Part shown: one piece after another, positions 1 to 64,000 of the stretch
How positions within the stretch are numbered: position 1 is the first letter of the stretch
Layout of the letters: every line of letters starts with the position of its first letter
Origin: a virus
DNA: 64,000 nucleotides
IMG/VR virus record: IMGVR_UViG_3300046501_000082
Span: 28,875 to 92,874 of that record
Strand: one strand, 5' to 3'
Notes under the pieces: model-generated
What the model was told of the DNA's origin: nothing
What the model saw: only the letters and a program-made list of their open reading frames with translations
The model's database searches: none
Made by a program: the position numbers and the translations under genes

Positions 1-492
1 ATCATTGAAAAGCCCTAAATATAAAGTCTTACCTAGATGCTTATGATTCACAACTAAAGGGTTAGGCCCATCATTCTGCTTAGTTACCCCTAATGGGTAA
101 TCTCCACGTCTATTTATGCTCCTTAAAAACATGTTATTCACGTAGGCGGGCACAAAAATACAAGTCTCCTTGTTGTAGGATTTGTTCTGAGGTACTAATA
201 TATCCTTATCTAAGGACCAAAACTTATTTTTATACTTGAGAGTGAAGCCGTACTCTGTATTACAAAACTCTGCAAAATCCTGGTAGTCTAAAAAATCATT
301 AGACACATCTTGGTAGGTCTTGTTTTTATTCCAACAAGCTGTTCCGGGCGTAGTCCTCTGTTTCAAGTCCCTCCAAACCATACTAGATCTTGTTATATGA
401 CAATTATAAGGCTCCGGATAAAAAGTAGAAACCCACAAACCTTGTTCGTTTCTGTGCTCAGGCACATACTTAGTCCAAATAATTTTCTTCAT
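1..492 (-). CDS. Partial homing-endonuclease-like protein (C-terminus off window)
   Basis: An open frame runs from ATG at 492 to the window edge, 164 codons without a stop. The translation holds a block with W-x-DLKQR, FAEFC, WSLDKD, a tyrosine-rich stretch and FVPAYVNN, then RRGDYPLGV and a terminal YLGLF. The same order of motifs occurs in the proteins at 50357-51532 and, without the last part, 61344-62099. That order resembles phage free-standing HNH/AP2-type homing endonucleases, so I infer a mobile endonuclease relative. It lacks the N-terminal Cys-rich module of the 391-aa relative. Catalytic residues are not proven from the fragment. Confidence 0.6.
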   Translation of the reverse strand, partial: MKKIIWTKYVPEHRNEQGLWVSTFYPEPYNCHITRSSMVWRDLKQRTTPGTACWNKNKTYQDVSNDFLDYQDFAEFCNTEYGFTLKYKNKFWSLDKDILVPQNKSYNKETCIFVPAYVNNMFLRSINRRGDYPLGVTKQNDGPNPLVVNHKHLGKTLYLGLFND

Positions 493-556
493 AACTTTTA
501 TTTCTCCAACGAAATTAAGCCCACGAAGTGTGAGCTTTTAATTTTGTATTATCTTC

Positions 557-766
557 TTATTCTGTAGTCTTCACAGCAACCTCAAAAGAACTCTTATCAA
601 CACCCTTCACATTCTCCTTGTATGTCCCAGCAGGTACTTGCAACTCCACCACTTTCACAGGAGTAGGGTTATCCCGTTTATATGAGAGGTAGTAATAGCC
701 TCCAATAAGAACAGCAGCTAGGATGACAGCAGTTGCGATTAGGTCAATGATTTCTGATTTGTTCAT
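557..766 (-). CDS. Small single-pass membrane protein
   Basis: 69 aa. Residues about 8-28 form one hydrophobic helix (IATAVILAAVLIGGYYYL) followed by a charged tail that probably lies outside the membrane. Its start overlaps the stop of the upstream gene (TGA/ATG), which supports translation. No family recognised. Confidence 0.65.
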   Translation of the reverse strand: MNKSEIIDLIATAVILAAVLIGGYYYLSYKRDNPTPVKVVELQVPAGTYKENVKGVDKSSFEVAVKTTE

Positions 767-1104
767 TCATCTTCCTCCAATTCTTCTTTATTATTGTCTA
801 ACCAAATAGCAGCTTGCAACTGTGTATCAGCCCACAATACAGGTAGGTGTGTTCTTAGTTCAACAAGATTATTAATCAACACATCAAGCTTTGCAAGTCT
901 CTTTACTAAATCAGAATCTTTAGTGACAGAGAAGTCCAAGTATATCTTTTTACTACAGTCACTAATCTGAACTTCAGCTTCCATGTACAGATTCTCAGCT
1001 GAGTGCTCACTCAAATCCTCCTGCCTGTCACTTTTACCTTTTACAATAATGAATCCTGTTTCATTTACAGAGTCATTAAGGAATTCTTTATTTACAAATT
1101 TCAT
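763..1104 (-). CDS. Hypothetical acidic protein
   Basis: 113 aa from the ATG at 1104, chosen because GGAGAA lies just upstream; a longer frame to 1158 exists. The C-terminus is very acidic (EELEEDE). The stop overlaps the start of the membrane-protein gene. No known domain seen. Confidence 0.6.
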   Translation of the reverse strand: MKFVNKEFLNDSVNETGFIIVKGKSDRQEDLSEHSAENLYMEAEVQISDCSKKIYLDFSVTKDSDLVKRLAKLDVLINNLVELRTHLPVLWADTQLQAAIWLDNNKEELEEDE

Positions 1105-1123
1105 ACTAGGTTCTCCTAGAGTG

Positions 1124-1357
1124 TTAAGAAATATTGGGTGTATTCTCATATCTTTCATTCTGCCATTCCCTCACAGCATCTGCAAGCTCTTTATTCAAAG
1201 ATTTATATTGCTCACCATTAAACATGCTGAATATAAAGCATAAGTGAATGTGTTTCTCACAGCTTCCTTTCCAATATGATAGGAGAGAGAATGTTGTGGC
1301 TTCTCGTAAGTGCTGGATTTCTGTGCGGCAGTCTATGATTAAGCTTTCGGTTGTCAA
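1124..1357 (-). CDS. Hypothetical protein
   Basis: 77 aa if read from the TTG at 1357, which directly follows the GGGGAGAAG at the end of the preceding gene; an ATG at 1372 is the alternative. No family recognised. The close coupling to the 1354-1539 gene is the main support. Confidence 0.45.
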   Translation of the reverse strand: MTTESLIIDCRTEIQHLREATTFSLLSYWKGSCEKHIHLCFIFSMFNGEQYKSLNKELADAVREWQNERYENTPNIS

Positions 1358-1539
1358 AAGTCTTCTCCCCATTCTTCGTCGGACATCTCGTGCCCTTCAA
1401 CCCAACGGTTTACTAACAGTCCGTCATAGTCACTACTGAAATACCATCCAGCTTTTATCTCTTCTTCAGTTAGGCTGAGAGTTACATCATTAAATAGTTC
1501 ACTGTAGCGTTCATCTGTCATGCCACGAAAAGTGTTCAT
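1354..1539 (-). CDS. Hypothetical acidic protein
   Basis: 61 aa, starting at the ATG after GGAG. Acidic throughout (SLTEEEIKAGW, EMSDEEWGEDF). First gene of a small operon downstream of the adhesin terminator. Function unknown. Confidence 0.6.
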   Translation of the reverse strand: MNTFRGMTDERYSELFNDVTLSLTEEEIKAGWYFSSDYDGLLVNRWVEGHEMSDEEWGEDF

Positions 1540-1556
1540 TTTAGTTCTCCACAAAG

Positions 1557-1590
1557 TAAAAAGGCTCTACATCCCGAAGGACATAGAGCC
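1557..1590 (-). terminator. Rho-independent terminator after the adhesin gene
   Basis: On the minus strand GGCTCTA...TAGAGCC forms a stem with a TTCG-capped centre and is followed by TTTTTA. It lies 30 bases past the stop of the YadA-like gene and closes its transcription unit. Confidence 0.85.
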
Positions 1591-1620
1591 AATATATCAC
1601 ATCAGATTATTGTGTCAAGC

Positions 1621-3051
1621 TTATTTTAGACGATAGGTGCCACTAACAACAGCCCCAGTCTGAGAGCCAGCAGATGTGAATGCAGCATTCAGGAACAGAG
1701 ATTCACTGACAGCACCACCAAAACCGACTGCTACAGCATGATAGCCACCCATCGTTGCACCAGACAAAGCAACCTGTGGACCAGCTTGGTAGTCTGTAGA
1801 GAACTGATGACCTGCAACTGCAAGAGCACCTACAGCAATATTACCAACTTTATTCAAATCACGTTTCAGACTTGTAATCTCAGATTGCTGACTATCCAGA
1901 CGACCACTCAAGCGAGTATCCATGTCACGGCTGTAGTCTTCAATGTTGGTGATACGTGTCTCATGGTTAGAGAGTTGTTTGGTGTTACTGCTAAGTTGAA
2001 CACTCTGTTGCTGCTGTACTTCACCAAGAGTCACAATGTTATTTGTGTTTGACTGGATCTGTGTAGTGTGCTGACTAAGTGTATTACCTTGTGCCGTTAC
2101 AACTTCATTAGTAGATTTAATATCAGAGCTATTCTTACTAATGTCAGTAGTATTTTTAGCAATAGAAACTGTGTTAGCAGCTCCAATACTCAATGCAACG
2201 TTAGCCGTACTCTGTGCGTTTTCAGCCTTAGTATTTACACTAGAAAGCTGTCCTTGCACCTGTGTATTTGTGTTAGTCTGGTTACTATTTACAAAACTTT
2301 GATTATTGTTGATGGTGGTCTGTGCAGAGTTGATAGAAGTCTGCACACTAATAGCAGTATTCACTTTATCATCAACAGCTTTAACATTGTTGTTAGTCTT
2401 AGTGAATTCAGCAGCACCTTGTGAGGCAACACTATCAATCTTATCATTCAAGCCTGTGGCAATAGCAACGCCAGCAGCCTTAGTTGCTTGAAGGTCAGCG
2501 TTAACACTTGAGACAGCACCGTTAGTTTCACGGATAGCGTTCTCTGCGCCATCAAGACGTACAGCATTGTTAATAGAACGATCATCTGTTACAGCCAATG
2601 ATTTCTCAATACCGTCTGCACGAACTGCGTTAGCATCTACTTTAGTCTCTACAGTGTCTAGACGGACTTCTGTTTTATCAACCCGTAGATTTGTGTTAGC
2701 ATTGTCAGTCTTCAATTCTGTGTAAGCTGCTGCACCTTGAGCGGCGTAAGAGTCTACTTTGTTGTTCAAGTTGGATACGTTTGTATTGGTTTGATTGAGA
2801 TTACTTTGAACCTTATCAGCAGCTTTCAAAGCACTCTCACCTACTCGGATACCGAGATTAGCAGAGTTCTGTGCATCAAATGCTTTAGTACGGGCATCAT
2901 TAGCAACATAAGCTGTGTCTGCAAGGTTGTTGTTAGCCTCCTTTAGTTGAGACTGTGTGACATGGTTGAACGGGTTTGTCAAATCAATGCCAGTGGCAAA
3001 GGCTTGTGTGGAAGCAATCGTGATAGCTACAGCGAGGATCGTTTGTTTCAT
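1621..3051 (-). CDS. YadA-like trimeric autotransporter adhesin
   Basis: 476 aa. A signal peptide is visible at residues 1-19 (MKQTILAVAITIASTQAFA). Next comes a long Asn/Thr/Ser/Gln-rich stalk of heptad coiled coil (about residues 25-395) with recurring V-D-x-V and N-x-x-V-x-x-N patterns. The last 75 residues (GNIAVGALAVAGHQ to SGTYRLK) alternate polar and hydrophobic residues and contain GGYHAVAVGFGG, as in the YadA C-terminal anchor that trimerises as a beta-barrel in the outer membrane. By family, it would be exported by Sec and displayed on the host surface. In a phage it may alter adhesion or block superinfection (inference). It has its own promoter (3098-3126) and terminator (1557-1590), a moron-like layout. 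The last residue is Lys, not the usual aromatic. Confidence 0.85.
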   Translation of the reverse strand: MKQTILAVAITIASTQAFATGIDLTNPFNHVTQSQLKEANNNLADTAYVANDARTKAFDAQNSANLGIRVGESALKAADKVQSNLNQTNTNVSNLNNKVDSYAAQGAAAYTELKTDNANTNLRVDKTEVRLDTVETKVDANAVRADGIEKSLAVTDDRSINNAVRLDGAENAIRETNGAVSSVNADLQATKAAGVAIATGLNDKIDSVASQGAAEFTKTNNNVKAVDDKVNTAISVQTSINSAQTTINNNQSFVNSNQTNTNTQVQGQLSSVNTKAENAQSTANVALSIGAANTVSIAKNTTDISKNSSDIKSTNEVVTAQGNTLSQHTTQIQSNTNNIVTLGEVQQQQSVQLSSNTKQLSNHETRITNIEDYSRDMDTRLSGRLDSQQSEITSLKRDLNKVGNIAVGALAVAGHQFSTDYQAGPQVALSGATMGGYHAVAVGFGGAVSESLFLNAAFTSAGSQTGAVVSGTYRLK

Positions 3052-3097
3052 TTGTTTCTCCTAGGTTAATTTTACAAGCTTTGTGCTTGTGGAGTGG

Positions 3098-3131
3098 ATT
3101 ATGGGCAAAATAAAAGGCCCTGTCAAGGGCC
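3098..3131 (-). promoter_or_regulatory. nrdB terminator overlapping the adhesin promoter
   Basis: On the minus strand GGCCC-TTGACA-GGGCC forms a hairpin followed by TTTTATTTT, the terminator of nrdB. The loop is a perfect -35 TTGACA. Exactly 17 bases on is CATAAT (3103-3098), a good -10. The T-tract therefore doubles as promoter spacer. The adhesin ATG is 47 bases downstream of the -10. Confidence 0.75.
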
Positions 3132-3146
3132 AGTTTGAAAGTATTT

Positions 3147-4115
3147 CTATGCTGTCTTATACATTTCATAAGCTGGTGTAAAGCTACCGTCTAAGTTTGC
3201 TTTCGCATACTCAACAATACTACGCTCAAAAAATGATCCAAACGTCTTGCCCATCATTGCATCAATCCAAGGAAGAGGGTTTTCTCTAACGTTCCAGTTC
3301 TTCTTAAAGCCTAGCTGTTGAAGACGGTAATCAGCTACGTATCGAACATACTTTTTAACATCTTCTTTAACTAGGTTACTAACGCCACCCATTTTAAAGA
3401 TTCGATCAACAAAGGCATCTTCTAATTTAACAAGTTCTCGTGCTGAAGAGTAGATGTCCTTCTTAAACTCATCATTTACAATCCGAGGATGCTCATCTAA
3501 AAAGATGCGAAACAATGCAGTGTTACCTTCTACGTGAATTGACTCATCAACCATGCTCCACCGAACAATGTCACACATTCCGGGAAGCTTCCCAAGACGG
3601 TCAAAGTTCAGCAGAATAGCGAAAGATGCAAACAAACTTACACCTTCCATCATTGTCTGTTTAGCTAAATACTTTGCAAAGTCTGTATGGCTTTTACCAA
3701 TACTCTCAATCATGTACTCATGCTTTTCTTTCATTTCTACATAATCAAGAAACTCATGATAAAAGCTTTCGCCAAAACCCATTGTATCCGAGAACAAAGC
3801 ATATGCACGAATATGAGTACCTTCCCTAGCAGCAAAGCTCCCTAACATAGAACGTGCTTCGTTGTTCTTGATGTAAGGAATAATCTTGTCGTAGTAGCCC
3901 CCGCCAACATTGACATCTGACTGAGTGAACAAACGAAAGATATTAGATGTCAGGTTCTTTTCTTCAGGTAGAATCTTACCATTTTTCCACTGCTCTACAT
4001 CATTGTTCAGCTTGGCTTCATGCTCATACCAATGCACTTTCTCATGCTTAATATTAATATCCACCAAGCTGTGGTACTTTGGCGAATAAATTTCGCTGTA
4101 TTCTGTGAGGCTCAT
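3147..4115 (-). CDS. nrdB: Class I ribonucleotide reductase, small subunit
   Basis: 322 aa, NrdB/R2 family. The subunit holds the di-iron/tyrosyl radical that starts NDP reduction in NrdA. Iron ligands are seen in REGTH (E-x-x-H, with Tyr four residues after the His, as for E. coli Y122), MEGVSLF and DESIHVEG. N-terminal HWYEHEAKLNNDVEQW is typical of the family. The length is a little shorter than E. coli NrdB (376). It lies 20 bases downstream of nrdA in the same operon and is followed by a terminator at 3106-3131. Confidence 0.95.
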   Translation of the reverse strand: MSLTEYSEIYSPKYHSLVDINIKHEKVHWYEHEAKLNNDVEQWKNGKILPEEKNLTSNIFRLFTQSDVNVGGGYYDKIIPYIKNNEARSMLGSFAAREGTHIRAYALFSDTMGFGESFYHEFLDYVEMKEKHEYMIESIGKSHTDFAKYLAKQTMMEGVSLFASFAILLNFDRLGKLPGMCDIVRWSMVDESIHVEGNTALFRIFLDEHPRIVNDEFKKDIYSSARELVKLEDAFVDRIFKMGGVSNLVKEDVKKYVRYVADYRLQQLGFKKNWNVRENPLPWIDAMMGKTFGSFFERSIVEYAKANLDGSFTPAYEMYKTA

Positions 4116-4134
4116 TTGTGCTCCTTAATTAATT

Positions 4135-6018
4135 TCAACCGCTGCAAGCTGCGCATTCCTCACCAACTTCTGGTGTCCAGTCTGTAATAGCCTTACGTTC
4201 AATTTCCTTAGCAACGTCCGCATTGATACCCCGTTCCATGCGAGCATAGTACATACTCTTGGAGTAAGGGGCAAGCAAAAACTTCAAGTGTACGGAGTTA
4301 AAATAACTACGATCACAGCCCGCAGGGTAGAATGTATTCAAGCTTTGGCTTTGGCAGACATACTGTGCCCGTGCATCTGACTGCTCAATAATCCAATGTT
4401 GGTCAATCTCCGCGCCTGTCTTAAACACAAGCTTATCTTTTTCTTCCATAAACTCTAGGTTTTGAACGCTGCCATTATCTTTAGCAATAAACTTTTCTTG
4501 ATCGTCAACCCAACTTACAACTTTATCTTCTGCAATCCCCAGCTTACTGGCATACTCTGTCAGCTTAGCTGTCAAGTGGGGATTCTTGACTGTGAATGTT
4601 CCTGCACGGGTTGAGTGGCTATACACATTCCCGCTCACAGGCTCAATACTAGGACTCTCACCAAGAATTACCGCGTTGTTGCTGTTAGGTGCAATAGCCA
4701 TCAATGCTGAGTTACGAAGACCTGACCCAATCATGTCAGAAGGTTCGCCACGTTCTTCTGCAAGCTTCTTGCTTTCAGCTAAAGCCTTTTCTTTAATCAG
4801 TTTGTAAATCTTATGTGTCTCTTGAATCGCGCTACCAAAACCACCACCCTCCATTGGGATACCCTTGGATTGTAGGTAGTAGTGCCAAGAAAGTGTGCCA
4901 ATTCCGATGGCTCGCTCCATCTTAGCTGAATAGGTTGCTTTACTAAGTTCTTCTGGTGCATTATCAATAAAGTATTGAAGTACATTATCCAGAAACCGGG
5001 TCAAGTCTTCTACAAGATTAGTATCTTTCCAAGCATCGAATTTAGCTAAGTTAAGGCTGCTGAGGCAGCAAACAAAGGTTCGGTCTTCATTTGTAGGAAG
5101 AGTCACTTCAATACAGATGTTGCTTCCCTTAATTTCCAAACCTTTATCTTTCTGTGTTTGTGGCAGGGCACGGTTTGCAGTATCAATTTTAAAGATGTAT
5201 GGTTCACCTTGCAAAGCACGGGCTTCAAGAATCTCTTCCCATATAGCACGAGCCTTAACAACTTCTTTGATATCCCCTGTATGTGGGCAGACCAACTCAA
5301 AGTCTTCATCATTAACAACAGCTTGTGTAAATTTATCTGTCACATTTACAGCATGGTGAAACTGAACTCGGTTATCAGCCTTACGGGCAGAATCACCACC
5401 ACTCGGAATACGGAACTTAATGTGTTCCATAATATCTGGGTGACTTACATCCATGTAATACGCACAAGCACCACGCCGTGTTTTACCTTGCTTGTAATAG
5501 CCAATGATCGCATCCATTGTTTTCATATATGGAATTGGACCCGGAGCTTTATCCGTAGTCGCACGGATGCTATTATGAAGGCCAACACCACCACCGGCAA
5601 CAGACAAAGCAGCCAGTTCAACGTTAGCTTTCATTTGCCCTTTGATGCTGTCAGGAACCTCTAGGGCAAAACAACTAATTGGCATTGCTGCTGAGTGTTC
5701 ACCTCCCCAGTAACCTTCTGAGACAGACTTATGTCGCTCGTTATTTTCAAAGTCTTTCCACTCACGATCAGGAACTTTCTGCAACCATTTACCGACTGGT
5801 GCGTTACTAAGGACTGGACTGGCAAACATGAACCAACCCTTGTGTGCAGCCTCATAAATACGTTGAGCTAGATCGTAGTCCCCATAACAGAAAGCTTCGG
5901 ATGCTCGTGCAAGTGCATCGTTAAATGTCTCACCTTTTTGAAGATAAAAACCATCAAGTAGTGCATTAGAAAAATCATTAATATATTCTGGTTGGTGTTC
6001 AAATTTTTTAATGCTCAA
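4135..6018 (-). CDS. nrdA: Class I ribonucleotide reductase, large subunit
   Basis: 627 aa, shorter than E. coli NrdA (761). The first 80-100 residues expected for an ATP-cone regulatory domain are absent or reduced, so dATP inhibition may be lost (inference). GSNICIEV carries the active-site N-x-C-x-E motif. The C-terminal CAACSG is the Cys pair that re-reduces the active site. The start is a TTG preceded by AAGGGG. It acts with NrdB to supply dNDPs for phage replication. No thioredoxin or glutaredoxin gene is seen nearby. Confidence 0.95.
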   Translation of the reverse strand: MSIKKFEHQPEYINDFSNALLDGFYLQKGETFNDALARASEAFCYGDYDLAQRIYEAAHKGWFMFASPVLSNAPVGKWLQKVPDREWKDFENNERHKSVSEGYWGGEHSAAMPISCFALEVPDSIKGQMKANVELAALSVAGGGVGLHNSIRATTDKAPGPIPYMKTMDAIIGYYKQGKTRRGACAYYMDVSHPDIMEHIKFRIPSGGDSARKADNRVQFHHAVNVTDKFTQAVVNDEDFELVCPHTGDIKEVVKARAIWEEILEARALQGEPYIFKIDTANRALPQTQKDKGLEIKGSNICIEVTLPTNEDRTFVCCLSSLNLAKFDAWKDTNLVEDLTRFLDNVLQYFIDNAPEELSKATYSAKMERAIGIGTLSWHYYLQSKGIPMEGGGFGSAIQETHKIYKLIKEKALAESKKLAEERGEPSDMIGSGLRNSALMAIAPNSNNAVILGESPSIEPVSGNVYSHSTRAGTFTVKNPHLTAKLTEYASKLGIAEDKVVSWVDDQEKFIAKDNGSVQNLEFMEEKDKLVFKTGAEIDQHWIIEQSDARAQYVCQSQSLNTFYPAGCDRSYFNSVHLKFLLAPYSKSMYYARMERGINADVAKEIERKAITDWTPEVGEECAACSG

Positions 6019-6030
6019 AACTAAATCCCC

Positions 6031-6405
6031 TTAATTACTGTCTGACTGAATTCCATGACGCTGTGCATATTCACAGAAATCACCAGTGTTCAACATTTTA
6101 CCCATACCTTTCAGTGCAATACGCAAATCAAGACTTGAGTGTTCAACCTTATTGTCCCAACTACATCCGTCACTTTGCATCCAATCAGAATCGCATCGTT
6201 CGTGTGCTTCCCATCGCAGGCAGTTGAGTACATTACCACGAAGGTTACGATGTTGGCAAACTACCTCGTCCACACCCATTGAGTAGTCAAGTCCGTTCTG
6301 GTAAAGGTATTTATAAATCTCTGCTTTATCATCAGAGCCGAAAGCTTCTTTGAATCCATCAACCAACAACATGTCACTTAGTGAGAGACTATACCCGATA
6401 CTCAT
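6031..6405 (-). CDS. Hypothetical protein upstream of nrdA
   Basis: 124 aa, with several Cys and Trp residues in the middle (CLRWEAHERCDSDW). It is co-transcribed with nrdA and starts inside the stop of the preceding small gene. No family recognised. Confidence 0.7.
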   Translation of the reverse strand: MSIGYSLSLSDMLLVDGFKEAFGSDDKAEIYKYLYQNGLDYSMGVDEVVCQHRNLRGNVLNCLRWEAHERCDSDWMQSDGCSWDNKVEHSSLDLRIALKGMGKMLNTGDFCEYAQRHGIQSDSN

Positions 6406-6569
6406 ACTTCTTCCTCAATATTATTATAAACTGCATTAAAGCCAAGTGCTGTAAGAAGCATATCAAAGAAGTTGTAAGGATCATCTGCTTGAATGATCTC
6501 ACCATCTACAAATGTCCGCATATAACCATTAATGCCGTCATCTACACAATCAATCAGAATCTCTTTCAT
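6402..6569 (-). CDS. Small hypothetical protein
   Basis: 55 aa, starting MKEILIDCVDDGING and ending in EEEV. Both ends overlap neighbours by 4 bases (ATGA type), which is strong evidence for a translated gene. Function unknown. Confidence 0.65.
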   Translation of the reverse strand: MKEILIDCVDDGINGYMRTFVDGEIIQADDPYNFFDMLLTALGFNAVYNNIEEEV

Positions 6570-6763
6570 ACATCCACCCCATCACTCAAGTCAGCCTGAA
6601 AGTATTCAAAGGCTGAAACATCATTATTAATTGCAATCTCAATATCTTCAATAGTATCCACAATATACCGACTTGATTCTGAGATAGACATACCAAGTCG
6701 TACCATATAAAGATTCTGAAGTTCTTGAATAAAGTTAGATACTGTGTAATCAATTGTTTTCAT
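6566..6763 (-). CDS. Small hypothetical protein
   Basis: 65 aa from the ATG at 6763 (GAGGAG upstream). Predicted helical. Overlaps the next start by 4 bases. Function unknown. Confidence 0.65.
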   Translation of the reverse strand: MKTIDYTVSNFIQELQNLYMVRLGMSISESSRYIVDTIEDIEIAINNDVSAFEYFQADLSDGVDV

Positions 6764-6774
6764 TTTATTTCTCC

Positions 6775-7032
6775 TCACAATACATTAAATGCTTTACGTG
6801 CTTTATCTGTTTGACTGAGAACTGGTGATGCCATACTGCGAATACTTTTCAGAAACTCTCGCATACCAACCTCATGAGGTTTCATATAGGTTTCACCAAG
6901 ATTCTTGTAAAACATCTGGATAAAAGCGTCATCACCATAGCCTGCAAGTGCATCCAAAGCACGTAGCTCAGATTCATTAACTGTGAACGATACACTCAAT
7001 TCTAGTTTTGTTTTAGCTTCAAGCTTTGCCAT
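6775..7032 (-). CDS. Hypothetical protein downstream of thyX
   Basis: 85 aa, starting MAKLEAKTKLELSVSF after GAGGAAAAAT. Begins 2 bases from the thyX stop. The N-terminal half looks like a short beta/helix unit (VNESELRALDALAGYG). No family assigned. Confidence 0.7.
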   Translation of the reverse strand: MAKLEAKTKLELSVSFTVNESELRALDALAGYGDDAFIQMFYKNLGETYMKPHEVGMREFLKSIRSMASPVLSQTDKARKAFNVL

Positions 7033-7033
7033 C

Positions 7034-7903
7034 TTATTTTTCCTCAATCATAAATTCATACCCGTTTTCCAAAACCTTACGATACTGCAACCAACTATCT
7101 TCTTTCTGGAAATTCCCACTTAGATCCCTGTCGCCATTCCTAGCACGAGCTTGGTGCTCCGTTGGACTAAAGTGTGGAGGATCTTCTTTATATGCCCCAT
7201 TCTCTGGAAGATTCAGCATACCATAAATCTTCTTAGCTTTCTCAAGAGTGTCATCAAGTTTACGATAACTAACTTGTCCTGTACAACTTGTAGAAATCAT
7301 CAAAGCATCTTGAAGACTAATACCACAACCCTTGAGCCAATAACCATCCCCAAAATAGGGCATGTGCCAATCTTCAGGACCAAGCTCTACAATACTACTT
7401 GTGTTGATAGCTTCATTAATCTGTTTAGCTAAAGCTTTAATTTCTGGTTGAGCATCTTTGTGCAAACGGAGTTTCAAGAATGCTTGCCAAGCCTCAAGTG
7501 TGCCTGTACTAACACCCTTAGTCCACATAAAAGGTTCAAGAAGGCGATTAACAATTTGTTTATGGGCACCAATTTCATCTAGATTTTCTGCCATCAAAGC
7601 AGCCTGAATCGCAGCCTGTTTCCATTCAAACTTGGCTTCATTTTTATCAACTTCATAAAGTTCTTTTTCTGCAACCATGCCGGGCTGATTCAAACCCCAA
7701 TGTACAGGCATAGCTGGGTTGTTTCGTACTTGTTCAATCATTTGTTTAACTGGCACAGCACGAGAGCTTTGAAAGTTACGACTAAGGCTACGATGAGTGT
7801 TGAATTCAGGTAGTACAAAGCGATGTAGTTCAATCTCAAGGGTGATTAGACGGCTACCCTCAAACACGCTATCTGCTATAACTTTTGCACTAGGTTGTGT
7901 CAT
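7034..7903 (-). CDS. thyX: FAD-dependent thymidylate synthase
   Basis: 289 aa from the ATG at 7903, which abuts the TGA of the MazG-like gene; AAGGAG lies upstream. ThyX converts dUMP to dTMP using methylene-tetrahydrofolate and FAD. The signature appears as FNTHRSLSRNFQSSRAVP, the phage variant of the RHRxxSxxxxSxR motif. Further family features are the W-Q-F-K-L-R-block (AWQAFLKLRLH) and the conserved helix before it. It sits in an operon with other dNTP-pool genes. Confidence 0.93.
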   Translation of the reverse strand: MTQPSAKVIADSVFEGSRLITLEIELHRFVLPEFNTHRSLSRNFQSSRAVPVKQMIEQVRNNPAMPVHWGLNQPGMVAEKELYEVDKNEAKFEWKQAAIQAALMAENLDEIGAHKQIVNRLLEPFMWTKGVSTGTLEAWQAFLKLRLHKDAQPEIKALAKQINEAINTSSIVELGPEDWHMPYFGDGYWLKGCGISLQDALMISTSCTGQVSYRKLDDTLEKAKKIYGMLNLPENGAYKEDPPHFSPTEHQARARNGDRDLSGNFQKEDSWLQYRKVLENGYEFMIEEK

Positions 7904-7904
7904 T

Positions 7905-8384
7905 TCAGCGGAACTCCTTACCAACAAACTGTTCCAAATTAGGCCGTTTATGGTCAGCCAATTTCATTACTTTCCCATCTTCTGAGCGCTTGACACAATA
8001 CAGTGTTTCACCTTCATAAACAGTTTGATCAATATAACACACTGTACCCTTTTCTTCCAACGCTTCTTTACTTATCAAAGCATATGTGTAGCTAGTTGTA
8101 ATCTTACTTGTATTATTCTCACAGACCTGATCCAGAGCTTTACGGGTATCGCAACCAAAGGAGTAGAGTAGATGTTCAAGCCAAGTGTTAAGGTATTCCA
8201 CGTCGCAATAAGCGTCAAGAGCTTCTACCATATCCTCATCATCACAGGCAGTTACTAATTCGTTTGCCTCCTCTAGAATCAGCTTAGCTTGTAGCTTTAG
8301 TTGTTGCCAAACTTCATACTCATTGCCCATTGCTGGGATGTTGTTAATACCATAATTAAACTTCTTTACTTCTACCTTACTCAA
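7905..8384 (-). CDS. MazG-like nucleotide pyrophosphohydrolase
   Basis: 159 aa from the TTG at 8384, chosen because AAGGAG is 6 bases upstream; a frame to 8423 would overlap the nucleotidase gene. Residues about 35-75 carry EEANEL...EALDAYCDVEYL, matching the EExxE...ExxD metal-binding pattern of all-alpha NTP pyrophosphatases (MazG/dUTPase-like). Likely cleans or tunes the dNTP pool beside thyX. The C-terminal half is unassigned. Confidence 0.7.
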   Translation of the reverse strand: MSKVEVKKFNYGINNIPAMGNEYEVWQQLKLQAKLILEEANELVTACDDEDMVEALDAYCDVEYLNTWLEHLLYSFGCDTRKALDQVCENNTSKITTSYTYALISKEALEEKGTVCYIDQTVYEGETLYCVKRSEDGKVMKLADHKRPNLEQFVGKEFR

Positions 8385-8397
8385 AACTTTCTCCTTA

Positions 8398-8841
8398 TTA
8401 CATATATTCAAGATTAAAAGCATCTACATCAAAACTGTTCCAATCTGGAAAGTCTTTACCACCAAACAAAACCCTCTTGTTAGAATCAAACTTAGAAAGA
8501 TTATCCTCTAAGTCATCAATCATTGCAACAAGACTGTCATTTAAAATCCACTTCTCGTGTGTGCCTACAAAACCAAGCATGAAAGGAAACCACCTCTTAC
8601 ACCAATATACTTTTGAGCGGTGATGATTTCCTTTAAGACGGCTCACAAACACAATATCAAAATGTTTACTAAGCTGCTCTAGTTTCTCAACAGAACCTTC
8701 CATTGGTAGAAGATTATCATACAAATCCTCAGAACGCCAGAAGTCTAATGGCTCAGACAACGACTTAGCAGCCTCTTTGTATAGTGTGATGGTGTCAACT
8801 AAAACACCATCAACATCTACTCCAATCTTTGGTTTGCTCAC
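8398..8841 (-). CDS. HAD-family 5'(3')-deoxyribonucleotidase
   Basis: 147 aa. The N-terminal GVDVDGVLVDT is HAD motif I (DxDG), FVSRL fits motif II, and MIDDLEDNL fits motif IV. Size and order match the NT5C-type deoxynucleotidases common in phages, which remove phosphate from dNMPs. The start overlaps the preceding gene by 4 bases. Function is by family; substrate unknown. Confidence 0.82.
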   Translation of the reverse strand: MSKPKIGVDVDGVLVDTITLYKEAAKSLSEPLDFWRSEDLYDNLLPMEGSVEKLEQLSKHFDIVFVSRLKGNHHRSKVYWCKRWFPFMLGFVGTHEKWILNDSLVAMIDDLEDNLSKFDSNKRVLFGGKDFPDWNSFDVDAFNLEYM

Positions 8842-9581
8842 TTAGCCTTCTCCTGAGCCAAAACACGCTCTGCAAAGAATACCAACTTCTCAGCATCATA
8901 GATAGAGTTATTACCCTTCTTTTTCTTACCGTTACGATCAGCAGCAATCCGCCACACAGCTTTAAGAAGATTACCTTCAGCAAATGTCAAACCAAGAGAC
9001 TCAATAATGTCATTGGCTTCAGCGTAATAAGGTTGCTCAAGTGTTGTAGGATTGGCTACAAACACTTTGTAATAATCTACAGAGCCACCTGTATGCTCTT
9101 CTTTTCCAGACTTAGGTCCATACGTTAGGAAGGCGTAATCACTAGGGGGTACTTTATCAATCTTATCAGTCAAGTCTTTAAGTTCTTGCATCTTCTCTTT
9201 TGAAGCACTCAACAACTCTAACTCATCTTCATTGAAATACTCTGTATGCCCCAAAGACTCTACAGCATATTCATAATTACTTTGATCATTCTTTACAATA
9301 TAACCAACAAACCCTTCTGGGACTGACGGAGTGTTTTTAGTGGAGATGACGCGATCACCTACTTGGAAGCGTTTAGGTTTATCTTCAACATACAGTGTGA
9401 AGTCTGCAAAACAATTCTGCAAGCCTTTGTGGACATACTTGAGCATAACCTCTTTATCGCGCACGTCAATCCAAACACCTTTAACTTTCAAGTTTTCAAC
9501 TACAGTAAATACTGTACCTACCTCCACATCTATACTGTTAGGGCCAATTGTTACTTTCTGTCCTACTTTAAATTCTTGCAT
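8838..9581 (-). CDS. DUF3310-like C-terminal domain with N-terminal beta-barrel-like repeats
   Basis: 247 aa from the ATG at 9581 (GGAGAGAG upstream). Two similar segments, FKVGQKVTI and FQVGDRVIS, suggest tandem KOW/SH3-like small barrels. The last 90 residues contain ANDIIESLGLTFAEGNLLKAVWR and YDAEKLVFFAERVL, which match the pattern of DUF3310, a phage domain often called SaV-like or nucleotide-kinase-like. No catalytic residues can be assigned. The fusion of these two parts is inferred. Confidence 0.55.
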   Translation of the reverse strand: MQEFKVGQKVTIGPNSIDVEVGTVFTVVENLKVKGVWIDVRDKEVMLKYVHKGLQNCFADFTLYVEDKPKRFQVGDRVISTKNTPSVPEGFVGYIVKNDQSNYEYAVESLGHTEYFNEDELELLSASKEKMQELKDLTDKIDKVPPSDYAFLTYGPKSGKEEHTGGSVDYYKVFVANPTTLEQPYYAEANDIIESLGLTFAEGNLLKAVWRIAADRNGKKKKGNNSIYDAEKLVFFAERVLAQEKAK

Positions 9582-9638
9582 AACTCTCTCCAATACTATT
9601 TGCACAACCCTGTGCGTTAATGTCCTATGCAGCTTACA

Positions 9639-10547
9639 TCAAACGATGTTACGAAGCAAGCTTTCTTTTTTCTCTTTACTCAAAAGATTCTTATGGCCTC
9701 GACGGTATTGACCAGTCTTCAAGTTCCTATATTTATCATACTTCCCGAGGTTACTGTAAATGAACCCCTCTTTCACCCAACCACTCATATCTGTAATTTC
9801 ATCTTCATACACTTCAAATACAGGAAGTGTTGTAGACCAAGGGGCTACTAGTTCGTACAACTCTTGAAGAGACACAACATCAATAATATTGTAGTCACGC
9901 ATTTCGCGGATAGCTTCAGGATTACCTTGACAGAAGGCTTTCCAAAGCAAAAACCCAGCAAACTTACCGTGACCTGACTTCTCAGTCTTACAAAGTTTTC
10001 GTGTTAGTGCAATCAATTTATTACTAGAGAAACCAAACTCTTTCTTGCAGATTTCCAATGTATCGAGCACACGCACAGGACTGTGAGGTGGCAAACCATA
10101 AGTAATCATGAAAGATCGAATCTTTTTCATATCGAATCGACGGCCATTGTGAGCAATGATGAAATGTGCTTCGTCTAGTAGCTCATGTAGCTTCTGCAAC
10201 AATTCAAGCTCTGTATACTCACTCACGTCAAAATACATAACTTCGTCATCTTCAATCCATTTAGCTGCAAAAGAAAGAAGTGAGATATCCTCTTCAATCT
10301 GATCAACTGAGAAGTTCTGATTAAACAAACCAAAACCTTGAAGTGTCATGTACTTTGTTTCAATGTCCAGCACTAACACTCGTGGACCTTTCTTAGTAGC
10401 TTTCACCTGTTGTTTAGCATCAAATATAAACTTAAAGAAATCATTAACCTGACTCTTACTTTTACCGATGATATTAGCAATAGCTCGGCCGCTAAAACCT
10501 TTATCACGCAAGCTCAATGCTTCATTGTGCCACTCTTTACTGATCAA
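9639..10547 (-). CDS. DnaQ-like 3'-5' exonuclease with N-terminal HTH
   Basis: 302 aa, TTG start after AAGGAG. Residues 1-35 look like a resolvase-type helix-turn-helix (DKGFSGRAIANIIGKSKSQV). The exonuclease motifs follow: LVLDIET (Exo I, DxE), IIAHNGRRFD (Exo II) and YNIIDVVSL (Exo III). This DEDD-type RNase H fold nuclease is separate from the polymerase's own exonuclease domain, so it may serve recombination or repair. DNA binding by the HTH is inferred. Confidence 0.8.
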   Translation of the reverse strand: MISKEWHNEALSLRDKGFSGRAIANIIGKSKSQVNDFFKFIFDAKQQVKATKKGPRVLVLDIETKYMTLQGFGLFNQNFSVDQIEEDISLLSFAAKWIEDDEVMYFDVSEYTELELLQKLHELLDEAHFIIAHNGRRFDMKKIRSFMITYGLPPHSPVRVLDTLEICKKEFGFSSNKLIALTRKLCKTEKSGHGKFAGFLLWKAFCQGNPEAIREMRDYNIIDVVSLQELYELVAPWSTTLPVFEVYEDEITDMSGWVKEGFIYSNLGKYDKYRNLKTGQYRRGHKNLLSKEKKESLLRNIV

Positions 10548-10558
10548 AATACTTCTCC

Positions 10559-10915
10559 TTAAATTAGTTTTTGCAAAGTTGTAATCAAATTCACAATGTC
10601 TTCTTTTTCGTAAACTGCAAATCTGATTGGGTCTTCAGTATTTGGATAATCTGCATACCGCCCAGTGAACTCAAAGTCCATACGGAAGCTCTTGTTTGAA
10701 TCCTTTTCGGCTACATCAAGTTTGTCACAGAAATCCTCATAAGAGCCCATTTCCAACGCCATCGGCTCAACTGCGGACTCTATCCAGTCTATATAATCTT
10801 TACCACAGTTACACCACTTGATCAGAAAATTTGAGCTATCAAAAGAATCCCTCCGGTATTCGGTGTAAAGAATACCCTCAAGGGTCATAAATTCTTTAAG
10901 CCCCACAATACGCAT
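10559..10915 (-). CDS. Hypothetical protein
   Basis: 118 aa, acidic, with CNCGKDYIDW in the N-terminal third and a hydrophobic C-terminus. Between the exonuclease and a 74-aa gene in the replication operon. Not recognised. Confidence 0.65.
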   Translation of the reverse strand: MRIVGLKEFMTLEGILYTEYRRDSFDSSNFLIKWCNCGKDYIDWIESAVEPMALEMGSYEDFCDKLDVAEKDSNKSFRMDFEFTGRYADYPNTEDPIRFAVYEKEDIVNLITTLQKLI

Positions 10916-10918
10916 TAA

Positions 10919-11143
10919 TTATTCCCCTTTCTTAAGTTGTAGACAAAGCTCATATAATTCGTTGTTCATAGCAATCACAATATCCAATGTCTCTTGCTTT
11001 TCATACGGCGAGAGAGTTGCAAAGGTACTTGATATAACTTCATTCCTCTCCTTCCAGTATTCAAGCTGAACATTTACTGGCACTACATCAATCGCTTCAA
11101 TTTCCTTCACAATATCTCTAGGTTTAAACTCTAAGATTGTCAT
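10919..11143 (-). CDS. Small helical hypothetical protein
   Basis: 74 aa, starting MTILEFKPRDIVKEI after GAGGTC. Mostly helical, Glu- and Leu-rich. Not recognised. Confidence 0.65.
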   Translation of the reverse strand: MTILEFKPRDIVKEIEAIDVVPVNVQLEYWKERNEVISSTFATLSPYEKQETLDIVIAMNNELYELCLQLKKGE

Positions 11144-11153
11144 AGCTTGACCT

Positions 11154-11246
11154 CTAGGCCATACTCCCTAAGATTTGATTACAGAACACATAATAGTAGG
11201 TAGAGAACTCAACAATAAGTTGCCACATCAAATAATCACGTTTCAT
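11154..11246 (-). CDS. 30-residue hydrophobic peptide
   Basis: Short frame starting MKRDYLMWQLIVEF after GAGGAATTTAA and ending just before the ribosome site of the next gene. Hydrophobic centre (YYYVFC). May be a real membrane peptide or a leader. Confidence 0.4.
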   Translation of the reverse strand: MKRDYLMWQLIVEFSTYYYVFCNQILGSMA

Positions 11247-11294
11247 TTAAATTCCTCATCAAATTTTTCATTGTCTGAACTAGCTTCGTTATAT

Positions 11295-11498
11295 TTATTG
11301 ACCAATACGCTTCAGATAATCCGTATAGGATTCGTTAGGCCATTGTGGTGGACGATCATTGAACTGATCTACATCTGATTGCTTCCAGTTCAAAGGATTG
11401 TAAACCTTGATTTGACTAACTTCAGCACGTAATTCTTTTAGTTCTCTGTCAAGCACATCTAGCTTCTTGTAAAGCTGAATGAAATCATAATCACTCAT
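11295..11498 (-). CDS. Small coiled-coil protein
   Basis: 67 aa. Residues 5-30 (FIQLYKKLDVLDRELKELRAEV) form a clear heptad helix. Overlaps the HNH gene by 8 bases. Function unknown. Confidence 0.6.
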   Translation of the reverse strand: MSDYDFIQLYKKLDVLDRELKELRAEVSQIKVYNPLNWKQSDVDQFNDRPPQWPNESYTDYLKRIGQ

Positions 11499-12090
11499 TG
11501 TGTTCTTTCCTCAATTCTTCAATGATTTGTTCACGTCTAAGCTTGGCATTACTTTTTGGTGTGATTCCACGTTCAGAAAGCCATGACTTATCCTTTTTCT
11601 GCTTGATAATGTCAATGCATTCTTTTTGACAAAGCGCCTCATTCCAACTTACTCCGTGACGTTCCATGTAGGTCTTTACTTCGTGGCAGCCCTTATGATT
11701 TTTCTTAGGGTCATCAATACAAAGTATCTGTAAATCATCATAACCAACGTCAAGACGACTGAAAATGTACTTACTAAAGTCTTCCCTAGTCTTACACTCA
11801 AACTCGCCAATGCGATGATCAACGTTAACACAATCAAGTTTGAACATCTTATGACAAATATTACACTCAAGCAACCACTTTGTTCGTGTTGACTCATCCA
11901 TGTCTGGGATGATCCTATCCTCAAGAAACACAAGTTTATGCGCTGCTGTCATCCAAGCTGAATCGATTGCTTTACGAATAATGCGTACAAGCTCAGTTTC
12001 TTTTAGGTGCCCATCTTCAGTAACTTTTTTAGCAAGAACATCCCTATTCTTTTTACGTTTATCTAAGTCAGCCTGAGAGGGAACTGTCAT
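11491..12090 (-). CDS. HNH nuclease
   Basis: 199 aa. ECNICHKMF (CxxC), VNVDHRIGE (the DH of HNH), LQILC and HKGCHEVKT give the C-x2-C...DH...LC...CH arrangement of a zinc-bound HNH fold. It sits between small replication genes and next to the 5'-3' exonuclease. It could be a resident recombination or packaging nuclease or a homing enzyme. The absence of an N-terminal DNA-binding repeat favours the former (inference). Confidence 0.75.
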   Translation of the reverse strand: MTVPSQADLDKRKKNRDVLAKKVTEDGHLKETELVRIIRKAIDSAWMTAAHKLVFLEDRIIPDMDESTRTKWLLECNICHKMFKLDCVNVDHRIGEFECKTREDFSKYIFSRLDVGYDDLQILCIDDPKKNHKGCHEVKTYMERHGVSWNEALCQKECIDIIKQKKDKSWLSERGITPKSNAKLRREQIIEELRKEHNE

Positions 12091-12431
12091 TCCACAAACT
12101 CAGTCTTGAATGCTGCATAACGTTGTTTAGTAACGATGTGCTCAGGAATAATAACCTCTGGTACTACTTCATCATAATCCTCAACTTTAAAGTATTCAGG
12201 TGAGCTATCCCACTCAGTTCCCCAAGAATCATCCCAAGTACCGTTACGACTAACCAAAACATTCAAGAAGTCACTTGCATCCAAATCATCTTCAGCAAGA
12301 GAGTCTACATCTTCTTGACGGATAGTGTGTGAAGTTGTGATGTAGAATGAAGAGTATTTACGAAACTCTTTCTCAGACTCACCTACTTCAGAAATGTATT
12401 CCCACAGTTGCTCTTCTGTAATCTTTTTCAT
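12087..12431 (-). CDS. Hypothetical acidic protein
   Basis: 114 aa, rich in Asp, Glu and Trp (WDDSWGTEWDSSPEYF). Overlaps both neighbours by 4 bases. Acidic proteins of this kind in phages sometimes mimic DNA, but nothing here proves that. Confidence 0.65.
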   Translation of the reverse strand: MKKITEEQLWEYISEVGESEKEFRKYSSFYITTSHTIRQEDVDSLAEDDLDASDFLNVLVSRNGTWDDSWGTEWDSSPEYFKVEDYDEVVPEVIIPEHIVTKQRYAAFKTEFVE

Positions 12432-13351
12432 TTTAGATTCTCCACATAATCATTAAAGTTAAATACTTCACCTTCTTTACGACGCAAGTATAGGAAGAAA
12501 GCATTGTCTGCAAGGCGTTGTTGGTAGTCATCAGGCCATGACAAGGAGTAGGCTTCTATCACCCTTTCTACCATCTCTTTTTCCGTTGTACAACCACTTA
12601 GAAGCTTACTTGCAGCAACTGGCCCTGCACCATTTGTCTTGATCCCGTACTTATCTTTTGTATCTTGATGAACTACTTCCAAACCCATAATGTTATCTGC
12701 TGTGTCACCACAAATCACCTGAGTCCAGTATTCAGTGTATTGACTCTTAGCATCTTGCCAAAACACACCTTTATCAAGTTTGTTGTAGTTTAGATATTGT
12801 CCTTGTCCGTTTGCAGTGATGTCCTTATCAACGTATGCCACAACAAGGTTATCAGACGTGCCCTCACGAAGTGCGTTCCAAGCCCTAATGTTTACAAGGT
12901 CATCCGTCTCTTCACCTCGGCTGACAATACACTTTTCTTTGTACTTACGTTCCATGTATTCAAAACACTCGGCAAACAATAATGGTTTGGGTACACGCTG
13001 TGCTTTGTACTGGACAAACTGTGACTCATAAAACTTACGAAAATTCCCTTCACCTTGAATGCACACACGGTAATCATCACAACCGCTTGCCTCTACAATC
13101 GCTTCAATCTTTTGCTTGATTGTTTGAAATGCAAATTTAGGTTCACCACTCACTTCACTGATTGTTTCAAAGCTATAGTCTTTCTTGTCACGATTATTTT
13201 CTTTAGCCCAATCATTGAAAGCAGTCTTGGATTCAAACAGCTTCTTTCTGTCTTGGGCAATATTAGTGACAAGACATTTATTAGTTTGTTGCATTGACGC
13301 TGAAGCATACAGGATCGTGTCAGCATCAACTAACAGTAACTTACTCGTCAT
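12428..13351 (-). CDS. 5'-3' exonuclease (T7 gp6/FEN type)
   Basis: 307 aa from the ATG at 13351 (overlapping the previous stop, with GGAGGAAG upstream); a longer frame is not needed. PIN/FEN motifs in order: LLLVDADTILYAS, SRGEETDDLVN, AYVDKDI and CGDTADNIMG, giving the acidic metal site. A helix-hairpin-helix-like part follows (GAGPVAASKLL). Length equals T7 gp6 (about 300). It would remove RNA primers and degrade host DNA. Part of the T7-like replication module. Confidence 0.88.
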   Translation of the reverse strand: MTSKLLLVDADTILYASASMQQTNKCLVTNIAQDRKKLFESKTAFNDWAKENNRDKKDYSFETISEVSGEPKFAFQTIKQKIEAIVEASGCDDYRVCIQGEGNFRKFYESQFVQYKAQRVPKPLLFAECFEYMERKYKEKCIVSRGEETDDLVNIRAWNALREGTSDNLVVAYVDKDITANGQGQYLNYNKLDKGVFWQDAKSQYTEYWTQVICGDTADNIMGLEVVHQDTKDKYGIKTNGAGPVAASKLLSGCTTEKEMVERVIEAYSLSWPDDYQQRLADNAFFLYLRRKEGEVFNFNDYVENLK

Positions 13352-13553
13352 CTTCCTCCTCCCAAAGATCAAAGATGTCTTTAATTTGAGGATCATCATA
13401 ATAATCTGATTCGCAAAGATTATCCCAGTCTTGACATTCAAGAGCTTCATTGACATCTACAAGAATAGTCTTGAATTGTTTATCGCTTACTTTAGCTTCA
13501 CGAAGTGCTTCAACTAGTGTGTTAAAGATTTGTGTACCACCGCCCCATCCCAT
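13341..13553 (-). CDS. Small acidic protein
   Basis: 70 aa from the ATG at 13553, chosen for GGAGG 5 bases upstream. Begins MGWGGGTQIFN and ends LWEEEDDE. Overlaps the exonuclease start. Unknown. Confidence 0.65.
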   Translation of the reverse strand: MGWGGGTQIFNTLVEALREAKVSDKQFKTILVDVNEALECQDWDNLCESDYYDDPQIKDIFDLWEEEDDE

Positions 13554-13601
13554 ATAAACCTCCAGATATAAATAAGGGGGCTTTGCAGCCACAAATGTTA
13601 C

Positions 13602-13850
13602 TTAGCTATACGCTTCCTGAATCTGTTGAAGCTTATTTAACTCTTCAACTTTCTCTGCAAGGTTGTCTTGCTTCGCCTTAGCAGCTGCTGCTTTGATAAT
13701 GTCTGCAACTTCTTTCTTATTGAATCCGTCTGAGCAGTATTCTTCGTGGTAACTAAACTCAGTTTTAAGTTCACCCAAGTCTTCTTTGAGAACCAAAATT
13801 TCTTGGTTCAGTTGATAAGCTCGGTTAAACAGGTTCTGACGTTCTTTCAT
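13602..13850 (-). CDS. Coiled-coil protein, possibly DNA-associated
   Basis: 82 aa, almost all helix: LNQEILVLKEDLGELKTEF, then GFNKKEVADIIKAAAAKAKQ. This layout recalls GapR/DUF2312-type small DNA-binding proteins, but the match is only by pattern. Overlaps the HNH gene by 4 bases. Confidence 0.6.
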   Translation of the reverse strand: MKERQNLFNRAYQLNQEILVLKEDLGELKTEFSYHEEYCSDGFNKKEVADIIKAAAAKAKQDNLAEKVEELNKLQQIQEAYS

Positions 13851-14380
13851 GATATATTCTCCATTTCTTTTAATTTGTCGGGATCACGTCCCAGTTCATT
13901 TAAGCGTTTGTGTTCTTTACCGTGACAGCTTGTACAAAGCCAAATAACATCAAGCCAGTGTTCAGGTAAATAAGACCAATGGTGTCCTTGGATTTTCTTT
14001 TCAGAAGTTCCGCAGTGCTCACAAGCTTCAGGTCTTATTAATGTACCGTTCCTTCTGGCAACCGTCATTGCGTCCCTTGCTTTATACTTTTGAGGGTTAT
14101 TCTTCCTATCTTCTTTGGAATAATCAGACCTCTTCTTTCTAAACTCCGGGTCAGAGGAATACTTTTGATTCCGTTGCTCAATAGTTCTCTTTCTTCTGTC
14201 TACTTCGTTGGGTCTGTTTCTATCGTAATTATTATAATGCTCTTTCTTATCTTTTCGGTTCTGTTTAACATCAATCTTGGTGCATTCTTTACATCTGTTT
14301 GAGTAGCCACCAAGATTTACCGGATGTTTATAGAATTCCGTAACCTCTTTTTCAACACCACATCTATAACATTTCTTCAT
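13847..14380 (-). CDS. HNH homing endonuclease
   Basis: 177 aa from the ATG at 14380. An N-terminal zinc knuckle (CYRCGVEKEVTEF...CKEC), a basic linker full of Lys/Arg/Asn, and a C-terminal CEHCGTSEKKIQGHHWSYLP...WLCTSCHGKEH give the phage HNH domain (CxxC...HH...CxxCH). Free-standing. It lies directly after the SSB gene, whose reading frame runs on past the expected end, so it is probably an insertion. Would cut intron- or endonuclease-less alleles (family knowledge). Confidence 0.85.
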   Translation of the reverse strand: MKKCYRCGVEKEVTEFYKHPVNLGGYSNRCKECTKIDVKQNRKDKKEHYNNYDRNRPNEVDRRKRTIEQRNQKYSSDPEFRKKRSDYSKEDRKNNPQKYKARDAMTVARRNGTLIRPEACEHCGTSEKKIQGHHWSYLPEHWLDVIWLCTSCHGKEHKRLNELGRDPDKLKEMENIS

Positions 14381-14421
14381 CACAACCAACCTTTAAAATG
14401 GACTTCCTTGTCCAATACATC

Positions 14422-15147
14422 TTAGATGATCATGAGCAACCGATCACTGATGCGCATAAAGGGCAAATCTTGTTCAAAAGAATTGTCATCAGCCACAGGA
14501 GCAGCTTTAGTCTTTGGTGCGGGCACTTCCTCTTCCACTGGCTTAGTCTCAGCCTTTTTAACTTTGTAGCTGCCCATAACGTCGTCAACAACTTCATCGG
14601 ATGAACCTTTCGATTCATATGGTACGTGTTCAATCACTTGAACAGTATCCAGAGTTACGGTGAGCTGACCTTCTACGTTTTTATATCCGAACAACTTAAG
14701 TGTACACACACTGCCGTTGCCGATGTTGTCTGTAAAAGCATTACCGTCTTTATCGATGACATTGACAGCCATTTTATTGCCCTTCTTACTAAACTCAGGC
14801 TTAGCAATGTTGAAACCCCACAAACCATCTACCAGATCATAATTACCTTTACCTTCTTCTACTTGCGAAGACAATGGAAATTTAATTTTCCGAGGAGGCT
14901 TAGATGTTTTCGTGATACCTACTTGGGAAAATGATTTGTTAACCATCACTTCATCAAGCAAGCGATCCTTAGCTTCTTCATCCACGAACACTGTAGCACT
15001 GAACTCTTTGTCCACGCTTTGATACTTCAGCTTTGGCTCATGTACGGCTGCGTAGAACACTACAGCATTCTTAATGTAAACGTTTGCTGTCTCCAAAGTG
15101 CCAGATTTAGGCAGGTCACGTACAATCACTTCTGTTTTGCTAGCCAT
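14422..15147 (-). CDS. Single-stranded DNA-binding protein (T7 gp2.5-like)
   Basis: 241 aa. The first 170 residues look like an OB-fold (VFYAAVHEPKLKYQSVDKEF, FSATVFVDEE, WGFNIAKPEFSKKG, LDTVQVIEHVPY). A Glu/Pro/Ala linker follows. The acidic tail ADDNSFEQDLPF is the typical SSB C-tip that contacts polymerase and helicase. Unusually, 11 more residues (MRISDRLLMII) follow the tip before the stop at 14422. Coats ssDNA in replication. Assignment is by architecture and neighbourhood. Confidence 0.75.
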   Translation of the reverse strand: MASKTEVIVRDLPKSGTLETANVYIKNAVVFYAAVHEPKLKYQSVDKEFSATVFVDEEAKDRLLDEVMVNKSFSQVGITKTSKPPRKIKFPLSSQVEEGKGNYDLVDGLWGFNIAKPEFSKKGNKMAVNVIDKDGNAFTDNIGNGSVCTLKLFGYKNVEGQLTVTLDTVQVIEHVPYESKGSSDEVVDDVMGSYKVKKAETKPVEEEVPAPKTKAAPVADDNSFEQDLPFMRISDRLLMII

Positions 15148-15234
15148 ATTTAATTTTCTCTATTTGGTGTGTATTAAGTTTTGTTCACATTATTGTGAGA
15201 TATTACCTTGCTATTTGTATCACTACAAATTCTT

Positions 15235-15480
15235 TTAGTGCATTGTTTCTTTCTTCTTAACCCGTGTATTCACAATAGGACTTCCTTCTTCATCACCTTC
15301 CAAATCTTCTGTGCTCGACTGAAAGTCACCATCCCCTGTAAACATCTGTGCAAACTCTGTAGCACTTTCACGCTTATAATCTTCCCAAGCAAAGAAGTCT
15401 GAAGCTGATTCAAAAGAATATTCAGTTTCATAAATCAAGGCTTGAAGAGTTTCTTTAGTTTTAACTTTTACGCCTGCCAT
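15235..15480 (-). CDS. Hypothetical acidic protein
   Basis: 81 aa from the ATG at 15480, immediately after the TAA of the preceding small gene. Starts MAGVKVKTKETLQALI; acidic near the end (STEDLEGDEEG). Unknown. Confidence 0.6.
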   Translation of the reverse strand: MAGVKVKTKETLQALIYETEYSFESASDFFAWEDYKRESATEFAQMFTGDGDFQSSTEDLEGDEEGSPIVNTRVKKKETMH

Positions 15481-15481
15481 A

Positions 15482-15661
15482 TTAGCGTACTTGCCGTTGA
15501 GACTGCAATTGATAGACACTCTGTACAATCTTAGCCTTCGGATAACCTTGACGCTTCACCAATGCAAGTTCATCACGAGCCTCAGAACGTGTCTCAAGAT
15601 CAGTTACAATGGCTTCTTGTGCAGCAATGATGGAATAGGTGTAGATAGTTTTAGTGCCCAT
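15482..15661 (-). CDS. Small hypothetical protein
   Basis: 59 aa, beginning MGTKTIYTYSIIAAQEA with TAGGAGAAAC upstream. Contains SEARDELALVKRQGYPKAKI, a pattern common in small phage proteins. Coupled to the next gene. Confidence 0.65.
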   Translation of the reverse strand: MGTKTIYTYSIIAAQEAIVTDLETRSEARDELALVKRQGYPKAKIVQSVYQLQSQRQVR

Positions 15662-15681
15662 TTTGTTTCTCCTAGATTAAA

Positions 15682-16107
15682 TTATTTGTTTACAGACATT
15701 GCTTTTGGATCAAAGTAACCTACAAACCAAGGATAATAATCATCGTCATTATCTGTACCGATGGATACTACCACTTCATTAGTAGTTGTGTCTACTAGAT
15801 CAAGGATCGAACAAGATTTACTTGTCCAGTCTTCTTCAGGATCACCGCTTCGAGTTCGATAAACTCCCTTAACTTCTACACCACTGAAAGGGTTTTTAAT
15901 TTCCTCCTCATCAATTTTTAGTTCGCCTAAGTAACTCCGATAACCATCACTCGGATCTTCCATGGCTACATATACAACACCATCAAGTTTAAAGCGAATA
16001 CACTGACAAGCTTCAAAGTAATCATCCCACTTTTTAATGCTCCCTGTGTACTCGTCAACACCTTGAAGCTGCATCACTCTGCCATGAAAATACTCCGTAT
16101 CCATCAC
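15682..16107 (-). CDS. Hypothetical protein
   Basis: 141 aa, acidic, predicted mainly beta. Starts in the stop of the upstream gene. No domain recognised. Confidence 0.65.
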   Translation of the reverse strand: MMDTEYFHGRVMQLQGVDEYTGSIKKWDDYFEACQCIRFKLDGVVYVAMEDPSDGYRSYLGELKIDEEEIKNPFSGVEVKGVYRTRSGDPEEDWTSKSCSILDLVDTTTNEVVVSIGTDNDDDYYPWFVGYFDPKAMSVNK

Positions 16108-16487
16108 TTCCCCTCCTGCACTTTATTCAAATATTCCTGAAACAGTTGTGCAGCAACCACTCCATACGAAGGCTCCCTACCATTCAACTTCTCACTAACG
16201 TGACGCATAGCTGTGTCATAAGAAGATTCGAATGAAGAGGGATCATTTGTGTACTGGTCCATCCACATGTTGAAGGCTGCTGCGTAATCAGGTACTTGCT
16301 CGCCTACATCCGTACCGTTCAGTTCATCGATAATTCTTGCAGATGTCTCCACCACATCTTGTGCAGAATTACCATAGACTACCACCTTACTGTGCCATGT
16401 ATTGCTATTTTCCTCTACGAAGTCGACACCAGCCTCAAAAATACCCGATTCGTTTTCTCCGTGAAGATCACCTTGTTTGTACATCAT
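16104..16487 (-). CDS. Hypothetical protein
   Basis: 127 aa from the ATG pair at 16487 (GAGGAGAG upstream). First gene after the promoter at 16540-16568. Not recognised. Confidence 0.65.
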   Translation of the reverse strand: MMYKQGDLHGENESGIFEAGVDFVEENSNTWHSKVVVYGNSAQDVVETSARIIDELNGTDVGEQVPDYAAAFNMWMDQYTNDPSSFESSYDTAMRHVSEKLNGREPSYGVVAAQLFQEYLNKVQEGK

Positions 16488-16539
16488 TTCTCTCCTCTTC
16501 TCATTAGCTAAGAACATTCTGTTCAATTAGCTTGCGGCT

Positions 16540-16568
16540 ATTGTGAAGCAATTTTATGGGGTTGTCAA
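16540..16568 (-). promoter_or_regulatory. Sigma70-like promoter after the polymerase gene
   Basis: On the minus strand TTGACA (16568-16563), 17 bases, CACAAT (16545-16540). Lies between the polymerase stop and the 127-aa gene, so it can drive the SSB/exonuclease part separately. Confidence 0.65.
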
Positions 16569-16574
16569 GGTTTA

Positions 16575-19250
16575 TTAATGGCAGTTATCCCATCCACTAC
16601 CAATCACATAACCTGACGTCAATTCTACGTTAAGTTTGTAATACTGTCCAGCTTCTTTTACAGATTCCGCTGCCAATTCCCCAGCACGGCACCATGAACG
16701 AAAGAAACGTCCGTCTTTTGCATGACCAACATCACTCCAGATACGGCCTTCTTCACAGAAATCTTTTGCTTCTTTCTCTGTATCAAACATCTTAAACTTA
16801 ACTAGGCTTCTTGTCAACTCTAATTGCGCTTCATCCATTCAGTTATTGAGTTCGCTAAACTCACTCCGCTTTCACGGAGAATCAGACTATATCACAAACT
16901 CTTTCGAGTTTCCTGCCGCTTCGAGTGCGCTTGCACCCTACTCCCTTCCGGGATAGTCGTTACACGTTCCTATTTCTAGGCTTCGCTCGGGATTGGCATG
17001 GCTTTCGCTTTAGCTTTCCCCGAATTCAACAGGTTATTCAATGCACTTCACAATGCAAGGCCACAATTATTTATGGTACGCAATCATTTGTTGGCAATAC
17101 TTTTTACTTTTCCAATCGTCTTTAAAGAAATCTACCGCGAACCCTTCGGCTTTAAGCTTACGATCATGAATAACCATCGCTCGCTTTGCACAAATTACAC
17201 CTGCGCTTTGAAATCCACTGTTAATCACATTGCCTTTTGAACGAATAGGAAGTTTACGTTTATCAATACCTACAAGAAACTTCTTCTGTCCTGTTGTTTC
17301 CCAGTATTGCTGCATACGTTCTTTGAGTTCTTTGAGCGGATTAGCCAAAGTCCAGAACTCATCAAAAATAATCTGTGCCGTTTCTAGGTCACAACCAACA
17401 ATTTTAGCTACCCGTGCAACTTGGGCGTTGTAACTACATCCGTACTTCACAGATTTAGCGCTATTTCGTGGGAAATCACGGCCAATAATCTCTGTAATAC
17501 GGCGGGCCAATACAGAGTGACAATCATTAGGCTTTTCAGCAGTCAGACTTACACCGTACTCCGGGCCACCTTTATAACGGTACACATAATGACTTTCAAT
17601 CTTAGCCTCAAGGCTGTCAAAATCATAACCAAGTTGTACATAGCCTTCACCAACACCAAACAAACTCCTCATTTCCTCCCCGTAAAGGGATGTATTTCGT
17701 GGAATGTTCGCCACTAAACGATGCTTGAATCTGCTGGTCCCAGCGCCGCAAGTATCTGCTGGTGTTGGAATACGTCCATCCTCACGAACGTTCGGCATAA
17801 AACCACTTTCATGCTCTTCGTCATTTTCCTCTGGATCATACCCGCCCCCCAGAATACTATTACGGCGGTGGCTGTAAGTCAAGAAGTCAGCAAGCTTTCT
17901 AGCGTGTGGAAAGCTACTTTCTAGTGCAATAAGACCGGGGCAGATCTCTTTCTCTTGTCCTACCGTCAGCGTGGGGTTGGTTAACACTTTAAAGCTTTTA
18001 GCGCACCCTTTTGCCAACAACTTAGCCTTAATGTTGTTTTTATTAAGGTTCAAGTGCTCTAGACGATATTTGCAGAAAGGACTTGCTAGTGTCTGTTCAA
18101 CATATCGTTCTACTGCTGCTTCGAACTTCTCCTGTGTCAGACGGTTCTTCTTGGCATCACAGGTAAGATCACGCTCCTTCCAAGCGGAAGGGTTCCAGTG
18201 AAACTTAGACACTAGCCATTCTTTAATGTGGGTTGTGTCTTTCAAAGTTGATGGTACTTCAGTGAGCAATGGTACAGCAGGCATTGGTAGTGGATACTCT
18301 TTACCAAAGATTGTTGCTACGTTATCTTCACTAATTGTTCCTTCGTGTTTAGCTACAAACTTCTTAATGTTTTCATTAAGTTCGCCAGACTTCTTAAACT
18401 GTTTTTCCGAAGGTGTGTAGAAATCCATGCGCGTCTTAGCCAATGGTTTTGGTGGCAAGACAGGTTCAACTTCACTGCGCAAGGCCTCAAGTTTGATGTC
18501 AAGATCACGAACCAGTTCAATTGCACGTTCTGTCTTAAAGTCAAATCCTCGGTGCTCTTGGCGAGTGATAATCTCCGCAACAGACTTTTCCAGACTGATA
18601 GCGTCTAACCAATCCCAATCACCTTTCTCAGCCTCCAGCATCTTGTAAACTTTTGTGTTCGCCAAGACATCTATGATGCAATAAAATAACATGTCCGCTG
18701 CAAAATGTTTGAAACGAATAGATTCGTGAATGTGTTTACGAAAAGAATACTTGCGCAAGCCAGCTTTCTCAGACAAAGAGTCCAAGCTATGTCCGCCCAA
18801 CCTATCCGGGTTAAGCGCTTTGCTTATTACAAGTGTATCTTCAAATAGAACAGGTTTACCGCACCAAGTATCTTGTTCAACGGTGAAGTCCATATCTTCT
18901 TCAATCTTACCAACCATCAAGTCAAAATTGATCTGGTTGTGAGCCACCACTTTATGCAGTGGGTTGTTTAGGACGTAAGCCTTAAACTCAGCAATAGATC
19001 GCTTTTCAAACTCAAGAGGTTGATAGTTTTCAAGAAGATATGTTTGCCCCTCAATTACCTCTTCGTAACGGCGACCATCAAGAATATATTCAGGACCGTC
19101 ATAAAAGGCAATAATCTTACCAGTTTGATGTTCTTCCACAACAGTACAATGAGTCTTAAAAGTCTCTTTCAGCTTGAATGGGCTGCTTGTGTAATCGATA
19201 GCCTCTTGATTCAAAAGACCTGTTGTTTCCCGGTCCCAAGTAATATCCAA
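16575..19250 (-). CDS. Family A DNA polymerase, split by a group I intron
   Basis: Join 19250..17073 and 16835..16575, giving 812 aa. The start is the TTG at 19250, with AAAGGAG overlapping the end of the upstream endonuclease gene. Exonuclease motifs: WDRETTGL, VVAHNQINFD and YCIIDVLANT. Polymerase motif A is LGYDFDSLEAKI and motif B is RNSAKSVKYGCSYNAQ. Motif C is rebuilt only by splicing: exon 1 ends in AYH and exon 2 starts DEAQLEL, giving HDE. The rebuilt C-terminus SGWDNCH matches the T7 gp5 ending (NWAICH). This is the replicative polymerase. Unspliced, the frame stops two codons into the intron and lacks a catalytic Asp. Confidence 0.92.
16836..17072 (-). ncRNA. Group I intron in DNA polymerase (237 nt, no ORF)
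   Basis: The boundaries restore the polymerase frame between His and Asp of motif C. The exon ends CCAT and can pair with GTGG eight bases into the intron, giving the expected U-G pair at the 5' splice site. The intron ends in G. The core is visible as GACTATC-type and GATATAGTC segments (minus strand, 16958-16952 and 16893-16885) that form P7, with GAGTAGGGTGCAAG and CGAAGCGG between. Closely similar to the two terL introns. Confidence 0.88.
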
Positions 19251-19254
19251 TTTC

Positions 19255-19899
19255 TTACTCCTTTGTTCTTCCAAAATACTTAATCTCGCCAGCAGCTCTG
19301 GCATCACAGGCTTCTTCGAAGGTGTCAAAATAGCCTAAGTTAATATCTTTTCTTTCAACCCCAATACGGGCACGCCACTTCTGTTGTTTTTCAACCCATG
19401 CCACACCTGTTCTGCCAGACTTGTTGTTTTTAAAGATACCTTTATTAAAGCTTTGAACTCTCCAAGTATCCCATACGCAGTTTTCTCTAGAGTAACCAAG
19501 TTTAGGATCTTCTCGTTCTAAAGTCAAACCCTCTTTATACGAGTCACCCATATCCCTCAAGAAGTTTTCAAACTGACGCCAGTCCTCTTGATCCAAACCA
19601 GCGCCCTTTCCTCCGTACTTATCCCAATTGGGGTCGTTTGGATTGGTGCAGCGTGAAACCATTGAACCCCATACAGCATAAATCTTAGATTTCCACATGC
19701 CATGTGTTCTATAAGAGCGTTCTGCTCTAAGGCAACCACACGATTGAGAATTTCCGTCTTTAATTTGATCCGCCCTAACTACTTTTTCTTTACCACAGTC
19801 GCACAAACAATTCCAGTAGGGCCTACCATTTTTAGATTCAGCAAAACTTATGATCGTCCATCTGTTATATTTATTACCTGTCAAGTCTTCGTGAGCCAT
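19255..19899 (-). CDS. Free-standing homing endonuclease with AP2-like domain
   Basis: 214 aa. N-terminal module: GNKYNRWTIIS...NCLCDCGKEKVV...SCGCLRAE, a zinc-binding unit frequent in phage AP2/HNH proteins. Middle: VWGSMVSRCTNPND...GLTLEREDPKLGYSRENCVWDTW, an HNH-like part. C-terminus: SGRTGVAWVEKQQKWRARIGVERKDINLGYFDTFEEAC, an AP2 DNA-binding domain. It is wedged between the primase-helicase and the intron-bearing polymerase; its end supplies the polymerase ribosome site. It may help move the polymerase intron (inference). Confidence 0.85.
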   Translation of the reverse strand: MAHEDLTGNKYNRWTIISFAESKNGRPYWNCLCDCGKEKVVRADQIKDGNSQSCGCLRAERSYRTHGMWKSKIYAVWGSMVSRCTNPNDPNWDKYGGKGAGLDQEDWRQFENFLRDMGDSYKEGLTLEREDPKLGYSRENCVWDTWRVQSFNKGIFKNNKSGRTGVAWVEKQQKWRARIGVERKDINLGYFDTFEEACDARAAGEIKYFGRTKE

Positions 19900-19908
19900 T
19901 ATTAGTCC

Positions 19909-21555
19909 TTAAAAATCATCTGGAACTTCCTGAGCAAGCAATACTGCCCAAGTGTTTTCATCAATAGTAAATTCATCAGCAACACCTAGGTAACTCCACG
20001 GGCGATTCTTCAGAACAGTGAGGCGAACATTACCACGGCTTCGATCTGGCATAATCTGAGGCTCCAAACCAATAATGACAAAGCTCAATTGCTCCAGCGC
20101 AGAACTCCCGCGCATCATTTCCTTTGAAACTTTAACCCAAAACGGTTTGTCTTCATTTCCTTTTGGAGCTTTGAACTGTTCAGCGGCACTCCGGTTAATA
20201 TGGCTAACCGCAATAACACAAACATCATTGGCTGCACAGAATGCAGCAAGTTCAGTCATAACAATATCAAGTTCTTTACGCTCATCTGTTACATGACTTC
20301 CTGAAATAACCATACTCAAGTGGTCAATAAGAATAAACTTACAACCTTCAACCAAGTGCATATGTTTGACTTTGTTCATAAGCTCACTTACTGGCAAACT
20401 CCCAAAGTGGCCCAACATTACCAGCAAGTCATTATCTACGATTTCATCACGAGCTTGTGTGATCTGTTCGAGTGTTGCAGATTCCAAAGGTTTGTCTTTA
20501 AACTTCAAGTAACTTACTTTCAACTTAGATGCAATCAATCGTTGCATTGTTTCTTTATTACTTTCTTCCAAGTAAATCATACCAAGCTTTTCACCAGACG
20601 CCATAAAAGAACTGGCAAAAATAGATGTAACAGTTGATTTACCAACACCCGAGGGACTGGTGAGCAAAACTAGCTCGCGCATACGAAACCCATGAAGCTT
20701 ATCCATAAGCTTAGGGAATTCATTTACATACACACCCTCTGGCCGTGGCTCAAGCAACTCTTCAATGCTGATGTCAGATGCCTTAACAATCTTTTCAGCA
20801 GAATAAGCCCGTTTACCAAACTGAATAAGTTTAGCCAAGTCTTCGGCCCGATTAGCTTGCAAGTAATCAGAAGCATCTTTGAAACCGTCTGCTGGCACCA
20901 CTGTCATTAAAGACAAACCTGAGCCAACCAATGCGCTAGCAACAGCTTCACGGGCTTCATGGCCCTTCATAACGCCCTTCTTTGTTTCTGCTGGTGTGCA
21001 GTAATCATCATCAAAGAAAATAGTTAGGCTGTCGTGGCTCTTTACATATTCTTCATTGTGAAGCAAAGCTTCTACAGCATTAGCAGTACCGAGAGGGATA
21101 GAAACAACGAGTGGCTCAAGCCCCTCAAACTTTGTACCTTTTACATTATCGACAGCCGCCTGCCATACACTAACACAGTCCCATTGGCCTTCTGTCGTAA
21201 TAAGATTAGTCCGTTTTCGATTGGTATTTTCTGCAACTTCTTGGCCAAACAATTTGTTGCCAATAGAGACACTGCCAACAGCAGTCCAGTGACCTTTCTC
21301 GTCTTTTCCTTTAGTCACATCTTGTTTAGTGTAGCCAACAACTTTACCTTTCTGGTTATAGGAAGGGAAATAGAAAGATTCTGGTGTCTTACCATCTTTT
21401 TCAGAGACAGCAACTTTAACACCAAAGCGTTCAAGAGTAGCTTTACGTACTCCACGGTCTGGTGCATCGAATGTTGCGTATTTATTTACTTCATCAACTG
21501 TTTCTTTTGTAAAAACTTCCACTTCTCTCTCCTTCAATTTTTTGAAATAACTCAC
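19909..21555 (-). CDS. TOPRIM primase / SF4 replicative helicase (T7 gp4-like)
   Basis: 548 aa, GTG start after AGGAGGGG. The N-terminal 250 residues carry a TOPRIM-like part: LITTEGQWDCVS (conserved Glu) and LTIFFDDDYCT (DxD). The helicase has Walker A SPSGVGKST, Walker B KFILIDHLSM, and VIAVSHINRS plus MRGSSALEQ as later motifs. No Cys4 zinc-binding domain is present at the N-terminus, so priming may need another factor or be weak. Unwinds DNA 5'-3' and partners the polymerase and SSB. Confidence 0.9.
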   Translation of the reverse strand: MSYFKKLKEREVEVFTKETVDEVNKYATFDAPDRGVRKATLERFGVKVAVSEKDGKTPESFYFPSYNQKGKVVGYTKQDVTKGKDEKGHWTAVGSVSIGNKLFGQEVAENTNRKRTNLITTEGQWDCVSVWQAAVDNVKGTKFEGLEPLVVSIPLGTANAVEALLHNEEYVKSHDSLTIFFDDDYCTPAETKKGVMKGHEAREAVASALVGSGLSLMTVVPADGFKDASDYLQANRAEDLAKLIQFGKRAYSAEKIVKASDISIEELLEPRPEGVYVNEFPKLMDKLHGFRMRELVLLTSPSGVGKSTVTSIFASSFMASGEKLGMIYLEESNKETMQRLIASKLKVSYLKFKDKPLESATLEQITQARDEIVDNDLLVMLGHFGSLPVSELMNKVKHMHLVEGCKFILIDHLSMVISGSHVTDERKELDIVMTELAAFCAANDVCVIAVSHINRSAAEQFKAPKGNEDKPFWVKVSKEMMRGSSALEQLSFVIIGLEPQIMPDRSRGNVRLTVLKNRPWSYLGVADEFTIDENTWAVLLAQEVPDDF

Positions 21556-21567
21556 AACCCCTCCTAA

Positions 21568-21648
21568 TCACAAATTCTCAATCGCACCTATACACGCACC
21601 AACTCCTTCACTATACCCTTCAGAACGTGCATCGTCAAGAGATATCAT
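21568..21648 (-). CDS. 26-residue peptide upstream of the helicase gene
   Basis: MISLDDARSEGYSEGVGACI and a short tail, overlapping the preceding stop and ending next to the helicase ribosome site. The G-Y-x-x-G-x-x-A spacing resembles tiny phage proteins elsewhere in the window. Confidence 0.45.
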   Translation of the reverse strand: MISLDDARSEGYSEGVGACIGAIENL

Positions 21649-21776
21649 TTATTCTGTTGTAAACCAAGTGTTGATTTTATCTGCGAATCTGGTTTCCTCA
21701 AATCAGTAGTAATTTCTGTGGAGAATAAGGCTACCACAAAAGCTAGAAAAAGGAAAAGCATACCTAATTCTTTCAT
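21645..21776 (-). CDS. Small membrane peptide
   Basis: 43 aa. MKELGMLFLFLAFVVALFST is one membrane helix or signal anchor. Overlaps both neighbours, which supports translation. Confidence 0.55.
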   Translation of the reverse strand: MKELGMLFLFLAFVVALFSTEITTDLRKPDSQIKSTLGLQQNK

Positions 21777-21892
21777 CACATATCCTCGCCACATTCAGCG
21801 CAATAACCATTATATTCATCCTTTGCAGCTTCATAGCCACGAAGGAATTCTTGAGAGTTTTGTGTATAAAAATCTTCTACCAATTTCTCCAC
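21776..21892 (-). CDS. Small protein with CxxC
   Basis: 38 aa from a GTG. FLRGYEAAKDEYNGYCAECG and EDM follow. TGATG overlap with the next gene. Possibly a zinc knuckle; only one Cys pair is present. Confidence 0.45.
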   Translation of the reverse strand: MEKLVEDFYTQNSQEFLRGYEAAKDEYNGYCAECGEDM

Positions 21893-22002
21893 CAACTCAC
21901 CAAACAAAATCCATCAGACTCCAACAAACCCTTCTCAGCGTAAGAAATTAGCTCATCACTTGAGAATGTCGAAAGTGATGTTGTGTTTATGTTGATAGTC
22001 AT
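21877..22002 (-). CDS. Small hypothetical protein
   Basis: 41 aa, starting MTININ right at the previous stop. No recognised feature beyond a Trp-rich end (WWRNW). Confidence 0.5.
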   Translation of the reverse strand: MTININTTSLSTFSSDELISYAEKGLLESDGFCLVSWWRNW

Positions 22003-22487
22003 TGTTCGGACTCCAATTTTTGGATTTTACTCTTCAATTCTGCAATTTGCTCTTGTCTAACATTTTCTTTTTTAATAGTCTCCACTGAAACTTTCTTTTC
22101 TTGGAAGTATTTAATCATATCACTTTCTGGCATCATCAAGTGCTTGATTGGTATTGAAATGCCACTAGATTCTGCATAATCTTCTCTATAAGAAGTTTCT
22201 CCGCAAGAGTTATCAGCACCCCATTGTTCACTAAAATAGTCACTATCTGTATCATAGTATAATGTTTTAGTATGAGTTGTATAATCTGTCCAGTGCAATA
22301 CTGCTGTTAAAAATCCTTCTTTTGTTGGAGGTCTAACGGTCACTGCGAATTCTTTGTCCGGAACCGTAACACTATTGAACCCATTAATATACTTTCTGTA
22401 CAAATTTAAGTATGTGACAACCAAACCCGCAAGATCATAGGATAGATTACTTGCAAGTATAAAGTCTGCCTCTGTTCTTAACATCAT
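21999..22487 (-). CDS. Hypothetical protein with C-terminal coiled coil
   Basis: 162 aa. Central acidic and aromatic stretch; residues 130-162 form a heptad helix (VRQEQIAELKSKIQKLESEQ). Not recognised. Confidence 0.65.
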   Translation of the reverse strand: MMLRTEADFILASNLSYDLAGLVVTYLNLYRKYINGFNSVTVPDKEFAVTVRPPTKEGFLTAVLHWTDYTTHTKTLYYDTDSDYFSEQWGADNSCGETSYREDYAESSGISIPIKHLMMPESDMIKYFQEKKVSVETIKKENVRQEQIAELKSKIQKLESEQ

Positions 22488-22540
22488 AAAAACCCCCTAA
22501 ATTAATTAACCAAACTTATCACACTTAGTGAACAAACTCC

Positions 22541-22663
22541 CTACACAAAAACATCGATATCATCTATCCCTAACGTTTCCTTCACTTCCCTGTCATCGTT
22601 GATTCGTAGGCTATATTCCCCACACAACAGAGCCTTTTGCCTCAAGAATTGAGCCTCTGTCAT
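22541..22663 (-). CDS. Small hypothetical protein
   Basis: 40 aa starting MTEAQFLRQKALLCGEYSLR, with AAGGAGAACA upstream. Too small to classify. Confidence 0.55.
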   Translation of the reverse strand: MTEAQFLRQKALLCGEYSLRINDDREVKETLGIDDIDVFV

Positions 22664-22681
22664 GATGTGTTCTCCTTAAAT

Positions 22682-22837
22682 TTAAATACGTTTCTCAACG
22701 CTAGAAATTACATCCTTGATATCCCAATAGATATCAGCGTGTTCATCTTCATCACCGCTTGTATCGAAATACTCAAAGTAATCCAAGCTTTCTTCAAGGA
22801 CTGCTTTGATGGCTTGTAGTGCTTCTGATTTGGTCAT
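22682..22837 (-). CDS. Small acidic protein
   Basis: 51 aa, MTKSEALQAIKAVLEESLDY then a DEDEHAD acidic run. Start overlaps the stop of the peptidase-like gene. Confidence 0.6.
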   Translation of the reverse strand: MTKSEALQAIKAVLEESLDYFEYFDTSGDEDEHADIYWDIKDVISSVEKRI

Positions 22838-23631
22838 TGTTTATTCTCCAACAGTTTCTGAGCCTTTATGGACCACTCGGAATGTTTGTGCAAAGGTTTT
22901 GATGCCGTATGAGCTTCATTGAGTAATCCATTGGGAACGTCTTCAAGCTCCTCAATCCGAGCTTCAGCCTTCAAAGACAATTCAGCAGCTGTATGGCGGC
23001 TATAGTCTCCAAACAAGGCATGATCTTTAGGGATATTAAGCGTTGGTGTAGGGACCTTTGTGTCAATGCCGGAATAAGCTTTGAACTCATTAGAGAGCTT
23101 ACTAGCTATAGACAAATCTTCAGCATTTGCAAAATAACCATCAAGGGACCACTGGATAATTTTAATTGTTTCTTCCTTGAGAGTATAGCCAAGCCTCTTG
23201 AAATACCGAATACCCCACTTCCAAGCATTCACTTCAGAAACCAAACGTTCTTTTGTCCACTTACCTGACCAAGTTGCATTGTAAAAACTTGACGATGAAA
23301 AATACTGATGACTTTTGCAGTGACCAAGTTCATGGCAATAGGTGAGGAAGTCGCCATCGTTTTGAGGTACAGGTGCTGCAATATAGCTGAAAAGGTCTGT
23401 GCAAGCTTCCTTGTAGCTAGTCTTTGCCTGAAAGCCAATCCCGTCTTTAAGCATACGACGTGTGACATACTCAGCAAAGCTGCGACCAGCGATCTTGTAG
23501 TCTGTGTTCAGGTTGAATTTACGTTTAGGAATCTCTGGCTTCACTTCAGGAACTGTAATACTGATAATACTTTTCAGAGCAGTGCCTTTACCAAACGTGA
23601 TCGTTACGTCTTCTGGTTTGTAAGTCTTCAT
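22834..23631 (-). CDS. Zincin-like metallopeptidase candidate
   Basis: 265 aa, first gene of the long leftward operon, with AAGGAGAAAC before the ATG. TYCHELGHCKSHQYF contains HExxH, and a Glu-rich helix (ERLVSEVNAWKWG) lies about 30 residues on, as in gluzincins or ImmA/DUF955-like proteins. It could act on a host repressor or defence protein early in infection (inference). The rest is unassigned. Confidence 0.6.
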   Translation of the reverse strand: MKTYKPEDVTITFGKGTALKSIISITVPEVKPEIPKRKFNLNTDYKIAGRSFAEYVTRRMLKDGIGFQAKTSYKEACTDLFSYIAAPVPQNDGDFLTYCHELGHCKSHQYFSSSSFYNATWSGKWTKERLVSEVNAWKWGIRYFKRLGYTLKEETIKIIQWSLDGYFANAEDLSIASKLSNEFKAYSGIDTKVPTPTLNIPKDHALFGDYSRHTAAELSLKAEARIEELEDVPNGLLNEAHTASKPLHKHSEWSIKAQKLLENKQ

Positions 23632-23673
23632 TTTGTGTTTCTCCTTGTCGGGGTTTGTTCTTCAATAGCCCAC

Positions 23674-23702
23674 AAGATAATCCACTATCCACCCCGAGTC
23701 AA
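23674..23702 (-). promoter_or_regulatory. Promoter of the leftward replication operon
   Basis: Minus strand TTGACT (23702-23697), 17 bases, TATCTT (23679-23674), 43 bases before the peptidase-like ATG. It lies in the divergent gap between the leftward and rightward early regions. Confidence 0.7.
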
Positions 23703-23853
23703 GGGGTGTGCTGAAATATTTTCAGAAGACAGTCTGAAGACGTGTGGAGAATGTCCGTAGACGAACAGGCACAAAGGTTTGAAAATAATTGTTGACAGGG
23801 GGGTTTGGGTGAGGGATGCTTGGCTACACATTTTATTGGAAGAGGTTGCAGAG

Positions 23854-23988
23854 ATGAGAGTTTATATTCTGTGTTCGGTTGCTGGTCACTACAAAGGCGT
23901 GTTCAAGTCACGTAAAGAGGCTGAGGAGCATGCTATTAATGAAGAAATGCTTGGTTATGAAATCTTTATGGATGTATTGAACAAATGA
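23854..23988 (+). CDS. Small hypothetical protein, first of the rightward early block
   Basis: 44 aa from the ATG at 23854 (MRVYILCSVAGHYKGVF); a longer frame begins at 23779. The KGVFKSRKEAEEHA pattern is typical of tiny phage early proteins. A TTGACA at about 23790 has no clear -10. Confidence 0.55.
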   Translation: MRVYILCSVAGHYKGVFKSRKEAEEHAINEEMLGYEIFMDVLNK

Positions 23989-24134
23989 ACACAACCAACG
24001 GTACAGATTGGGATAAATGTGGTAATGCTATGAGTAATAATACTACGATACATCACCAGCAAGAGGACGCCCCTCTGTGGCTTAGCGCTGAGGATATTCG
24101 GGAAATGTTGAAGGAATTGGAGGGTGAGGAATGA
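23985..24134 (+). CDS. Small hypothetical protein
   Basis: 49 aa, ATGA overlaps at both ends. C-terminal helix (SAEDIREMLKELEGEE). Confidence 0.6.
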   Translation: MNTTNGTDWDKCGNAMSNNTTIHHQQEDAPLWLSAEDIREMLKELEGEE

Positions 24135-24340
24135 TTGACTACAAATTGTTGTATGAAGAGAGCTTAAAAGAGAATGAAAAACTAAGGCTACTCCTAGGGC
24201 GTGCACATAAACGCATAGACTCTATGCGAACTCGATATAAAGGGACGGGCAGTGATTACCTAGACTGTGTTCTGGGCATTGGTGGGTTTGAGCAATATGG
24301 TCCGATTAAAGGTGTTAAGGGGTTGACAGACGATGAATAA
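24131..24340 (+). CDS. Small hypothetical protein
   Basis: 69 aa; N-terminal helix LKENEKLRLLLGRAHKRI, then a Gly-rich part. Overlaps both neighbours. Confidence 0.6.
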   Translation: MIDYKLLYEESLKENEKLRLLLGRAHKRIDSMRTRYKGTGSDYLDCVLGIGGFEQYGPIKGVKGLTDDE

Positions 24341-24488
24341 TTCTTATGATTTCATACCAGACACGTCCACCTGTTATCAGATAGACGACACAAGATTCTT
24401 TGAAATTCAAGCTGACAAAGAGTCTGTTGAGCGCTTTATTAAAGACTTAGAATTGTTTGAGAAGAAGAGTGCTGAAGAGGGGGAATGA
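24333..24488 (+). CDS. Small acidic protein
   Basis: 51 aa, MNNSYDFIPDTSTCYQIDD and a Glu-rich C-terminus. Overlaps the preceding gene by 8 bases. Confidence 0.55.
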   Translation: MNNSYDFIPDTSTCYQIDDTRFFEIQADKESVERFIKDLELFEKKSAEEGE

Positions 24489-24492
24489 TTGT

Positions 24493-24588
24493 ATGAATTC
24501 TGCTCACGTTCACTGCTACTCCTGTGAAAACATATCATGTTCAAAAGCTTGCTTTAGGCTGTGTGTTCGTGAGATGATGTGCCATTGA
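24493..24588 (+). CDS. 31-residue Cys-rich peptide
   Basis: Six Cys residues in HCYSCENISCSKACFRLC and a terminal MMCH, so a compact metal- or disulphide-bound fold is possible. Ribosome site weak. Confidence 0.45.
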   Translation: MNSAHVHCYSCENISCSKACFRLCVREMMCH

Positions 24589-24612
24589 AATTAATTGATT
24601 GGAGAGAAAGGT

Positions 24613-24822
24613 ATGGCCAGGTTTAAAGCAAAGAAGCTAATCTGGATGCTTGAAGATATTCTTGACAAAGAACAAGAACTTCAGGCGGGTATTAATGCTT
24701 GGAATGATGAGAATGAAGATCCTAGCAACCAAGCGGGTTGTGATCCATCCGACCAATATCTTTTAGGTGAAGAGGTTGAAGGTTTGTGGGAAGAATTTAA
24801 GAAAGAGGTGAATGAAGCATGA
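24613..24822 (+). CDS. Small helical acidic protein
   Basis: 69 aa from the ATG at 24613 (GGAGAGAAAGG upstream). MARFKAKKLIWMLEDILDKE followed by an acidic part. Confidence 0.65.
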   Translation: MARFKAKKLIWMLEDILDKEQELQAGINAWNDENEDPSNQAGCDPSDQYLLGEEVEGLWEEFKKEVNEA

Positions 24823-25019
24823 AACATATACAATCAGGCGAAGTGCGGGCTATGTATGATAGCGGTCAATTCTCTATGCAAGAGGCGAAGTACACTCTCA
24901 AGAAAGAATATGCTAATGATGCTCTGTTTGACGCCATCAATAAATGGAATGGTGGACTTCCTCAAGAGGCTTTCATGGAGCTTATCGAAGTGGTTAGCTA
25001 TTTGGTAAATAAGGAATGA
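24819..25019 (+). CDS. Small hypothetical protein
   Basis: 66 aa, MKHIQSGEVRAMYDSGQFSM. ATGA overlap with both neighbours. Unknown. Confidence 0.65.
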   Translation: MKHIQSGEVRAMYDSGQFSMQEAKYTLKKEYANDALFDAINKWNGGLPQEAFMELIEVVSYLVNKE

Positions 25020-25135
25020 CTGTGATCCAGTGTGAAAAAGTGGCTTTAGGGAATGCCCTACAGGCCACGTATTCATTGACTTTGTTATCATTTTTGTACC
25101 CATATGAACAGAAGAGGAAGAAGGAGTTGGAATAG
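25016..25135 (+). CDS. Small hypothetical protein
   Basis: 39 aa; a mildly hydrophobic centre and a basic tail (EQKRKKELE). Its TAG overlaps the GTG of the polymerase-like gene. Confidence 0.5.
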   Translation: MTVIQCEKVALGNALQATYSLTLLSFLYPYEQKRKKELE

Positions 25136-26418
25136 TGATAGAAGATGTAGAAGAGTACAGCCTTAAGAGTAGATTGTTAACCTACAATATTAATATCTCT
25201 ACATCTGTAAGGAATAAGATTAGATACATAAATAAGATAGAAGATAAAGAGTTATCTGCTGTTATCATAGTTAATCTCATATCTTGTGTTAAGAGACAGG
25301 AGAAGCTTCTGTACTCACGACATAAGGGTAATCACAGTACGTCTGTAACTAAGTACAACAGACGTGGTATACAAACACACAGACTGTTGAAATGCATTGA
25401 CACCCTTGAAGCTTTAGGCTATATTGAGAACTTCGTGGGTAAAGGTCATATAGATAAGGAAAAGAGAATTATGTCTTACATCACACCTTCTGAAGCCTTT
25501 ATTGCTGAGTTCTGTTCTAAAGATGAGGAAGTACAGAGCGCTATTGCTGCTTATAATGCCAGCCTTCAGACTATTATCTTGCGTAATGAATATGGTAAGG
25601 CTATTGACTATCAAGATAATAAGAATATTAAAGCTGCACGTAAGGTTGTAGAGAAACTAAATCGTATTAATGAGTTGCATGATATTAAAGATGGTGAAGG
25701 GAATGTCATGACTAACATCTATTCTCGTATTTTTAATAAAGATTTTGAGCATGGTGGTCGCTACTTTCATTCGGATGCTTTGAAGATTAAACACAAGAAG
25801 ACTAAGGCCCGTCTGGATATCACTATCAATGGTGAGCAGGTTGTAGAAATTGATTTTTCTAACCTTCACTACAGGCTTGCCAGTTTGATGGAACAGATAA
25901 GTATGGAGAACCTTCCACTTGATGTGTATATGGATATTCTGCCCGAGTGTTTGCAGAATGATGATCACCGTGAATTGATTAAACTTTCTATTAACATTCT
26001 GTTCAACTCTAAGACTGAAGATAGTGCTGATCGTGCAATAAACAAAGAGATTACAAAGTTTAAATCTCAAGGTTGGAATATTGATAAGAGTCTAAATACT
26101 GGTAAAAAGGTACGAGAACACATTTACATCATGACACCAGATTTTATTCCTTGTTATTGCCGGGATGATTCGTTCGGTCTTGCATTGCAGAACGCAGATT
26201 CATACCTTGCACAGCGAGTAATTGAGAAATTTGTTGACGAAATGAAGCCAATCTTGCCTATTCATGACAGTTTCGTGGTCAGGATGTCTGACGTGGGGCT
26301 TTTGGAGAATGCAATGGGAGACGCTTTTCGAGAAGAATTTGGAATTGCTTCGCTAATTCCCTTGAAAATGTCTTGGAAAGATGCTAATGTGCTTCAAGAA
26401 AGTAAAATCTTAGCGTAA
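25135..26418 (+). CDS. Divergent polymerase-palm protein A
   Basis: 427 aa, GTG start coupled to the preceding stop (TAGTG). The N-terminal 120 residues look like a winged-helix unit (RRGIQTHRLLKCIDTLEALG). Then comes HGGRYFH and motif A VVEIDFSNLHYRLASLM, a Lys/Asn helix where motif B is expected (ELIKLSINILFNSKT), and motif C LPIHDSFVVR. The Asp of motif A and the Asp of HDS fit the two metal ligands of family A polymerases. The residue five after the first Asp, the steric gate (Glu in PolA, Tyr in PolB), is His. At about half the size of a full polymerase it has no exonuclease. A paralogue lies at 54250-55596. Whether it makes DNA or RNA is unknown. Confidence 0.6.
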   Translation: MIEDVEEYSLKSRLLTYNINISTSVRNKIRYINKIEDKELSAVIIVNLISCVKRQEKLLYSRHKGNHSTSVTKYNRRGIQTHRLLKCIDTLEALGYIENFVGKGHIDKEKRIMSYITPSEAFIAEFCSKDEEVQSAIAAYNASLQTIILRNEYGKAIDYQDNKNIKAARKVVEKLNRINELHDIKDGEGNVMTNIYSRIFNKDFEHGGRYFHSDALKIKHKKTKARLDITINGEQVVEIDFSNLHYRLASLMEQISMENLPLDVYMDILPECLQNDDHRELIKLSINILFNSKTEDSADRAINKEITKFKSQGWNIDKSLNTGKKVREHIYIMTPDFIPCYCRDDSFGLALQNADSYLAQRVIEKFVDEMKPILPIHDSFVVRMSDVGLLENAMGDAFREEFGIASLIPLKMSWKDANVLQESKILA

Positions 26419-26431
26419 TAGGAGTATTAAA

Positions 26432-26842
26432 ATGATTAACGAATTCGGACACACAAATGATGTGAAATACTTGGAAACAGCTAACGCTTTCATTCAAGCC
26501 GCTATTGCTGATGGATGGGAGCATTCTCAAACATACCCATCAGAATCTATTGAGCGTGCATGTCGTCTCACTAAAAATGGTTTTGTCATTAGTGCAATCA
26601 CTCGTAAAGATGTTGGTAAGTGGAAGTATGAAGTTCAGTTGAGCGCTTGGGCACCAGACAAACTTTGTATTGATTTGCCTAAAGTATATAATCCTGATAC
26701 ATTCTTGAAAGCAGAAATCACTTGTGGGATTTGCAAGAAAGAAGTAGACAAAACATATCGGTATAGTTTTGCAGGCAGAGCTTGTGCAGATTGTATCCCA
26801 AAGGCTCGTAAAGAGCACGAACAAACGGGATGGTGTGATTAA
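26432..26842 (+). CDS. Hypothetical zinc-ribbon protein
   Basis: 136 aa. C-terminal CGICKKEVD and CADC make a four-Cys zinc site. Directly after the polymerase-like gene with GGAG upstream. Confidence 0.65.
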   Translation: MINEFGHTNDVKYLETANAFIQAAIADGWEHSQTYPSESIERACRLTKNGFVISAITRKDVGKWKYEVQLSAWAPDKLCIDLPKVYNPDTFLKAEITCGICKKEVDKTYRYSFAGRACADCIPKARKEHEQTGWCD

Positions 26843-26843
26843 C

Positions 26844-27119
26844 ATGACCTACCAAAAACAATACACCTCATTCCTGTCCACTCTGCACCAAGACACACGC
26901 CCGTGGATAACTAACCGTGACATCCCTAAAGATGGATCACAGATTTATCTTATGTGTGGCCTTGACTGGCAAGGAAATGTACAATATGATGTGGGGAGGT
27001 ATGAGGATTACACAAAGCATTGGTGGTATTTGAGTAGCCAAATTCCGGGGGAATTGAACACTGAATTTGGCAATTGTGATGAAATTATTGGTTGGAAATT
27101 TATGGAGGATAAAGAATGA
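26844..27119 (+). CDS. Hypothetical DUF551-like protein
   Basis: 91 aa from the ATG at 26844. WITNRDIPKDGSQIYLMCGL...WWYLSSQIPGE...IIGWKFM resembles small phage proteins of the DUF551 type; weak call. Confidence 0.55.
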   Translation: MTYQKQYTSFLSTLHQDTRPWITNRDIPKDGSQIYLMCGLDWQGNVQYDVGRYEDYTKHWWYLSSQIPGELNTEFGNCDEIIGWKFMEDKE

Positions 27120-27466
27120 AAAACTTTAAACATGAAGACCGCTACATGGTTGTAAAACTAAGCTTGCTTAGTGATGAATTTAATGAAGATGGAATGCAAC
27201 GATCTGATGTTATTTACCGTAACGCTCACTTCGGTAAAGCAATGGTTGAGTGTGTAGTTGTTGAGTCAGACTGGCCTGAATACGATAAAGTTTGGAAGAT
27301 GATTGAGCAGCGTGTCACAGGCACAACACCAAATGTTGATCAAGTGGCTTTAGATTGTATGCAACGGATTATGAGCATTCTTGATGCCGACTGGAAGAGG
27401 GGGGAAGTTCAGTTGAAAGCCCAGATTCAATGTGCGATTATTGATGCTTTGGAGATTGTTAAATGA
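27116..27466 (+). CDS. Hypothetical protein
   Basis: 116 aa, MKNFKHEDRYMVVKLSLLSD. Overlaps both neighbours by 4 bases. Unrecognised. Confidence 0.65.
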   Translation: MKNFKHEDRYMVVKLSLLSDEFNEDGMQRSDVIYRNAHFGKAMVECVVVESDWPEYDKVWKMIEQRVTGTTPNVDQVALDCMQRIMSILDADWKRGEVQLKAQIQCAIIDALEIVK

Positions 27467-27723
27467 ATAAAGAAGAATACCTTGACTGGTGCAATAAAAT
27501 GGGCTACTTGACAATCACCGATTGGAATTACCAGATAGTCGGAAAGTGTCATTACTATTTTATCCTCAACCCTACGACAGATAAGTTTGCCTTGATCAAA
27601 TTCATACCAATGCGGGTGGGTACAGGATACCCTGACAGACATGAAGTGTTAGTGCAAGACTGGACAGATTTTAATGGTTATGCCGAACAGTTTCATAAAG
27701 AAACAGAGGGAGCTTGGAAATGA
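27463..27723 (+). CDS. Hypothetical protein
   Basis: 86 aa, aromatic-rich, predicted beta. In the coupled run of genes. Unrecognised. Confidence 0.6.
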   Translation: MNKEEYLDWCNKMGYLTITDWNYQIVGKCHYYFILNPTTDKFALIKFIPMRVGTGYPDRHEVLVQDWTDFNGYAEQFHKETEGAWK

Positions 27724-27932
27724 GTGAATTAATTGTCTTGATCGTCTGTTGTGTTTGTGTAGGCTGGACTGTGTTCGATTCCACATCTGTTACAATCGAT
27801 ACTGATGAGATTAATAAGATTGGTTCTTATTGCACCAACAATAAAGGTATTGCTAAAATTAAGTATACAACGGATGGTAATAGTCAGATTACATGTATTG
27901 ATGGTGCAATCTTTAAAGTTAAAGGAGAATAA
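27720..27932 (+). CDS. Small membrane-anchored protein
   Basis: 70 aa from the ATG at 27720. MSELIVLIVCCVCVGWTVF is an N-terminal membrane helix; the rest looks like an exported or cytosolic beta unit. Confidence 0.6.
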   Translation: MSELIVLIVCCVCVGWTVFDSTSVTIDTDEINKIGSYCTNNKGIAKIKYTTDGNSQITCIDGAIFKVKGE

Positions 27933-27935
27933 TAA

Positions 27936-28091
27936 ATGAAATTCTTTAAACGTATGTTTTGTACGCATAATTACGTAGAAGTTGAAACAGTACAACCTAT
28001 CACATTCTTCGGTATTGGCCTATTTTCACAATACAAAATGAAGTGTACGCTTTGCGGTAAAGAAAGGATTGTAGGAGCAAACGGTAAATGA
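27936..28091 (+). CDS. Small zinc-knuckle protein, copy 1
   Basis: 51 aa, MKFFKRMFCTHNY...CTLCGKERIV. Cys-His near the start and CxxC near the end could bind zinc. Paralogue of the next gene. Confidence 0.6.
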   Translation: MKFFKRMFCTHNYVEVETVQPITFFGIGLFSQYKMKCTLCGKERIVGANGK

Positions 28092-28246
28092 AATTCCTAA
28101 AACACCTATTCTGCAAGCACACATACCAACATTATCACAACCTATTCATGCCTCTCACTGATGACTGGCCTTGTAAAGTGCAACATGTTGAGAAATGTTA
28201 TAAGTGTGGGAAAGAGAAAATTGTTACTAGGCTTATTGGAGAATAG
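28088..28246 (+). CDS. Small zinc-knuckle protein, copy 2
   Basis: 52 aa, MKFLKHLFCKHTYQHYH...CYKCGKEKIV. Same order as copy 1, so a tandem duplication. Overlaps copy 1 by 4 bases. Confidence 0.6.
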   Translation: MKFLKHLFCKHTYQHYHNLFMPLTDDWPCKVQHVEKCYKCGKEKIVTRLIGE

Positions 28247-28288
28247 CACGATAGAAAAGCCCTATCAATCCAAGCTAAGTGATTAGAA

Positions 28289-28384
28289 ATGATTGCTTTA
28301 CTGGGATTTTCTTTTGCCCTACAATCAATACACAGAAACGAAATACACATTGGAATGTTGGAGAGAAGATGTTATGAACTATAA
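28289..28384 (+). CDS. Possible 31-residue peptide
   Basis: Short frame MIALLGFSFALQSIHRNEIH..., weak ribosome site, and it overlaps the next gene by 11 bases. Doubtful. Confidence 0.3.
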   Translation: MIALLGFSFALQSIHRNEIHIGMLERRCYEL

Positions 28385-28517
28385 CTACATTGTCATTGAT
28401 AAAGACAATTCTTGTCAGGTGGGTGGTGACTTCAGTAGCCAGCAGTCTGCTCAAAAGTTTGCAGATAGACTAAACAAACAAACCAGCACTCTAGTCTATG
28501 TGGTAGAGAAGAAATGA
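28374..28517 (+). CDS. Small hypothetical protein
   Basis: 47 aa from the ATG at 28374 (GGAGAGAAG upstream). MNYNYIVIDKDNSCQVGGDF; an alpha/beta pattern seen in small phage proteins. Confidence 0.6.
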   Translation: MNYNYIVIDKDNSCQVGGDFSSQQSAQKFADRLNKQTSTLVYVVEKK

Positions 28518-28702
28518 AGAATAATTATTGCTCAAACATCCTCTCACAGCTAACATCCGCTGGTTTCTCCATTCACAAATGCCAACAAGACTCTGTATGG
28601 CAGATAAAGGATGAGAAGGATGTCGTAATGCAGAACCGTGCATTGGGATGTCTTATGAAAAAGGCTGCACAAGAATTTAAATTGGATTGGAGTGATGTAT
28701 GA
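28514..28702 (+). CDS. Small hypothetical protein
   Basis: 62 aa, coupled by ATGA to both neighbours. No domain recognised. Confidence 0.6.
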   Translation: MKNNYCSNILSQLTSAGFSIHKCQQDSVWQIKDEKDVVMQNRALGCLMKKAAQEFKLDWSDV

Positions 28703-28914
28703 GTAAAATAAATACAACTAAAGTTTATGTTATCCGAGATAGTGTTTCTGGAGAGCTGCTGAGGTTCAGTTCTAAGTGTGGTTGGTGCTCACCTATGGCT
28801 GCAAAGAATGCTTTCAACCTTGCCATGTATTCTTATTACGACCTAGACTATTTTGGGGATCGTAAAGGATTGTTTGATAAACAAGATCAATTTACAATTG
28901 AAGAAATAACCTGA
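28699..28914 (+). CDS. Small hypothetical protein
   Basis: 71 aa; KVYVIRDSVSGELLRFSSKCGW then a Lys/Asn helix, a fold-like pattern for tiny early proteins. Confidence 0.6.
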   Translation: MSKINTTKVYVIRDSVSGELLRFSSKCGWCSPMAAKNAFNLAMYSYYDLDYFGDRKGLFDKQDQFTIEEIT

Positions 28915-28933
28915 GAAAACTGGAGCTAATCAA

Positions 28934-29167
28934 ATGACAGTTAAAAAGAAAGTGGCAACAGTAACAAAACGCTCTTCCATAGAAGACAAACTAAACGCCT
29001 TACGTTTCCAATCCCTATTAGCAGCCTGTCAAACCCCTTACGGACAGCTCTCTAATGAATGGCTTAAAGTGTTTGAGCTTATGGATATACCAGAGAAGGC
29101 TGGGAAGGAGTTGTGTGGAATGGTGGATAAAGCTATGAGTAGTGATGCGGAGAAATTGAAATGTTAG
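28934..29167 (+). CDS. Small basic helical protein
   Basis: 77 aa, basic N-terminus (MTVKKKVATVTKRS), then helices. Overlaps the next gene by 7 bases. Confidence 0.6.
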   Translation: MTVKKKVATVTKRSSIEDKLNALRFQSLLAACQTPYGQLSNEWLKVFELMDIPEKAGKELCGMVDKAMSSDAEKLKC

Positions 29168-29370
29168 CTAGAACTGAATCATTTTGGTTTGAGGGCTTGA
29201 AGTACGCAGAAGATGATGTGCAGATTGCTAATTCTTATGGGGACACTGCACACGAAAGTTATTTTAAACCTCCTGTCTATGGTTTGGTTTCAGAGGCAAG
29301 CCAAGTAGAGTTTGAAAATGGTTATTTTGATGGTATTCAACACTACAAAAGATTAGGTTTAATCCTATGA
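29161..29370 (+). CDS. Small hypothetical protein, RMF-like repeat pattern
   Basis: 69 aa; LKYAEDDVQIANSYG...EFENGYFDGIQHYK has the A/G-Y-x-x-G spacing of ribosome-modulation-factor/CrpP-like small proteins. Weak call. Confidence 0.5.
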   Translation: MLARTESFWFEGLKYAEDDVQIANSYGDTAHESYFKPPVYGLVSEASQVEFENGYFDGIQHYKRLGLIL

Positions 29371-29618
29371 AAACTGACACAAACAGTGTAGCCCTAGTCG
29401 AGCTATCAATTCTACGCAATCGTGTTTCTGAGGCCCTTTCTGCCTATTACAAAGCACCTCTTGGCAGCCCTTACGAGGTATACGAGATGCTGAAGAATTG
29501 TCGTAGCGAATACAAAGATGCTTGCTGTCAATTTGTTGAGAAATTGATAGACACAGAGCGTAAAGAATGTGAGAATGTGTCTGCTGAAATGAAAATTCTA
29601 TTGGAGAAGATCACATGA
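29367..29618 (+). CDS. Small helical protein
   Basis: 83 aa, wholly helical, Glu-rich end. Coupled both sides. Confidence 0.6.
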   Translation: MKTDTNSVALVELSILRNRVSEALSAYYKAPLGSPYEVYEMLKNCRSEYKDACCQFVEKLIDTERKECENVSAEMKILLEKIT

Positions 29619-29926
29619 ATAATTGGTTCAGTGTTGGAGAAGAGGTATTACTTGAAAGTAAGGGACTGCCTGAATACAATGGAAGTTATTTTATCCATGC
29701 TATTGTTGCACCCGACGAAGATTTTATTTGCAGATTGACAGGGAAAGTTTTATGGACAGATGAGGGTGTGTCCTATCTTCTTCATAAACCACTGTTTGAT
29801 AGTATTGATGGAGAGGGAGAAGCATTCTTTGCAGAGGGTTCAATTCGCAAGAAGCACAAAGGCTGTGGTGAAGACTGGAACATTATGATGAAGGGTTTGA
29901 ACACTAAAATTGTTGAGGTGGTGTAG
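29615..29926 (+). CDS. Hypothetical protein
   Basis: 103 aa; starts NNWFSVGEEVLLESKGLPEY, a small barrel-like beginning. Unrecognised. Confidence 0.6.
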   Translation: MNNWFSVGEEVLLESKGLPEYNGSYFIHAIVAPDEDFICRLTGKVLWTDEGVSYLLHKPLFDSIDGEGEAFFAEGSIRKKHKGCGEDWNIMMKGLNTKIVEVV

Positions 29927-30073
29927 ATGCTCAATCTAGTTGCTGTTATTATTTGTGCAGTGTGCTGCGGCAATCAGTTGACTAATAAAAACTACTGGCT
30001 TGCCGGTATGAACTTTGCATTTGTACTAGTCAACTGCGTATTTGTTTATGCGGCTATGGGAGGAGCATCTTAA
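29927..30073 (+). CDS. Two-helix membrane peptide
   Basis: 48 aa with two hydrophobic segments, LNLVAVIICAVCC and MNFAFVLVNCVFVYAAMG. Shares a base with the next start (TAATG). Confidence 0.55.
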   Translation: MLNLVAVIICAVCCGNQLTNKNYWLAGMNFAFVLVNCVFVYAAMGGAS

Positions 30074-30339
30074 TGGAATATCTCCTACGTGTTCAGAAAG
30101 CTATTGCAGCTACAGAGAAAGCATTCGCCCCGCAAGATGAATATGCAGAAGGGTGGGTTGAATGTGGCGGAGATTTGACATACGGAATTAGTCTAGGGTC
30201 TGGTCATGCTGTGATGCAGCAGATTAAGTATTGGATTGATCCTGTCATTGATGCAGGTAATAATCTGATTCCTGATGACGCTGGTGATAAAGCTTATTGG
30301 GATAGAATGCAAGAGATTCATAAATTTATTGAGGAGTAA
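30073..30339 (+). CDS. Hypothetical protein
   Basis: 88 aa, MEYLLRVQKAIAATEKAFAP. Coupled to the preceding membrane peptide. Unknown. Confidence 0.6.
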   Translation: MEYLLRVQKAIAATEKAFAPQDEYAEGWVECGGDLTYGISLGSGHAVMQQIKYWIDPVIDAGNNLIPDDAGDKAYWDRMQEIHKFIEE

Positions 30340-30343
30340 ATTC

Positions 30344-30673
30344 ATGGTTAAAACATATCACGTTACAGAGAGTGGTTTGGTTGAGGGGCCAGCACTTGGA
30401 CGGATTAGTGTTGTTCTGTTGGCTGACTATGAAAAGGTTTGTGAAGAAGCTAGGCTTTTGTTGGATGAGCAAGCAGAAGAGCTATACCAACGCCGTTTTC
30501 ATGTTGCAGAGCTTGAGGCTATACTGCGAGATGAAGCTACGCGTATTCGGCTAACCAGCCTTCCGTTGAAACTTGAGTTTGCAAAAGCACGAGGGTTCAA
30601 TTCTTTGGAGGCTGTTCACGAATGGATGTCTGATGTGAGCAAGCGTATGATAGCCGTTACTCAGACAACCTAA
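30344..30673 (+). CDS. Hypothetical coiled-coil protein
   Basis: 109 aa from the ATG at 30344 (GAGGAG upstream). A central helix (YEKVCEEARLLLDEQAEELYQ) is likely a coiled coil. Confidence 0.6.
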   Translation: MVKTYHVTESGLVEGPALGRISVVLLADYEKVCEEARLLLDEQAEELYQRRFHVAELEAILRDEATRIRLTSLPLKLEFAKARGFNSLEAVHEWMSDVSKRMIAVTQTT

Positions 30674-30756
30674 AATAATTCCTAAAGCTTCGCCAACATC
30701 AGCCGATACGCTGAATAGAACACAACCAAACACCGAGACTGCCCGGAGGGTAACAC

Positions 30757-30972
30757 ATGAAATATCGAATCACATCCTTAGCCACAGGCAAGAAATACAA
30801 GTGTTCAAAGGATGAGCAGCTTCATTTGATGGCTGATGGCCGTCTCCTAAGCTTTTACAAAGGAGAATTTGATTGTGAATTCACACTATTAGGTGGTTAT
30901 GTGATTGAGTTTAGCTTCTCTAAGGACAGCCGTGGCAAGAATATCTGGTCAGAATGCGTTATGTATCAATGA
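30757..30972 (+). CDS. Small hypothetical protein
   Basis: 71 aa, predicted beta. Its leader GACTGCCCGGAGGG is repeated before the gene at 37533. Confidence 0.6.
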   Translation: MKYRITSLATGKKYKCSKDEQLHLMADGRLLSFYKGEFDCEFTLLGGYVIEFSFSKDSRGKNIWSECVMYQ

Positions 30973-31018
30973 CTTGCAGATAATTTCAAAATAAACGAAA
31001 GAACTAGTAACAAAGGTG

Positions 31019-31047
31019 TTGACACACAGTCCGCACCTCTTTAGTAT
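31019..31047 (+). promoter_or_regulatory. Early promoter
   Basis: TTGACA, 17 bases, TAGTAT. Drives the genes from 31147. Confidence 0.7.
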
Positions 31048-31146
31048 TGGCTTCAAGAGAGAACGAAGTAGAAGTGGAGTAGGCAGTGTTCTCTAAGGTA
31101 GTAGCACAATGGTGTGCATCTTACTTAAATTCTTGGAGATACGAAC

Positions 31147-31356
31147 ATGGCTGGCACTAAAAATAACGTTGTAAAAGGTCACTTTTCTACCGTCACAGGT
31201 AGCGACACTCGTAGAATGTTCACAGAAGATGGCACGTTCCTTGGCCTGATTGTCAAGTGTCGTGAAGGTTATCGTGTGTCTCGGTTTCAAGATGGCAAGA
31301 CACGTATCAAGAAAACCCTGCGTGAAGCCTACTCCTCAATCGCTCGCCAGAACTGA
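31147..31356 (+). CDS. Small basic protein
   Basis: 69 aa, basic, with GTFLGLIVKCREGYRVSRF and a KTRIKKTL helix; nucleic-acid binding is possible but unproven. Follows its own promoter. Confidence 0.65.
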   Translation: MAGTKNNVVKGHFSTVTGSDTRRMFTEDGTFLGLIVKCREGYRVSRFQDGKTRIKKTLREAYSSIARQN

Positions 31357-31367
31357 GAGGTTTGATT

Positions 31368-31799
31368 ATGACTAACTCAATCAAGCTTCCTAAAGTCTTC
31401 TATGTCAGCCGTGATGGTCGAGACTACTTCTTTAAAGACATCCTCCCTGATTGGGTGGTTGGTGATGAGAATTACAAAGTGGTTGAGCTAGCGCCTAAGC
31501 CTGTTGAGATTAAACTCGAGGAGTTTGTAGGGCCTGTGCAGCCAACCATACAGATACCCTCACAAATCCCATCAATGAATGTTGATGAAGTGAAAGATCA
31601 ACTCAAGCTAATGAATGACCTTTTCGAGCTTGAGGAGAAAGAGATAAAGCTTCTCAAAGAACAGCTAACAGAATTCGTTGAAGCTGTCGAGGCTATACAT
31701 GAGTTTAGTAGTAAGAAAACTGAGAATTTGATGGAAGCTAAGGGATTACTTCTGCTGATAGCTGAGACGTGTGGGAATTTGTTGAAAGCTAGAGTGTGA
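31368..31799 (+). CDS. Hypothetical coiled-coil protein
   Basis: 143 aa from the ATG at 31368. N-terminal beta part (KVFYVSRDGRDYFFKDI), Pro-rich linker, then a long helix (MNDLFELEEKEIKLLKEQL). Followed by a terminator. Confidence 0.65.
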   Translation: MTNSIKLPKVFYVSRDGRDYFFKDILPDWVVGDENYKVVELAPKPVEIKLEEFVGPVQPTIQIPSQIPSMNVDEVKDQLKLMNDLFELEEKEIKLLKEQLTEFVEAVEAIHEFSSKKTENLMEAKGLLLLIAETCGNLLKARV

Positions 31800-31805
31800 T
31801 ATACA

Positions 31806-31830
31806 GCCCCGCAATGCGGGGCTTAGTTTT
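31806..31830 (+). terminator. Rho-independent terminator
   Basis: GCCCCGC-AAT-GCGGGGC stem followed by TTAGTTTT. Confidence 0.85.
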
Positions 31831-31854
31831 GTGTAAAATAATTGAAGAAATATG

Positions 31855-31883
31855 TTGACTACCTTCTCAGACGAGCATAGAAT
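31855..31883 (+). promoter_or_regulatory. Early promoter
   Basis: TTGACT, 17 bases, TAGAAT; precedes the gene at 31932. Confidence 0.75.
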
Positions 31884-31931
31884 CTAACACATAGGAAGCA
31901 GAAAGCTTCTACAGAATCTGGAGAGATTGAA

Positions 31932-32120
31932 ATGACTGAACAACTGACAGCAAACGAAAAAGCATACGACCTTGGCTATAATGACTACATTCAAGGTAAT
32001 CTTAAGATTGACTATTCAGATTGGTGTACAGAAGGCCGGGAAGGCAGTCACTCAGCATACAAAGCCGGTTATGAAGACGCTGAAAATGATGTGCCAGATA
32101 GCCACTTAGAAACTGAATAA
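31932..32120 (+). CDS. RMF/CrpP-like small protein
   Basis: 62 aa. AYDLGYNDYIQGN...HSAYKAGYEDAEND has paired A-Y/G-Y-x-x-G-x-x-D units around a central W, as in ribosome-modulation-factor-like proteins. Own promoter. Confidence 0.55.
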   Translation: MTEQLTANEKAYDLGYNDYIQGNLKIDYSDWCTEGREGSHSAYKAGYEDAENDVPDSHLETE

Positions 32121-32127
32121 CCTTACA

Positions 32128-32164
32128 GAATTCTCTTGACTCCCTGAGAGAATTCCAATAAGAT
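32128..32164 (+). promoter_or_regulatory. Promoter whose -35 lies in a hairpin loop
   Basis: GAATTCTC and GAGAATTC form a perfect 8-bp inverted repeat with TTGACT at the start of the loop; TAAGAT follows the TTGACT after 17 bases. No T-tract, so only weak termination is expected. Confidence 0.6.
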
Positions 32165-32219
32165 TGTTTTAAGACAAAGCGGCAGCTTACTCCAAACAGA
32201 ACACACAAGGAATACAGAC

Positions 32220-32378
32220 ATGAACAAGGCAATCGGATACGACGTAATAGACAAGCAAACTGGTAAAGTGATCAAGTCTTACGGTGAAGGTAAGCGCGCA
32301 TTGGCTAGCCGATTTGCTGACAAGAAAGACCTTGCACACGGTGCTATTCGTTACCTTGTGAAACCTATTTGGAGTTGA
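32220..32378 (+). CDS. Small basic protein
   Basis: 52 aa, MNKAIGYDVIDKQTGKVIKS. Leader CACACAAGGAATACA is repeated before 36515. Confidence 0.6.
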   Translation: MNKAIGYDVIDKQTGKVIKSYGEGKRALASRFADKKDLAHGAIRYLVKPIWS

Positions 32379-32379
32379 T

Positions 32380-32523
32380 ATGGAAATCAAGCGAAGTGAG
32401 CGTGGAGTCTACCTAATTTACTCTATAAAAGGTATTAGTAAACGTACACCTAGCTTCAGATTTCTTAAAGAGGCTCTGGTTTGGTGTAAAGACAATAATA
32501 TTGAACTTTGGAGAAGATTATGA
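32380..32523 (+). CDS. Small basic protein
   Basis: 47 aa, MEIKRSERGVYLIYSIKGIS. Predicted alpha/beta. Overlaps the next start (TTATGA). Confidence 0.55.
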   Translation: MEIKRSERGVYLIYSIKGISKRTPSFRFLKEALVWCKDNNIELWRRL

Positions 32524-32726
32524 CTTACGGAAAATGGATTAGTGCTTGGCATTCATATCGCTGCTCAAATGAACGATTTGGTCAAGCATTTTGCAATGAC
32601 TTTATCAGAGAGTCATGGCCTGAACTTTACTATGAAGAGGATGTAGACGTAGCTGACGCTCTTATTCAAGAGTGGTTACTTCGACACCACTATAATGCCG
32701 ATATGGTGCCGGAGAAGATCTCATGA
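32520..32726 (+). CDS. Small hypothetical protein
   Basis: 68 aa from the ATG at 32520. Aromatic-rich (WISAWHSYRCSNERFGQAF). Coupled to both neighbours. Confidence 0.6.
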   Translation: MTYGKWISAWHSYRCSNERFGQAFCNDFIRESWPELYYEEDVDVADALIQEWLLRHHYNADMVPEKIS

Positions 32727-32929
32727 GCAGCCAATTAATGTGCAAGTGTCCCACATGTAAAAAGAATACAATCGGCATCAAGACAGGTATGTCGGCTATG
32801 GGCTGGTTTGCTCATTTGGTGATGGTGTTCTTGACCGGGTTTTTATGGTTAGTGGTGCTGGTGCCGTGTGCTTTGTTTATTAGCACTGTGAGGTGTAGTG
32901 TCTGTGGGCATGTGGCTAATCGCTTGTAG
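32723..32929 (+). CDS. LITAF-like zinc-ribbon membrane protein
   Basis: 68 aa. CKCPTC, then a hydrophobic stretch WFAHLVMVFLTGFLWLVVLV, then CSVCGH. Two CxxC pairs flanking a membrane-inserted segment is the LITAF-like arrangement, so it likely sits on the inner face of the host membrane. Confidence 0.65.
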   Translation: MSSQLMCKCPTCKKNTIGIKTGMSAMGWFAHLVMVFLTGFLWLVVLVPCALFISTVRCSVCGHVANRL

Positions 32930-32986
32930 TAGTTAAGATGTAAAACCCTTGGCAATAATGCCTAACATAAAATTGGAGTAGAGACA

Positions 32987-33274
32987 ATGGAAGACAAGAT
33001 TGGTATTATTTATAGTCCGGGATTCGGGGCTGGTTGGTCTACATGGGGAGAACCTGAGCAAGCGTTAGATCAAGAACTTGCACACGCAATTGAGAACCTA
33101 CCCCGAGAAGAGTGGATTAAAATTGCTGAAAAGAACTGGCCTGATGCCTACAAAGGGGGTCTATCAGATCGTGAAGTTGAATGGGTTGAAAAGGGCACAG
33201 CTTTCAGTATTAGTGATTATGACGGGAGTGAATCAATTGAGTTTGGTAGTCGTAAGACTTGGAGCTACACATAA
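32987..33274 (+). CDS. Hypothetical protein
   Basis: 95 aa, MEDKIGIIYSPGFGAGWSTW; Trp-rich acidic protein of a type common in phages. Function unknown. Terminator follows. Confidence 0.65.
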   Translation: MEDKIGIIYSPGFGAGWSTWGEPEQALDQELAHAIENLPREEWIKIAEKNWPDAYKGGLSDREVEWVEKGTAFSISDYDGSESIEFGSRKTWSYT

Positions 33275-33290
33275 ACCTAATAAATATCCT

Positions 33291-33328
33291 AAAGAGCCCT
33301 TGCGGCTCTTTTTGTTTGCCTGTAGAAT
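33291..33328 (+). promoter_or_regulatory. Terminator overlapping a promoter
   Basis: AAAGAGCC-CTTGC-GGCTCTTT hairpin followed by TTG-TTT. TTGCGG (33300-33305) starts in the loop, 17 bases to TAGAAT (33323-33328). Ends one unit and can start the next. Confidence 0.65.
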
Positions 33329-33367
33329 AGCTTCAACGAAACAGAAAAAGCTTTAGAGGGTACAGAC

Positions 33368-34084
33368 ATGTGGACTAGTAAGGGTAGATCAGGATACGGT
33401 GATAGCACTCTTCAAGGTGACTATGATGACTGGCAGGGTTTGAGCCGTAACGGTAGGCAGTGGAAGTCAGAAGCAACGCACCTCCCATTTAACCTTCAAG
33501 GCGCTGACTACTGGCATCTTCGTAAGCAGATTCGTCCTACTGAAGAGATTCCAAAAGAGATGCATGCTGTTAATGACACTGTGAATCTAAATCACTGTCT
33601 GCCAAATGGTAAGGCAAATTTACTTGCCTACGCAGACAAAGCTGCACCTACCAAGAAATCTTCTCTAAGCATCGAAGATAAAATCTTACCACAGGCTGCA
33701 AGAGTACGTCGTCTGACAGAACAGCTTATAGAGCTTGAACAGGCCAAGAAAGCTGGTATGGATCTTGGTAAGTATTCAAAGCTTCGTGACATCTTGATCG
33801 TAAAGAGGAATCGCGCTGAAGTGTTGCTACAAAAAGCATTGTCAGTCAAACTTGATACAACAGACGAAGACACACAAGAATTCTCGACAGAAAGCTATGA
33901 AGACAACGTAGAAAATGATAGTGCGAGTGATGACAGCTGTGAAGACTACCCTGTGTGGCTGTTGAACACAAACCCCTCCAACTGTCTGAGAAATCCACTA
34001 ATAAAAGCTTGCAAGGTGGGTAAGATATTGGTAAGATGGCACCAGAAAGCAAGAAACTACATTAACGAATTGAAGGCACTTTGA
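33368..34084 (+). CDS. Hypothetical protein, largest of the early block after the polymerase-like gene
   Basis: 238 aa. A Gly/Trp-rich start, a central helix (ARVRRLTEQLIELEQAKKAG), an acidic stretch (NDSASDDSCEDYP), and a basic C-terminal helix. Its own promoter precedes it. No family recognised. Confidence 0.65.
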   Translation: MWTSKGRSGYGDSTLQGDYDDWQGLSRNGRQWKSEATHLPFNLQGADYWHLRKQIRPTEEIPKEMHAVNDTVNLNHCLPNGKANLLAYADKAAPTKKSSLSIEDKILPQAARVRRLTEQLIELEQAKKAGMDLGKYSKLRDILIVKRNRAEVLLQKALSVKLDTTDEDTQEFSTESYEDNVENDSASDDSCEDYPVWLLNTNPSNCLRNPLIKACKVGKILVRWHQKARNYINELKAL

Positions 34085-34086
34085 AA

Positions 34087-34284
34087 ATGAAATACTCAGT
34101 AATGCAACTCCCATGCTCTATACAACCTGATCACAAATTGTGGTGCATTGTCGGTGAGTCAAAGAGTTGGGGTAGTGGTGTTTTGGCATGGTGCTATGAT
34201 GAAGAACATGCTGTTTATTGGTATGAGCAGATGAAGGATGATCCAGAGTTTACTAAAATTTCCTATGAAAAGTTTATTTTATGA
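34087..34284 (+). CDS. Small hypothetical protein
   Basis: 65 aa, MKYSVMQLPCSIQPDHKLWC; predicted alpha/beta. Unknown. Confidence 0.55.
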   Translation: MKYSVMQLPCSIQPDHKLWCIVGESKSWGSGVLAWCYDEEHAVYWYEQMKDDPEFTKISYEKFIL

Positions 34285-34294
34285 GGAATCTAAA

Positions 34295-34426
34295 ATGAAT
34301 CACACAAACCACAACACATTCACAGCAGCAATAGCTACAATTGAAGAATTGTATGCAGATGGCTTTACAAGTTTCAAGCTGTACAGGCAGGATATGCAGT
34401 GGTATGTTACAGGGAGTAAAGTGTGA
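34295..34426 (+). CDS. Small hypothetical protein
   Basis: 43 aa from the ATG at 34295 (GAGGAATCT upstream). TAAIATIEELYADGFTSFKL. Confidence 0.55.
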   Translation: MNHTNHNTFTAAIATIEELYADGFTSFKLYRQDMQWYVTGSKV

Positions 34427-34450
34427 TGAAACGAATCGGGAGTAGAAATT

Positions 34451-34585
34451 ATGGTTTGGAAGATTACACCGTATAACGGGACTTGGATAAAATCCATGGA
34501 TCCAGATGTCAGAAGGGCAGTGGATTATTTTTTAGAAGAGACAGGGCTATCACTAGAAGACATAAAGCTAATTGAAAGATCATAA
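34451..34585 (+). CDS. Small hypothetical protein
   Basis: 44 aa, MVWKITPYNGTWIKSM; GGGAGTAG upstream. Unknown. Confidence 0.5.
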   Translation: MVWKITPYNGTWIKSMDPDVRRAVDYFLEETGLSLEDIKLIERS

Positions 34586-34703
34586 GGACTTGGCCACAAA
34601 TAAATCGAAATTATTGTAAATAAGTCTTGTATGTCCGCCGAGATAAGGTAGAGTGGGTACAAGAACAGAGAAAAGCTCTCTGTCAACCAAAGAGAATATA
34701 GAT

Positions 34704-34913
34704 ATGACTACCCAACTGACCCGCGAAGAGAAAGATGCAATTCAAGCTGAAGGCTACGCAATGGCCTGCGAAGACTTGAAAAATATGTCTGTTAAGGAAT
34801 GCATCGCCAAGATTGACTCCAAGTGGCCTACAAGTGAGTTCCATGGCTACACACCTTTCAATTTCAATATGATGCTTGGTTATGCTACTCGTATAAAGGA
34901 ACAAACCAAATGA
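34704..34913 (+). CDS. Small hypothetical protein
   Basis: 69 aa, MTTQLTREEKDAIQAEGYAM. Likely helical. Overlaps the next gene by 4 bases. Confidence 0.6.
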   Translation: MTTQLTREEKDAIQAEGYAMACEDLKNMSVKECIAKIDSKWPTSEFHGYTPFNFNMMLGYATRIKEQTK

Positions 34914-35086
34914 ACACTAACACACAAGATACAGGCTTCTTCGAATCCCACACATTCCAACAATTCAGCAAGACAAAGCGTAACGCACAAGCTCAAGCTT
35001 CCTATACAGAAGGAAAAGATGTATACAAGAAGAGTTTGCGAGAAATGAGGAATGGGAATAAGCGTAGAGAGTGGGAGGTTGAATGA
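34910..35086 (+). CDS. Small basic protein
   Basis: 58 aa, rich in Gln/Lys/Arg; ATGA overlaps at both ends. Unknown. Confidence 0.55.
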   Translation: MNTNTQDTGFFESHTFQQFSKTKRNAQAQASYTEGKDVYKKSLREMRNGNKRREWEVE

Positions 35087-35193
35087 CAGACTTAAGTGAA
35101 AGAGGTTTTAGGTTCATGATCAGTCCAGACAAGGTTCGTGCTCGCTGGTGCCATCCTGTAGAGATTCCTCATTTCTACGCTGACTGGGCGTGA
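35083..35193 (+). CDS. Small basic peptide
   Basis: 36 aa, MTDLSERGFRFMISPDKVRA. Coupled to the preceding gene. Confidence 0.5.
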   Translation: MTDLSERGFRFMISPDKVRARWCHPVEIPHFYADWA

Positions 35194-35256
35194 CGAATGT
35201 CACCTATCATACAGACACACCAGAAAAAGAATTTATAGAATTTCTTGAGAAAGATG

Positions 35257-35285
35257 TTGACGACTCTTCTGAATGTCTTTAGAAT
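35257..35285 (+). promoter_or_regulatory. Early promoter
   Basis: TTGACG, 17 bases, TAGAAT; serves the gene at 35334. Confidence 0.72.
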
Positions 35286-35333
35286 AACCTCATAGACAAG
35301 CAAACAGCTAGTCACCAAATAGAGACTTCAGTC

Positions 35334-35567
35334 ATGACCGCTCAATACACAGCAATGTCTTTCATGAACTCCGCAGCTTTCGTACAGATTGCCTTAGAAG
35401 ATGCTTTGAAGCTTGTGGCAAAGACTAATGGTCAGACGTATGAGCTAGCTTGTGAAGCATTCCAATTGGAAGTGCCTAATGTTGTTAATCAAGTGGCTAA
35501 GCTTGTAGCTAAAGCTGCTCAGGTTTGTGCTGATGAGGCTAACAAAGGTGGTTTCTGGAAAGTTTAA
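35334..35567 (+). CDS. Small helical protein
   Basis: 77 aa, Ala/Val-rich helices (DALKLVAKTNGQTYELACEAF). Own promoter and terminator. Unknown. Confidence 0.65.
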   Translation: MTAQYTAMSFMNSAAFVQIALEDALKLVAKTNGQTYELACEAFQLEVPNVVNQVAKLVAKAAQVCADEANKGGFWKV

Positions 35568-35573
35568 CAATAG

Positions 35574-35600
35574 GCGCCTTCGGGCGCTTTCTTCTTTATT
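35574..35600 (+). terminator. Rho-independent terminator
   Basis: GCGCC-TTCG-GGCGC followed by TTTCTTCTTTATT. Confidence 0.8.
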
Positions 35601-35616
35601 GTGTTAGGATTAGAGC

Positions 35617-35883
35617 ATGAAAAACGTATATGAATATTGGACAACATTCCTAATTGATGGTGAGATGGAAGATTATTCTATTGAGCTTAAAGTTATATCA
35701 TTCTCAGGAGCTAAAGGAAATTCTAGGGCAGATAATCCAGACGATTATTATGGTTATGTTGATATCGAGTGGGAGGCTTTGCAAGACATCTCATTTATGA
35801 CAGAGAGTCAAATCCAAGAGATGGAAGAGTGGCTTGTTAATGAGCATATGGAATATCTGAAAGATGAGGCTTATTATGATTGA
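35617..35883 (+). CDS. Hypothetical acidic protein
   Basis: 88 aa, MKNVYEYWTTFLIDGEMEDY; acidic, alpha/beta. Starts 17 bases after the terminator, without a clear ribosome site. Confidence 0.55.
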   Translation: MKNVYEYWTTFLIDGEMEDYSIELKVISFSGAKGNSRADNPDDYYGYVDIEWEALQDISFMTESQIQEMEEWLVNEHMEYLKDEAYYD

Positions 35884-36034
35884 GACAGTGGAACAAGCGA
35901 CCACATGGTATTGGCAAGGATTTGATGCCTTCTCTAAGATGGATGTTCCTATATGCCCCTATGCGGATGGAGATGCTAAGCGCCAATGGTGGCTTGGGTA
36001 TGACGATGCGGAGGTGGAACATGCCCAGCTTTGA
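35876..36034 (+). CDS. RMF-like small protein
   Basis: 52 aa. WYWQGFDAFSKMDVPICPYA...WWLGYDDAEVEH has the G-x-x-A...P...W-x-x-G-Y-x-x-A pattern of RMF/CrpP-like proteins. Overlaps the preceding gene. Confidence 0.55.
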   Translation: MIETVEQATTWYWQGFDAFSKMDVPICPYADGDAKRQWWLGYDDAEVEHAQL

Positions 36035-36314
36035 TGAGCTTTACGAGTTCTTAAAATCATACTATCTTCACTCAAGATTTGAGGGGAGAAATGGTGCTGG
36101 CTGGGATGATGATTATTCACAGATTGTCACTAAAAGTGCATACGAGTATCTAGAGTTGCACGGTATTGGCTGGATATCTATGTATGAAAGCCGAACAGCT
36201 ACAGCTATTAAATATAATCAAGAACTAGAAATACTAAATCCTGATGAGGCTCCGGGGCAGATACAAAAGAAAGCTGGAAGGTTGACATCGATCTTAGGTA
36301 GCAGCGCATGGTAA
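36021..36314 (+). CDS. Hypothetical protein
   Basis: 97 aa from the ATG at 36021 (GGAGGTGGAAC upstream). MPSFDELYEFLKSYYLHSRF. Unknown. Confidence 0.55.
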   Translation: MPSFDELYEFLKSYYLHSRFEGRNGAGWDDDYSQIVTKSAYEYLELHGIGWISMYESRTATAIKYNQELEILNPDEAPGQIQKKAGRLTSILGSSAW

Positions 36315-36341
36315 ATTTGTGAAACTAATCTGAAACATCGC

Positions 36342-36370
36342 TTGCATAGGGTGTTTTCTTTATGTTATCC
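36342..36370 (+). promoter_or_regulatory. Early promoter with long leader
   Basis: TTGCAT, 17 bases, TTATCC. The 140-base leader to 36515 holds no gene. Confidence 0.5.
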
Positions 36371-36514
36371 TGTCTCTACGGCCACTGTGGGTGCTATTCG
36401 GGGTTAGATAAAATCTATGGCAGGTCTACCTTTAATAGAAATCTTTGTGTGTACATCACTGGTGGATATAGATAAACTGATCCCATCAGAACGAAACACA
36501 CAAGGAATACAAAC

Positions 36515-36631
36515 ATGACTTTTAAAGAATACGCTTACAGCTTCCTAGCTACTATCTTGATCATCCCTGCTATCGTCTACCCTATCCTTTGCTTCATGGA
36601 ATATGTCGCTCGAATCTGTGTAAACTCTTAA
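36515..36631 (+). CDS. Membrane peptide
   Basis: 38 aa; FLATILIIPAIVYPILCFM is one membrane helix. Leader CACACAAGGAATACA as before 32220. Confidence 0.6.
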   Translation: MTFKEYAYSFLATILIIPAIVYPILCFMEYVARICVNS

Positions 36632-36640
36632 AATAAACTG

Positions 36641-36669
36641 TTGACAGGGGTTAGAGATAACCCCATAAT
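36641..36669 (+). promoter_or_regulatory. Early promoter
   Basis: TTGACA, 17 bases, CATAAT, with TGTTGACAGGGG context repeated at other early promoters. Confidence 0.85.
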
Positions 36670-36707
36670 ACGTACACACAAGCAAACAACCTTCTAGGAG
36701 AAACACC

Positions 36708-36974
36708 ATGACAATCGCCAACGAAATCAAAGCAATCAATGTCTCTGCAAAGAAAATCCACGGGGCTGATATCTCCCTGATGGTTGCACGGGCTATTCAC
36801 TTTGGTCATGATGATAATCTTGTAATCATCAGTGGTAAGAACCACAAGGCAGCTGCTAAAGACTTTGCAAAAGTGATTGCTAACGCAACGCTTACAGAAG
36901 AGTTCCACCCTGAGATGGATTGGGGTGATGGTGAAGTGAGTCCAGCCTACACAACTACTTTGGTAAAATTCTAA
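36708..36974 (+). CDS. Hypothetical protein
   Basis: 88 aa, MTIANEIKAINVSAKKIHGA; alpha/beta, with AGGAGAAACACC upstream. Own promoter. Unknown. Confidence 0.7.
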   Translation: MTIANEIKAINVSAKKIHGADISLMVARAIHFGHDDNLVIISGKNHKAAAKDFAKVIANATLTEEFHPEMDWGDGEVSPAYTTTLVKF

Positions 36975-36982
36975 AATAGTTG

Positions 36983-37011
36983 TTGACTGAGTGATGAAAG
37001 TCCCTCATAAT
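36983..37011 (+). promoter_or_regulatory. Early promoter
   Basis: TTGACT, 17 bases, CATAAT; precedes the 57-aa gene. Confidence 0.8.
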
Positions 37012-37050
37012 CACCCCATCGAAACGACAAACCTTCTAGGAGCAACAACT

Positions 37051-37224
37051 ATGAACTTCCAAGCCAACCAAGCAATCACACTGATCAAGACCAACATCAT
37101 CAATGACAAGAAGCTTATTGGCAAGAAAGGTGTTGTAGACTTCCAGTGTAAAGACGGTATGGTGTGGGTGAAGCTTGGCCGGAGCAGTCGGTGTGTACCA
37201 CCAGAATTTATCCAAGCAATCTAA
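37051..37224 (+). CDS. Small basic protein, KOW-like
   Basis: 57 aa. LIGKKGVVDFQCKDGMVWVKL looks like a KOW/SH3-type strand-turn-strand unit. Own promoter and terminator. Confidence 0.6.
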   Translation: MNFQANQAITLIKTNIINDKKLIGKKGVVDFQCKDGMVWVKLGRSSRCVPPEFIQAI

Positions 37225-37231
37225 AACAGAG

Positions 37232-37250
37232 GCCCTACGGGGCTTTTCTT
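37232..37250 (+). terminator. Rho-independent terminator
   Basis: GCCC-TACG-GGGC followed by TTTTCTTTT. Confidence 0.8.
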
Positions 37251-37289
37251 TTATCTGAAATTTACTGAAAATAGCCTATTGACATGTAC

Positions 37290-37319
37290 TTGACTCCATC
37301 AACGACTTGAAGCGATAAT
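37290..37319 (+). promoter_or_regulatory. Promoter without a following gene
   Basis: TTGACT, 18 bases, GATAAT. No ORF or ribosome site follows before the next promoter at 37458. Confidence 0.55.
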
Positions 37320-37325
37320 ATAGTA

Positions 37326-37440
37326 TCGTCTTGCCCAAACACACAATATTAAATCTTAGGCACTCTCCCTTCTCAGGAGTGGCCCAGTGAGACTATTATG
37401 GCAAAGGTGGACAGGTAGGTCAACACATAATCTCACTTAT
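37326..37440 (+). ncRNA. Possible small RNA
   Basis: Downstream of the orphan promoter. CACTC...GAGTG can pair around 37360-37380, and only a six-codon frame is present. No known RNA family recognised. Confidence 0.3.
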
Positions 37441-37457
37441 TTTAATAAAAATACCCC

Positions 37458-37486
37458 TTTACATCCCCAAGCGCTCAAGGCATAAT
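37458..37486 (+). promoter_or_regulatory. Early promoter
   Basis: TTTACA, 17 bases, CATAAT; precedes the gene at 37533. Confidence 0.72.
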
Positions 37487-37532
37487 CTCTACATTGAACC
37501 CAACCAAAGAGACTGCCCGGAGGGCAATACAC

Positions 37533-37670
37533 ATGAAATCTCTCATCTCTTTCTGTAAGCAATGCATCTCCTATTACAAATCCTTGACAGATAGTCAGAA
37601 GATGTATACAGACTTGGGGATTTGTGTTGCAAGCTTTGTTGTGATATGTGTTTTGTGGAGTATCAGCTGA
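37533..37670 (+). CDS. Small membrane protein
   Basis: 45 aa; LGICVASFVVICVLWSIS at the C-terminus is a membrane helix. Leader GACTGCCCGGAGGG repeated from 30738. Confidence 0.6.
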   Translation: MKSLISFCKQCISYYKSLTDSQKMYTDLGICVASFVVICVLWSIS

Positions 37671-37728
37671 CGCTGCATCCTAACGGACAGCTAAAGCTGT
37701 GTCGTAAACGACTAGCTGAAAATAGTTG

Positions 37729-37757
37729 TTGACAGGGGTAGGTAGAATTGAGAGAAT
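37729..37757 (+). promoter_or_regulatory. Early promoter
   Basis: TTGACA, 17 bases, GAGAAT; AAATAGTTGTTGACAGGGG context. Confidence 0.72.
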
Positions 37758-37793
37758 AGCTCATCGAAACAGCAAACCTAAAGAGTAAACACC

Positions 37794-37976
37794 ATGAAAA
37801 CCAAATCCTACAAAGAACCTAAAGCTTTGATCGAAGCTCGTGCTCTGGTTAATACCTTACCTTTTGGTACAGAAGCTTGGGAAGCTGCGATGGCAAATGT
37901 TCGTAATCTTGTACAGGCTGAAACTGATGCTGATCAAGCTCTTCTCAATCATCGTTGCAAGTTTGATAGGGATTGA
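37794..37976 (+). CDS. Small helical protein
   Basis: 60 aa, YKEPKALIEARALVNTLPFG; helical. Own promoter. Confidence 0.65.
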   Translation: MKTKSYKEPKALIEARALVNTLPFGTEAWEAAMANVRNLVQAETDADQALLNHRCKFDRD

Positions 37977-37978
37977 TT

Positions 37979-38131
37979 ATGAGTGTTCTAGTTCATTATC
38001 CTAGAGATGGCATCACCTACATGAAAGGTCATTGTGGAGCACACTCTGTAAGCTCATGTAAGATACTTAATATGATTACATGTCCTGTGTGTATCAAGAT
38101 GATTAAAGAATTTAATCTTAAGACTGAATAA
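37979..38131 (+). CDS. Small zinc-binding-like protein
   Basis: 50 aa. HCGAHS...ITCPVCIKM offers Cys/His ligands. Unknown role. Confidence 0.6.
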   Translation: MSVLVHYPRDGITYMKGHCGAHSVSSCKILNMITCPVCIKMIKEFNLKTE

Positions 38132-38134
38132 TCC

Positions 38135-38162
38135 TTGCACACTCCTTTCAGTCTGTTATAAT
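38135..38162 (+). promoter_or_regulatory. Early promoter
   Basis: TTGCAC, 16 bases, TATAAT; precedes the gene at 38210. Confidence 0.7.
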
Positions 38163-38209
38163 TCTCTCACACCAAAGCGAAAGCTTAAACCAGAACAGAG
38201 GATATAGAG

Positions 38210-38482
38210 ATGAACTATCAAGAAGCTAAAGTCTACAAAGCCAATCTTGAAGCTATCAATGATGCAGATAGCGATGCCTTGCAAGCTTTCGATTCCCTTG
38301 GTAAATCTTCTATGGGTATGACCCCTGAGCATGTCAAAGCTATGCCTGAGTATCAAGCTGCAAAGCTTGCTTATGACGTATCATTCAACAACCTTCGCAG
38401 CTTCAATGGTCAGTTTATGAAAGTGTTCAAGAAGGAAGTACAGGCAGACCGCAGAGCTAAGTATGCAGCAATGACAAAGTAA
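38210..38482 (+). CDS. Helical hypothetical protein
   Basis: 90 aa, MNYQEAKVYKANLEAINDAD; helical, with a basic C-terminus. Own promoter and terminator. Confidence 0.65.
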   Translation: MNYQEAKVYKANLEAINDADSDALQAFDSLGKSSMGMTPEHVKAMPEYQAAKLAYDVSFNNLRSFNGQFMKVFKKEVQADRRAKYAAMTK

Positions 38483-38501
38483 AAGCTGACAATAACATTC
38501 T

Positions 38502-38525
38502 AGGGCGCATATCCGCCCTTTGTCT
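38502..38525 (+). terminator. Rho-independent terminator
   Basis: AGGGCG...CGCCCT stem followed by TTGTCTT. Confidence 0.7.
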
Positions 38526-38561
38526 TGCCTGAAATAAATGTAAAATAAGATGAAATAGTGC

Positions 38562-38590
38562 TTTACAGGGGATAGGGATTATCTTAGAAT
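38562..38590 (+). promoter_or_regulatory. Early promoter
   Basis: TTTACA, 17 bases, TAGAAT, followed by GGGGATAGGG-type spacer as in sister promoters. Confidence 0.72.
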
Positions 38591-38629
38591 AGAGCCATCA
38601 GAAGGCAAGAACCTTACAGGAGAGGCACC

Positions 38630-38812
38630 ATGAAAACCAAACAAATTGAAATCGGCACCAAGATTAAGTTCTCCACTCAGAAAGGTTTCCGTGAAGGTGT
38701 TGTATGTGGTCGTAACTGGTTCTACAATGAGTTGGTTAGCTACATTGTTCGTTATGATGGTATGGATGTTCCTGTCTGTGCTAAGTCCTTTAAAAGTCAA
38801 CTGATTGGGTAA
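38630..38812 (+). CDS. Small basic protein, barrel-like
   Basis: 60 aa; KQIEIGTKIKFSTQKGFREG and a strand-rich end suggest a small beta-barrel. AGGAGAGGCACC leader. Confidence 0.65.
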   Translation: MKTKQIEIGTKIKFSTQKGFREGVVCGRNWFYNELVSYIVRYDGMDVPVCAKSFKSQLIG

Positions 38813-38817
38813 TAAAC

Positions 38818-39093
38818 ATGTTTAGAGTTGCAGGCTTCCCTACTAGAGTCTATAGAAGCTTAGCTAGTAGGGATAAGCAAAGAGAGTTATTTGATAAGAT
38901 TCCTAAGCCTTATCTCGACTTAAATATATCTTCCTATGCCGTCCATGTGTGGCATTGTTGGTTTGAGTCGGATAAGTTGAATCTGTTCCTACACACAACA
39001 GGAGATACTCAAGAAGAAGCTGAAACATTAATGTTTCTTTTTACTGATAAAATTGAAAAAGCTAAACAATCATTTATGGAGAGTAAGTCATGA
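38818..39093 (+). CDS. Hypothetical protein
   Basis: 91 aa, MFRVAGFPTRVYRSLASRDK. Overlaps the next gene by 4 bases. Unknown. Confidence 0.6.
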   Translation: MFRVAGFPTRVYRSLASRDKQRELFDKIPKPYLDLNISSYAVHVWHCWFESDKLNLFLHTTGDTQEEAETLMFLFTDKIEKAKQSFMESKS

Positions 39094-39209
39094 ACGACTA
39101 TCAAAAAGGCTATAATGCACGTCAAGATGGAGAAGAGGTTAATTTCAGTAGGTCTTCTGACTGGTTGTGTGGCTGGTATGCAGCAGAGGCTGACATGAGC
39201 AAACAATAA
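39090..39209 (+). CDS. RMF-like small protein
   Basis: 39 aa. YQKGYNARQDGEEVNFSRSS...WLCGWYAAEAD fits the G-Y-x-A...G...W-x-x-G-W-x-A pattern of RMF/CrpP-like proteins. Confidence 0.55.
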   Translation: MNDYQKGYNARQDGEEVNFSRSSDWLCGWYAAEADMSKQ

Positions 39210-39229
39210 AATAATTTGATAAATCCTTC

Positions 39230-39267
39230 AAAGAGCGCTTGACGCTCTTTTCTTTTGTCTATAAAAT
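39230..39267 (+). promoter_or_regulatory. Terminator overlapping a promoter
   Basis: AAAGAGCG-CTTGA-CGCTCTTT hairpin plus T-tract. TTGACG (39239-39244) begins in the loop; 17 bases on is TAAAAT (39262-39267). Confidence 0.72.
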
Positions 39268-39306
39268 AAACACATCAAGACAACAAACACCTAGAGGAAG
39301 AAGATC

Positions 39307-39507
39307 ATGGAAATCATCAAATCTTACAAAATCACTAAATTCTGCCAGTACACAGAGGTGGAAGCTGTTGGTGACTGTGAAGGTCTGACTTATGATGCTC
39401 TTCCTGCCTACATGTCTAAAGAGGGGAACATCTGCACCACTCACACTTGGTTGGATGACAACACAGGTGAAGGTTGGGAAGTCAGAAAGTATAAAGCGAA
39501 AGGTTAA
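39307..39507 (+). CDS. Last gene of the rightward early block
   Basis: 66 aa, MEIIKSYKITKFCQYTEVEA; GGAAGAAGATC upstream. Promoter directly upstream. Unknown. Confidence 0.65.
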   Translation: MEIIKSYKITKFCQYTEVEAVGDCEGLTYDALPAYMSKEGNICTTHTWLDDNTGEGWEVRKYKAKG

Positions 39508-40466
39508 CCCTAGCAGGAAATTATTCTAGCACCGCATTGTGGGGCTTAGTCTATTAACACTATTAATAAATACCCTCTCTACTATACTTTCTGTTGATAG
39601 TGCAAATCCCTTCCAAACCCTTTATCTGTATAGTATTAATGACTACAGTGATAGAGTCTTTTTGACTGCTTTCTAGTGTCTATCAGTGTCGGAGAGATTG
39701 ACCGGTAGGTTAAGCTCGATACACATTCCCTCCTATAACCACCCTCATCCCAGCATCACACTCCCACTTATCTGTCAACAATTATCTAATCCAATAGCTT
39801 TATATCATCACAATGTATTAAACGATAGTTTTTGTCTAAGAGATGTCAGTCGACTTGCACAGGACATACAATGTGCTAAGACACACAGACTACAGGGTAC
39901 AGTCAAGTCTTATCTTCCCATTGTCCATTAACTATGCCTATCGGGTAACATTTAACGGAAAACCAGTTCAACGAACAGTTACATTATGACTCAGTTAGTT
40001 ATGAGTGATATCTATCGATCAGTGAGTTGGTATAGGATATGCATGGAATAGTCTTAGGTGATTGGTCTAGACTGATTGATAGAGTATAGAAGTAATCTAT
40101 CATATTTGAACGGTTTATAGAGATTGTCTATGGTGGGTAGCTAGAGCATTAAGCACCTCAGCAAGATATCCAGTAATTTTGAAAGTATGAACCCTTATAA
40201 ATAAAGGCTTTCAAGGATATTTGCACACAGAAAAGTAAAGAGTCACTAATACAAGCTGACTCCCAAAATAGAAAAATGGTTGATATTTACAACTAGAAGA
40301 ACCCTTAAAGATGAAGAATAGAAGTAAGAGATAAATAAGAAAAGAGTGCTTTTTGCTCTTACTTAAAACATATTTCTATACCTACTTCCTTTAGGGCAAC
40401 ACCTCTGTAAGCCACGTAGTACAAGGGCTGAGGTGTAATTTTAGTACTTTTAAACAGAAATAAATA
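39508..40466. other. Gene-free convergent junction, possible origin or regulatory region
   Basis: No credible gene on either strand for about 960 bases between converging blocks. CTATC/GATAG occurs at least eight times between 39590 and 40110, in both orientations. A weak GCACCGCATTGTGGGGC hairpin lies near 39525 and AAGAG...CTCTT near 40342-40360. No origin protein site is known to me. Confidence 0.5.
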
Positions 40467-41774
40467 CTAAGTCATATTTCCACCCATCCAATCTTGGAGC
40501 AAGCCTCTCATACGACTACTGGGAATATATAGGTTTATAGGTTCATCTTTCCTAACCCTACTCCTGTAGATCCATTGTATAAGCTCACTCAAAGGATACC
40601 TATTCTGATCTGGTGCAAACTCAACACCTCTGTCTAACAAATATTTGTATGGTTCAGGATGTATGTAAGAGTTATAGATATAGGCTAACTGACTTGTTTC
40701 CATGTAGTCGTTCACAGCTTTAGTATTGTGAGCAATATGACACTTAGTATATCCAGCACCTTTGAATGTACTAAAGGCTTCTCCTAAACAAGTCCATAGC
40801 CTGTCTTCTGTGTTTGACTTGCCATAGGTACTGTTTCTAAAGTAGTTACCAAGGTTAGCCTTCACTGTAACAGCCGTAGCGCTATCTTTCGCATACCTCT
40901 TCTGGTCACTTACTGAGAAAGCAGTTTCTCGATCACCAATACGATTCATCTTTGGATTGTCAATGATGTTAATCAAATCAAAGATGTTAGATTGCATTTG
41001 AATACCTAACTTTGTTTCGTGCTGAATACCGTAGAAGTCTAGATATTTCTCAAACATAGACCCTTTGAACAAGTAGGTTAATACTTCAACCTTGTCGAAT
41101 GCTTTGATAAATTCAATAGGATATTCCCACATGAACAAGTCACGATTACCTTTCTCATCTGCAATGAGTACAAGACTGCCATTGTCACATAGAGCTTTGA
41201 TTTGCATATCCCAGCTAAAGCCAGAGCTATCTAGGTCTTTGATATCATCAATTGGATAATCTTCATTCCAACGCAAAAGCCCTAACTCATCCTCGTAGAT
41301 AACATTAGAGCCTAGTAACATCTTACGTCTGTGCATCTTACAAGGGTGTGGTCTAATACATTCAAGCTCCTCATCAATTACAAGAGTGTAGCCAGCGTCT
41401 TTTACATCCTTCACTGTTTCAGGTGTGAAGAGCTTAAGTGCAGCATGTGTTGTTACAATATCACGTCCCTCATGTACAAGCTTTGCAATGTGTTCAACCT
41501 TTGTCTTGTAACCAGAGATAGGGTGTTCAAACCTACGTCCAGATGCACTACAGCCTTCTCCTGTGTATATTATATTTCCATGATCATCTTTGCTGGGTAG
41601 TTGTTTATCTGCACTGTCTTTATCAATCACTGTGCCAGCATATCTGTGACACTCAGCCAAGAAAGGAGTAACAACAATAAATCTCCGATCTTTGTCAGAG
41701 TTATTAATCTTATCAATCATTCTCCATGATTTACCCGTTCCGGGAAGTTCATCGTACACAATTACTTTAGTCAT
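40467..41774 (-). CDS. SF2-type DEAD/DEAH-like helicase
   Basis: 435 aa. Walker A DELPGTGKSW at the N-terminus, ITTHAALKL-like motif (IVTTHAALKLF), and motif II LVIDEELE. The C-terminal LIQWIYRSRVRKDEPINLYI resembles the motif VI block of phage/plasmid DEAD-like helicases. Probably unwinds or remodels nucleic acid. First gene after the gene-free junction on this strand, last in transcription order. Could work in replication initiation or with the divergent polymerases (inference). Confidence 0.7.
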   Translation of the reverse strand: MTKVIVYDELPGTGKSWRMIDKINNSDKDRRFIVVTPFLAECHRYAGTVIDKDSADKQLPSKDDHGNIIYTGEGCSASGRRFEHPISGYKTKVEHIAKLVHEGRDIVTTHAALKLFTPETVKDVKDAGYTLVIDEELECIRPHPCKMHRRKMLLGSNVIYEDELGLLRWNEDYPIDDIKDLDSSGFSWDMQIKALCDNGSLVLIADEKGNRDLFMWEYPIEFIKAFDKVEVLTYLFKGSMFEKYLDFYGIQHETKLGIQMQSNIFDLINIIDNPKMNRIGDRETAFSVSDQKRYAKDSATAVTVKANLGNYFRNSTYGKSNTEDRLWTCLGEAFSTFKGAGYTKCHIAHNTKAVNDYMETSQLAYIYNSYIHPEPYKYLLDRGVEFAPDQNRYPLSELIQWIYRSRVRKDEPINLYIPSSRMRGLLQDWMGGNMT

Positions 41775-42057
41775 AATTTAGTTTACTACCCTCCTGTCGT
41801 TTACCATAATAGTATGCTTCCTCTGTTCGTTGCATAAAGATTCTGTCTAGCTCATCTGGATAGTACTGTTTCACATGCTCTGCTTTCCAACCGGTGATCT
41901 TCTCAGCCAAACGCTTCTCTGTCTCATTCATGTGTACAGTTCCTTTTTGAAACTCCCACTCAGCTCTGTAAGAGCAATGAATCGAATGCCATTTAGGTTC
42001 AGCACGGTCTATGCCACAGTTACACCACATAGATTGAATTAGTTCTTCAGTTGTCAC
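41767..42057 (-). CDS. Hypothetical Cys/His protein
   Basis: 96 aa. WCNCGIDRAEPKWHSIHC offers metal ligands; the rest is helical. Overlaps neighbours at both ends. Confidence 0.6.
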   Translation of the reverse strand: MTTEELIQSMWCNCGIDRAEPKWHSIHCSYRAEWEFQKGTVHMNETEKRLAEKITGWKAEHVKQYYPDELDRIFMQRTEEAYYYGKRQEGSKLNYD

Positions 42058-42602
42058 AGATCCAACTCCTTAGCCATACCATAAACCATTGTCTTCACTT
42101 CCTCAGCACTAGACTGCACATCCGTACCATCTACTAATCGCATCAAGAACCCTTTAGGGTATGTAGCCTCTGTCTCAAGCCCTAAAGCAACACCAGCAAC
42201 CAACCCTGCCATATCCATTCCTGTCTGACCTCCACTTACAACCTTTGTAATAGGCCAGTGTGTATTTACAAGCTTTAATATATCATACACATACTGGTTA
42301 GCTTCTTTCTGTGTCACACCTTTCTTTTGTAAAGTGTAGATACTATTACCTGCGATGTTCACAGTGTGACAGTCATATTTCTTAAGCATCGAATATAACT
42401 TACGTGCGGGTATGGCTTCATCCCAGAAGATGATATTGAATTCTTGCTGTACAATCTTACCCTTTGCGGCCTTGTGCGTAAGACGTTCTCCTGCTGTGTT
42501 GAAGTCTACAGCAATAGCCAGCGTACACCCCTGAGCTGCATTGTGGTATGTGCGAGGTGCATAGCTTTGACTCTTGTGTTCATTTACAGTTAGAGTATTC
42601 AT
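42054..42602 (-). CDS. SLOG-fold protein (YpsA-like)
   Basis: 182 aa. The C-terminal half contains VVSGGQTGMDMAGLVAGVALGLETEATYPKG split by known spacing: SGGQTG-x-D-x-A is the YpsA/DUF2493-type nucleotide-binding signature of the SLOG superfamily. The N-terminal half (LAIAVDFNTAGERLTHKAAK) may be a second small domain. SLOG proteins bind nucleotides or NAD-derived signals, so it could affect nucleotide metabolism or host signalling (inference). Confidence 0.65.
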   Translation of the reverse strand: MNTLTVNEHKSQSYAPRTYHNAAQGCTLAIAVDFNTAGERLTHKAAKGKIVQQEFNIIFWDEAIPARKLYSMLKKYDCHTVNIAGNSIYTLQKKGVTQKEANQYVYDILKLVNTHWPITKVVSGGQTGMDMAGLVAGVALGLETEATYPKGFLMRLVDGTDVQSSAEEVKTMVYGMAKELDL

Positions 42603-42811
42603 TCCGACTCCTCCCCATAAGTTTTAAAAGATTCCCAACCCCTCTTGTTTGCCTCTTCAATCCTAATAGCTTCTAGGCTAATTGCAAGCTGTCGTATTAC
42701 ATCGTTCCCTGCAAGATTGTGGAAGAGAGAAATAGCCCCCTCAAGTCTGGACATATCTTCATCAGATAGATATTTCTTTGCAGAAGATAGCATTTCCTCA
42801 TACTTACTCAC
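42599..42811 (-). CDS. Small helical protein
   Basis: 70 aa, MSKYEEMLSSAKKYLSDEDM; helical. Coupled to both neighbours. Confidence 0.6.
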   Translation of the reverse strand: MSKYEEMLSSAKKYLSDEDMSRLEGAISLFHNLAGNDVIRQLAISLEAIRIEEANKRGWESFKTYGEESE

Positions 42812-43128
42812 CTAGGCCACTCCGTACACGTCATTCTATTCCTTGTCAAAGCTGCTTCAAGGTTCTTCTGGTCTCTGTTCATAAACAACCTACCAAACCA
42901 CGTTGTAGGCAACCTTGTGGAAATCAATACATCTGGATACAGAACACCTCTTTCCGTATACCAGTCCACTGTATTGGCTTCATTCACTCGTGTAAGCCCT
43001 CTGTACTCTCTCATTGGAGGAGCACTGACTATCTTAAGATGAGGTACAAGCTCTTTACTGTAAGAGTAGTCACTGCATAATGGACAGTCTGGTGGTGGTT
43101 TATGGCAATTACAGATATGACAACTCAT
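42808..43128 (-). CDS. Cys-rich hypothetical protein
   Basis: 106 aa from the ATG at 43128 (GGGGAGAG upstream). MSCHICNCHKPPPDCPLC could bind zinc; the rest unassigned. Confidence 0.65.
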   Translation of the reverse strand: MSCHICNCHKPPPDCPLCSDYSYSKELVPHLKIVSAPPMREYRGLTRVNEANTVDWYTERGVLYPDVLISTRLPTTWFGRLFMNRDQKNLEAALTRNRMTCTEWPR

Positions 43129-43307
43129 TGTTCTCTCCCCTCCAAACATCCCGCCCCAAGTCTATTCCCAAACACACTAGGAATCATGACTGTAAAATAC
43201 TGACCCTCTCTTTTCATACATGTCTCCATCACTTGTCTGTAATCATCTGAACTAGGAGAACAGCCCACCATAAAGGTTAGTGCAGCCATAATACAAATAA
43301 TCTTCAT
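43125..43307 (-). CDS. Small lipoprotein
   Basis: 60 aa from the ATG at 43307 (GGGAGAAGG upstream). MKIICIMAALTFMVGCSPSS is a lipoprotein signal with a lipobox (FMVGC). The mature part has two more Cys. Could be a membrane-exposed exclusion or lysis-accessory protein; unproven. Confidence 0.7.
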   Translation of the reverse strand: MKIICIMAALTFMVGCSPSSDDYRQVMETCMKREGQYFTVMIPSVFGNRLGAGCLEGREQ

Positions 43308-43555
43308 ACCTTCTCCCAATACCCCGTATCACATTGTAGCTTGTGCATCCCAATCATCAAACACTCCTCACACATACCTTTTGGATACTTATCATAACAC
43401 AAATCCTCCTCAGCAACATAGTAAACTCTCTGCATATCGAATTCTGGACGAAAGGCTGTTGCCCCTGTTGATTTGTGTGTGCCACAATCCCACCCCTTTG
43501 TCCATTCTCTTGGGTAATTGTTATACACTTGAATAAGTGCCCAGCATTCGTACAT
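43304..43555 (-). CDS. Cys/Trp-rich hypothetical protein
   Basis: 83 aa, WALIQVYNNYPREWTKGWDC...CEECLMIG. Coupled to the lipoprotein gene. Unknown. Confidence 0.6.
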   Translation of the reverse strand: MYECWALIQVYNNYPREWTKGWDCGTHKSTGATAFRPEFDMQRVYYVAEEDLCYDKYPKGMCEECLMIGMHKLQCDTGYWEKV

Positions 43556-43556
43556 T

Positions 43557-43637
43557 TTAGTAGCTCCTACAAGCGATACTTAGGACAGTCAGAAAGACAA
43601 TTGACCATAGTATTAGAAATCCGAATAAGTAAATCAT
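43557..43637 (-). CDS. 26-residue membrane peptide
   Basis: MIYLFGFLILWSIVFLTVLS is one membrane helix. A strong GGAGG lies before the ATG. Confidence 0.55.
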   Translation of the reverse strand: MIYLFGFLILWSIVFLTVLSIACRSY

Positions 43638-43700
43638 ATTTTACCTCCATTGTGCAAGTATTATGGCAGTATAGTGTGTAAAGTGAAAGAATAGTTGCAC

Positions 43701-44363
43701 TTAATTTATTTTAACAATAGTCAATTTACCACCTTTGAAGCAAGCGCCCGTATCAATGTAATGAACATTACCTAGAATCTCTGGATTATTCATCGGCGTA
43801 TGCCCAACAAACAGTTTATGTAGGCCAACTACATGAGATTTGTCTTTATACTCAACCTTAGTGCGTGCCCACATAGCGACAGCATCGAATCGTTCTTTAT
43901 TGCTTTCATACATAGATTTAAATAGATTCCAATCTCCGAGTGGGCACTCTGCATGGATAATACCTATCAATCCTCGATCAGTTTCAACTTCAATAGCGAG
44001 AGGTAGCTCTTTCATTTCTAGTGAGTAGCATTGTTGTTCAACTTCTGGTAAACCATATAGCCACATTCCTCCATTTATAGCGTGGCTCCCACAAGCATTA
44101 CTATCATTACCAGCTTCAACGGAGTCAATAACCATTTGTTCATGATTGCCACGTACAGCATGAAACCAAGGCTTACGAAGCCAATCCCAGAATTCTTCTG
44201 ATTCAGGACCACGATCTACCAAATCCCCTACAGAAAACAAGCGGTCGTTCACTTCATCAAAACCTATTTTATCAAGCTCTGTTTGCAGCAGAGTGAACAT
44301 TCCATGGATATCTCCAACCACATAGTCTGTACCTCGTGCGTTTCTCTCAAAATGTTTAATCAT
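43701..44363 (-). CDS. Serine/threonine protein phosphatase (lambda-phosphatase type)
   Basis: 220 aa. The PPP signature triad is present: VVGDIHGMF, SVGDLVDRGPES and VRGNHEQM, with a later GHTPM. Length equals lambda phosphatase (221). Binds two metals and dephosphorylates proteins; the target in the host is unknown. Own promoter upstream. Confidence 0.9.
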   Translation of the reverse strand: MIKHFERNARGTDYVVGDIHGMFTLLQTELDKIGFDEVNDRLFSVGDLVDRGPESEEFWDWLRKPWFHAVRGNHEQMVIDSVEAGNDSNACGSHAINGGMWLYGLPEVEQQCYSLEMKELPLAIEVETDRGLIGIIHAECPLGDWNLFKSMYESNKERFDAVAMWARTKVEYKDKSHVVGLHKLFVGHTPMNNPEILGNVHYIDTGACFKGGKLTIVKIN

Positions 44364-44387
44364 ATCTTTCTCCTCCGTGTGTATTAT

Positions 44388-44416
44388 ATTGTACTAGGAA
44401 CTTCGAGTTGTGTAAA
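44388..44416 (-). promoter_or_regulatory. Promoter of the phosphatase gene
   Basis: Minus strand TTTACA (44416-44411), 17 bases, TACAAT (44393-44388), followed by GGAGGAG and the phosphatase ATG. Confidence 0.75.
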
Positions 44417-44484
44417 GGCATACAATGCCCCTCCTAAACAGAGAACGCAATTATATACCCTGTTTTCTACACTACTAACTACCT

Positions 44485-44883
44485 TTAGCTCTTATTTTTA
44501 AGCTCTTTCTGAACTGGATATACATGATTGTGTGATTTAATGTCCTGTACTTCCTCTAAATACAGTCCAACTAGCCCAACAGCGGACAGTTTAGGGTTGG
44601 CACTTACAAACTCTTTCAAAGTGCTGAATCCAGTTGCCTGAACAAATAGGTTAATGTCTACACCTACTTTCTTAGCAACACGTTTTACATATTTAGTCTC
44701 TGAAGCTGGTTTCCACCACAAAGGAAGCTTTACTCCCAAAGATGAAGCCAATTCCGACCATAGTGGTTTGTCCACGTATTCAGTTTTAATATTCTCTAGT
44801 GCCCATTGCTGATCAGCTTTACGCTTGATGGCTGCATTAGCTCGATCTTCATCAGTCATTCGTGTCAGATGTGCTGTGTTCAT
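44485..44883 (-). CDS. Hypothetical protein
   Basis: 132 aa, MNTAHLTRMTDEDRANAAIK; helical, basic. PLWSELASSLGVKLPLWW is a recognisable phage-type segment without known role. Confidence 0.6.
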   Translation of the reverse strand: MNTAHLTRMTDEDRANAAIKRKADQQWALENIKTEYVDKPLWSELASSLGVKLPLWWKPASETKYVKRVAKKVGVDINLFVQATGFSTLKEFVSANPKLSAVGLVGLYLEEVQDIKSHNHVYPVQKELKNKS

Positions 44884-45050
44884 TCTTTCTCTCCAATCTC
44901 AATCAACTGTTTGATTTCATTCAAAGCATTCTTAATATGCTCATTCTCATCAATCTTCAACTCTTTAGAAATACGCTGCATACGTTTATTGATTTTGTGT
45001 AGATCTTTTAAGGATAATTTAAGGCTATCTAGTAGTTGTTTCTTAGTCAT
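44880..45050 (-). CDS. Small coiled-coil protein
   Basis: 56 aa, TKKQLLDSLKLSLKDLHKIN; a heptad helix throughout. ATGA overlap with the next gene. Confidence 0.6.
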   Translation of the reverse strand: MTKKQLLDSLKLSLKDLHKINKRMQRISKELKIDENEHIKNALNEIKQLIEIGEKE

Positions 45051-45205
45051 AGTCCCAACCTCTCTTTATACATTTTAATCTCTTGTTCTAACTCCACCAT
45101 CCTCTTACGTTTCTCAATGTTTAGGATGACAGCTTCAGAATGTCCTTTTGAGTCGTAATAATCAGGATGCTGTCTGATCCAATTTGCTTCCCAATCTTCA
45201 GTCAA
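45047..45205 (-). CDS. Small helical protein
   Basis: 52 aa from the TTG at 45205 (AAGGAG upstream, inside the end of the HD gene). Heptad C-terminus (RKRMVELEQEIKMYKERL). Confidence 0.55.
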   Translation of the reverse strand: MTEDWEANWIRQHPDYYDSKGHSEAVILNIEKRKRMVELEQEIKMYKERLGL

Positions 45206-45725
45206 GACCAAGCTCCTTCTTGGCATCCTTCACGATCTGCTGAGCTTGTGCATACAAGGTAGCATCACCTTCAGTCAGCACTTCAAGTAGCAATTCTTTC
45301 TCTTTGATATACACTCTTGCAAAGTCTTTGTCGTGTTCACAGATCGACTTGCTGTTTGAGATTAGGTCAGCAAGCTTGATTGTCTTAGCCTCTGGTGAGG
45401 CTTGTGCAGTATGTTGGCGATCAATCTCTTTACGTTTGGCACGATTACCATCTTCTGGCTTGGATACATCACTCAAATCATCTACAAGGGATGCAATCCA
45501 ACTGCCAAACTCCTTGTAAATTTCTTGATTACTAACACCGCAGTCCTCCTGCACATCATGTATAAGGGCAGCACAATGCATTGCAATATACTCAGGCTCT
45601 AAAGACCTCACAATCTGCATAACTTCAATTGGATGATTTATGTAGGGTTCAAAAGTATATTTTCTAGTCTGACCTTTGTGTTTAAGCGTTGCGAACAACA
45701 AAGCTTTTTCTACTAGTGGTTTCAT
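45198..45725 (-). CDS. HD-domain alarmone-hydrolase-like protein (SpoT/MESH1 type)
   Basis: 175 aa. KHKGQTRKYTFEPYINHPIEV, CAALIHDVQED and LADLISNSKS reproduce the H...HD...ED...D metal-binding pattern of SpoT/MESH1 ppGpp hydrolases. No synthetase domain follows. By family it would degrade (p)ppGpp, which could keep host transcription and translation active. It is the first gene after a combined terminator/promoter. Confidence 0.8.
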   Translation of the reverse strand: MKPLVEKALLFATLKHKGQTRKYTFEPYINHPIEVMQIVRSLEPEYIAMHCAALIHDVQEDCGVSNQEIYKEFGSWIASLVDDLSDVSKPEDGNRAKRKEIDRQHTAQASPEAKTIKLADLISNSKSICEHDKDFARVYIKEKELLLEVLTEGDATLYAQAQQIVKDAKKELGLD

Positions 45726-45753
45726 CGTCTATCTCCTGTAAATTAGTAAATAA

Positions 45754-45795
45754 AGGATAACAAAAAGACGGCCTAGGAGCAACCCCAAGCCGTCT
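45754..45795 (-). promoter_or_regulatory. Terminator overlapping the HD-gene promoter
   Basis: Minus strand AGACGGC...GCCGTCT hairpin, then TTTTTG. TTGCTC in the loop (45782-45777), 17 bases, TATCCT (45759-45754). Confidence 0.6.
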
Positions 45796-45806
45796 ATATA
45801 AATTTA

Positions 45807-45995
45807 TCATTCATCTGATTCAAATAGCAAAAATCTATTTGTCTCGTAATATTCATAAAGCATATCGGATACATCTCTGTCTGACCAATTCTATCCAATA
45901 TTTATTTCAACATGCTTTTGTGAGCCAAGCTCCATAACAGAAGTGTGCTCAAGCCAGTTCCAGCCTCCATTTTCAAATAACACTACAGTAGTCAT
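45807..45995 (-). pseudogene. Small gene with an in-frame amber codon
   Basis: Starts ATG at 45995, overlapping the previous TAA by one base. After 34 codons there is a TAG at 45893-45891; the same frame then stays open for 27 more protein-like codons (NWSDRDVSDMLYEYYETN...) to TGA at 45807, just before the terminator. Either a broken 62-residue gene, amber readthrough, or a truncated 34-aa product. Confidence 0.5.
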
Positions 45996-46411
45996 TAGAT
46001 TTCTCCAAGATACAACGCTTGAGCTACCAAAGATGTGAATGTCACCATGTGGTTCTGGCAGATAATCTTTTTATTCTTACGGGAATATTGAAGCTTTGCA
46101 GTTTGCACAAGCTTTGCTTTATGTGCAGATAGAAGCTCATCAACACTAATCTTTTCTTTAGGAAATGAGAAATCCCAAGCTTTAGGGTTTGTATTGTGTA
46201 AATAAATAGCAGTGCTGAAGCTAATCTTACCAACTCCTTCATGAAAACCGTGTCGTACACTGTAGAATCCCGGAGCTTCATGTATGAATTCATATGGTGT
46301 ATACTTAAAACCTAGCACATTCATAAAAGCAACTACTGAGTTGACTTGACACTGCTTAGTGTCTTTAATTTTAAATTCATTTCCTTCGCTGTCGTAGCCA
46401 ATACCGATCAT
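45995..46411 (-). CDS. Hypothetical protein
   Basis: 138 aa. KQCQVNSVVAFMNVLGF and a C-terminal VAQALYLGEI parallel the peptidase-like neighbour at 46830-47237, so it may be a diverged relative lacking obvious catalytic His/Asp. Uncertain. Confidence 0.6.
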   Translation of the reverse strand: MIGIGYDSEGNEFKIKDTKQCQVNSVVAFMNVLGFKYTPYEFIHEAPGFYSVRHGFHEGVGKISFSTAIYLHNTNPKAWDFSFPKEKISVDELLSAHKAKLVQTAKLQYSRKNKKIICQNHMVTFTSLVAQALYLGEI

Positions 46412-46421
46412 TTGGTTTCTC

Positions 46422-46829
46422 CTAAATCTTTAATGTTGGAATTCCGTGTTTCTTCAAATACTCAATACCATCTGAAGACCTATAATCATGCCTGTAAAAT
46501 ACTTTCTCAATCCCAGCTTCAACCAATTCTACACTACATGCAAGACATGGGCAATGGCTTACGAACAGTGTTGAACCAATACTTGTTTCTGTAGATTTCC
46601 TAAGCTTATCCAGACATGCAATCTCACTATGCCTTACTGCTTGGGTAGTTTGCCCCAATTCATCTTCACATTTGTTCGTGTGCCATCCTGCACGAGTACC
46701 GTTTGTGCCTAAAGCAATGATATTATCATTCTTGTAAAGTAAGCTACCTACTTTCAAGCGTGTGGCTTCACTAGTCTCTCCAAACCTGCACGCCATGTCC
46801 ATAAGAGCTTGTAAATATTTCTCCTTCAC
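46422..46829 (-). CDS. dCMP/cytidylate deaminase
   Basis: 135 aa. VRHSEIACL (HxE) and HCPCLACSVEL (PCxxC) are the zinc and proton-shuttle motifs of the cytidine/deoxycytidylate deaminase family. Converts dCMP to dUMP, the substrate of ThyX encoded at 7034-7903. Confidence 0.88.
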   Translation of the reverse strand: MKEKYLQALMDMACRFGETSEATRLKVGSLLYKNDNIIALGTNGTRAGWHTNKCEDELGQTTQAVRHSEIACLDKLRKSTETSIGSTLFVSHCPCLACSVELVEAGIEKVFYRHDYRSSDGIEYLKKHGIPTLKI

Positions 46830-47237
46830 TTAAATCTCCCCTTCCAAATAAACCCTAGCTGCAAATGTGACATACCTTCTAGGTCCGTCTTTGTAGTCAT
46901 ACACAATCCCATCCTTAACACAAAGTGCATGACCTCTGACCAGAATATAATACCTACCCTTATTGTGTTTCTCACAGAAAGCTCTTAGATTTATTCTTTC
47001 TGTCTTACCGTAAGGTCCGATCTTTATTTTAGCTTTCTTGCAACTATTCAAAGCATTATAGATATCTTTACTCATCATTCCTTTACGGTTTATCCGTCCG
47101 TGTCTTTTTAGCCAACTGTGAGCAGATTCATAAGAGCAATCAAATGTATTTACCCAAGCCTTCACTGTGCAATCATTGTGTTCTTTAAGAGCTTTACTTT
47201 TACTTATCAAATCCTCCGAGTATTTTATGTATTCCAT
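46830..47237 (-). CDS. Papain-fold/C39-like cysteine peptidase candidate
   Basis: 135 aa. NDCTVKAWVNTFDCSYESAH places a Cys at a helix start. GRYYILVRGHALCVKDGIVYDY supplies His and Asp/Asn in the order Cys-His-Asp. This NDCTV-RA/RGHA pattern is common in phage peptidase-like proteins of unknown target. Confidence 0.65.
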   Translation of the reverse strand: MEYIKYSEDLISKSKALKEHNDCTVKAWVNTFDCSYESAHSWLKRHGRINRKGMMSKDIYNALNSCKKAKIKIGPYGKTERINLRAFCEKHNKGRYYILVRGHALCVKDGIVYDYKDGPRRYVTFAARVYLEGEI

Positions 47238-47246
47238 GAATAACTC

Positions 47247-47546
47247 CTAATATGTTTTCTGTCCTTTACGTGTAGCAGTTCCTGTACAACTAAGGCCACC
47301 ACTCTCCAATTTACTCTTTGTCACTTGGTTCTTTGTTGCAATAACTTTATATTTCCCCTTCGGCGGGTAGTTCAAATCCACCCACTCTTGGCACTCTTCA
47401 CGTTTACTGCTGTGAAGCATAATGATCTGAAGGGCTGTCTTCACATAGAATGCAGCACTAGGAATATAGTCATAAGCAATGAAGTCTTCGTATTCGACAA
47501 CTGAAGTACGTAACTCTTTCTTTTTAGATTCACTCGTACCCGTCAT
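47247..47546 (-). CDS. Hypothetical protein
   Basis: 99 aa. Ends SCTGTATRKGQKTY; the middle carries YVKTALQIIMLHSSKREEC. Seen-looking phage pattern, no function known to me. Confidence 0.6.
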   Translation of the reverse strand: MTGTSESKKKELRTSVVEYEDFIAYDYIPSAAFYVKTALQIIMLHSSKREECQEWVDLNYPPKGKYKVIATKNQVTKSKLESGGLSCTGTATRKGQKTY

Positions 47547-47670
47547 AAAGATTCTCCTGTTGTTCTAAATAGACATCAATCTTCGAATCTTCATCATCCA
47601 GAATATCTTCTTCCAACTCTTCGTAATACTTTTCAAGCTCGTCATCCAAGAACGAATCGTAATCACTCAT
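47530..47670 (-). CDS. Small acidic protein
   Basis: 46 aa, MSDYDSFLDDELEKYYEELE; extremely acidic. Overlaps both neighbours. Confidence 0.55.
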   Translation of the reverse strand: MSDYDSFLDDELEKYYEELEEDILDDEDSKIDVYLEQQENLYDGYE

Positions 47671-47803
47671 AATCAATACTCTCTAAAATACTAGAAATCA
47701 TGTCCTCTCCAAGTTCAGTTGTAGCATCTTCTAGGTCATGAAGAATCCAAGAAGAGATATTTGCATCATAACCGTCTTCTGTGCCTGTGTTAAATGAGTT
47801 CAT
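47663..47803 (-). CDS. Small acidic protein
   Basis: 46 aa, MNSFNTGTEDGYDANISSWI. Overlaps both neighbours. Unknown. Confidence 0.55.
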   Translation of the reverse strand: MNSFNTGTEDGYDANISSWILHDLEDATTELGEDMISSILESIDYE

Positions 47804-47955
47804 TCTTGTTCTTTCTCCAACTCAATTAACTGATTCAATACTACCAACATTGCATCTACATTCTCACGGGAGTATGTGACGCTGCTTTTACTCGCCTTCG
47901 CTGGATGATTGATAGCAGCATATAATTTGCAAAGCGCTTCATATTTAGAACTCAT
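47800..47955 (-). CDS. Small helical protein
   Basis: 51 aa, MSSKYEALCKLYAAINHPAK. Coupled by ATGA at both ends. Confidence 0.55.
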   Translation of the reverse strand: MSSKYEALCKLYAAINHPAKASKSSVTYSRENVDAMLVVLNQLIELEKEQE

Positions 47956-48131
47956 TCTTTATTCTCCACTTTCACAGGCCAAGGCCGTGCAAGAGCATAT
48001 TCTTGTGTGATGATAATTTTACCATCTACTTCTGTTTCTTTATCTTCAACGAGAACAGAGAATTGCTTAAGATCTTCAGCCTTAATTGTTTTGAGCAAAT
48101 TTGTCATTGATTTGTGATAGGTTTGGTACAT
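47952..48131 (-). CDS. Small hypothetical protein
   Basis: 59 aa, MYQTYHKSMTNLLKTIKAED. Coupled downstream. Unknown. Confidence 0.6.
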   Translation of the reverse strand: MYQTYHKSMTNLLKTIKAEDLKQFSVLVEDKETEVDGKIIITQEYALARPWPVKVENKE

Positions 48132-48142
48132 AAATATTCCCC

Positions 48143-48262
48143 TTAGTCAATACATTGTGAAATTAGGTCTAATTCTAGCCACTCATTTGGTTCAATGCTG
48201 AATGAGGGTTCAACAGTGGCTAGGTAGTCTTCTTGGTAGTCGTTGGTTTCAAGGTTTTCCAT
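48143..48262 (-). CDS. Small acidic peptide
   Basis: 39 aa, MENLETNDYQEDYLATVEPS. AAGGTTTTCC-side ribosome site is weak. Confidence 0.45.
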   Translation of the reverse strand: MENLETNDYQEDYLATVEPSFSIEPNEWLELDLISQCID

Positions 48263-48267
48263 ATTTA

Positions 48268-48486
48268 TTACCATGAACCATAGTCTGTGAGTGACACACC
48301 GATTCCAAGTTCAGGACATTCAATAGATGAAGCCTGACCAATACCACTTCCGATTGAAAATATATAGTCGAATGTCAAGACTTTCATATCTGCATCTGAA
48401 TTAGCAGCGTAGCCCATAATTTTATGGCACATAGCTTTAAAGTCTTCTGCTGACTTTACCTCTATTTCATTCAATTCAAATTTCAT
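48268..48486 (-). CDS. Small hypothetical protein
   Basis: 72 aa from the ATG at 48486 (GGAGAGAG upstream). MKFELNEIEVKSAEDFKAMC. Unknown. Confidence 0.65.
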   Translation of the reverse strand: MKFELNEIEVKSAEDFKAMCHKIMGYAANSDADMKVLTFDYIFSIGSGIGQASSIECPELGIGVSLTDYGSW

Positions 48487-48554
48487 TAATACTCTCTCCT
48501 GTGTGTTTGTCATGTGCTGCTAAGTTTAAGCCAGCACATTGGTTTGTGCAAGTG

Positions 48555-48764
48555 TTATTTTAATACAAGCTCTAAATTACGAGATTTTCTATAGCAGTCC
48601 CCTGTTTCGGCAATAGGACGCACATAAAAAACCGAATCGTCAACGCCAATTTTAGCTTTAATTTTCTCATAAACCATATCAGCACCCTCTTGTGTGTACG
48701 GAATACGATACTCCTCTGTTGCCAATACCTCAAAATAAGCTTTCTGTAGCTTGTCAATTGTCAT
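48555..48764 (-). CDS. Small hypothetical protein
   Basis: 69 aa, MTIDKLQKAYFEVLATEEYR; GAGGAGAAAT upstream. Starts 2 bases after the ClpP-like stop. Confidence 0.65.
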   Translation of the reverse strand: MTIDKLQKAYFEVLATEEYRIPYTQEGADMVYEKIKAKIGVDDSVFYVRPIAETGDCYRKSRNLELVLK

Positions 48765-48765
48765 C

Positions 48766-49527
48766 TTATTTCTCCTCAATTACTTTTGGTGCCTTCTTGG
48801 CAGCGGTTGCAGACCGTTTCGCAGCATTATCAATCTTTTTCTGGTGTGCGTCAAGGGCTTTGGCTACGGCGTTTTCTACGATAGTGTCAATAGTTACCAT
48901 CTCTTCTTGTTCACCACACTCGGTGCAACCTTCTACACCGCAACCCTGTGCTTGGCGCGCTTCGTCAAAGACTTCTAACCGCTCCATGATTTCATCAGCA
49001 TTAAAGTAGTAGTCAGCACCCTTCAAAAGAGAATCAATCTCATCTGGCGTGAGGAAGTTTGAATATTCTTCACGTACCCGTGCATGTGTTTGTCGGCGTA
49101 AGAATTGGGATGCCTCAAACGTTTCAGATTCTTTGCCCCAATTGCCTCCACTTACCGTGTGGCTAAACCATTCTGCATACTTACTAACACCCCACGTATC
49201 GCACGCCAAGAATAAGAAAGTACACATTGAACCACAATCATGCTCAATAAAACCAATCGTTGTAGCTGGACACTCGTGAATAGCATTGATGATCTGATTA
49301 CCTGTACGAACCTGACCCCCGCCGCTGTTCAGCCTCAAGAAAAATTCATCAGCGGGTGAACAGGAGCGAAGAGCGTGGCACAAATCCATGTATTCTTCTG
49401 GATTACCAATCTCCCCTACCAAATAATAATCATAACGGATGTGATCATGATATTCAGTGACAAAGAGTTTGTTTGGTTCCATGAACGGCATAATCTTTGT
49501 GTCAGAGCTTGCAATAACTTTTTTCAT
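48766..49527 (-). CDS. ClpP/SppA-like serine protease
   Basis: 253 aa. LRLNSGGGQV is the oxyanion-side segment, HDCGSMCTFLFLACD holds the nucleophile Ser, and FSHTVSGG the His. Spacing fits ClpP-fold proteases. The C-terminal 60 residues are Lys/Ala-rich, with CGVEGCTECGEQEEM giving possible metal ligands. In phages such enzymes mature capsids, but this one lies next to phoH, away from the morphogenesis genes. Confidence 0.8.
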   Translation of the reverse strand: MKKVIASSDTKIMPFMEPNKLFVTEYHDHIRYDYYLVGEIGNPEEYMDLCHALRSCSPADEFFLRLNSGGGQVRTGNQIINAIHECPATTIGFIEHDCGSMCTFLFLACDTWGVSKYAEWFSHTVSGGNWGKESETFEASQFLRRQTHARVREEYSNFLTPDEIDSLLKGADYYFNADEIMERLEVFDEARQAQGCGVEGCTECGEQEEMVTIDTIVENAVAKALDAHQKKIDNAAKRSATAAKKAPKVIEEK

Positions 49528-49529
49528 AT

Positions 49530-50357
49530 TTAACCCTTCTCAAAGTAAAATGCTTTAACCAAAGCCTTCGTAAGCTTACTACGACGACCACTATCTTCAA
49601 ATGTGAAGTTTACAAAACCAATATTGTTTTCCAGTTCATAAATATCCTCGGCGTCCAGAAACTTAGGTGGATTGGTTTTAATGCTGTCAAGAAGTTGGCT
49701 CAAGTACAACAAGCCTGTTTCCTTCCTGATATCTTTTTGACGCCAGTCCCCAGTCAAGCATAGCTGAGCACCATCACCAACCCTCGTAGTCATCATTTGC
49801 ATAAGGTCAGTGTCAAACCCTTGCGACTCCTCACAGAGCACCATAACACCATCCTCAAAAGAGTATCCTCTCAGCCATTCTACGCTTTTGAACTCCACAA
49901 CTTTCTTTTCAAGCATATACGCAAGTTGTGCTTTACCAAGAAACTTACTTAGATGCTCCAAGATACTAGTAAAAATCATTGACAATTTTTCGGTTTCGGA
50001 ACCGGGGACCGCACCTATTGTTCGACCACAAGATTCGTATGGACGTACCAAAAAGAGTTTATGAATCGCTTTGTCTCGCAGTTGGTTAGCAGCGTGCCAT
50101 GCAGCAAGAATTGACTTACCACCGCCTGCCGGTCCCTGCAATGCCACAATTTTACGTCCCTCTTGCAAATAATAAGCACCAAGTTTCTGTGCTTCACCGA
50201 TAGGCGTAAAGGGCATTGCGTTAAAAACCTTTTCTTCAGCAAACTTATCCCGATTTACAGCAGAACCCCCTACTTTAGTTTTACGTGTCCGAGTACGTGG
50301 GACCGAAACTTCGATTCCGTCAACTTCTACAATCGTCTGCCGATTTTTAGCACCCAT
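49530..50357 (-). CDS. phoH: PhoH-like ATPase
   Basis: 275 aa. Walker A LQGPAGGGKSI, Walker B MVLCEESQGF, sensor-like LCLTGDWRQKDI, and the DSGRRSKLTKAL end are the PhoH pattern. PhoH proteins are NTPases found in many phages, with a suggested RNA-related role. TGATG overlap with the endonuclease-like gene upstream. Confidence 0.88.
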   Translation of the reverse strand: MGAKNRQTIVEVDGIEVSVPRTRTRKTKVGGSAVNRDKFAEEKVFNAMPFTPIGEAQKLGAYYLQEGRKIVALQGPAGGGKSILAAWHAANQLRDKAIHKLFLVRPYESCGRTIGAVPGSETEKLSMIFTSILEHLSKFLGKAQLAYMLEKKVVEFKSVEWLRGYSFEDGVMVLCEESQGFDTDLMQMMTTRVGDGAQLCLTGDWRQKDIRKETGLLYLSQLLDSIKTNPPKFLDAEDIYELENNIGFVNFTFEDSGRRSKLTKALVKAFYFEKG

Positions 50358-51532
50358 CAGTCTGTTACCTCAACTTTCCAATTAATAAGGGATGTGTAAA
50401 CTTGTGAATTAATTTCAGATTTGTATTTCTCTGCAATTTCTTTTACAACAGACTCTTTAGCTTCTTTGTAAACCAAGAAAGCTTGTTCAGGTGTTGCAAA
50501 CCTCCCTAAGCAAATCCTACGACCTTCACGATTAATCTGAGCAATAAATTTGCCAGACTTTGCTTCTTTATGTACACCTAGTGGATAGTCACCTCTCTTA
50601 TTACCCCGCAAAGTAAACAAATTATTAATAGCTACAGGAACATACGAGCATTTATCTGGTGAGTAAATTTTATTACCTTGCTCAATAATATCTTTATCCA
50701 AACACCAGTCTTTATTTTTAATAAACTCCGGTTGAGATTCAGACCAAGCAGCAAAGTTCTGAAAACAATGCCACACTTTATGTACAGAGCAACCAACGTA
50801 GGTAATATTCTTTTTCAAGGACTCTTCATCATAGCAACGAGTGATCATGTTAGACCAGACAGTCCATAGCTGTAGAGAGTTTGCTGGTGAATATGTGCCC
50901 TCACCAATATACCCAACACCGGCTACACTCAAACGATAAGGGTTCCTAATACCGCGTTTTGCATCATTCCTAAGGACAACCTTCTCATAACCAAAAGAGT
51001 CCAAGAACTTAATTCTACATTTAGCTCCAGCCAAAAGTTCAATAATCTCAAATGTAGATCCGTAGAAATTCTCAATAATTTGACCAACTTCAACAGCGGG
51101 CTTCCGCTTTATCCCAGTCTTCTCATACTTAATTGTCGGCAGTAATGGTGTTGCCAACCAATCACGAATTGATCCATTCTTAATCTCTTTTACTGCACTC
51201 CAAGCCTCAAATCCAGACTTAGTAAACTTAACCTTAACTTTATTTGATGTTACATACTCTACAATTTCAAAGTCAAGGCCTTTCTTATTTTTAAGGACTT
51301 CACCTATAGCTACAGCAGGACGAAGATTGTTTTTACCGTTTTCACGAATAAGCTCTTTTTGCAAGCACCGACAAGATTGAGTCTTACCAGCCAATACACT
51401 ATGCACATCAGTTGTAGTTTCATTACCACATGAGCAACTGCACACAAATTTAGGCTTCGGATTACGAACTACACCAATGATTGTCAGTCTGCCATAAACT
51501 TCTCCTATATGTTTTGAATAAAAATCTTCCAC
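50357..51532 (-). CDS. Homing-endonuclease-like protein with repeat and AP2-like domains
   Basis: 391 aa. N-terminal zinc module GEVYGRLTIIGVV...CSCSCGNETT...SCRCLQ. Two repeats of about 60 residues follow (FEIVEYVTSNKVKVKF and FEIIELLAGAKCRIKF). Next is a nuclease-like block: LWTVWSNMITRCYDEES...KVWHCFQNFAAW...WCLDKDI. A terminal AP2-like part follows (GDYPLGVHKEAKSGKFIAQI...CLGRFATPEQAF). Homologous blocks occur at 1-492 and 61344-62099. Probably a selfish insertion before phoH. Confidence 0.75.
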   Translation of the reverse strand: MEDFYSKHIGEVYGRLTIIGVVRNPKPKFVCSCSCGNETTTDVHSVLAGKTQSCRCLQKELIRENGKNNLRPAVAIGEVLKNKKGLDFEIVEYVTSNKVKVKFTKSGFEAWSAVKEIKNGSIRDWLATPLLPTIKYEKTGIKRKPAVEVGQIIENFYGSTFEIIELLAGAKCRIKFLDSFGYEKVVLRNDAKRGIRNPYRLSVAGVGYIGEGTYSPANSLQLWTVWSNMITRCYDEESLKKNITYVGCSVHKVWHCFQNFAAWSESQPEFIKNKDWCLDKDIIEQGNKIYSPDKCSYVPVAINNLFTLRGNKRGDYPLGVHKEAKSGKFIAQINREGRRICLGRFATPEQAFLVYKEAKESVVKEIAEKYKSEINSQVYTSLINWKVEVTD

Positions 51533-51618
51533 TCTTCTCTCCTAATTTAATTTATACAACCCTTCTCACCAACAACACAACCAATATTGCATACTTTCAT
51601 CTAGAACACAAGCTTTAT

Positions 51619-51834
51619 TCAAGAAATCACAAACTTAAATTTACTCTCCGGGCTTGTTGAGTTGAAATACATCTTGCAAGCCTCATCAATATCACATCGC
51701 TGTGAAATACTGCAAGGAACTTCATTAAATTTAAATTCAACCCATTCCAAATTTAGCTTGACAGCGAGGGTGTGAGCCTCTGTACAAGCTTCTCTGATTG
51801 AAGTACCGGAGCTAAAGCTTACTGTAAAATTCAT
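51619..51834 (-). CDS. Small hypothetical protein
   Basis: 71 aa, MNFTVSFSSGTSIREACTEA; alpha/beta. Starts in the preceding stop. Confidence 0.6.
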   Translation of the reverse strand: MNFTVSFSSGTSIREACTEAHTLAVKLNLEWVEFKFNEVPCSISQRCDIDEACKMYFNSTSPESKFKFVIS

Positions 51835-52043
51835 ACCTTATCACTCCCCATCATTACATAAAAAGCCTTCATAGCCACCTCATCTACACTCTCCAAAGTA
51901 AGGAAATCTGCAAATCCTCCTCTTGTAGCCTTAGAGATACTACTTAAATAAACATCTGTCAATACATTATCCCGATTAACATAGAATGTATGTGTTGACA
52001 AGTGTGTCTCACAGGATGTGTCAATTTGTATTGTTCGTGTCAT
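51831..52043 (-). CDS. Small hypothetical protein
   Basis: 70 aa, MTRTIQIDTSCETHLSTHTF; beta-rich. Coupled both sides. Confidence 0.6.
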   Translation of the reverse strand: MTRTIQIDTSCETHLSTHTFYVNRDNVLTDVYLSSISKATRGGFADFLTLESVDEVAMKAFYVMMGSDKV

Positions 52044-52276
52044 TTAGGATTCCTCCAACCACCCTCAAGGAGAAGTTTATACCTATCGTGCCATACAAGC
52101 CCAGCAGTCTTACAATGAAGTGATCTGCGTTTGTATTGATTAGCTGCCTTATGGTTGGATTTTGTAGGGTAGATGCTAATTGCAAGCTCTGCATAGTGAA
52201 TAAGCTTCTCTGCTTTATCATACCATTCTTCAAGTACAGCCTTTGCACGTTCTAGGTGCCACGTTGGGATTGTCAT
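52040..52276 (-). CDS. Small basic protein
   Basis: 78 aa, MTIPTWHLERAKAVLEEWYD; helical, with a basic centre (SNHKAANQYKRRSLHCKTAG). Coupled both sides. Confidence 0.6.
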   Translation of the reverse strand: MTIPTWHLERAKAVLEEWYDKAEKLIHYAELAISIYPTKSNHKAANQYKRRSLHCKTAGLVWHDRYKLLLEGGWRNPK

Positions 52277-52437
52277 TTCCCCTCCAATTCCTTAGCAACA
52301 TCCTGCCAAGATACGCTAGTAATATATTTCTGCATAGCCAATGAACACTCTTTCTTTGTCAAAGGTCGTCCAAGGGATTCTTTTAGGGAATTCTACACGA
52401 ATTCCCAAGATGATGGAGATGCGGTATGGGTTTTCAT
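52273..52437 (-). pseudogene. Small gene with an in-frame amber codon in a stem-loop
   Basis: ATGA overlaps at both ends mark a 55-codon gene, but codon 15 is TAG (52395-52393). The 38 codons after it stay open and protein-like (NSLKESLGRPLTKKECSLAM...). The amber sits in GGGAATTC-GTGTA-GAATTCCC, a perfect 8-bp inverted repeat. Broken gene, readthrough, or a 14-residue product. Confidence 0.5.
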
Positions 52438-52703
52438 TTCCAAGACTCTTCGTGTTCCAGATATTCTTCTAAAGCATTCTCACACCAAGCTTGAATTTTA
52501 CTCTTTTTAGCTTTTACTACACGGCCAGCTAATGCAGCCCCATTCCCAAATCCATGAGATGTCTCCCAAATAGACTTCCAATAAGGAATCCATAGAAAGC
52601 TACTCTTAATTCTCACACGAACTTCAGCATAGGACCATCCACACTGGTGGAATGTGAACTGATATTCAACACCATCCTTAACCAGATACATTGGTTTCAT
52701 CAT
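52434..52703 (-). CDS. Hypothetical protein
   Basis: 89 aa, MMKPMYLVKDGVEYQFTFHQ; beta-rich then basic helix. Unknown. Confidence 0.6.
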   Translation of the reverse strand: MMKPMYLVKDGVEYQFTFHQCGWSYAEVRVRIKSSFLWIPYWKSIWETSHGFGNGAALAGRVVKAKKSKIQAWCENALEEYLEHEESWK

Positions 52704-52815
52704 TCTCTCCTCAATATTACATGTGTGTTTATTAGCCTATAAACAGATGGTATCATCCAACCCATAGCTGCACAAGGGTTTTCGTCCACTGCAGTTTTGT
52801 AGGGGATATTTTGCA

Positions 52816-53157
52816 CTAACTTGTGGCTTTCGCTTTCATTTTTACAGCTTTCTTCAGACAAGGAAAGCAAATCTCAGCAGTAGCACTCTCATAATCAGGT
52901 TCTTGACCAATCTGAACCATTTCTTCTACAGACTTACCACACTCATGGCAAACACAAGATGTCCAAGATGTATTACCAATAACCTCTTCAACCTGAGCAG
53001 GTGAAGGGTTTGGACCAAGTGCTACTAATTCTTCATGTATTTCTCTTTTGGTCCTACCACAGATACTTGCAGTGTTACAATAAGATTGGTGAGAATAGTT
53101 CCTGTACCAACGGGATTCAGCAAAAGCGGCATTGTCTAAGCGTGTGATTAGTTTCAT
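52816..53157 (-). CDS. Hypothetical zinc-binding-like protein
   Basis: 113 aa from the ATG at 53157. CVCHECGKSVEEM and ICFPCLKKA provide two CxxC pairs. A Ser/Tyr/Asn-rich start is followed by TKREIHEEL. Unknown role. Confidence 0.65.
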   Translation of the reverse strand: MKLITRLDNAAFAESRWYRNYSHQSYCNTASICGRTKREIHEELVALGPNPSPAQVEEVIGNTSWTSCVCHECGKSVEEMVQIGQEPDYESATAEICFPCLKKAVKMKAKATS

Positions 53158-53327
53158 TTTGTATACCAAATATTAGATTGCATTGTGTAAGGAGGCACAA
53201 GATACATTTGTGCATATTCATTGGCAGCCTCTTTTGTAGAGAATGCGTCAAGCTTTTGTTTAGCGTAGAATACAACAAAGCGTTTCTTGCCGTATGTGCG
53301 CTCGATGATGGATAGCTTTTTGCTCAT
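53154..53327 (-). CDS. Small basic protein
   Basis: 57 aa, MSKKLSIIERTYGKKRFVVF, then a helix with DAFSTKEAANEYA. ATGA overlap at both ends. Confidence 0.6.
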   Translation of the reverse strand: MSKKLSIIERTYGKKRFVVFYAKQKLDAFSTKEAANEYAQMYLVPPYTMQSNIWYTK

Positions 53328-53632
53328 TTTGTAGCTCCAAAATTAAGGATGCACCAGTCAACAAAATCCTTGTACTCATCTTCATCCATGTTTATTAATT
53401 CAGCACTTGACATAGCATACTGTACATCTGATTGCATGTAGTCGCCAAACCATTGTGATAGAAATTCCTCATCGTTAACAATAGTCTGATAGAGTTCCTC
53501 ATGGGTTTTAGGAGTTTTCTCTTCTGGATCATCTTGCCACTGGATAGCTGTGTCAGCATAATCTGTAGCGATTAAATGTGAGGACCACCGGTAGGTGTGT
53601 CCGAAGTTAGTCTTTACGATGAAGTCGTTCAC
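53324..53632 (-). CDS. Hypothetical acidic protein
   Basis: 102 aa from the GTG at 53632, which overlaps the previous TGA (GTGA) and follows GGAG. Acidic, helical C-terminus. Confidence 0.6.
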   Translation of the reverse strand: MNDFIVKTNFGHTYRWSSHLIATDYADTAIQWQDDPEEKTPKTHEELYQTIVNDEEFLSQWFGDYMQSDVQYAMSSAELINMDEDEYKDFVDWCILNFGATK

Positions 53633-53997
53633 AGATAGCACTCCGAGAACAGCACACCCTCTGTAAATACTTCCTTGATCTGTCCAGCAGCCTTAGCCAC
53701 AACCCAAGCTTCTTCACGACCCATGTAGACACCCCACTGATCTACAAACCCTTGGTCAGTTCCCACATCATGCTTAGAATAATCAACATTCAAATTGTCA
53801 AGAGTCATTCGCATAATTGGACAGAAATGACGATTACCTACGATCAAATGTCCATCCACAATACATGCTGCCATAGAAACAACACGCTGTACATTATCAA
53901 ATCTCTCCCACACCGGTTTAAAAGATCCGTCAGTGACTCCGTGCACCCAATGCATGTGGTTGATGTACTCTTCTGAAGCTTTAGTGATATCTTGCAT
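53629..53997 (-). CDS. Hypothetical protein, first of the leftward block
   Basis: 122 aa from the ATG at 53997 (AGGAGAAAG upstream). MQDITKASEEYINHMHWVHG. Promoter directly upstream. Unknown. Confidence 0.65.
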   Translation of the reverse strand: MQDITKASEEYINHMHWVHGVTDGSFKPVWERFDNVQRVVSMAACIVDGHLIVGNRHFCPIMRMTLDNLNVDYSKHDVGTDQGFVDQWGVYMGREEAWVVAKAAGQIKEVFTEGVLFSECYL

Positions 53998-54026
53998 TTC
54001 TTTCTCCTCATTTGGTTGATGTCCCA

Positions 54027-54055
54027 ATCTTACAGCCTATCCTTGTGGAATGCAA
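54027..54055 (-). promoter_or_regulatory. Leftward promoter
   Basis: Minus strand TTGCAT (54055-54050), 17 bases, TAAGAT (54032-54027). Precedes the 122-aa gene. Confidence 0.65.
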
Positions 54056-54101
54056 GCATGATTTGGGGAAATTTATCAAACTATTTGTGTGAGGGGTGGG
54101 G

Positions 54102-54130
54102 TTGACACTGACAGAAATGTAGCGTAGTCT
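54102..54130 (+). promoter_or_regulatory. Rightward promoter
   Basis: TTGACA, 17 bases, TAGTCT. A 120-base leader leads to the polymerase-like gene. Confidence 0.65.
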
Positions 54131-54249
54131 TGCTCATATCAGTGCTGCCTTAAAGCAGTGCATAAAAAGAATTATTTCCTGAGAGCCTTTATCTATAAGG
54201 CTTACAGCGATTTATGGTCCACTACCTAGGAGGATAAGGAATATGATGT

Positions 54250-55596
54250 ATGAGGATTGATTTATGGAGTATAGATAAGAAAGAGAGAGTACAGATACAA
54301 ACTAAGCTTACACACTTTAACATCCACTACAATCAGACTAAGCAATACAAACACATTGTAGACGAGATAATGGAGTTAGGGGCAGGGAAGAAAGAAGTTT
54401 GGTGCGTAGTAACAAATATAGCTCGTGCTCTTAAATACAGAGCTATTGGTTTATCTGTCCCTAGGCAGCGTAGTGCCTATTCCAACAACGAACAGGGGAT
54501 ATCTCAGCGTAGGATGGTTATTCTCCTTGACAAGCTTGAGGAGAATGATTACACTGATAACTTTACAGGTGGTGTTGTAGATTGGAAAGAGATGGATACA
54601 GTACAAAGTTGTATTGTGTTTAAGCAAAAGCTTCTTGACTTGTTCATTGGTGTAGATGTGAGTCAAGAGCAAGACTATTTCAATGTTGTTGAGATTAAAG
54701 ACAGGGAGACAAAAGAACTCAAGTCTAAATCCGGTGTTCGTGGTGTTAAGATTATCACGGAATACATGAATGCCTACAATCAGCAACTAATGAATACAGA
54801 AATTAGTGATGAGACAGGATTGTTATCTGTTCAACAATATAAAAGAGTCTTCTCGGACAATCTCCGACAGGGCGGAAGGATTTACAACACTGCTGGAGGT
54901 GTTCAAGTGAAGAATGAGGAAGAGCGTAGTTATATGAAGATTAATGGTGAAGAGATTGTTGAGCTAGACTTCAAGGCCATGCATCCAAGCCTTCTGTATG
55001 AGCAAGAGTATGAAGAGAACTCAGAAGATATTGATGATTGGATTAAGAACACTTGGGGTGGTGAGTATAATCCTTATGGTGCAAAGATGCCTTTTCTTAA
55101 AGTGAATGAACAGAAGGTTGAAGCGTTTAAGAATACATTTGGTCTCTCAAAGTACGATCCTATTCGCAACCTTAATAAGCATGCACTGATGGTCAGCCTG
55201 AATGCCAAGACATATCAGAAAGCCTATGTGCAAGTGACGGAGGAGTTTCGTGCTGATCAACTTGGATGGGATAACCTCACTAAAGATGCTAAGTTTTATG
55301 GTATTGAGTCAGTGGGTAACTTTCCGGGACACACAGTTTGTCAAGCTGTAGCTGCACATAATAAACCAATCGCTAAATACTTCTTTAAGGATCAAGGTAT
55401 CAAGATGCAGTATTTGGATAGCGAGATTGTTGCAGATGTGTTGAACCGGTTGCTTATGGAAGATGAAGTGTTGCTTCCTGAGCATGACAGTGTGATTGTT
55501 CGTGCAAGTATTAAAGACAAAGTGATTGGCTATATGCGTAGTGCCTATTTAGAGTTAATGGGTTCTGATAAGTTTTGTTATTTGGAGGTTAAGTGA
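54250..55596 (+). CDS. Divergent polymerase-palm protein B
   Basis: 448 aa. AGGAGG lies 16 bases upstream, and a five-codon frame (ATG ATG TAT GAG GAT TGA) overlaps the start. The N-terminal region has a winged-helix-like unit (QRRMVILLDKLEEND). Then GGRIYNTAGG, motif A EIVELDFKAMHPSLLYEQ, a motif-B-like helix RNLNKHALMVSLNAKT, and motif C LLPEHDSVIV. The D-x4-H-P-S arrangement recalls PolB DxxSLYPS, while HDS recalls PolA. The steric-gate position (D+5) is His, as in protein A (25135-26418). Function unknown; a nucleotidyl transferase role is inferred. Confidence 0.6.
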   Translation: MRIDLWSIDKKERVQIQTKLTHFNIHYNQTKQYKHIVDEIMELGAGKKEVWCVVTNIARALKYRAIGLSVPRQRSAYSNNEQGISQRRMVILLDKLEENDYTDNFTGGVVDWKEMDTVQSCIVFKQKLLDLFIGVDVSQEQDYFNVVEIKDRETKELKSKSGVRGVKIITEYMNAYNQQLMNTEISDETGLLSVQQYKRVFSDNLRQGGRIYNTAGGVQVKNEEERSYMKINGEEIVELDFKAMHPSLLYEQEYEENSEDIDDWIKNTWGGEYNPYGAKMPFLKVNEQKVEAFKNTFGLSKYDPIRNLNKHALMVSLNAKTYQKAYVQVTEEFRADQLGWDNLTKDAKFYGIESVGNFPGHTVCQAVAAHNKPIAKYFFKDQGIKMQYLDSEIVADVLNRLLMEDEVLLPEHDSVIVRASIKDKVIGYMRSAYLELMGSDKFCYLEVK

Positions 55597-55597
55597 A

Positions 55598-56020
55598 ATG
55601 AACATCCCAGACGAAGTAGTTAAAATTGAAATTAGCCACAACACAATCCCAGCAAATCCTTACACAGCAACATATTGTGTATTGGTTAATGCCACAGTTG
55701 AGGAAGTGATTGAGTGCGCAGAGAAGTATCCAAAGGCGTTTGTGTTTACATTTGATACAACTCCAGTAGACAGGATAAAGCAAGATACGCTGGATTACAC
55801 ACCGCTACAGCCTGTTATTGAAGAATACATGGATGAAGATGGTGATATCATGCACCGATATGCAGAGGGTAGCTATAAACCTTGGATGGAGCGTTTAGTG
55901 CAGCGTTTGTATATTGGGAATTTCAAAGCTGAAGATCATAAGACTGCTATTGATCAGTTTGTGGAAAACAGTATTGGTAAAGATCAGGAATTAATTTATT
56001 CAAAAGGTTACAATAAATGA
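55598..56020 (+). CDS. Hypothetical protein
   Basis: 140 aa, MNIPDEVVKIEISHNTIPAN, with GGAGGTTAAG upstream. Follows the polymerase-like gene and overlaps the next by 4 bases. Unknown. Confidence 0.65.
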   Translation: MNIPDEVVKIEISHNTIPANPYTATYCVLVNATVEEVIECAEKYPKAFVFTFDTTPVDRIKQDTLDYTPLQPVIEEYMDEDGDIMHRYAEGSYKPWMERLVQRLYIGNFKAEDHKTAIDQFVENSIGKDQELIYSKGYNK

Positions 56021-56184
56021 ATGAATTGGACGAGGTATGTAAAATACAGCAAATAAGCCGTATATATTATGGCTGTGAACTCAAACCTTGTGATTGGGTT
56101 GTCTGGAATGACGAAAGACAATTATGGATTGAAACCGACGAACATTTTAGGAACAGGATAAGAAATGAAATACAAATTCCATGA
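56017..56184 (+). CDS. Small hypothetical protein
   Basis: 55 aa, MNELDEVCKIQQISRIYYGC. Overlaps both neighbours, the next by 20 bases. Confidence 0.55.
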   Translation: MNELDEVCKIQQISRIYYGCELKPCDWVVWNDERQLWIETDEHFRNRIRNEIQIP

Positions 56185-56449
56185 ACTAGAACCAAGCTAT
56201 GAGCTTTCCTCTGATGGTCGTAAATGGCCTGAAGAGGCTTGCAACAATACATGGAAGCTATTTAGAAAAGAAATCAACTGGATTGCCAAGAATCTAGACA
56301 AGGATGTTAATAAGTTTAAAGTGGACGATATGACATTTGGTGATCCTGTTGTATTTTATGATGGGAAATACTTCGGGTATCTTTTGGATGATTTCTATTA
56401 TGCAATGGATATAGACGATTGGGATAGTTATTGGTTGTTTGATAATTGA
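56165..56449 (+). CDS. Hypothetical acidic protein
   Basis: 94 aa, MKYKFHELEPSYELSSDGRK; ends rich in Asp and Tyr. Unknown. Confidence 0.6.
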   Translation: MKYKFHELEPSYELSSDGRKWPEEACNNTWKLFRKEINWIAKNLDKDVNKFKVDDMTFGDPVVFYDGKYFGYLLDDFYYAMDIDDWDSYWLFDN

Positions 56450-56458
56450 GGGTAAGAA

Positions 56459-56650
56459 ATGAGTAACTATCAAGATTGGTATGACTCTGAGGTTGAAAAA
56501 TATAATCCAAACACAGCCGTTGCCGGTAATCTCGACAGAATTGGCAGCCTGTGTGGGATTGAAAGAAGCTCTTCTAATCAACTACTAGAAGATGATAATA
56601 GTTTCAGAAAAAGAATCTTAGAAGAAACTAGCATTATACTTGACAAATAA
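56459..56650 (+). CDS. Small acidic protein
   Basis: 63 aa, MSNYQDWYDSEVEKYNPNTA; GAGGGTAAG upstream. Unknown. Confidence 0.6.
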   Translation: MSNYQDWYDSEVEKYNPNTAVAGNLDRIGSLCGIERSSSNQLLEDDNSFRKRILEETSIILDK

Positions 56651-56704
56651 CTGTTGCTTATGGTTTACTAACAACTTGAAATAACAACCAAGGAGTCCAC
56701 AAGA

Positions 56705-56881
56705 ATGGGCAACGAAAACTATTGCCCTGATTGTGGGGCTGAAGAAAAAGATTGTGTATGTTTCTTTGAAGAAAGTGCTGAAGAGTTTGTTGATGGATGC
56801 TTCCGTTGGGAATACCAACATGAAGGAATTAGTCATTATGGAACACTTTTCAAGAAAGTGATGCCTGATCGTGATAGTTAA
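56705..56881 (+). CDS. Small zinc-ribbon protein
   Basis: 58 aa. NYCPDCGAEEKDCVC gives two Cys pairs, then an acidic part. AAGGAGTCC upstream. Confidence 0.6.
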   Translation: MGNENYCPDCGAEEKDCVCFFEESAEEFVDGCFRWEYQHEGISHYGTLFKKVMPDRDS

Positions 56882-56915
56882 AATCAATAAATGTACACAA
56901 TCTGATAGAAATATA

Positions 56916-56943
56916 TTGACAATAAGAAATAAGTCTGTATAAT
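56916..56943 (+). promoter_or_regulatory. Consensus promoter
   Basis: TTGACA, 16 bases, TATAAT: both hexamers perfect. The only fully consensus promoter in the window. Confidence 0.85.
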
Positions 56944-56980
56944 AGTAAACGTGAATCATTGCACAAAAGGAGAAAATAAA

Positions 56981-57064
56981 ATGAAAGAAGAATACGAAGG
57001 CTTCATTGATAGTTGGGAAGATTACATTGGTGCTGAAGAAATTAGTTCAGTAGAAACAATTTAA
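56981..57064 (+). CDS. 27-residue acidic peptide
   Basis: MKEEYEGFIDSWEDYIGAEE and a short tail, with AAAGGAGAAAA upstream and a perfect consensus promoter. May be a regulatory peptide or a leader. Confidence 0.5.
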   Translation: MKEEYEGFIDSWEDYIGAEEISSVETI

Positions 57065-57581
57065 AGAACACATTCAATCTTGACGAGGGTTGTCTAATTC
57101 CCTTTAAGGGGCTTGAAAGAATTCTGACGAGAGTTTAAAGTCTTCCATTGTGTGACTGGGAGCAATGAATTCTGTTAAGAAAACCATAACCTCTACGCCT
57201 ATCATTGAAGCGCACCAAGAGGTTTCTTAGTTTTACAAGCCAGAGGGATACACTTTGTGTATTGCTTGAAAGGTTGGGCACTACTTAGGGCACACAGTAA
57301 AGCGATGTAGAGTCTTTATTTGTCTGTCTCCAACACAGCTTGTACTTGTTTCACCCGACATCATACAAGTCTAAATTCTTTTAAGATTGATGTCTTCAAA
57401 CTGTCAGTGTTTTCTCTCCTTCCACTGACAACTTAAAGAGTGTCTGCCCTCTCCCAGATATCTCTTCGCATTTTCCCTAGGTGCTCTCCTCACTTGGGAA
57501 AATGCTTTCTTAAGTCCTATTACCGTTTATTAACGAACTGCAATGTTTATTGCTGATAGGCTTTAAGAAATCTATTTCAAT
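57065..57581 (+). other. Non-coding region before the tRNA
   Basis: About 520 bases without a credible gene. GCATTTTCCC (57468-57477) and GGGAAAATGC (57496-57505) form a perfect 10-bp inverted repeat followed by TTTCTT, probably a terminator. A CAGTG...CACTG pair lies near 57400-57427. Region separates early-type genes from the structural block; may hold late promoters or a packaging site. Confidence 0.5.
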
Positions 57582-57653
57582 TGGCTGATAGTGAAACGGT
57601 TATCACATGTCCCTTTGACGGACACATTCTCTGTTCGAATCAGAGTCGGTCGG
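57582..57653 (+). tRNA. trnQ: tRNA-Gln (anticodon TTG)
   Basis: D arm GTGA/TCAC with GG in the loop, anticodon arm TGTCC-CTTTGAC-GGACA (anticodon 57615-57617), four-base variable loop, T arm CTCTG-TTCGAAT-CAGAG. The acceptor TGGCTGA/TCGGTCG pairs with three G-T wobbles. G discriminator as in tRNA-Gln. CCA is not encoded (CCT). The anticodon loop equals that of T4 tRNA-Gln. It reads CAA, so it does not explain the amber genes. Confidence 0.85.
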
Positions 57654-57677
57654 CCTGCCAAACAAAAGGTGTTTAAT

Positions 57678-58085
57678 ATGTCAAATAAGAAGCCCACACA
57701 AACTGATAAGTCTCGTGCTACACAGTTCGACGGAGAAAAGTCAAATCGTAACACCAAAGGCAATTCCTCTACTCGAATCCAAAAGAGTAAACTGCGTGAT
57801 CTTGCAGACAAATTGATTGAAAGACAAGAGATTGCTTTGCAACTTATCGATAAGAGTCTTAAGAGTGAAGCTGTGGACCCCGATGCAGTATCAAGCGCAA
57901 AGTGGGTTATACAAAGCATCAATTCGGTTGTGAAAAGTGCTAGCGCAGAAGAGCTTGGTTCATTCAATGCACGTCTCAAAGGCAAGCGAGATGATGAACT
58001 TGAAGAGCAGACTCCTAAAGAGATTGCTGCTGAGTTGAAACCACGTCTTAGTTTGGTGTATGTTGATCCAGATGAAGACGAGTAA
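57678..58085 (+). CDS. Possible terminase small subunit
   Basis: 135 aa from the ATG at 57678 (AAAAGGTG upstream); a longer frame would run through the tRNA. Basic N-terminus, helix RIQKSKLRDLADKLIERQEI, second helix, acidic end (YVDPDEDE). Size, order and place before terL fit a TerS, but there is no decisive motif. Confidence 0.45.
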   Translation: MSNKKPTQTDKSRATQFDGEKSNRNTKGNSSTRIQKSKLRDLADKLIERQEIALQLIDKSLKSEAVDPDAVSSAKWVIQSINSVVKSASAEELGSFNARLKGKRDDELEEQTPKEIAAELKPRLSLVYVDPDEDE

Positions 58086-58288
58086 GATTTAAAGAATCAA
58101 GCTGCAAGGCTTGGTAGCTTCACTGCCTAGTGAATGCACCCGGACGCTCTGGCGGGCGTCCACCCTAACTCGCAATAAAGATTATAAGCAGACGGGGCTG
58201 TTAGTTACCTAGAAGCCTTAGTTGTCTGTTAAGGCTATAAACCTCGCAAAGACCTCTAAAATAAAAATACAAGAATAAGAGGTGTTTC

Positions 58289-58576
58289 ATGGCAGATACT
58301 TTAGCCGACATAACCCTAACAGCCGGTGTTTGGCTGGATGTATATAATGCTTCGGGGATTGCTCCTCAAAGTGATTTGATTATTAAGAATAAGAGCACAT
58401 CTGTTGCTTACATTCAAGTTAAAGCTTCCACTCCTACAGTTAATACGGATGGTTGGCCTCTAAACCCTTTAGCGTCATCTTTGGGTGGAGACTGGACAAC
58501 TATCACGAAGGTTCCAGCAGGTAGCCGTGTATGGATTCGCGGTACTGGTAAAATCTTTGTTCAATTGTTTGACTGA
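58289..58576 (+). CDS. Small virion structural protein
   Basis: 95 aa, beta-rich. LTAGVWLDVYNASGIAPQSDLIIKN split over strands, and PAGSRVWIRGTGKIFVQLFD at the end. This pattern is common in small phage tail/head-fibre-associated proteins. Lies directly before the fibre gene. Confidence 0.6.
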   Translation: MADTLADITLTAGVWLDVYNASGIAPQSDLIIKNKSTSVAYIQVKASTPTVNTDGWPLNPLASSLGGDWTTITKVPAGSRVWIRGTGKIFVQLFD

Positions 58577-58586
58577 GGGGTAGACT

Positions 58587-60812
58587 ATGAGTATTATCCC
58601 GAGTAAGAACAAAGTAACAATCATTGAAGGCGAAGACAACGATCTTTCCCAATGGCCAGCCAACCAGTTACCTTATAAAACAGACGAAGGTATGATTGAA
58701 GGCTCTGGTCTTCGTATCCTATCATCTGGCACTCTCCTAGCTCCTGTGGGCTTTGCTGTAGAAAGTGGGTCGATTGACTTTGGTGATGTTCTACGTCTAT
58801 CTGAGTCAGCAGGCTTTCTAGCCTTTGAGAATATGGTTGATAGAGAGAAGTATCAACTTCTTGATTACGCAGTGCCTCGTACAGCTCCATCATCCAAACC
58901 TTATTATTTCAAACTGATTGAAGCTGAAAGAAAAGCTTTGAATACAGATGGTGATTCTGTAGTAACAACAAATCCTCTTTCTTTTGAATACCGTACCCTT
59001 CTAACAGCTCGTACAAACTCTATTACTTTCAAAGCTACAGCAGCAATGACTAATGTCAGGTTGCGTATCAGAGATAAGGATTCAGACGTTGCTGTCAAAT
59101 ACTTTCCCTCTAAATCTGCTTGGGTTGAAGGTGTAGGTGGTACGGGGTTTACTGTTGGGGATAATGTTCTAGACTTTCAAGATACAGCCTTGATCTTTCA
59201 AGCCGGTACAGACATTATCTTTGATATAGTTGCTGACAATGTATCACTTTCAGCTAGTGCTGGTATTCCTAAGTTCTCAGCAATGGTTCAAGAGGGTGTA
59301 TTTGTTGGTGTAGCTGATGTTACAGAAATTGCAAACATTCAAAGTCAAGTGGATGATCTGGATAGTGGATTCTCTGGTATATATGCTGATTTAACTGGCA
59401 TTCCAGCGATGTTTACACCAAGTCCTCACCAGCACTCTATCTCTGACGTTATCGATCTAGAAGACACTATTTCTTCACTGTCTGATGCCATTGAGAGCGC
59501 TAATGGAAGCCTAGATGACTTAGCTGTTGTGGCAACCACTGGTGATTATCAGGATCTGCTAAATAAGCCTTCTATCCCAACTGTAAGCTATCCTGTCACT
59601 TCTATTAATACCAAAACGGGTAGTGTTGTCCTCACAGCAGCAGACGTAGGGGCTATTGGTGTTGGTGAGGGTATTAATTACTCTCAGATTACAAATCCTC
59701 CAACTATTCCAGTAGCACCAACTAACACGTCTCAGCTTATTAATGACAGTGGCTATATCAGTTCTGTTACATATCCTGTGATAAGTGTTAACGGTAAGAC
59801 TGGCAGCGTAGTCTTGACATCTGGTGATGTAGGGGCAGCCTCGTTAGCTCACAGCCATCCTATCAGCGATATTGCAGGACTACAGGCAAGTCTTGATAGT
59901 AAAGCATTAGCCTCATCTCTTGCAGATTATGCAACCAATATCTATGTTACAAATGGATTATCCCTTAAGCTTAATACGCCTAGTGGTAACACTAACCAGT
60001 ATATCCGTGGTGATGGAACGTTAGCATTATTTCCAGCTATCCCTGTGTCAAGCGTAAATGGAAAGACTGGTGTAGTAGTTCTCAATCCTACAGATATTGG
60101 TGCAGCAGCATTCGGGCACACTCATGTTATTTCTGAAGTGGTTGGCCTACAAGCTACCTTGGATGGTAAAGCTTCAGCAAGTGATTTGTCTGGATATGCT
60201 ACAACTACTGCTCTGACCACAGGATTGGCTGGGAAGTTTAATAATCCGACAGGTACAACTGCTCAGTATGTAAGCGGAAATGGATCACTGGTAACATTCC
60301 CTGCAATACCAACTGTTCCAACAAACATAAGCGCTTTTACTAATGATAGTGGATATGTCAATCAGGCTGGGGCAAGAAGCTCTATTAGTTTGACAACTAC
60401 AGGGTCAGGAGCAGCAACTTATAACTCCAGCACTGGTGTATTAAACGTTCCAGCACCGACTACAAGAACTTATGCAAACCCTGCACGTACACTGAACTCT
60501 GCTTTTCAGATAAGTGCTACAAGGGATGCTATGGTCAGCTATGCTGTAGATATTACAGTGAGTGCTTTAATAGTAGGTGGTACATCAGGAAGAGTCTGGT
60601 TAGAGTATGCTAACGAAGTTGGATTTACAACAGGGGTTACAGTTGTGACTTCCTCTGGTGCTTCTACTAGTGGTGTTCTTAACGTAACCGTTCTTGGTAC
60701 AGCTAATCTTACAGGGCTGATCCCTACGGGTAAGTTTGTAAGACTTAGGACACAGAACGTTACAGGTACTCCTACATATAGCTTTCAATCTTCGCAGGAA
60801 GTTGTTGTTTAG
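58587..60812 (+). CDS. Tail/head fibre protein
   Basis: 741 aa. The first 230 residues are probably the virion-attachment part. From about 325 on, three repeats of the form INGKTGSVVLTAADVGA with linking HSHPISDIAGLQASLDSKA-type units follow, as in phage fibres. The last 110 residues (ARTLNSAFQISATRDAMVSY to YSFQSSQEVVV) match a common fibre C-terminal domain. Probably trimeric and host-contacting. Confidence 0.85.
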   Translation: MSIIPSKNKVTIIEGEDNDLSQWPANQLPYKTDEGMIEGSGLRILSSGTLLAPVGFAVESGSIDFGDVLRLSESAGFLAFENMVDREKYQLLDYAVPRTAPSSKPYYFKLIEAERKALNTDGDSVVTTNPLSFEYRTLLTARTNSITFKATAAMTNVRLRIRDKDSDVAVKYFPSKSAWVEGVGGTGFTVGDNVLDFQDTALIFQAGTDIIFDIVADNVSLSASAGIPKFSAMVQEGVFVGVADVTEIANIQSQVDDLDSGFSGIYADLTGIPAMFTPSPHQHSISDVIDLEDTISSLSDAIESANGSLDDLAVVATTGDYQDLLNKPSIPTVSYPVTSINTKTGSVVLTAADVGAIGVGEGINYSQITNPPTIPVAPTNTSQLINDSGYISSVTYPVISVNGKTGSVVLTSGDVGAASLAHSHPISDIAGLQASLDSKALASSLADYATNIYVTNGLSLKLNTPSGNTNQYIRGDGTLALFPAIPVSSVNGKTGVVVLNPTDIGAAAFGHTHVISEVVGLQATLDGKASASDLSGYATTTALTTGLAGKFNNPTGTTAQYVSGNGSLVTFPAIPTVPTNISAFTNDSGYVNQAGARSSISLTTTGSGAATYNSSTGVLNVPAPTTRTYANPARTLNSAFQISATRDAMVSYAVDITVSALIVGGTSGRVWLEYANEVGFTTGVTVVTSSGASTSGVLNVTVLGTANLTGLIPTGKFVRLRTQNVTGTPTYSFQSSQEVVV

Positions 60813-60962
60813 GCTTAAGTTTTAAAGATGATTTATAGAGGATATTCATGGACGAATATCTTTTAGTAAGTTATTTTAATTATATTTTTAGAAAAGCTTG
60901 ACAGCGGTGATAAATGTTTGATACACTTCATCCTCAAGATTAAGAACAGAGGAGAATTTAAA

Positions 60963-61310
60963 GTGAGTAATAAATATATTGCATATGTAACTGGTAGTGA
61001 TGCTATTGGTTATTCGTTTATGAAGAATGTTGTAGAGCTTGCTCAGAAAGGGGCAACTCTTCAGGAAGGTAAAGTTCCTTGTCTACGTTTTCCTCATTCA
61101 GCTTTCATGGAATTTGAAACTGATGAGTTGATGGAAGATAAACCGGGATTTAGGTATCAGATTGTTTGTGAAAATCTTACACGCGAGCAGCTTGACGATC
61201 TTGAGTGGGAAGCTTTTAAAAAGCAACTTAAACGTCAGTTCGGTATTGGTGGGAGAAACCGAGAGCAGATGACTCGTGAGTATTTGAAAGCTTCTGGTCA
61301 GGAAGAATAA
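60963..61310 (+). CDS. Hypothetical protein in the structural block
   Basis: 115 aa from the GTG at 60963 (GAGGAGAA upstream). MSNKYIAYVTGSDAIGYSFM; C-terminal basic helix (KKQLKRQFGIGGRNREQMTR). Function unknown. Confidence 0.6.
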   Translation: MSNKYIAYVTGSDAIGYSFMKNVVELAQKGATLQEGKVPCLRFPHSAFMEFETDELMEDKPGFRYQIVCENLTREQLDDLEWEAFKKQLKRQFGIGGRNREQMTREYLKASGQEE

Positions 61311-61343
61311 AACAATTTAATTAACTAGCATGGGAGAATTCAC

Positions 61344-62099
61344 ATGGCTAACAAAGTTGGAAACTATCGCAAAACTTATGATCAGTTCTATGAGTCGAAT
61401 GGCTACGGCACACTTGAGGTGCTAGGACGGGCTGAGGGAAGTAAGAAGTTGCGTGTTAGGTTTGTTAACACCGGGTACGAAACAATTGCCGAAGCGGGTA
61501 ATGTGCTTGCTGGAAAGGTAAGAGATTTTAGTGTACCCCGGGCAAATACACATGATTGGCAAGCTTGGGATGAAGACTTTACCAATAATGCCGGATTCAG
61601 CGGTAAGATCATCAGTAAGAAAGCCAGTAAGTGTGTTGTGCAGTTTAATGAGACTGGGTATACAACAACCGTAGAAATTCATAATGTTCGTAAGGGTAAG
61701 ATTTCAGATCCTTATAGCAAGACATTCTTGGATATCGGTTACTTGGGTGAATACGAACTTCTACCTTATTGGAAACAAGCTAAACAGCTTTGGTCTAATA
61801 TGATGAAACGTTGTTATAACCCAAAAGATTATATGGGCTATTTTGGTCGTTGCTTTGTTGATGCCCGTTGGCACTGTTTTGCAAACTTTCTTACTGACAT
61901 TTCTAAACTTGAAAACTTTGAGATGTGGCTTAATGCCAGTGAGACAGGACTTAAATACAATCTTGATAAAGATTTAAAAGTTCCAGATAACAAAGTGTAC
62001 TCACGAGAGCTTTGCATGTTTGTGACTGAGTATGAAAATAAGTCAGCAGGAGCAGTTAATGCCCGTGCATTAGATAAGGTAAACGGTAGATATGTCTGA
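61344..62099 (+). CDS. Homing-endonuclease-like protein beside terL
   Basis: 251 aa, GGGAGAA upstream. Two DNA-binding-like repeats (RVRFVNTGYETIAEAGNVL and CVVQFNETGYTTTVEIHNV) precede a nuclease-like block: LWSNMMKRCYNPKD...RWHCFANFLTD...YNLDKDLKVPDNKVYSRELC. The same modules occur at 50357-51532 (minus). It lacks the Cys-rich start and AP2 end. It overlaps the terL start by 8 bases and sits 91 bases before the first terL intron. Confidence 0.7.
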   Translation: MANKVGNYRKTYDQFYESNGYGTLEVLGRAEGSKKLRVRFVNTGYETIAEAGNVLAGKVRDFSVPRANTHDWQAWDEDFTNNAGFSGKIISKKASKCVVQFNETGYTTTVEIHNVRKGKISDPYSKTFLDIGYLGEYELLPYWKQAKQLWSNMMKRCYNPKDYMGYFGRCFVDARWHCFANFLTDISKLENFEMWLNASETGLKYNLDKDLKVPDNKVYSRELCMFVTEYENKSAGAVNARALDKVNGRYV

Positions 62100-64000
62100 C
62101 GATAATGTTGTATCGCCAGCCAGCCCCAAGCAAGCAGCCTTTCTCAAGGCTGTTTCAGAAAATGATATAGTCCTCTTCGGAGGCGCGGCTTAACACTATG
62201 GGTCGCGTAAAACCCCTCTAATTGCTGGAACTCTCAAAGAGACAATCAGCAGCGAAGGCTTAGAAATAAGTAACGTTCAGAGACTATCGAAAAGACACTT
62301 TAAAGTGGAACTTAGTAGAGTAGGTTGCAAGTGCAATCGAAACGGGGGGCAACTTAATAGTTGAAGATATAGTCCGATTCTTTCAGCAATGGAAGGAAGT
62401 TTAACGAACTTCATAAGTATTTGGGTAGTGGTAAAAGTTATCTGGGGGTAATGGCTTTTCTTCAGTGGGCACAAGATCCCGCTATGGAAAAGTTTCGTGG
62501 AGTTATTCTGCGAAGGACGATGGTCCAAGTGACAGGCCCCGGCGGTCCGGCTGAGACTGGACAAGAGATTTACCAACAGTTTGGTGCTCAGTTTAAAATT
62601 AAAGACAGTAAATTTATTTTTCCGAATAAAGCTACTATTGTTTGTAAGGGCTGTGAGCAAGAGAAAGATAAGCATAACTTCCAAGGCTGGCAAGTTAGTG
62701 CATTTCTAGTTGACGAGGCTCAGCAGTTCGAAGAAAGTCAAGTGCTTTATTTCATCTCGCGGATGCGTACAGCAGCACCAATGAAGCCTGTGATGATGAT
62801 GACGGCGAACCCTGATTATAACAGCTACCTCCGTAAGTGGCTAGAAGATGCAGGGTATTTGGATGAACGTGGCCTCCCTCGTAAAGATCGTGATGGTAAA
62901 CGTATGTGGTTCATCCGTATAGACAACCAAATGGTCTGGAATGAATCAAAGGAAGAGTTACTTGCGACCTACGGTGAAAACTGTGGTCCTATGTCATTCG
63001 TTTTCCTGCCTGCAAATTGTCACGATAATCCAGTTTTGCTTCGACGTGATCCATCCTACGCCCATAAACTTATGAATATGCCTCGCGTAGAAATGGAACG
63101 CCTTTACCTCGGCTCGTGGTATGCGAAAGAATCTACAAGTGGCTTCTTTAAGAAAGAGTTTTGTACTCCCGTAAAACTACACGAACAGAATATCGTCTCT
63201 TACTGCCGTGCGTGGGATATCGCCGGAAGTTTGCCCAGTGAGGCTATGCCAAATCCTGATGCAACAGCTGGCGTCTTGATAGCTAAGACAAAATCTGGAA
63301 GATATATTGTTGTGGATGTAGTTAGGTTCAAAGCTAGGTTTGGTGAAGTCATGCAACGTATGATTGAAACTGCCAAATCAGATCCTGAAGGAACTCAGAT
63401 TCTTCTACCTCAAGAGCCTGGCCAAGCCGGAAAAGCAGCAGGTCAAATGATGATTAAAGAACTCCTTGAAGAAGGGTTCTATGCTCGCATGCGTCCAACT
63501 AACAAGTCTAAGGTAGTTCGTTTCCAACCCTTCGCAGCAGCAGCCGAAGCTGGCCTTGTTGACTATGTAGAAGATGCTTGGAACGATGTTTACTTCGACG
63601 AGTTGGAGCAATTTGACGGAAGTCGAAAAAATAAAGACGATTTACTAATCTTGGTCGTCTATAAACCCATTGAATTCGGTGGACATCTCATTAGAGACAA
63701 TACCGAGCGAAGCTAGAGAAATCTAGAACGTGTAACGACTATCGAAAACACACAGTAATGTGGAAGTGAGTAGAGTAGGGTCAAGTGACCCGAAGCGGTG
63801 GGCAAACAATTTTGTTTGAAGATATAGTCTCCTCTATATAGTGATATATAGCAGTCCCAATGGACTGAATAAGAATTAACGACTCTTATTTAAGATGATG
63901 CAGGTTGATGCAACAAGTGATGCTTTCATTACACTCGCACAGAAAATTATGATTCCAAACTTCACCTCCGGTTTAATCTCAGCAAACCTGACTAGACCAA
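62092..64000 (+). CDS. terL: Terminase large subunit, split by two group I introns (partial)
   Basis: Join 62092..62190, 62424..63641, 63895..64000 and onward. Exon 1 gives MSDDNVVSPAS...DIVLFGGAA and exon 2 begins GSGKSYLG; together they form Walker A FGGAAGSGKS. Walker B is FLVDEAQQF near residue 130. MMTANPDYNS is the coupling region. The nuclease domain has RAWDIAGS with its first Asp. Exon 2 ends NKDD and exon 3 continues MMQVDATSDAF, restoring the C-terminal acidic motif. Motor and nuclease for packaging. The 3' end lies outside the window. A TTG at 62421 would make a product lacking the P-loop start and is not the real start. Confidence 0.92.
62191..62423 (+). ncRNA. Group I intron 1 in terL (233 nt, no ORF)
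   Basis: Exon end CGCGGCT pairs with GGTCGCG at 62201-62207 over 7 bp, with the U-G pair at the splice site. CACTAT (62194-62199) can pair with the first bases of exon 2 as P10. P7 strands GACTATC (62282-62288) and GATATAGTC (62366-62374). Last base G. Removal joins the Walker A codons in frame. Confidence 0.92.
63642..63894 (+). ncRNA. Group I intron 2 in terL (253 nt, no ORF)
   Basis: Exon end GACGAT pairs with GGTCGTC (from 63653) with U-G at the splice site. P7 strands GACTATC (63737-63743) and GATATAGTC (63821-63829); GAGTAGGG and CGAAGCGGTGGG between them match the other two introns. Last base G. The exon frame continues as MMQVDATSDAF. Confidence 0.9.

Follow-up and report, generated by a model that had tools for sequence, protein, structure and literature searches.

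The terL locus analyzed here bears on how group I introns without an open reading frame keep spreading, and on how introns come to be associated with homing endonucleases: the codons of its Walker A motif are split by such an intron, and an endonuclease-like gene overlaps its start. The stretch of DNA under study (the window; 64,000 nucleotides) comes from a virus record of 92,874 bases, of which it covers 28875-92874. An original prediction had placed a group I intron inside the Walker A motif, and this assignment stands: over the element, here termed intron A (62191-62423, plus strand, 233 nt, ORF-less), the covariance model RF00028, which scores the conserved P3-P8 core, was matched along its full length with 86.3 bits and an E value of 1.3e-20 across the window (cmscan; gathering threshold 50), and intronless TerL proteins are colinear with the spliced product. 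The gene starts with the ATG at 62092. Its first exon (62092-62190, plus strand, MSDDNVVSP...VLFGGAA) consists of 33 codons that finish with GGAGGCGCGGCT; the exon terminates with ...TTCGGAGGCGCGGCT at 62190, and a TAA stop codon follows directly. Intron A reads TAACACTATG...AGTATTTG, with G as its final base, and exon 2 (62424-63641, plus strand, GSGKS... to ...SRKNKDD) starts at 62424 with GGTAGTGGTAAAAGT, the P-loop codons. Joining of the two exons links GCU to GGU and yields FGGAAGSGKS, so that reading frame and restored motif confirm the predicted limits to the nucleotide. Homologous first exons are found in L004-L008 and L014, where the same site (GGAA|GSGKS) is filled likewise.

The spliced TerL of 478 amino acids contains the Pfam domains Terminase_6N and Terminase_6C, and Pfam and tblastn assign the ATPase, along with the larger part of the nuclease domain, to exon 2. 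Pseudomonas phage TerLs that lack introns and carry GSGKS at this place matched 97-99% of the spliced protein in tblastn, as an unbroken alignment with 47-49% identity, in line with the original prediction. Comparison thus establishes the identity and boundaries of intron A, and supports the view that a group I intron splits the Walker A codons of terL and that its excision would restore the P-loop. The third exon (63895-64000, plus strand) is cut by the record end; since an identical stretch of 127 bases is found at both record ends (at the end of the window and at the record start, G000:C1:1-127), the record probably represents a complete, circular genome of about 92.7 kb, and the final TerL codons (...NIFT stop) sit at the record start.

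The case for splicing was examined in 13 terL loci, the window included, that carry an intron at exactly the GGAA|G codon boundary. The 7-bp P1 helix with a U.G pair at the boundary, as predicted, was found in the window, with an additional outer G.U pair: exon strand GCGCGGCU (62183-62190, plus strand) forms eight pairs with the internal guide sequence GGUCGCGU (62201-62208, plus strand), with the U.G pair at the splice site. All 13 introns are preceded by U, end with G and form 7-9 contiguous P1 pairs, and P1 varies in a compensatory manner, with pair -4 being G-C in the window and C-G in L065 and L067, and pair -7 being C-G, A-U or G.U. The predicted P10 candidate was supported as well. In the window, the intron strand CACUAU (62194-62199, plus strand) forms 6 bp with GUAGUG of exon 2 (62425-62430), and a P10 of 4-7 bp, always located one base ahead of the guide, is present in all 13 loci, its mean length being 5.8 bp with the own 3' exon versus 3.2 bp when exons are swapped among loci. 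L065 and L067 have the exon codons GGA AGT instead of GGT AGT, and the intron strand is altered to match. Beyond the exon contacts, two-sided changes that keep pairing were seen at 31 of 58 predicted consensus pairs in a 12-sequence alignment, and the P3-P7 interval contains an insertion in which one hairpin clearly covaries (alignment columns 168-183), at the position that P7.1/P7.2 would take in subgroup IA. The fold of the single intron A sequence is modestly unusual only (z -1.9), as expected for a pseudoknotted intron. Covariation in P1, P10 and the fold argues that the RNA structure and its contacts with both exons are under selection, from which we infer that intron A is spliced in the window phage. 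Separate fragments would also be compatible with the sequence if the intron had ceased to splice and TerL were produced in pieces, but the compensatory P1/P10 changes among the 13 loci and the U preceding the intron and its terminal G, both strict across 33 Walker A introns, reveal selection for splicing, and a split P-loop would be hard to complement; we regard this reading as very improbable.

Our best explanation, with a rough probability of 0.88, is a self-splicing mobile group I intron in the terL P-loop. In the terL transcript, the last 8 nt of exon 1 would pair with the guide (P1), the first codons of exon 2 would pair alongside it (P10), and excision of intron A, with guanosine as the cofactor, would bring GCU and GGU together to give GGAAGSGKS.

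To place this locus in context, terL loci were collected from IMG/VR with the TerL exon 2 protein and alignments alone, as loci should not be chosen by their intron or endonuclease; family alignments were used since a first search with a single TerL protein retrieved six relatives only. Among the 79 classified loci, 33 (the window included) carry a Walker A intron, in two positions: site A (GGAA|G) in 13 loci and site A' (GG|A(A/M)G), two codons upstream, in 20. The Walker A motif of the other 46 is uninterrupted. Intron-bearing loci span TerLs down to 30% amino acid identity, so that the notion of a P-loop site giving access to many related phages is supported as a distribution. The last exon codon is always GCT at site A, and mostly GCA or GCC in intronless loci. 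Bacillus phage AR9, with a terL gene that matches intron DNA, was discarded as a Walker A case since its intron resides elsewhere (DADKLG|), and the 21-base intron motif AAACCCCTNTAATTGCTGGAA did not prove site-specific, as about half of its 20 IMG/VR matches lie outside the terL Walker A motif (L032-L035, L037, L039, L043, L047, L048 and L050).

Patchy presence of the intron among relatives, with intronless loci reaching about 80% TerL identity to intron-bearing ones, fits a selfish element. It also speaks against the idea that the intron is kept as a regulator, with splicing setting or postponing the time at which active TerL is made, an idea that would gain from the proposal that phage introns act as molecular on-switches and from the splicing of phiAGATE TerL in the second half of the cycle (PMC11878797); on balance, we consider a regulatory role unlikely.

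Introns in terL with proven splicing are already known. That of Vibrio phage ICP1 has been verified by RT-PCR and RNA-seq (PMC10448857), and splicing was also reported for the terL introns of Shewanella phage KASIA (PMC8541194) and Pectobacterium phage CB7 (PMC7344957). Among Bastillevirinae, which likewise have group I introns in terL, the SIOphi intron self-splices in vitro and those of SIOphi and phiAGATE splice in vivo; unlike in the window, introns of that survey have a mean length of about 800 nt and many harbor intron-encoded endonucleases (PMC11878797). Introns in terL are further common in Jug phages (PMC12363816), and conserved sites are favored by group I introns and inteins in general (PMC2814812). 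ICP1, the closest case, resembles the window in having a terL exon 1 of about 33 codons, an ORF-less gap and an exon 2 that starts in the Walker A loop, as well as an endonuclease gene directly upstream that overlaps the terL start; that endonuclease, T5orf172 gp130 (PMC10448857), belongs to another family, however. Judged by its sequence, the ICP1 intron also interrupts the P-loop, as YGGA|AGGGKS, one codon upstream of that of the window; RF00028 gave no match on it at E 0.01. A further counterpart is the isolate Vibrio phage 11895-B1 (NC_020843), with an intron at the identical position GGAA|GSGKS (GGCGCAGCT|GGTTCAGGT), a 7-bp P1 and 73% DNA identity over 189 bases; it differs from the window in its GIY-YIG-like upstream endonuclease and a second RF00028 match elsewhere in terL. 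The public terL annotation of NC_020843 (L052, 2381-2729) starts at exon 2, omitting exon 1 and the intron. That the window stems from a metagenomic virus record might raise the suspicion of an assembly artefact or a chance resemblance, but independent metagenomes and isolate 11895-B1 share this intron at an unchanged position, which, together with the Rfam E value, makes this a negligible concern. No paper in the literature searched was found to mention a group I intron in combination with both terL and Walker A.

Intron A is one of three group I introns in the window, in none of which an ORF of note was found. Intron B (63642-63894, plus strand, 253 nt, ORF-less; RF00028 73.6 bits) interrupts the nuclease motif of TerL (KDD|MMQVDATSDAF), where it would act in the same way as intron A; the cmscan span was 63586-63851, and the limits were placed by frame restoration and the U.G rule. 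This nuclease site is filled in 11 of the 79 surveyed loci and empty in L004, L007 and L008, and an endonuclease ORF lies within the intron in L021, L023, L024 and phage KIL4. About nine of the 79 loci have an intron in mid-exon 2. L009 (1-1900) and L014 (3193-5293) have three group I introns per terL, one of them in mid-exon 2, which in L009 splits Walker B (LVD|EAQ). The third ORF-less intron of the window (17072-16836, minus strand; RF00028 79 bits at 17083-16863, limits by reading frame and U.G rule) interrupts DNA polymerase A at YH|DEAQ in catalytic motif C, and its removal gives an 838-aa polymerase frame read from TTG at 19328. On the same strand, HNH endonuclease-like ORFs are located directly upstream of polA (19255-19899) and of a phoH-like gene (50357-51532), so that a position immediately beside an essential gene is typical of endonuclease genes in the window phage.

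The survey further revealed introns that are far more similar than the genes they occupy. Four pairs of site A' introns (L125/L103, L125/L096, L123/L105 and L126/L105), each from different metagenomes, are 97% identical at the DNA level, and their TerL exons share 46-51% protein and 55-57% DNA identity. For the site A pair L054/L008, 81% intron DNA identity compares with 35% TerL identity, and L054 is nested among the close relatives of the window in the intron tree. Near-identical introns in diverged TerLs indicate, as judged by this comparison, that the Walker A introns have spread horizontally. As exon bases beside the 97% identical introns show about background identity, except for those held in P1, the introns would have moved with very short flanks. 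Around intron A, no co-conversion gradient was detected in the downstream exon; the 30 nt of exon 1 preceding the intron (62161-62190) are identical in the window, L004, L005, L006 and L008, and about a quarter of positions differ between the window and L008 in both intron and exon 2. This identical stretch may have arisen as a conversion tract or may serve an endonuclease as its recognition site. Taken by its sequence relationships, intron A appears to belong to a known kind of selfish element and to spread between phages without an enzyme of its own.

As intron A encodes no endonuclease, any homing needs help in trans, which directs attention to the free-standing ORF of 251 aa immediately upstream (61344-62099, plus strand), whose stop overlaps the terL start. 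The ORF is HNH homing-endonuclease-like based on its match to phrog_2081 (HNH endonuclease, E 8e-46); no Pfam match above cut-off was found. Its predicted model (pLDDT 80) gave structural matches from the N-terminal Tudor/SH3-like repeats only; for the nuclease domain, the structure search returned nothing usable and fold comparison gave no confirmation. All eight IMG/VR loci found to carry relatives are at terL, six with the gene directly upstream (L005, L006, L019-L022) and two (L023, L024) with the gene in the nuclease-site intron, as is also the case in the isolate Pseudomonas phage KIL4. Different endonuclease-like proteins occupy the upstream position at other site-A loci: HNH/NUMOD3 proteins in L004 and L008, NUMOD4-HNH in L054, T5orf172/GIY-YIG-like proteins in L007, L083 and 11895-B1, and HNH proteins with zinc-ribbon/AP2 features in L014, L060, L065 and L067. 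The window also has a 130-aa ORF (60918-61310) without a family match. In many relatives, its homologues recur ahead of terL at a distance of one or two genes; its product is possibly a small terminase subunit or a packaging protein.

Upstream ORFs were grouped into clusters by similarity and classed accordingly, and cluster representatives were compared with Pfam and PHROGs. An endonuclease-like ORF is located directly upstream of terL at 13 of 13 site-A loci, always within about 100-210 bp of the insertion point, at 28 of 33 loci with any Walker A intron and at 25 of 46 intronless loci. This enrichment (odds ratio 4.7, Fisher p 0.007 for all loci, with statistics that ignore phylogeny) weakened with dereplication, with p values of 0.006, 0.075 and 0.12 at 95%, 90% and 85%, respectively. 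Among the intronless loci, L055 (a fragment with no family match) and L059 (distant) were scored as endonucleases, a choice that works against the association. A strict pairing of intron and endonuclease was dropped, since in L070, on the same contig as L019, the Walker A site is empty beside an endonuclease with 89% identity, and since endonucleases beside 97% identical introns share at most 25-39% identity over 60-119 residues. Likewise, the value of an upstream endonuclease as a marker of intron-bearing terL genes is weakened by its presence in about half of the intronless loci, which also implies that the position upstream of terL is a general hot spot. Partner swapping and short flanks together argue against joint transfer of intron and endonuclease as a single unit.

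Two readings of this loose association have to be weighed. According to the first, spread occurs in trans by collaborative homing: a free-standing endonuclease, for example the neighboring ORF, would cut an intronless terL near its 5' end, and break repair would copy the intron into it. Codons that are constant in the ATPase would be a suitable target, as many phages would be available and imprecise loss would be harmful. Such homing has been demonstrated in other phages, namely T3/T7-like phages and cyanophage S-PM2 with F-CphI/psbA, where, as in the window, an ORF-less intron adjoins a free-standing endonuclease gene; there, the enzyme target was shown to correspond to the intron insertion site, as is presumed for the window (review PMC3984707). 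Given an intron without an enzyme, an endonuclease at every site-A locus and a pathway demonstrated in other phages, we favor spread in trans, with chances that we judge to be about even. According to the second reading, endonuclease and intron would have settled at terL independently, the former in a general hot spot just 5' of the gene, the latter by reverse splicing into RNA and recombination or by means of an intron-encoded endonuclease that was later lost. The endonuclease-like ORFs at more than half of the intronless terL loci, the near-identical introns beside dissimilar endonucleases with almost no co-converted exon, and the presence of such ORFs directly upstream of phoH, which has no intron, and of polA, which has one at a distance of 2.2 kb, would all be in line with such independence. 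The ICP1 authors, who discuss either collaborative homing or endonuclease turnover for their phage, also call the position upstream of the terminase a hot spot (PMC10448857). The complete co-occurrence at site A, the overall odds ratio and the finding of the same endonuclease family inside terL introns of other phages speak against independence, which we rate as a serious contender with a less than even chance. Collaborative homing could also be extended to a broader model, which we put forward only tentatively, in which the Walker A loop would be a shared docking point for ORF-less introns at two or three neighboring codons, and dissimilar upstream endonucleases would rotate as interchangeable mobilizing partners.

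To the terL introns known to splice, the survey adds neighboring insertion positions within one and the same P-loop. On the strength of the comparisons made here, it also adds what appears to be recent transfer between deeply diverged TerLs and a loose association with dissimilar endonucleases. The loci form a natural series of filled and empty Walker A sites, with introns that are almost the same in terL genes whose proteins share about 50% identity and with one endonuclease family found beside the intron, without the intron and inside terL introns; such a series of filled, empty and swapped-partner loci makes collaborative homing testable. As a gene, terL is a marker for phage taxonomy, and a terL gene interrupted in this way may be annotated without its P-loop exon, which should be taken as a warning for marker-gene use.
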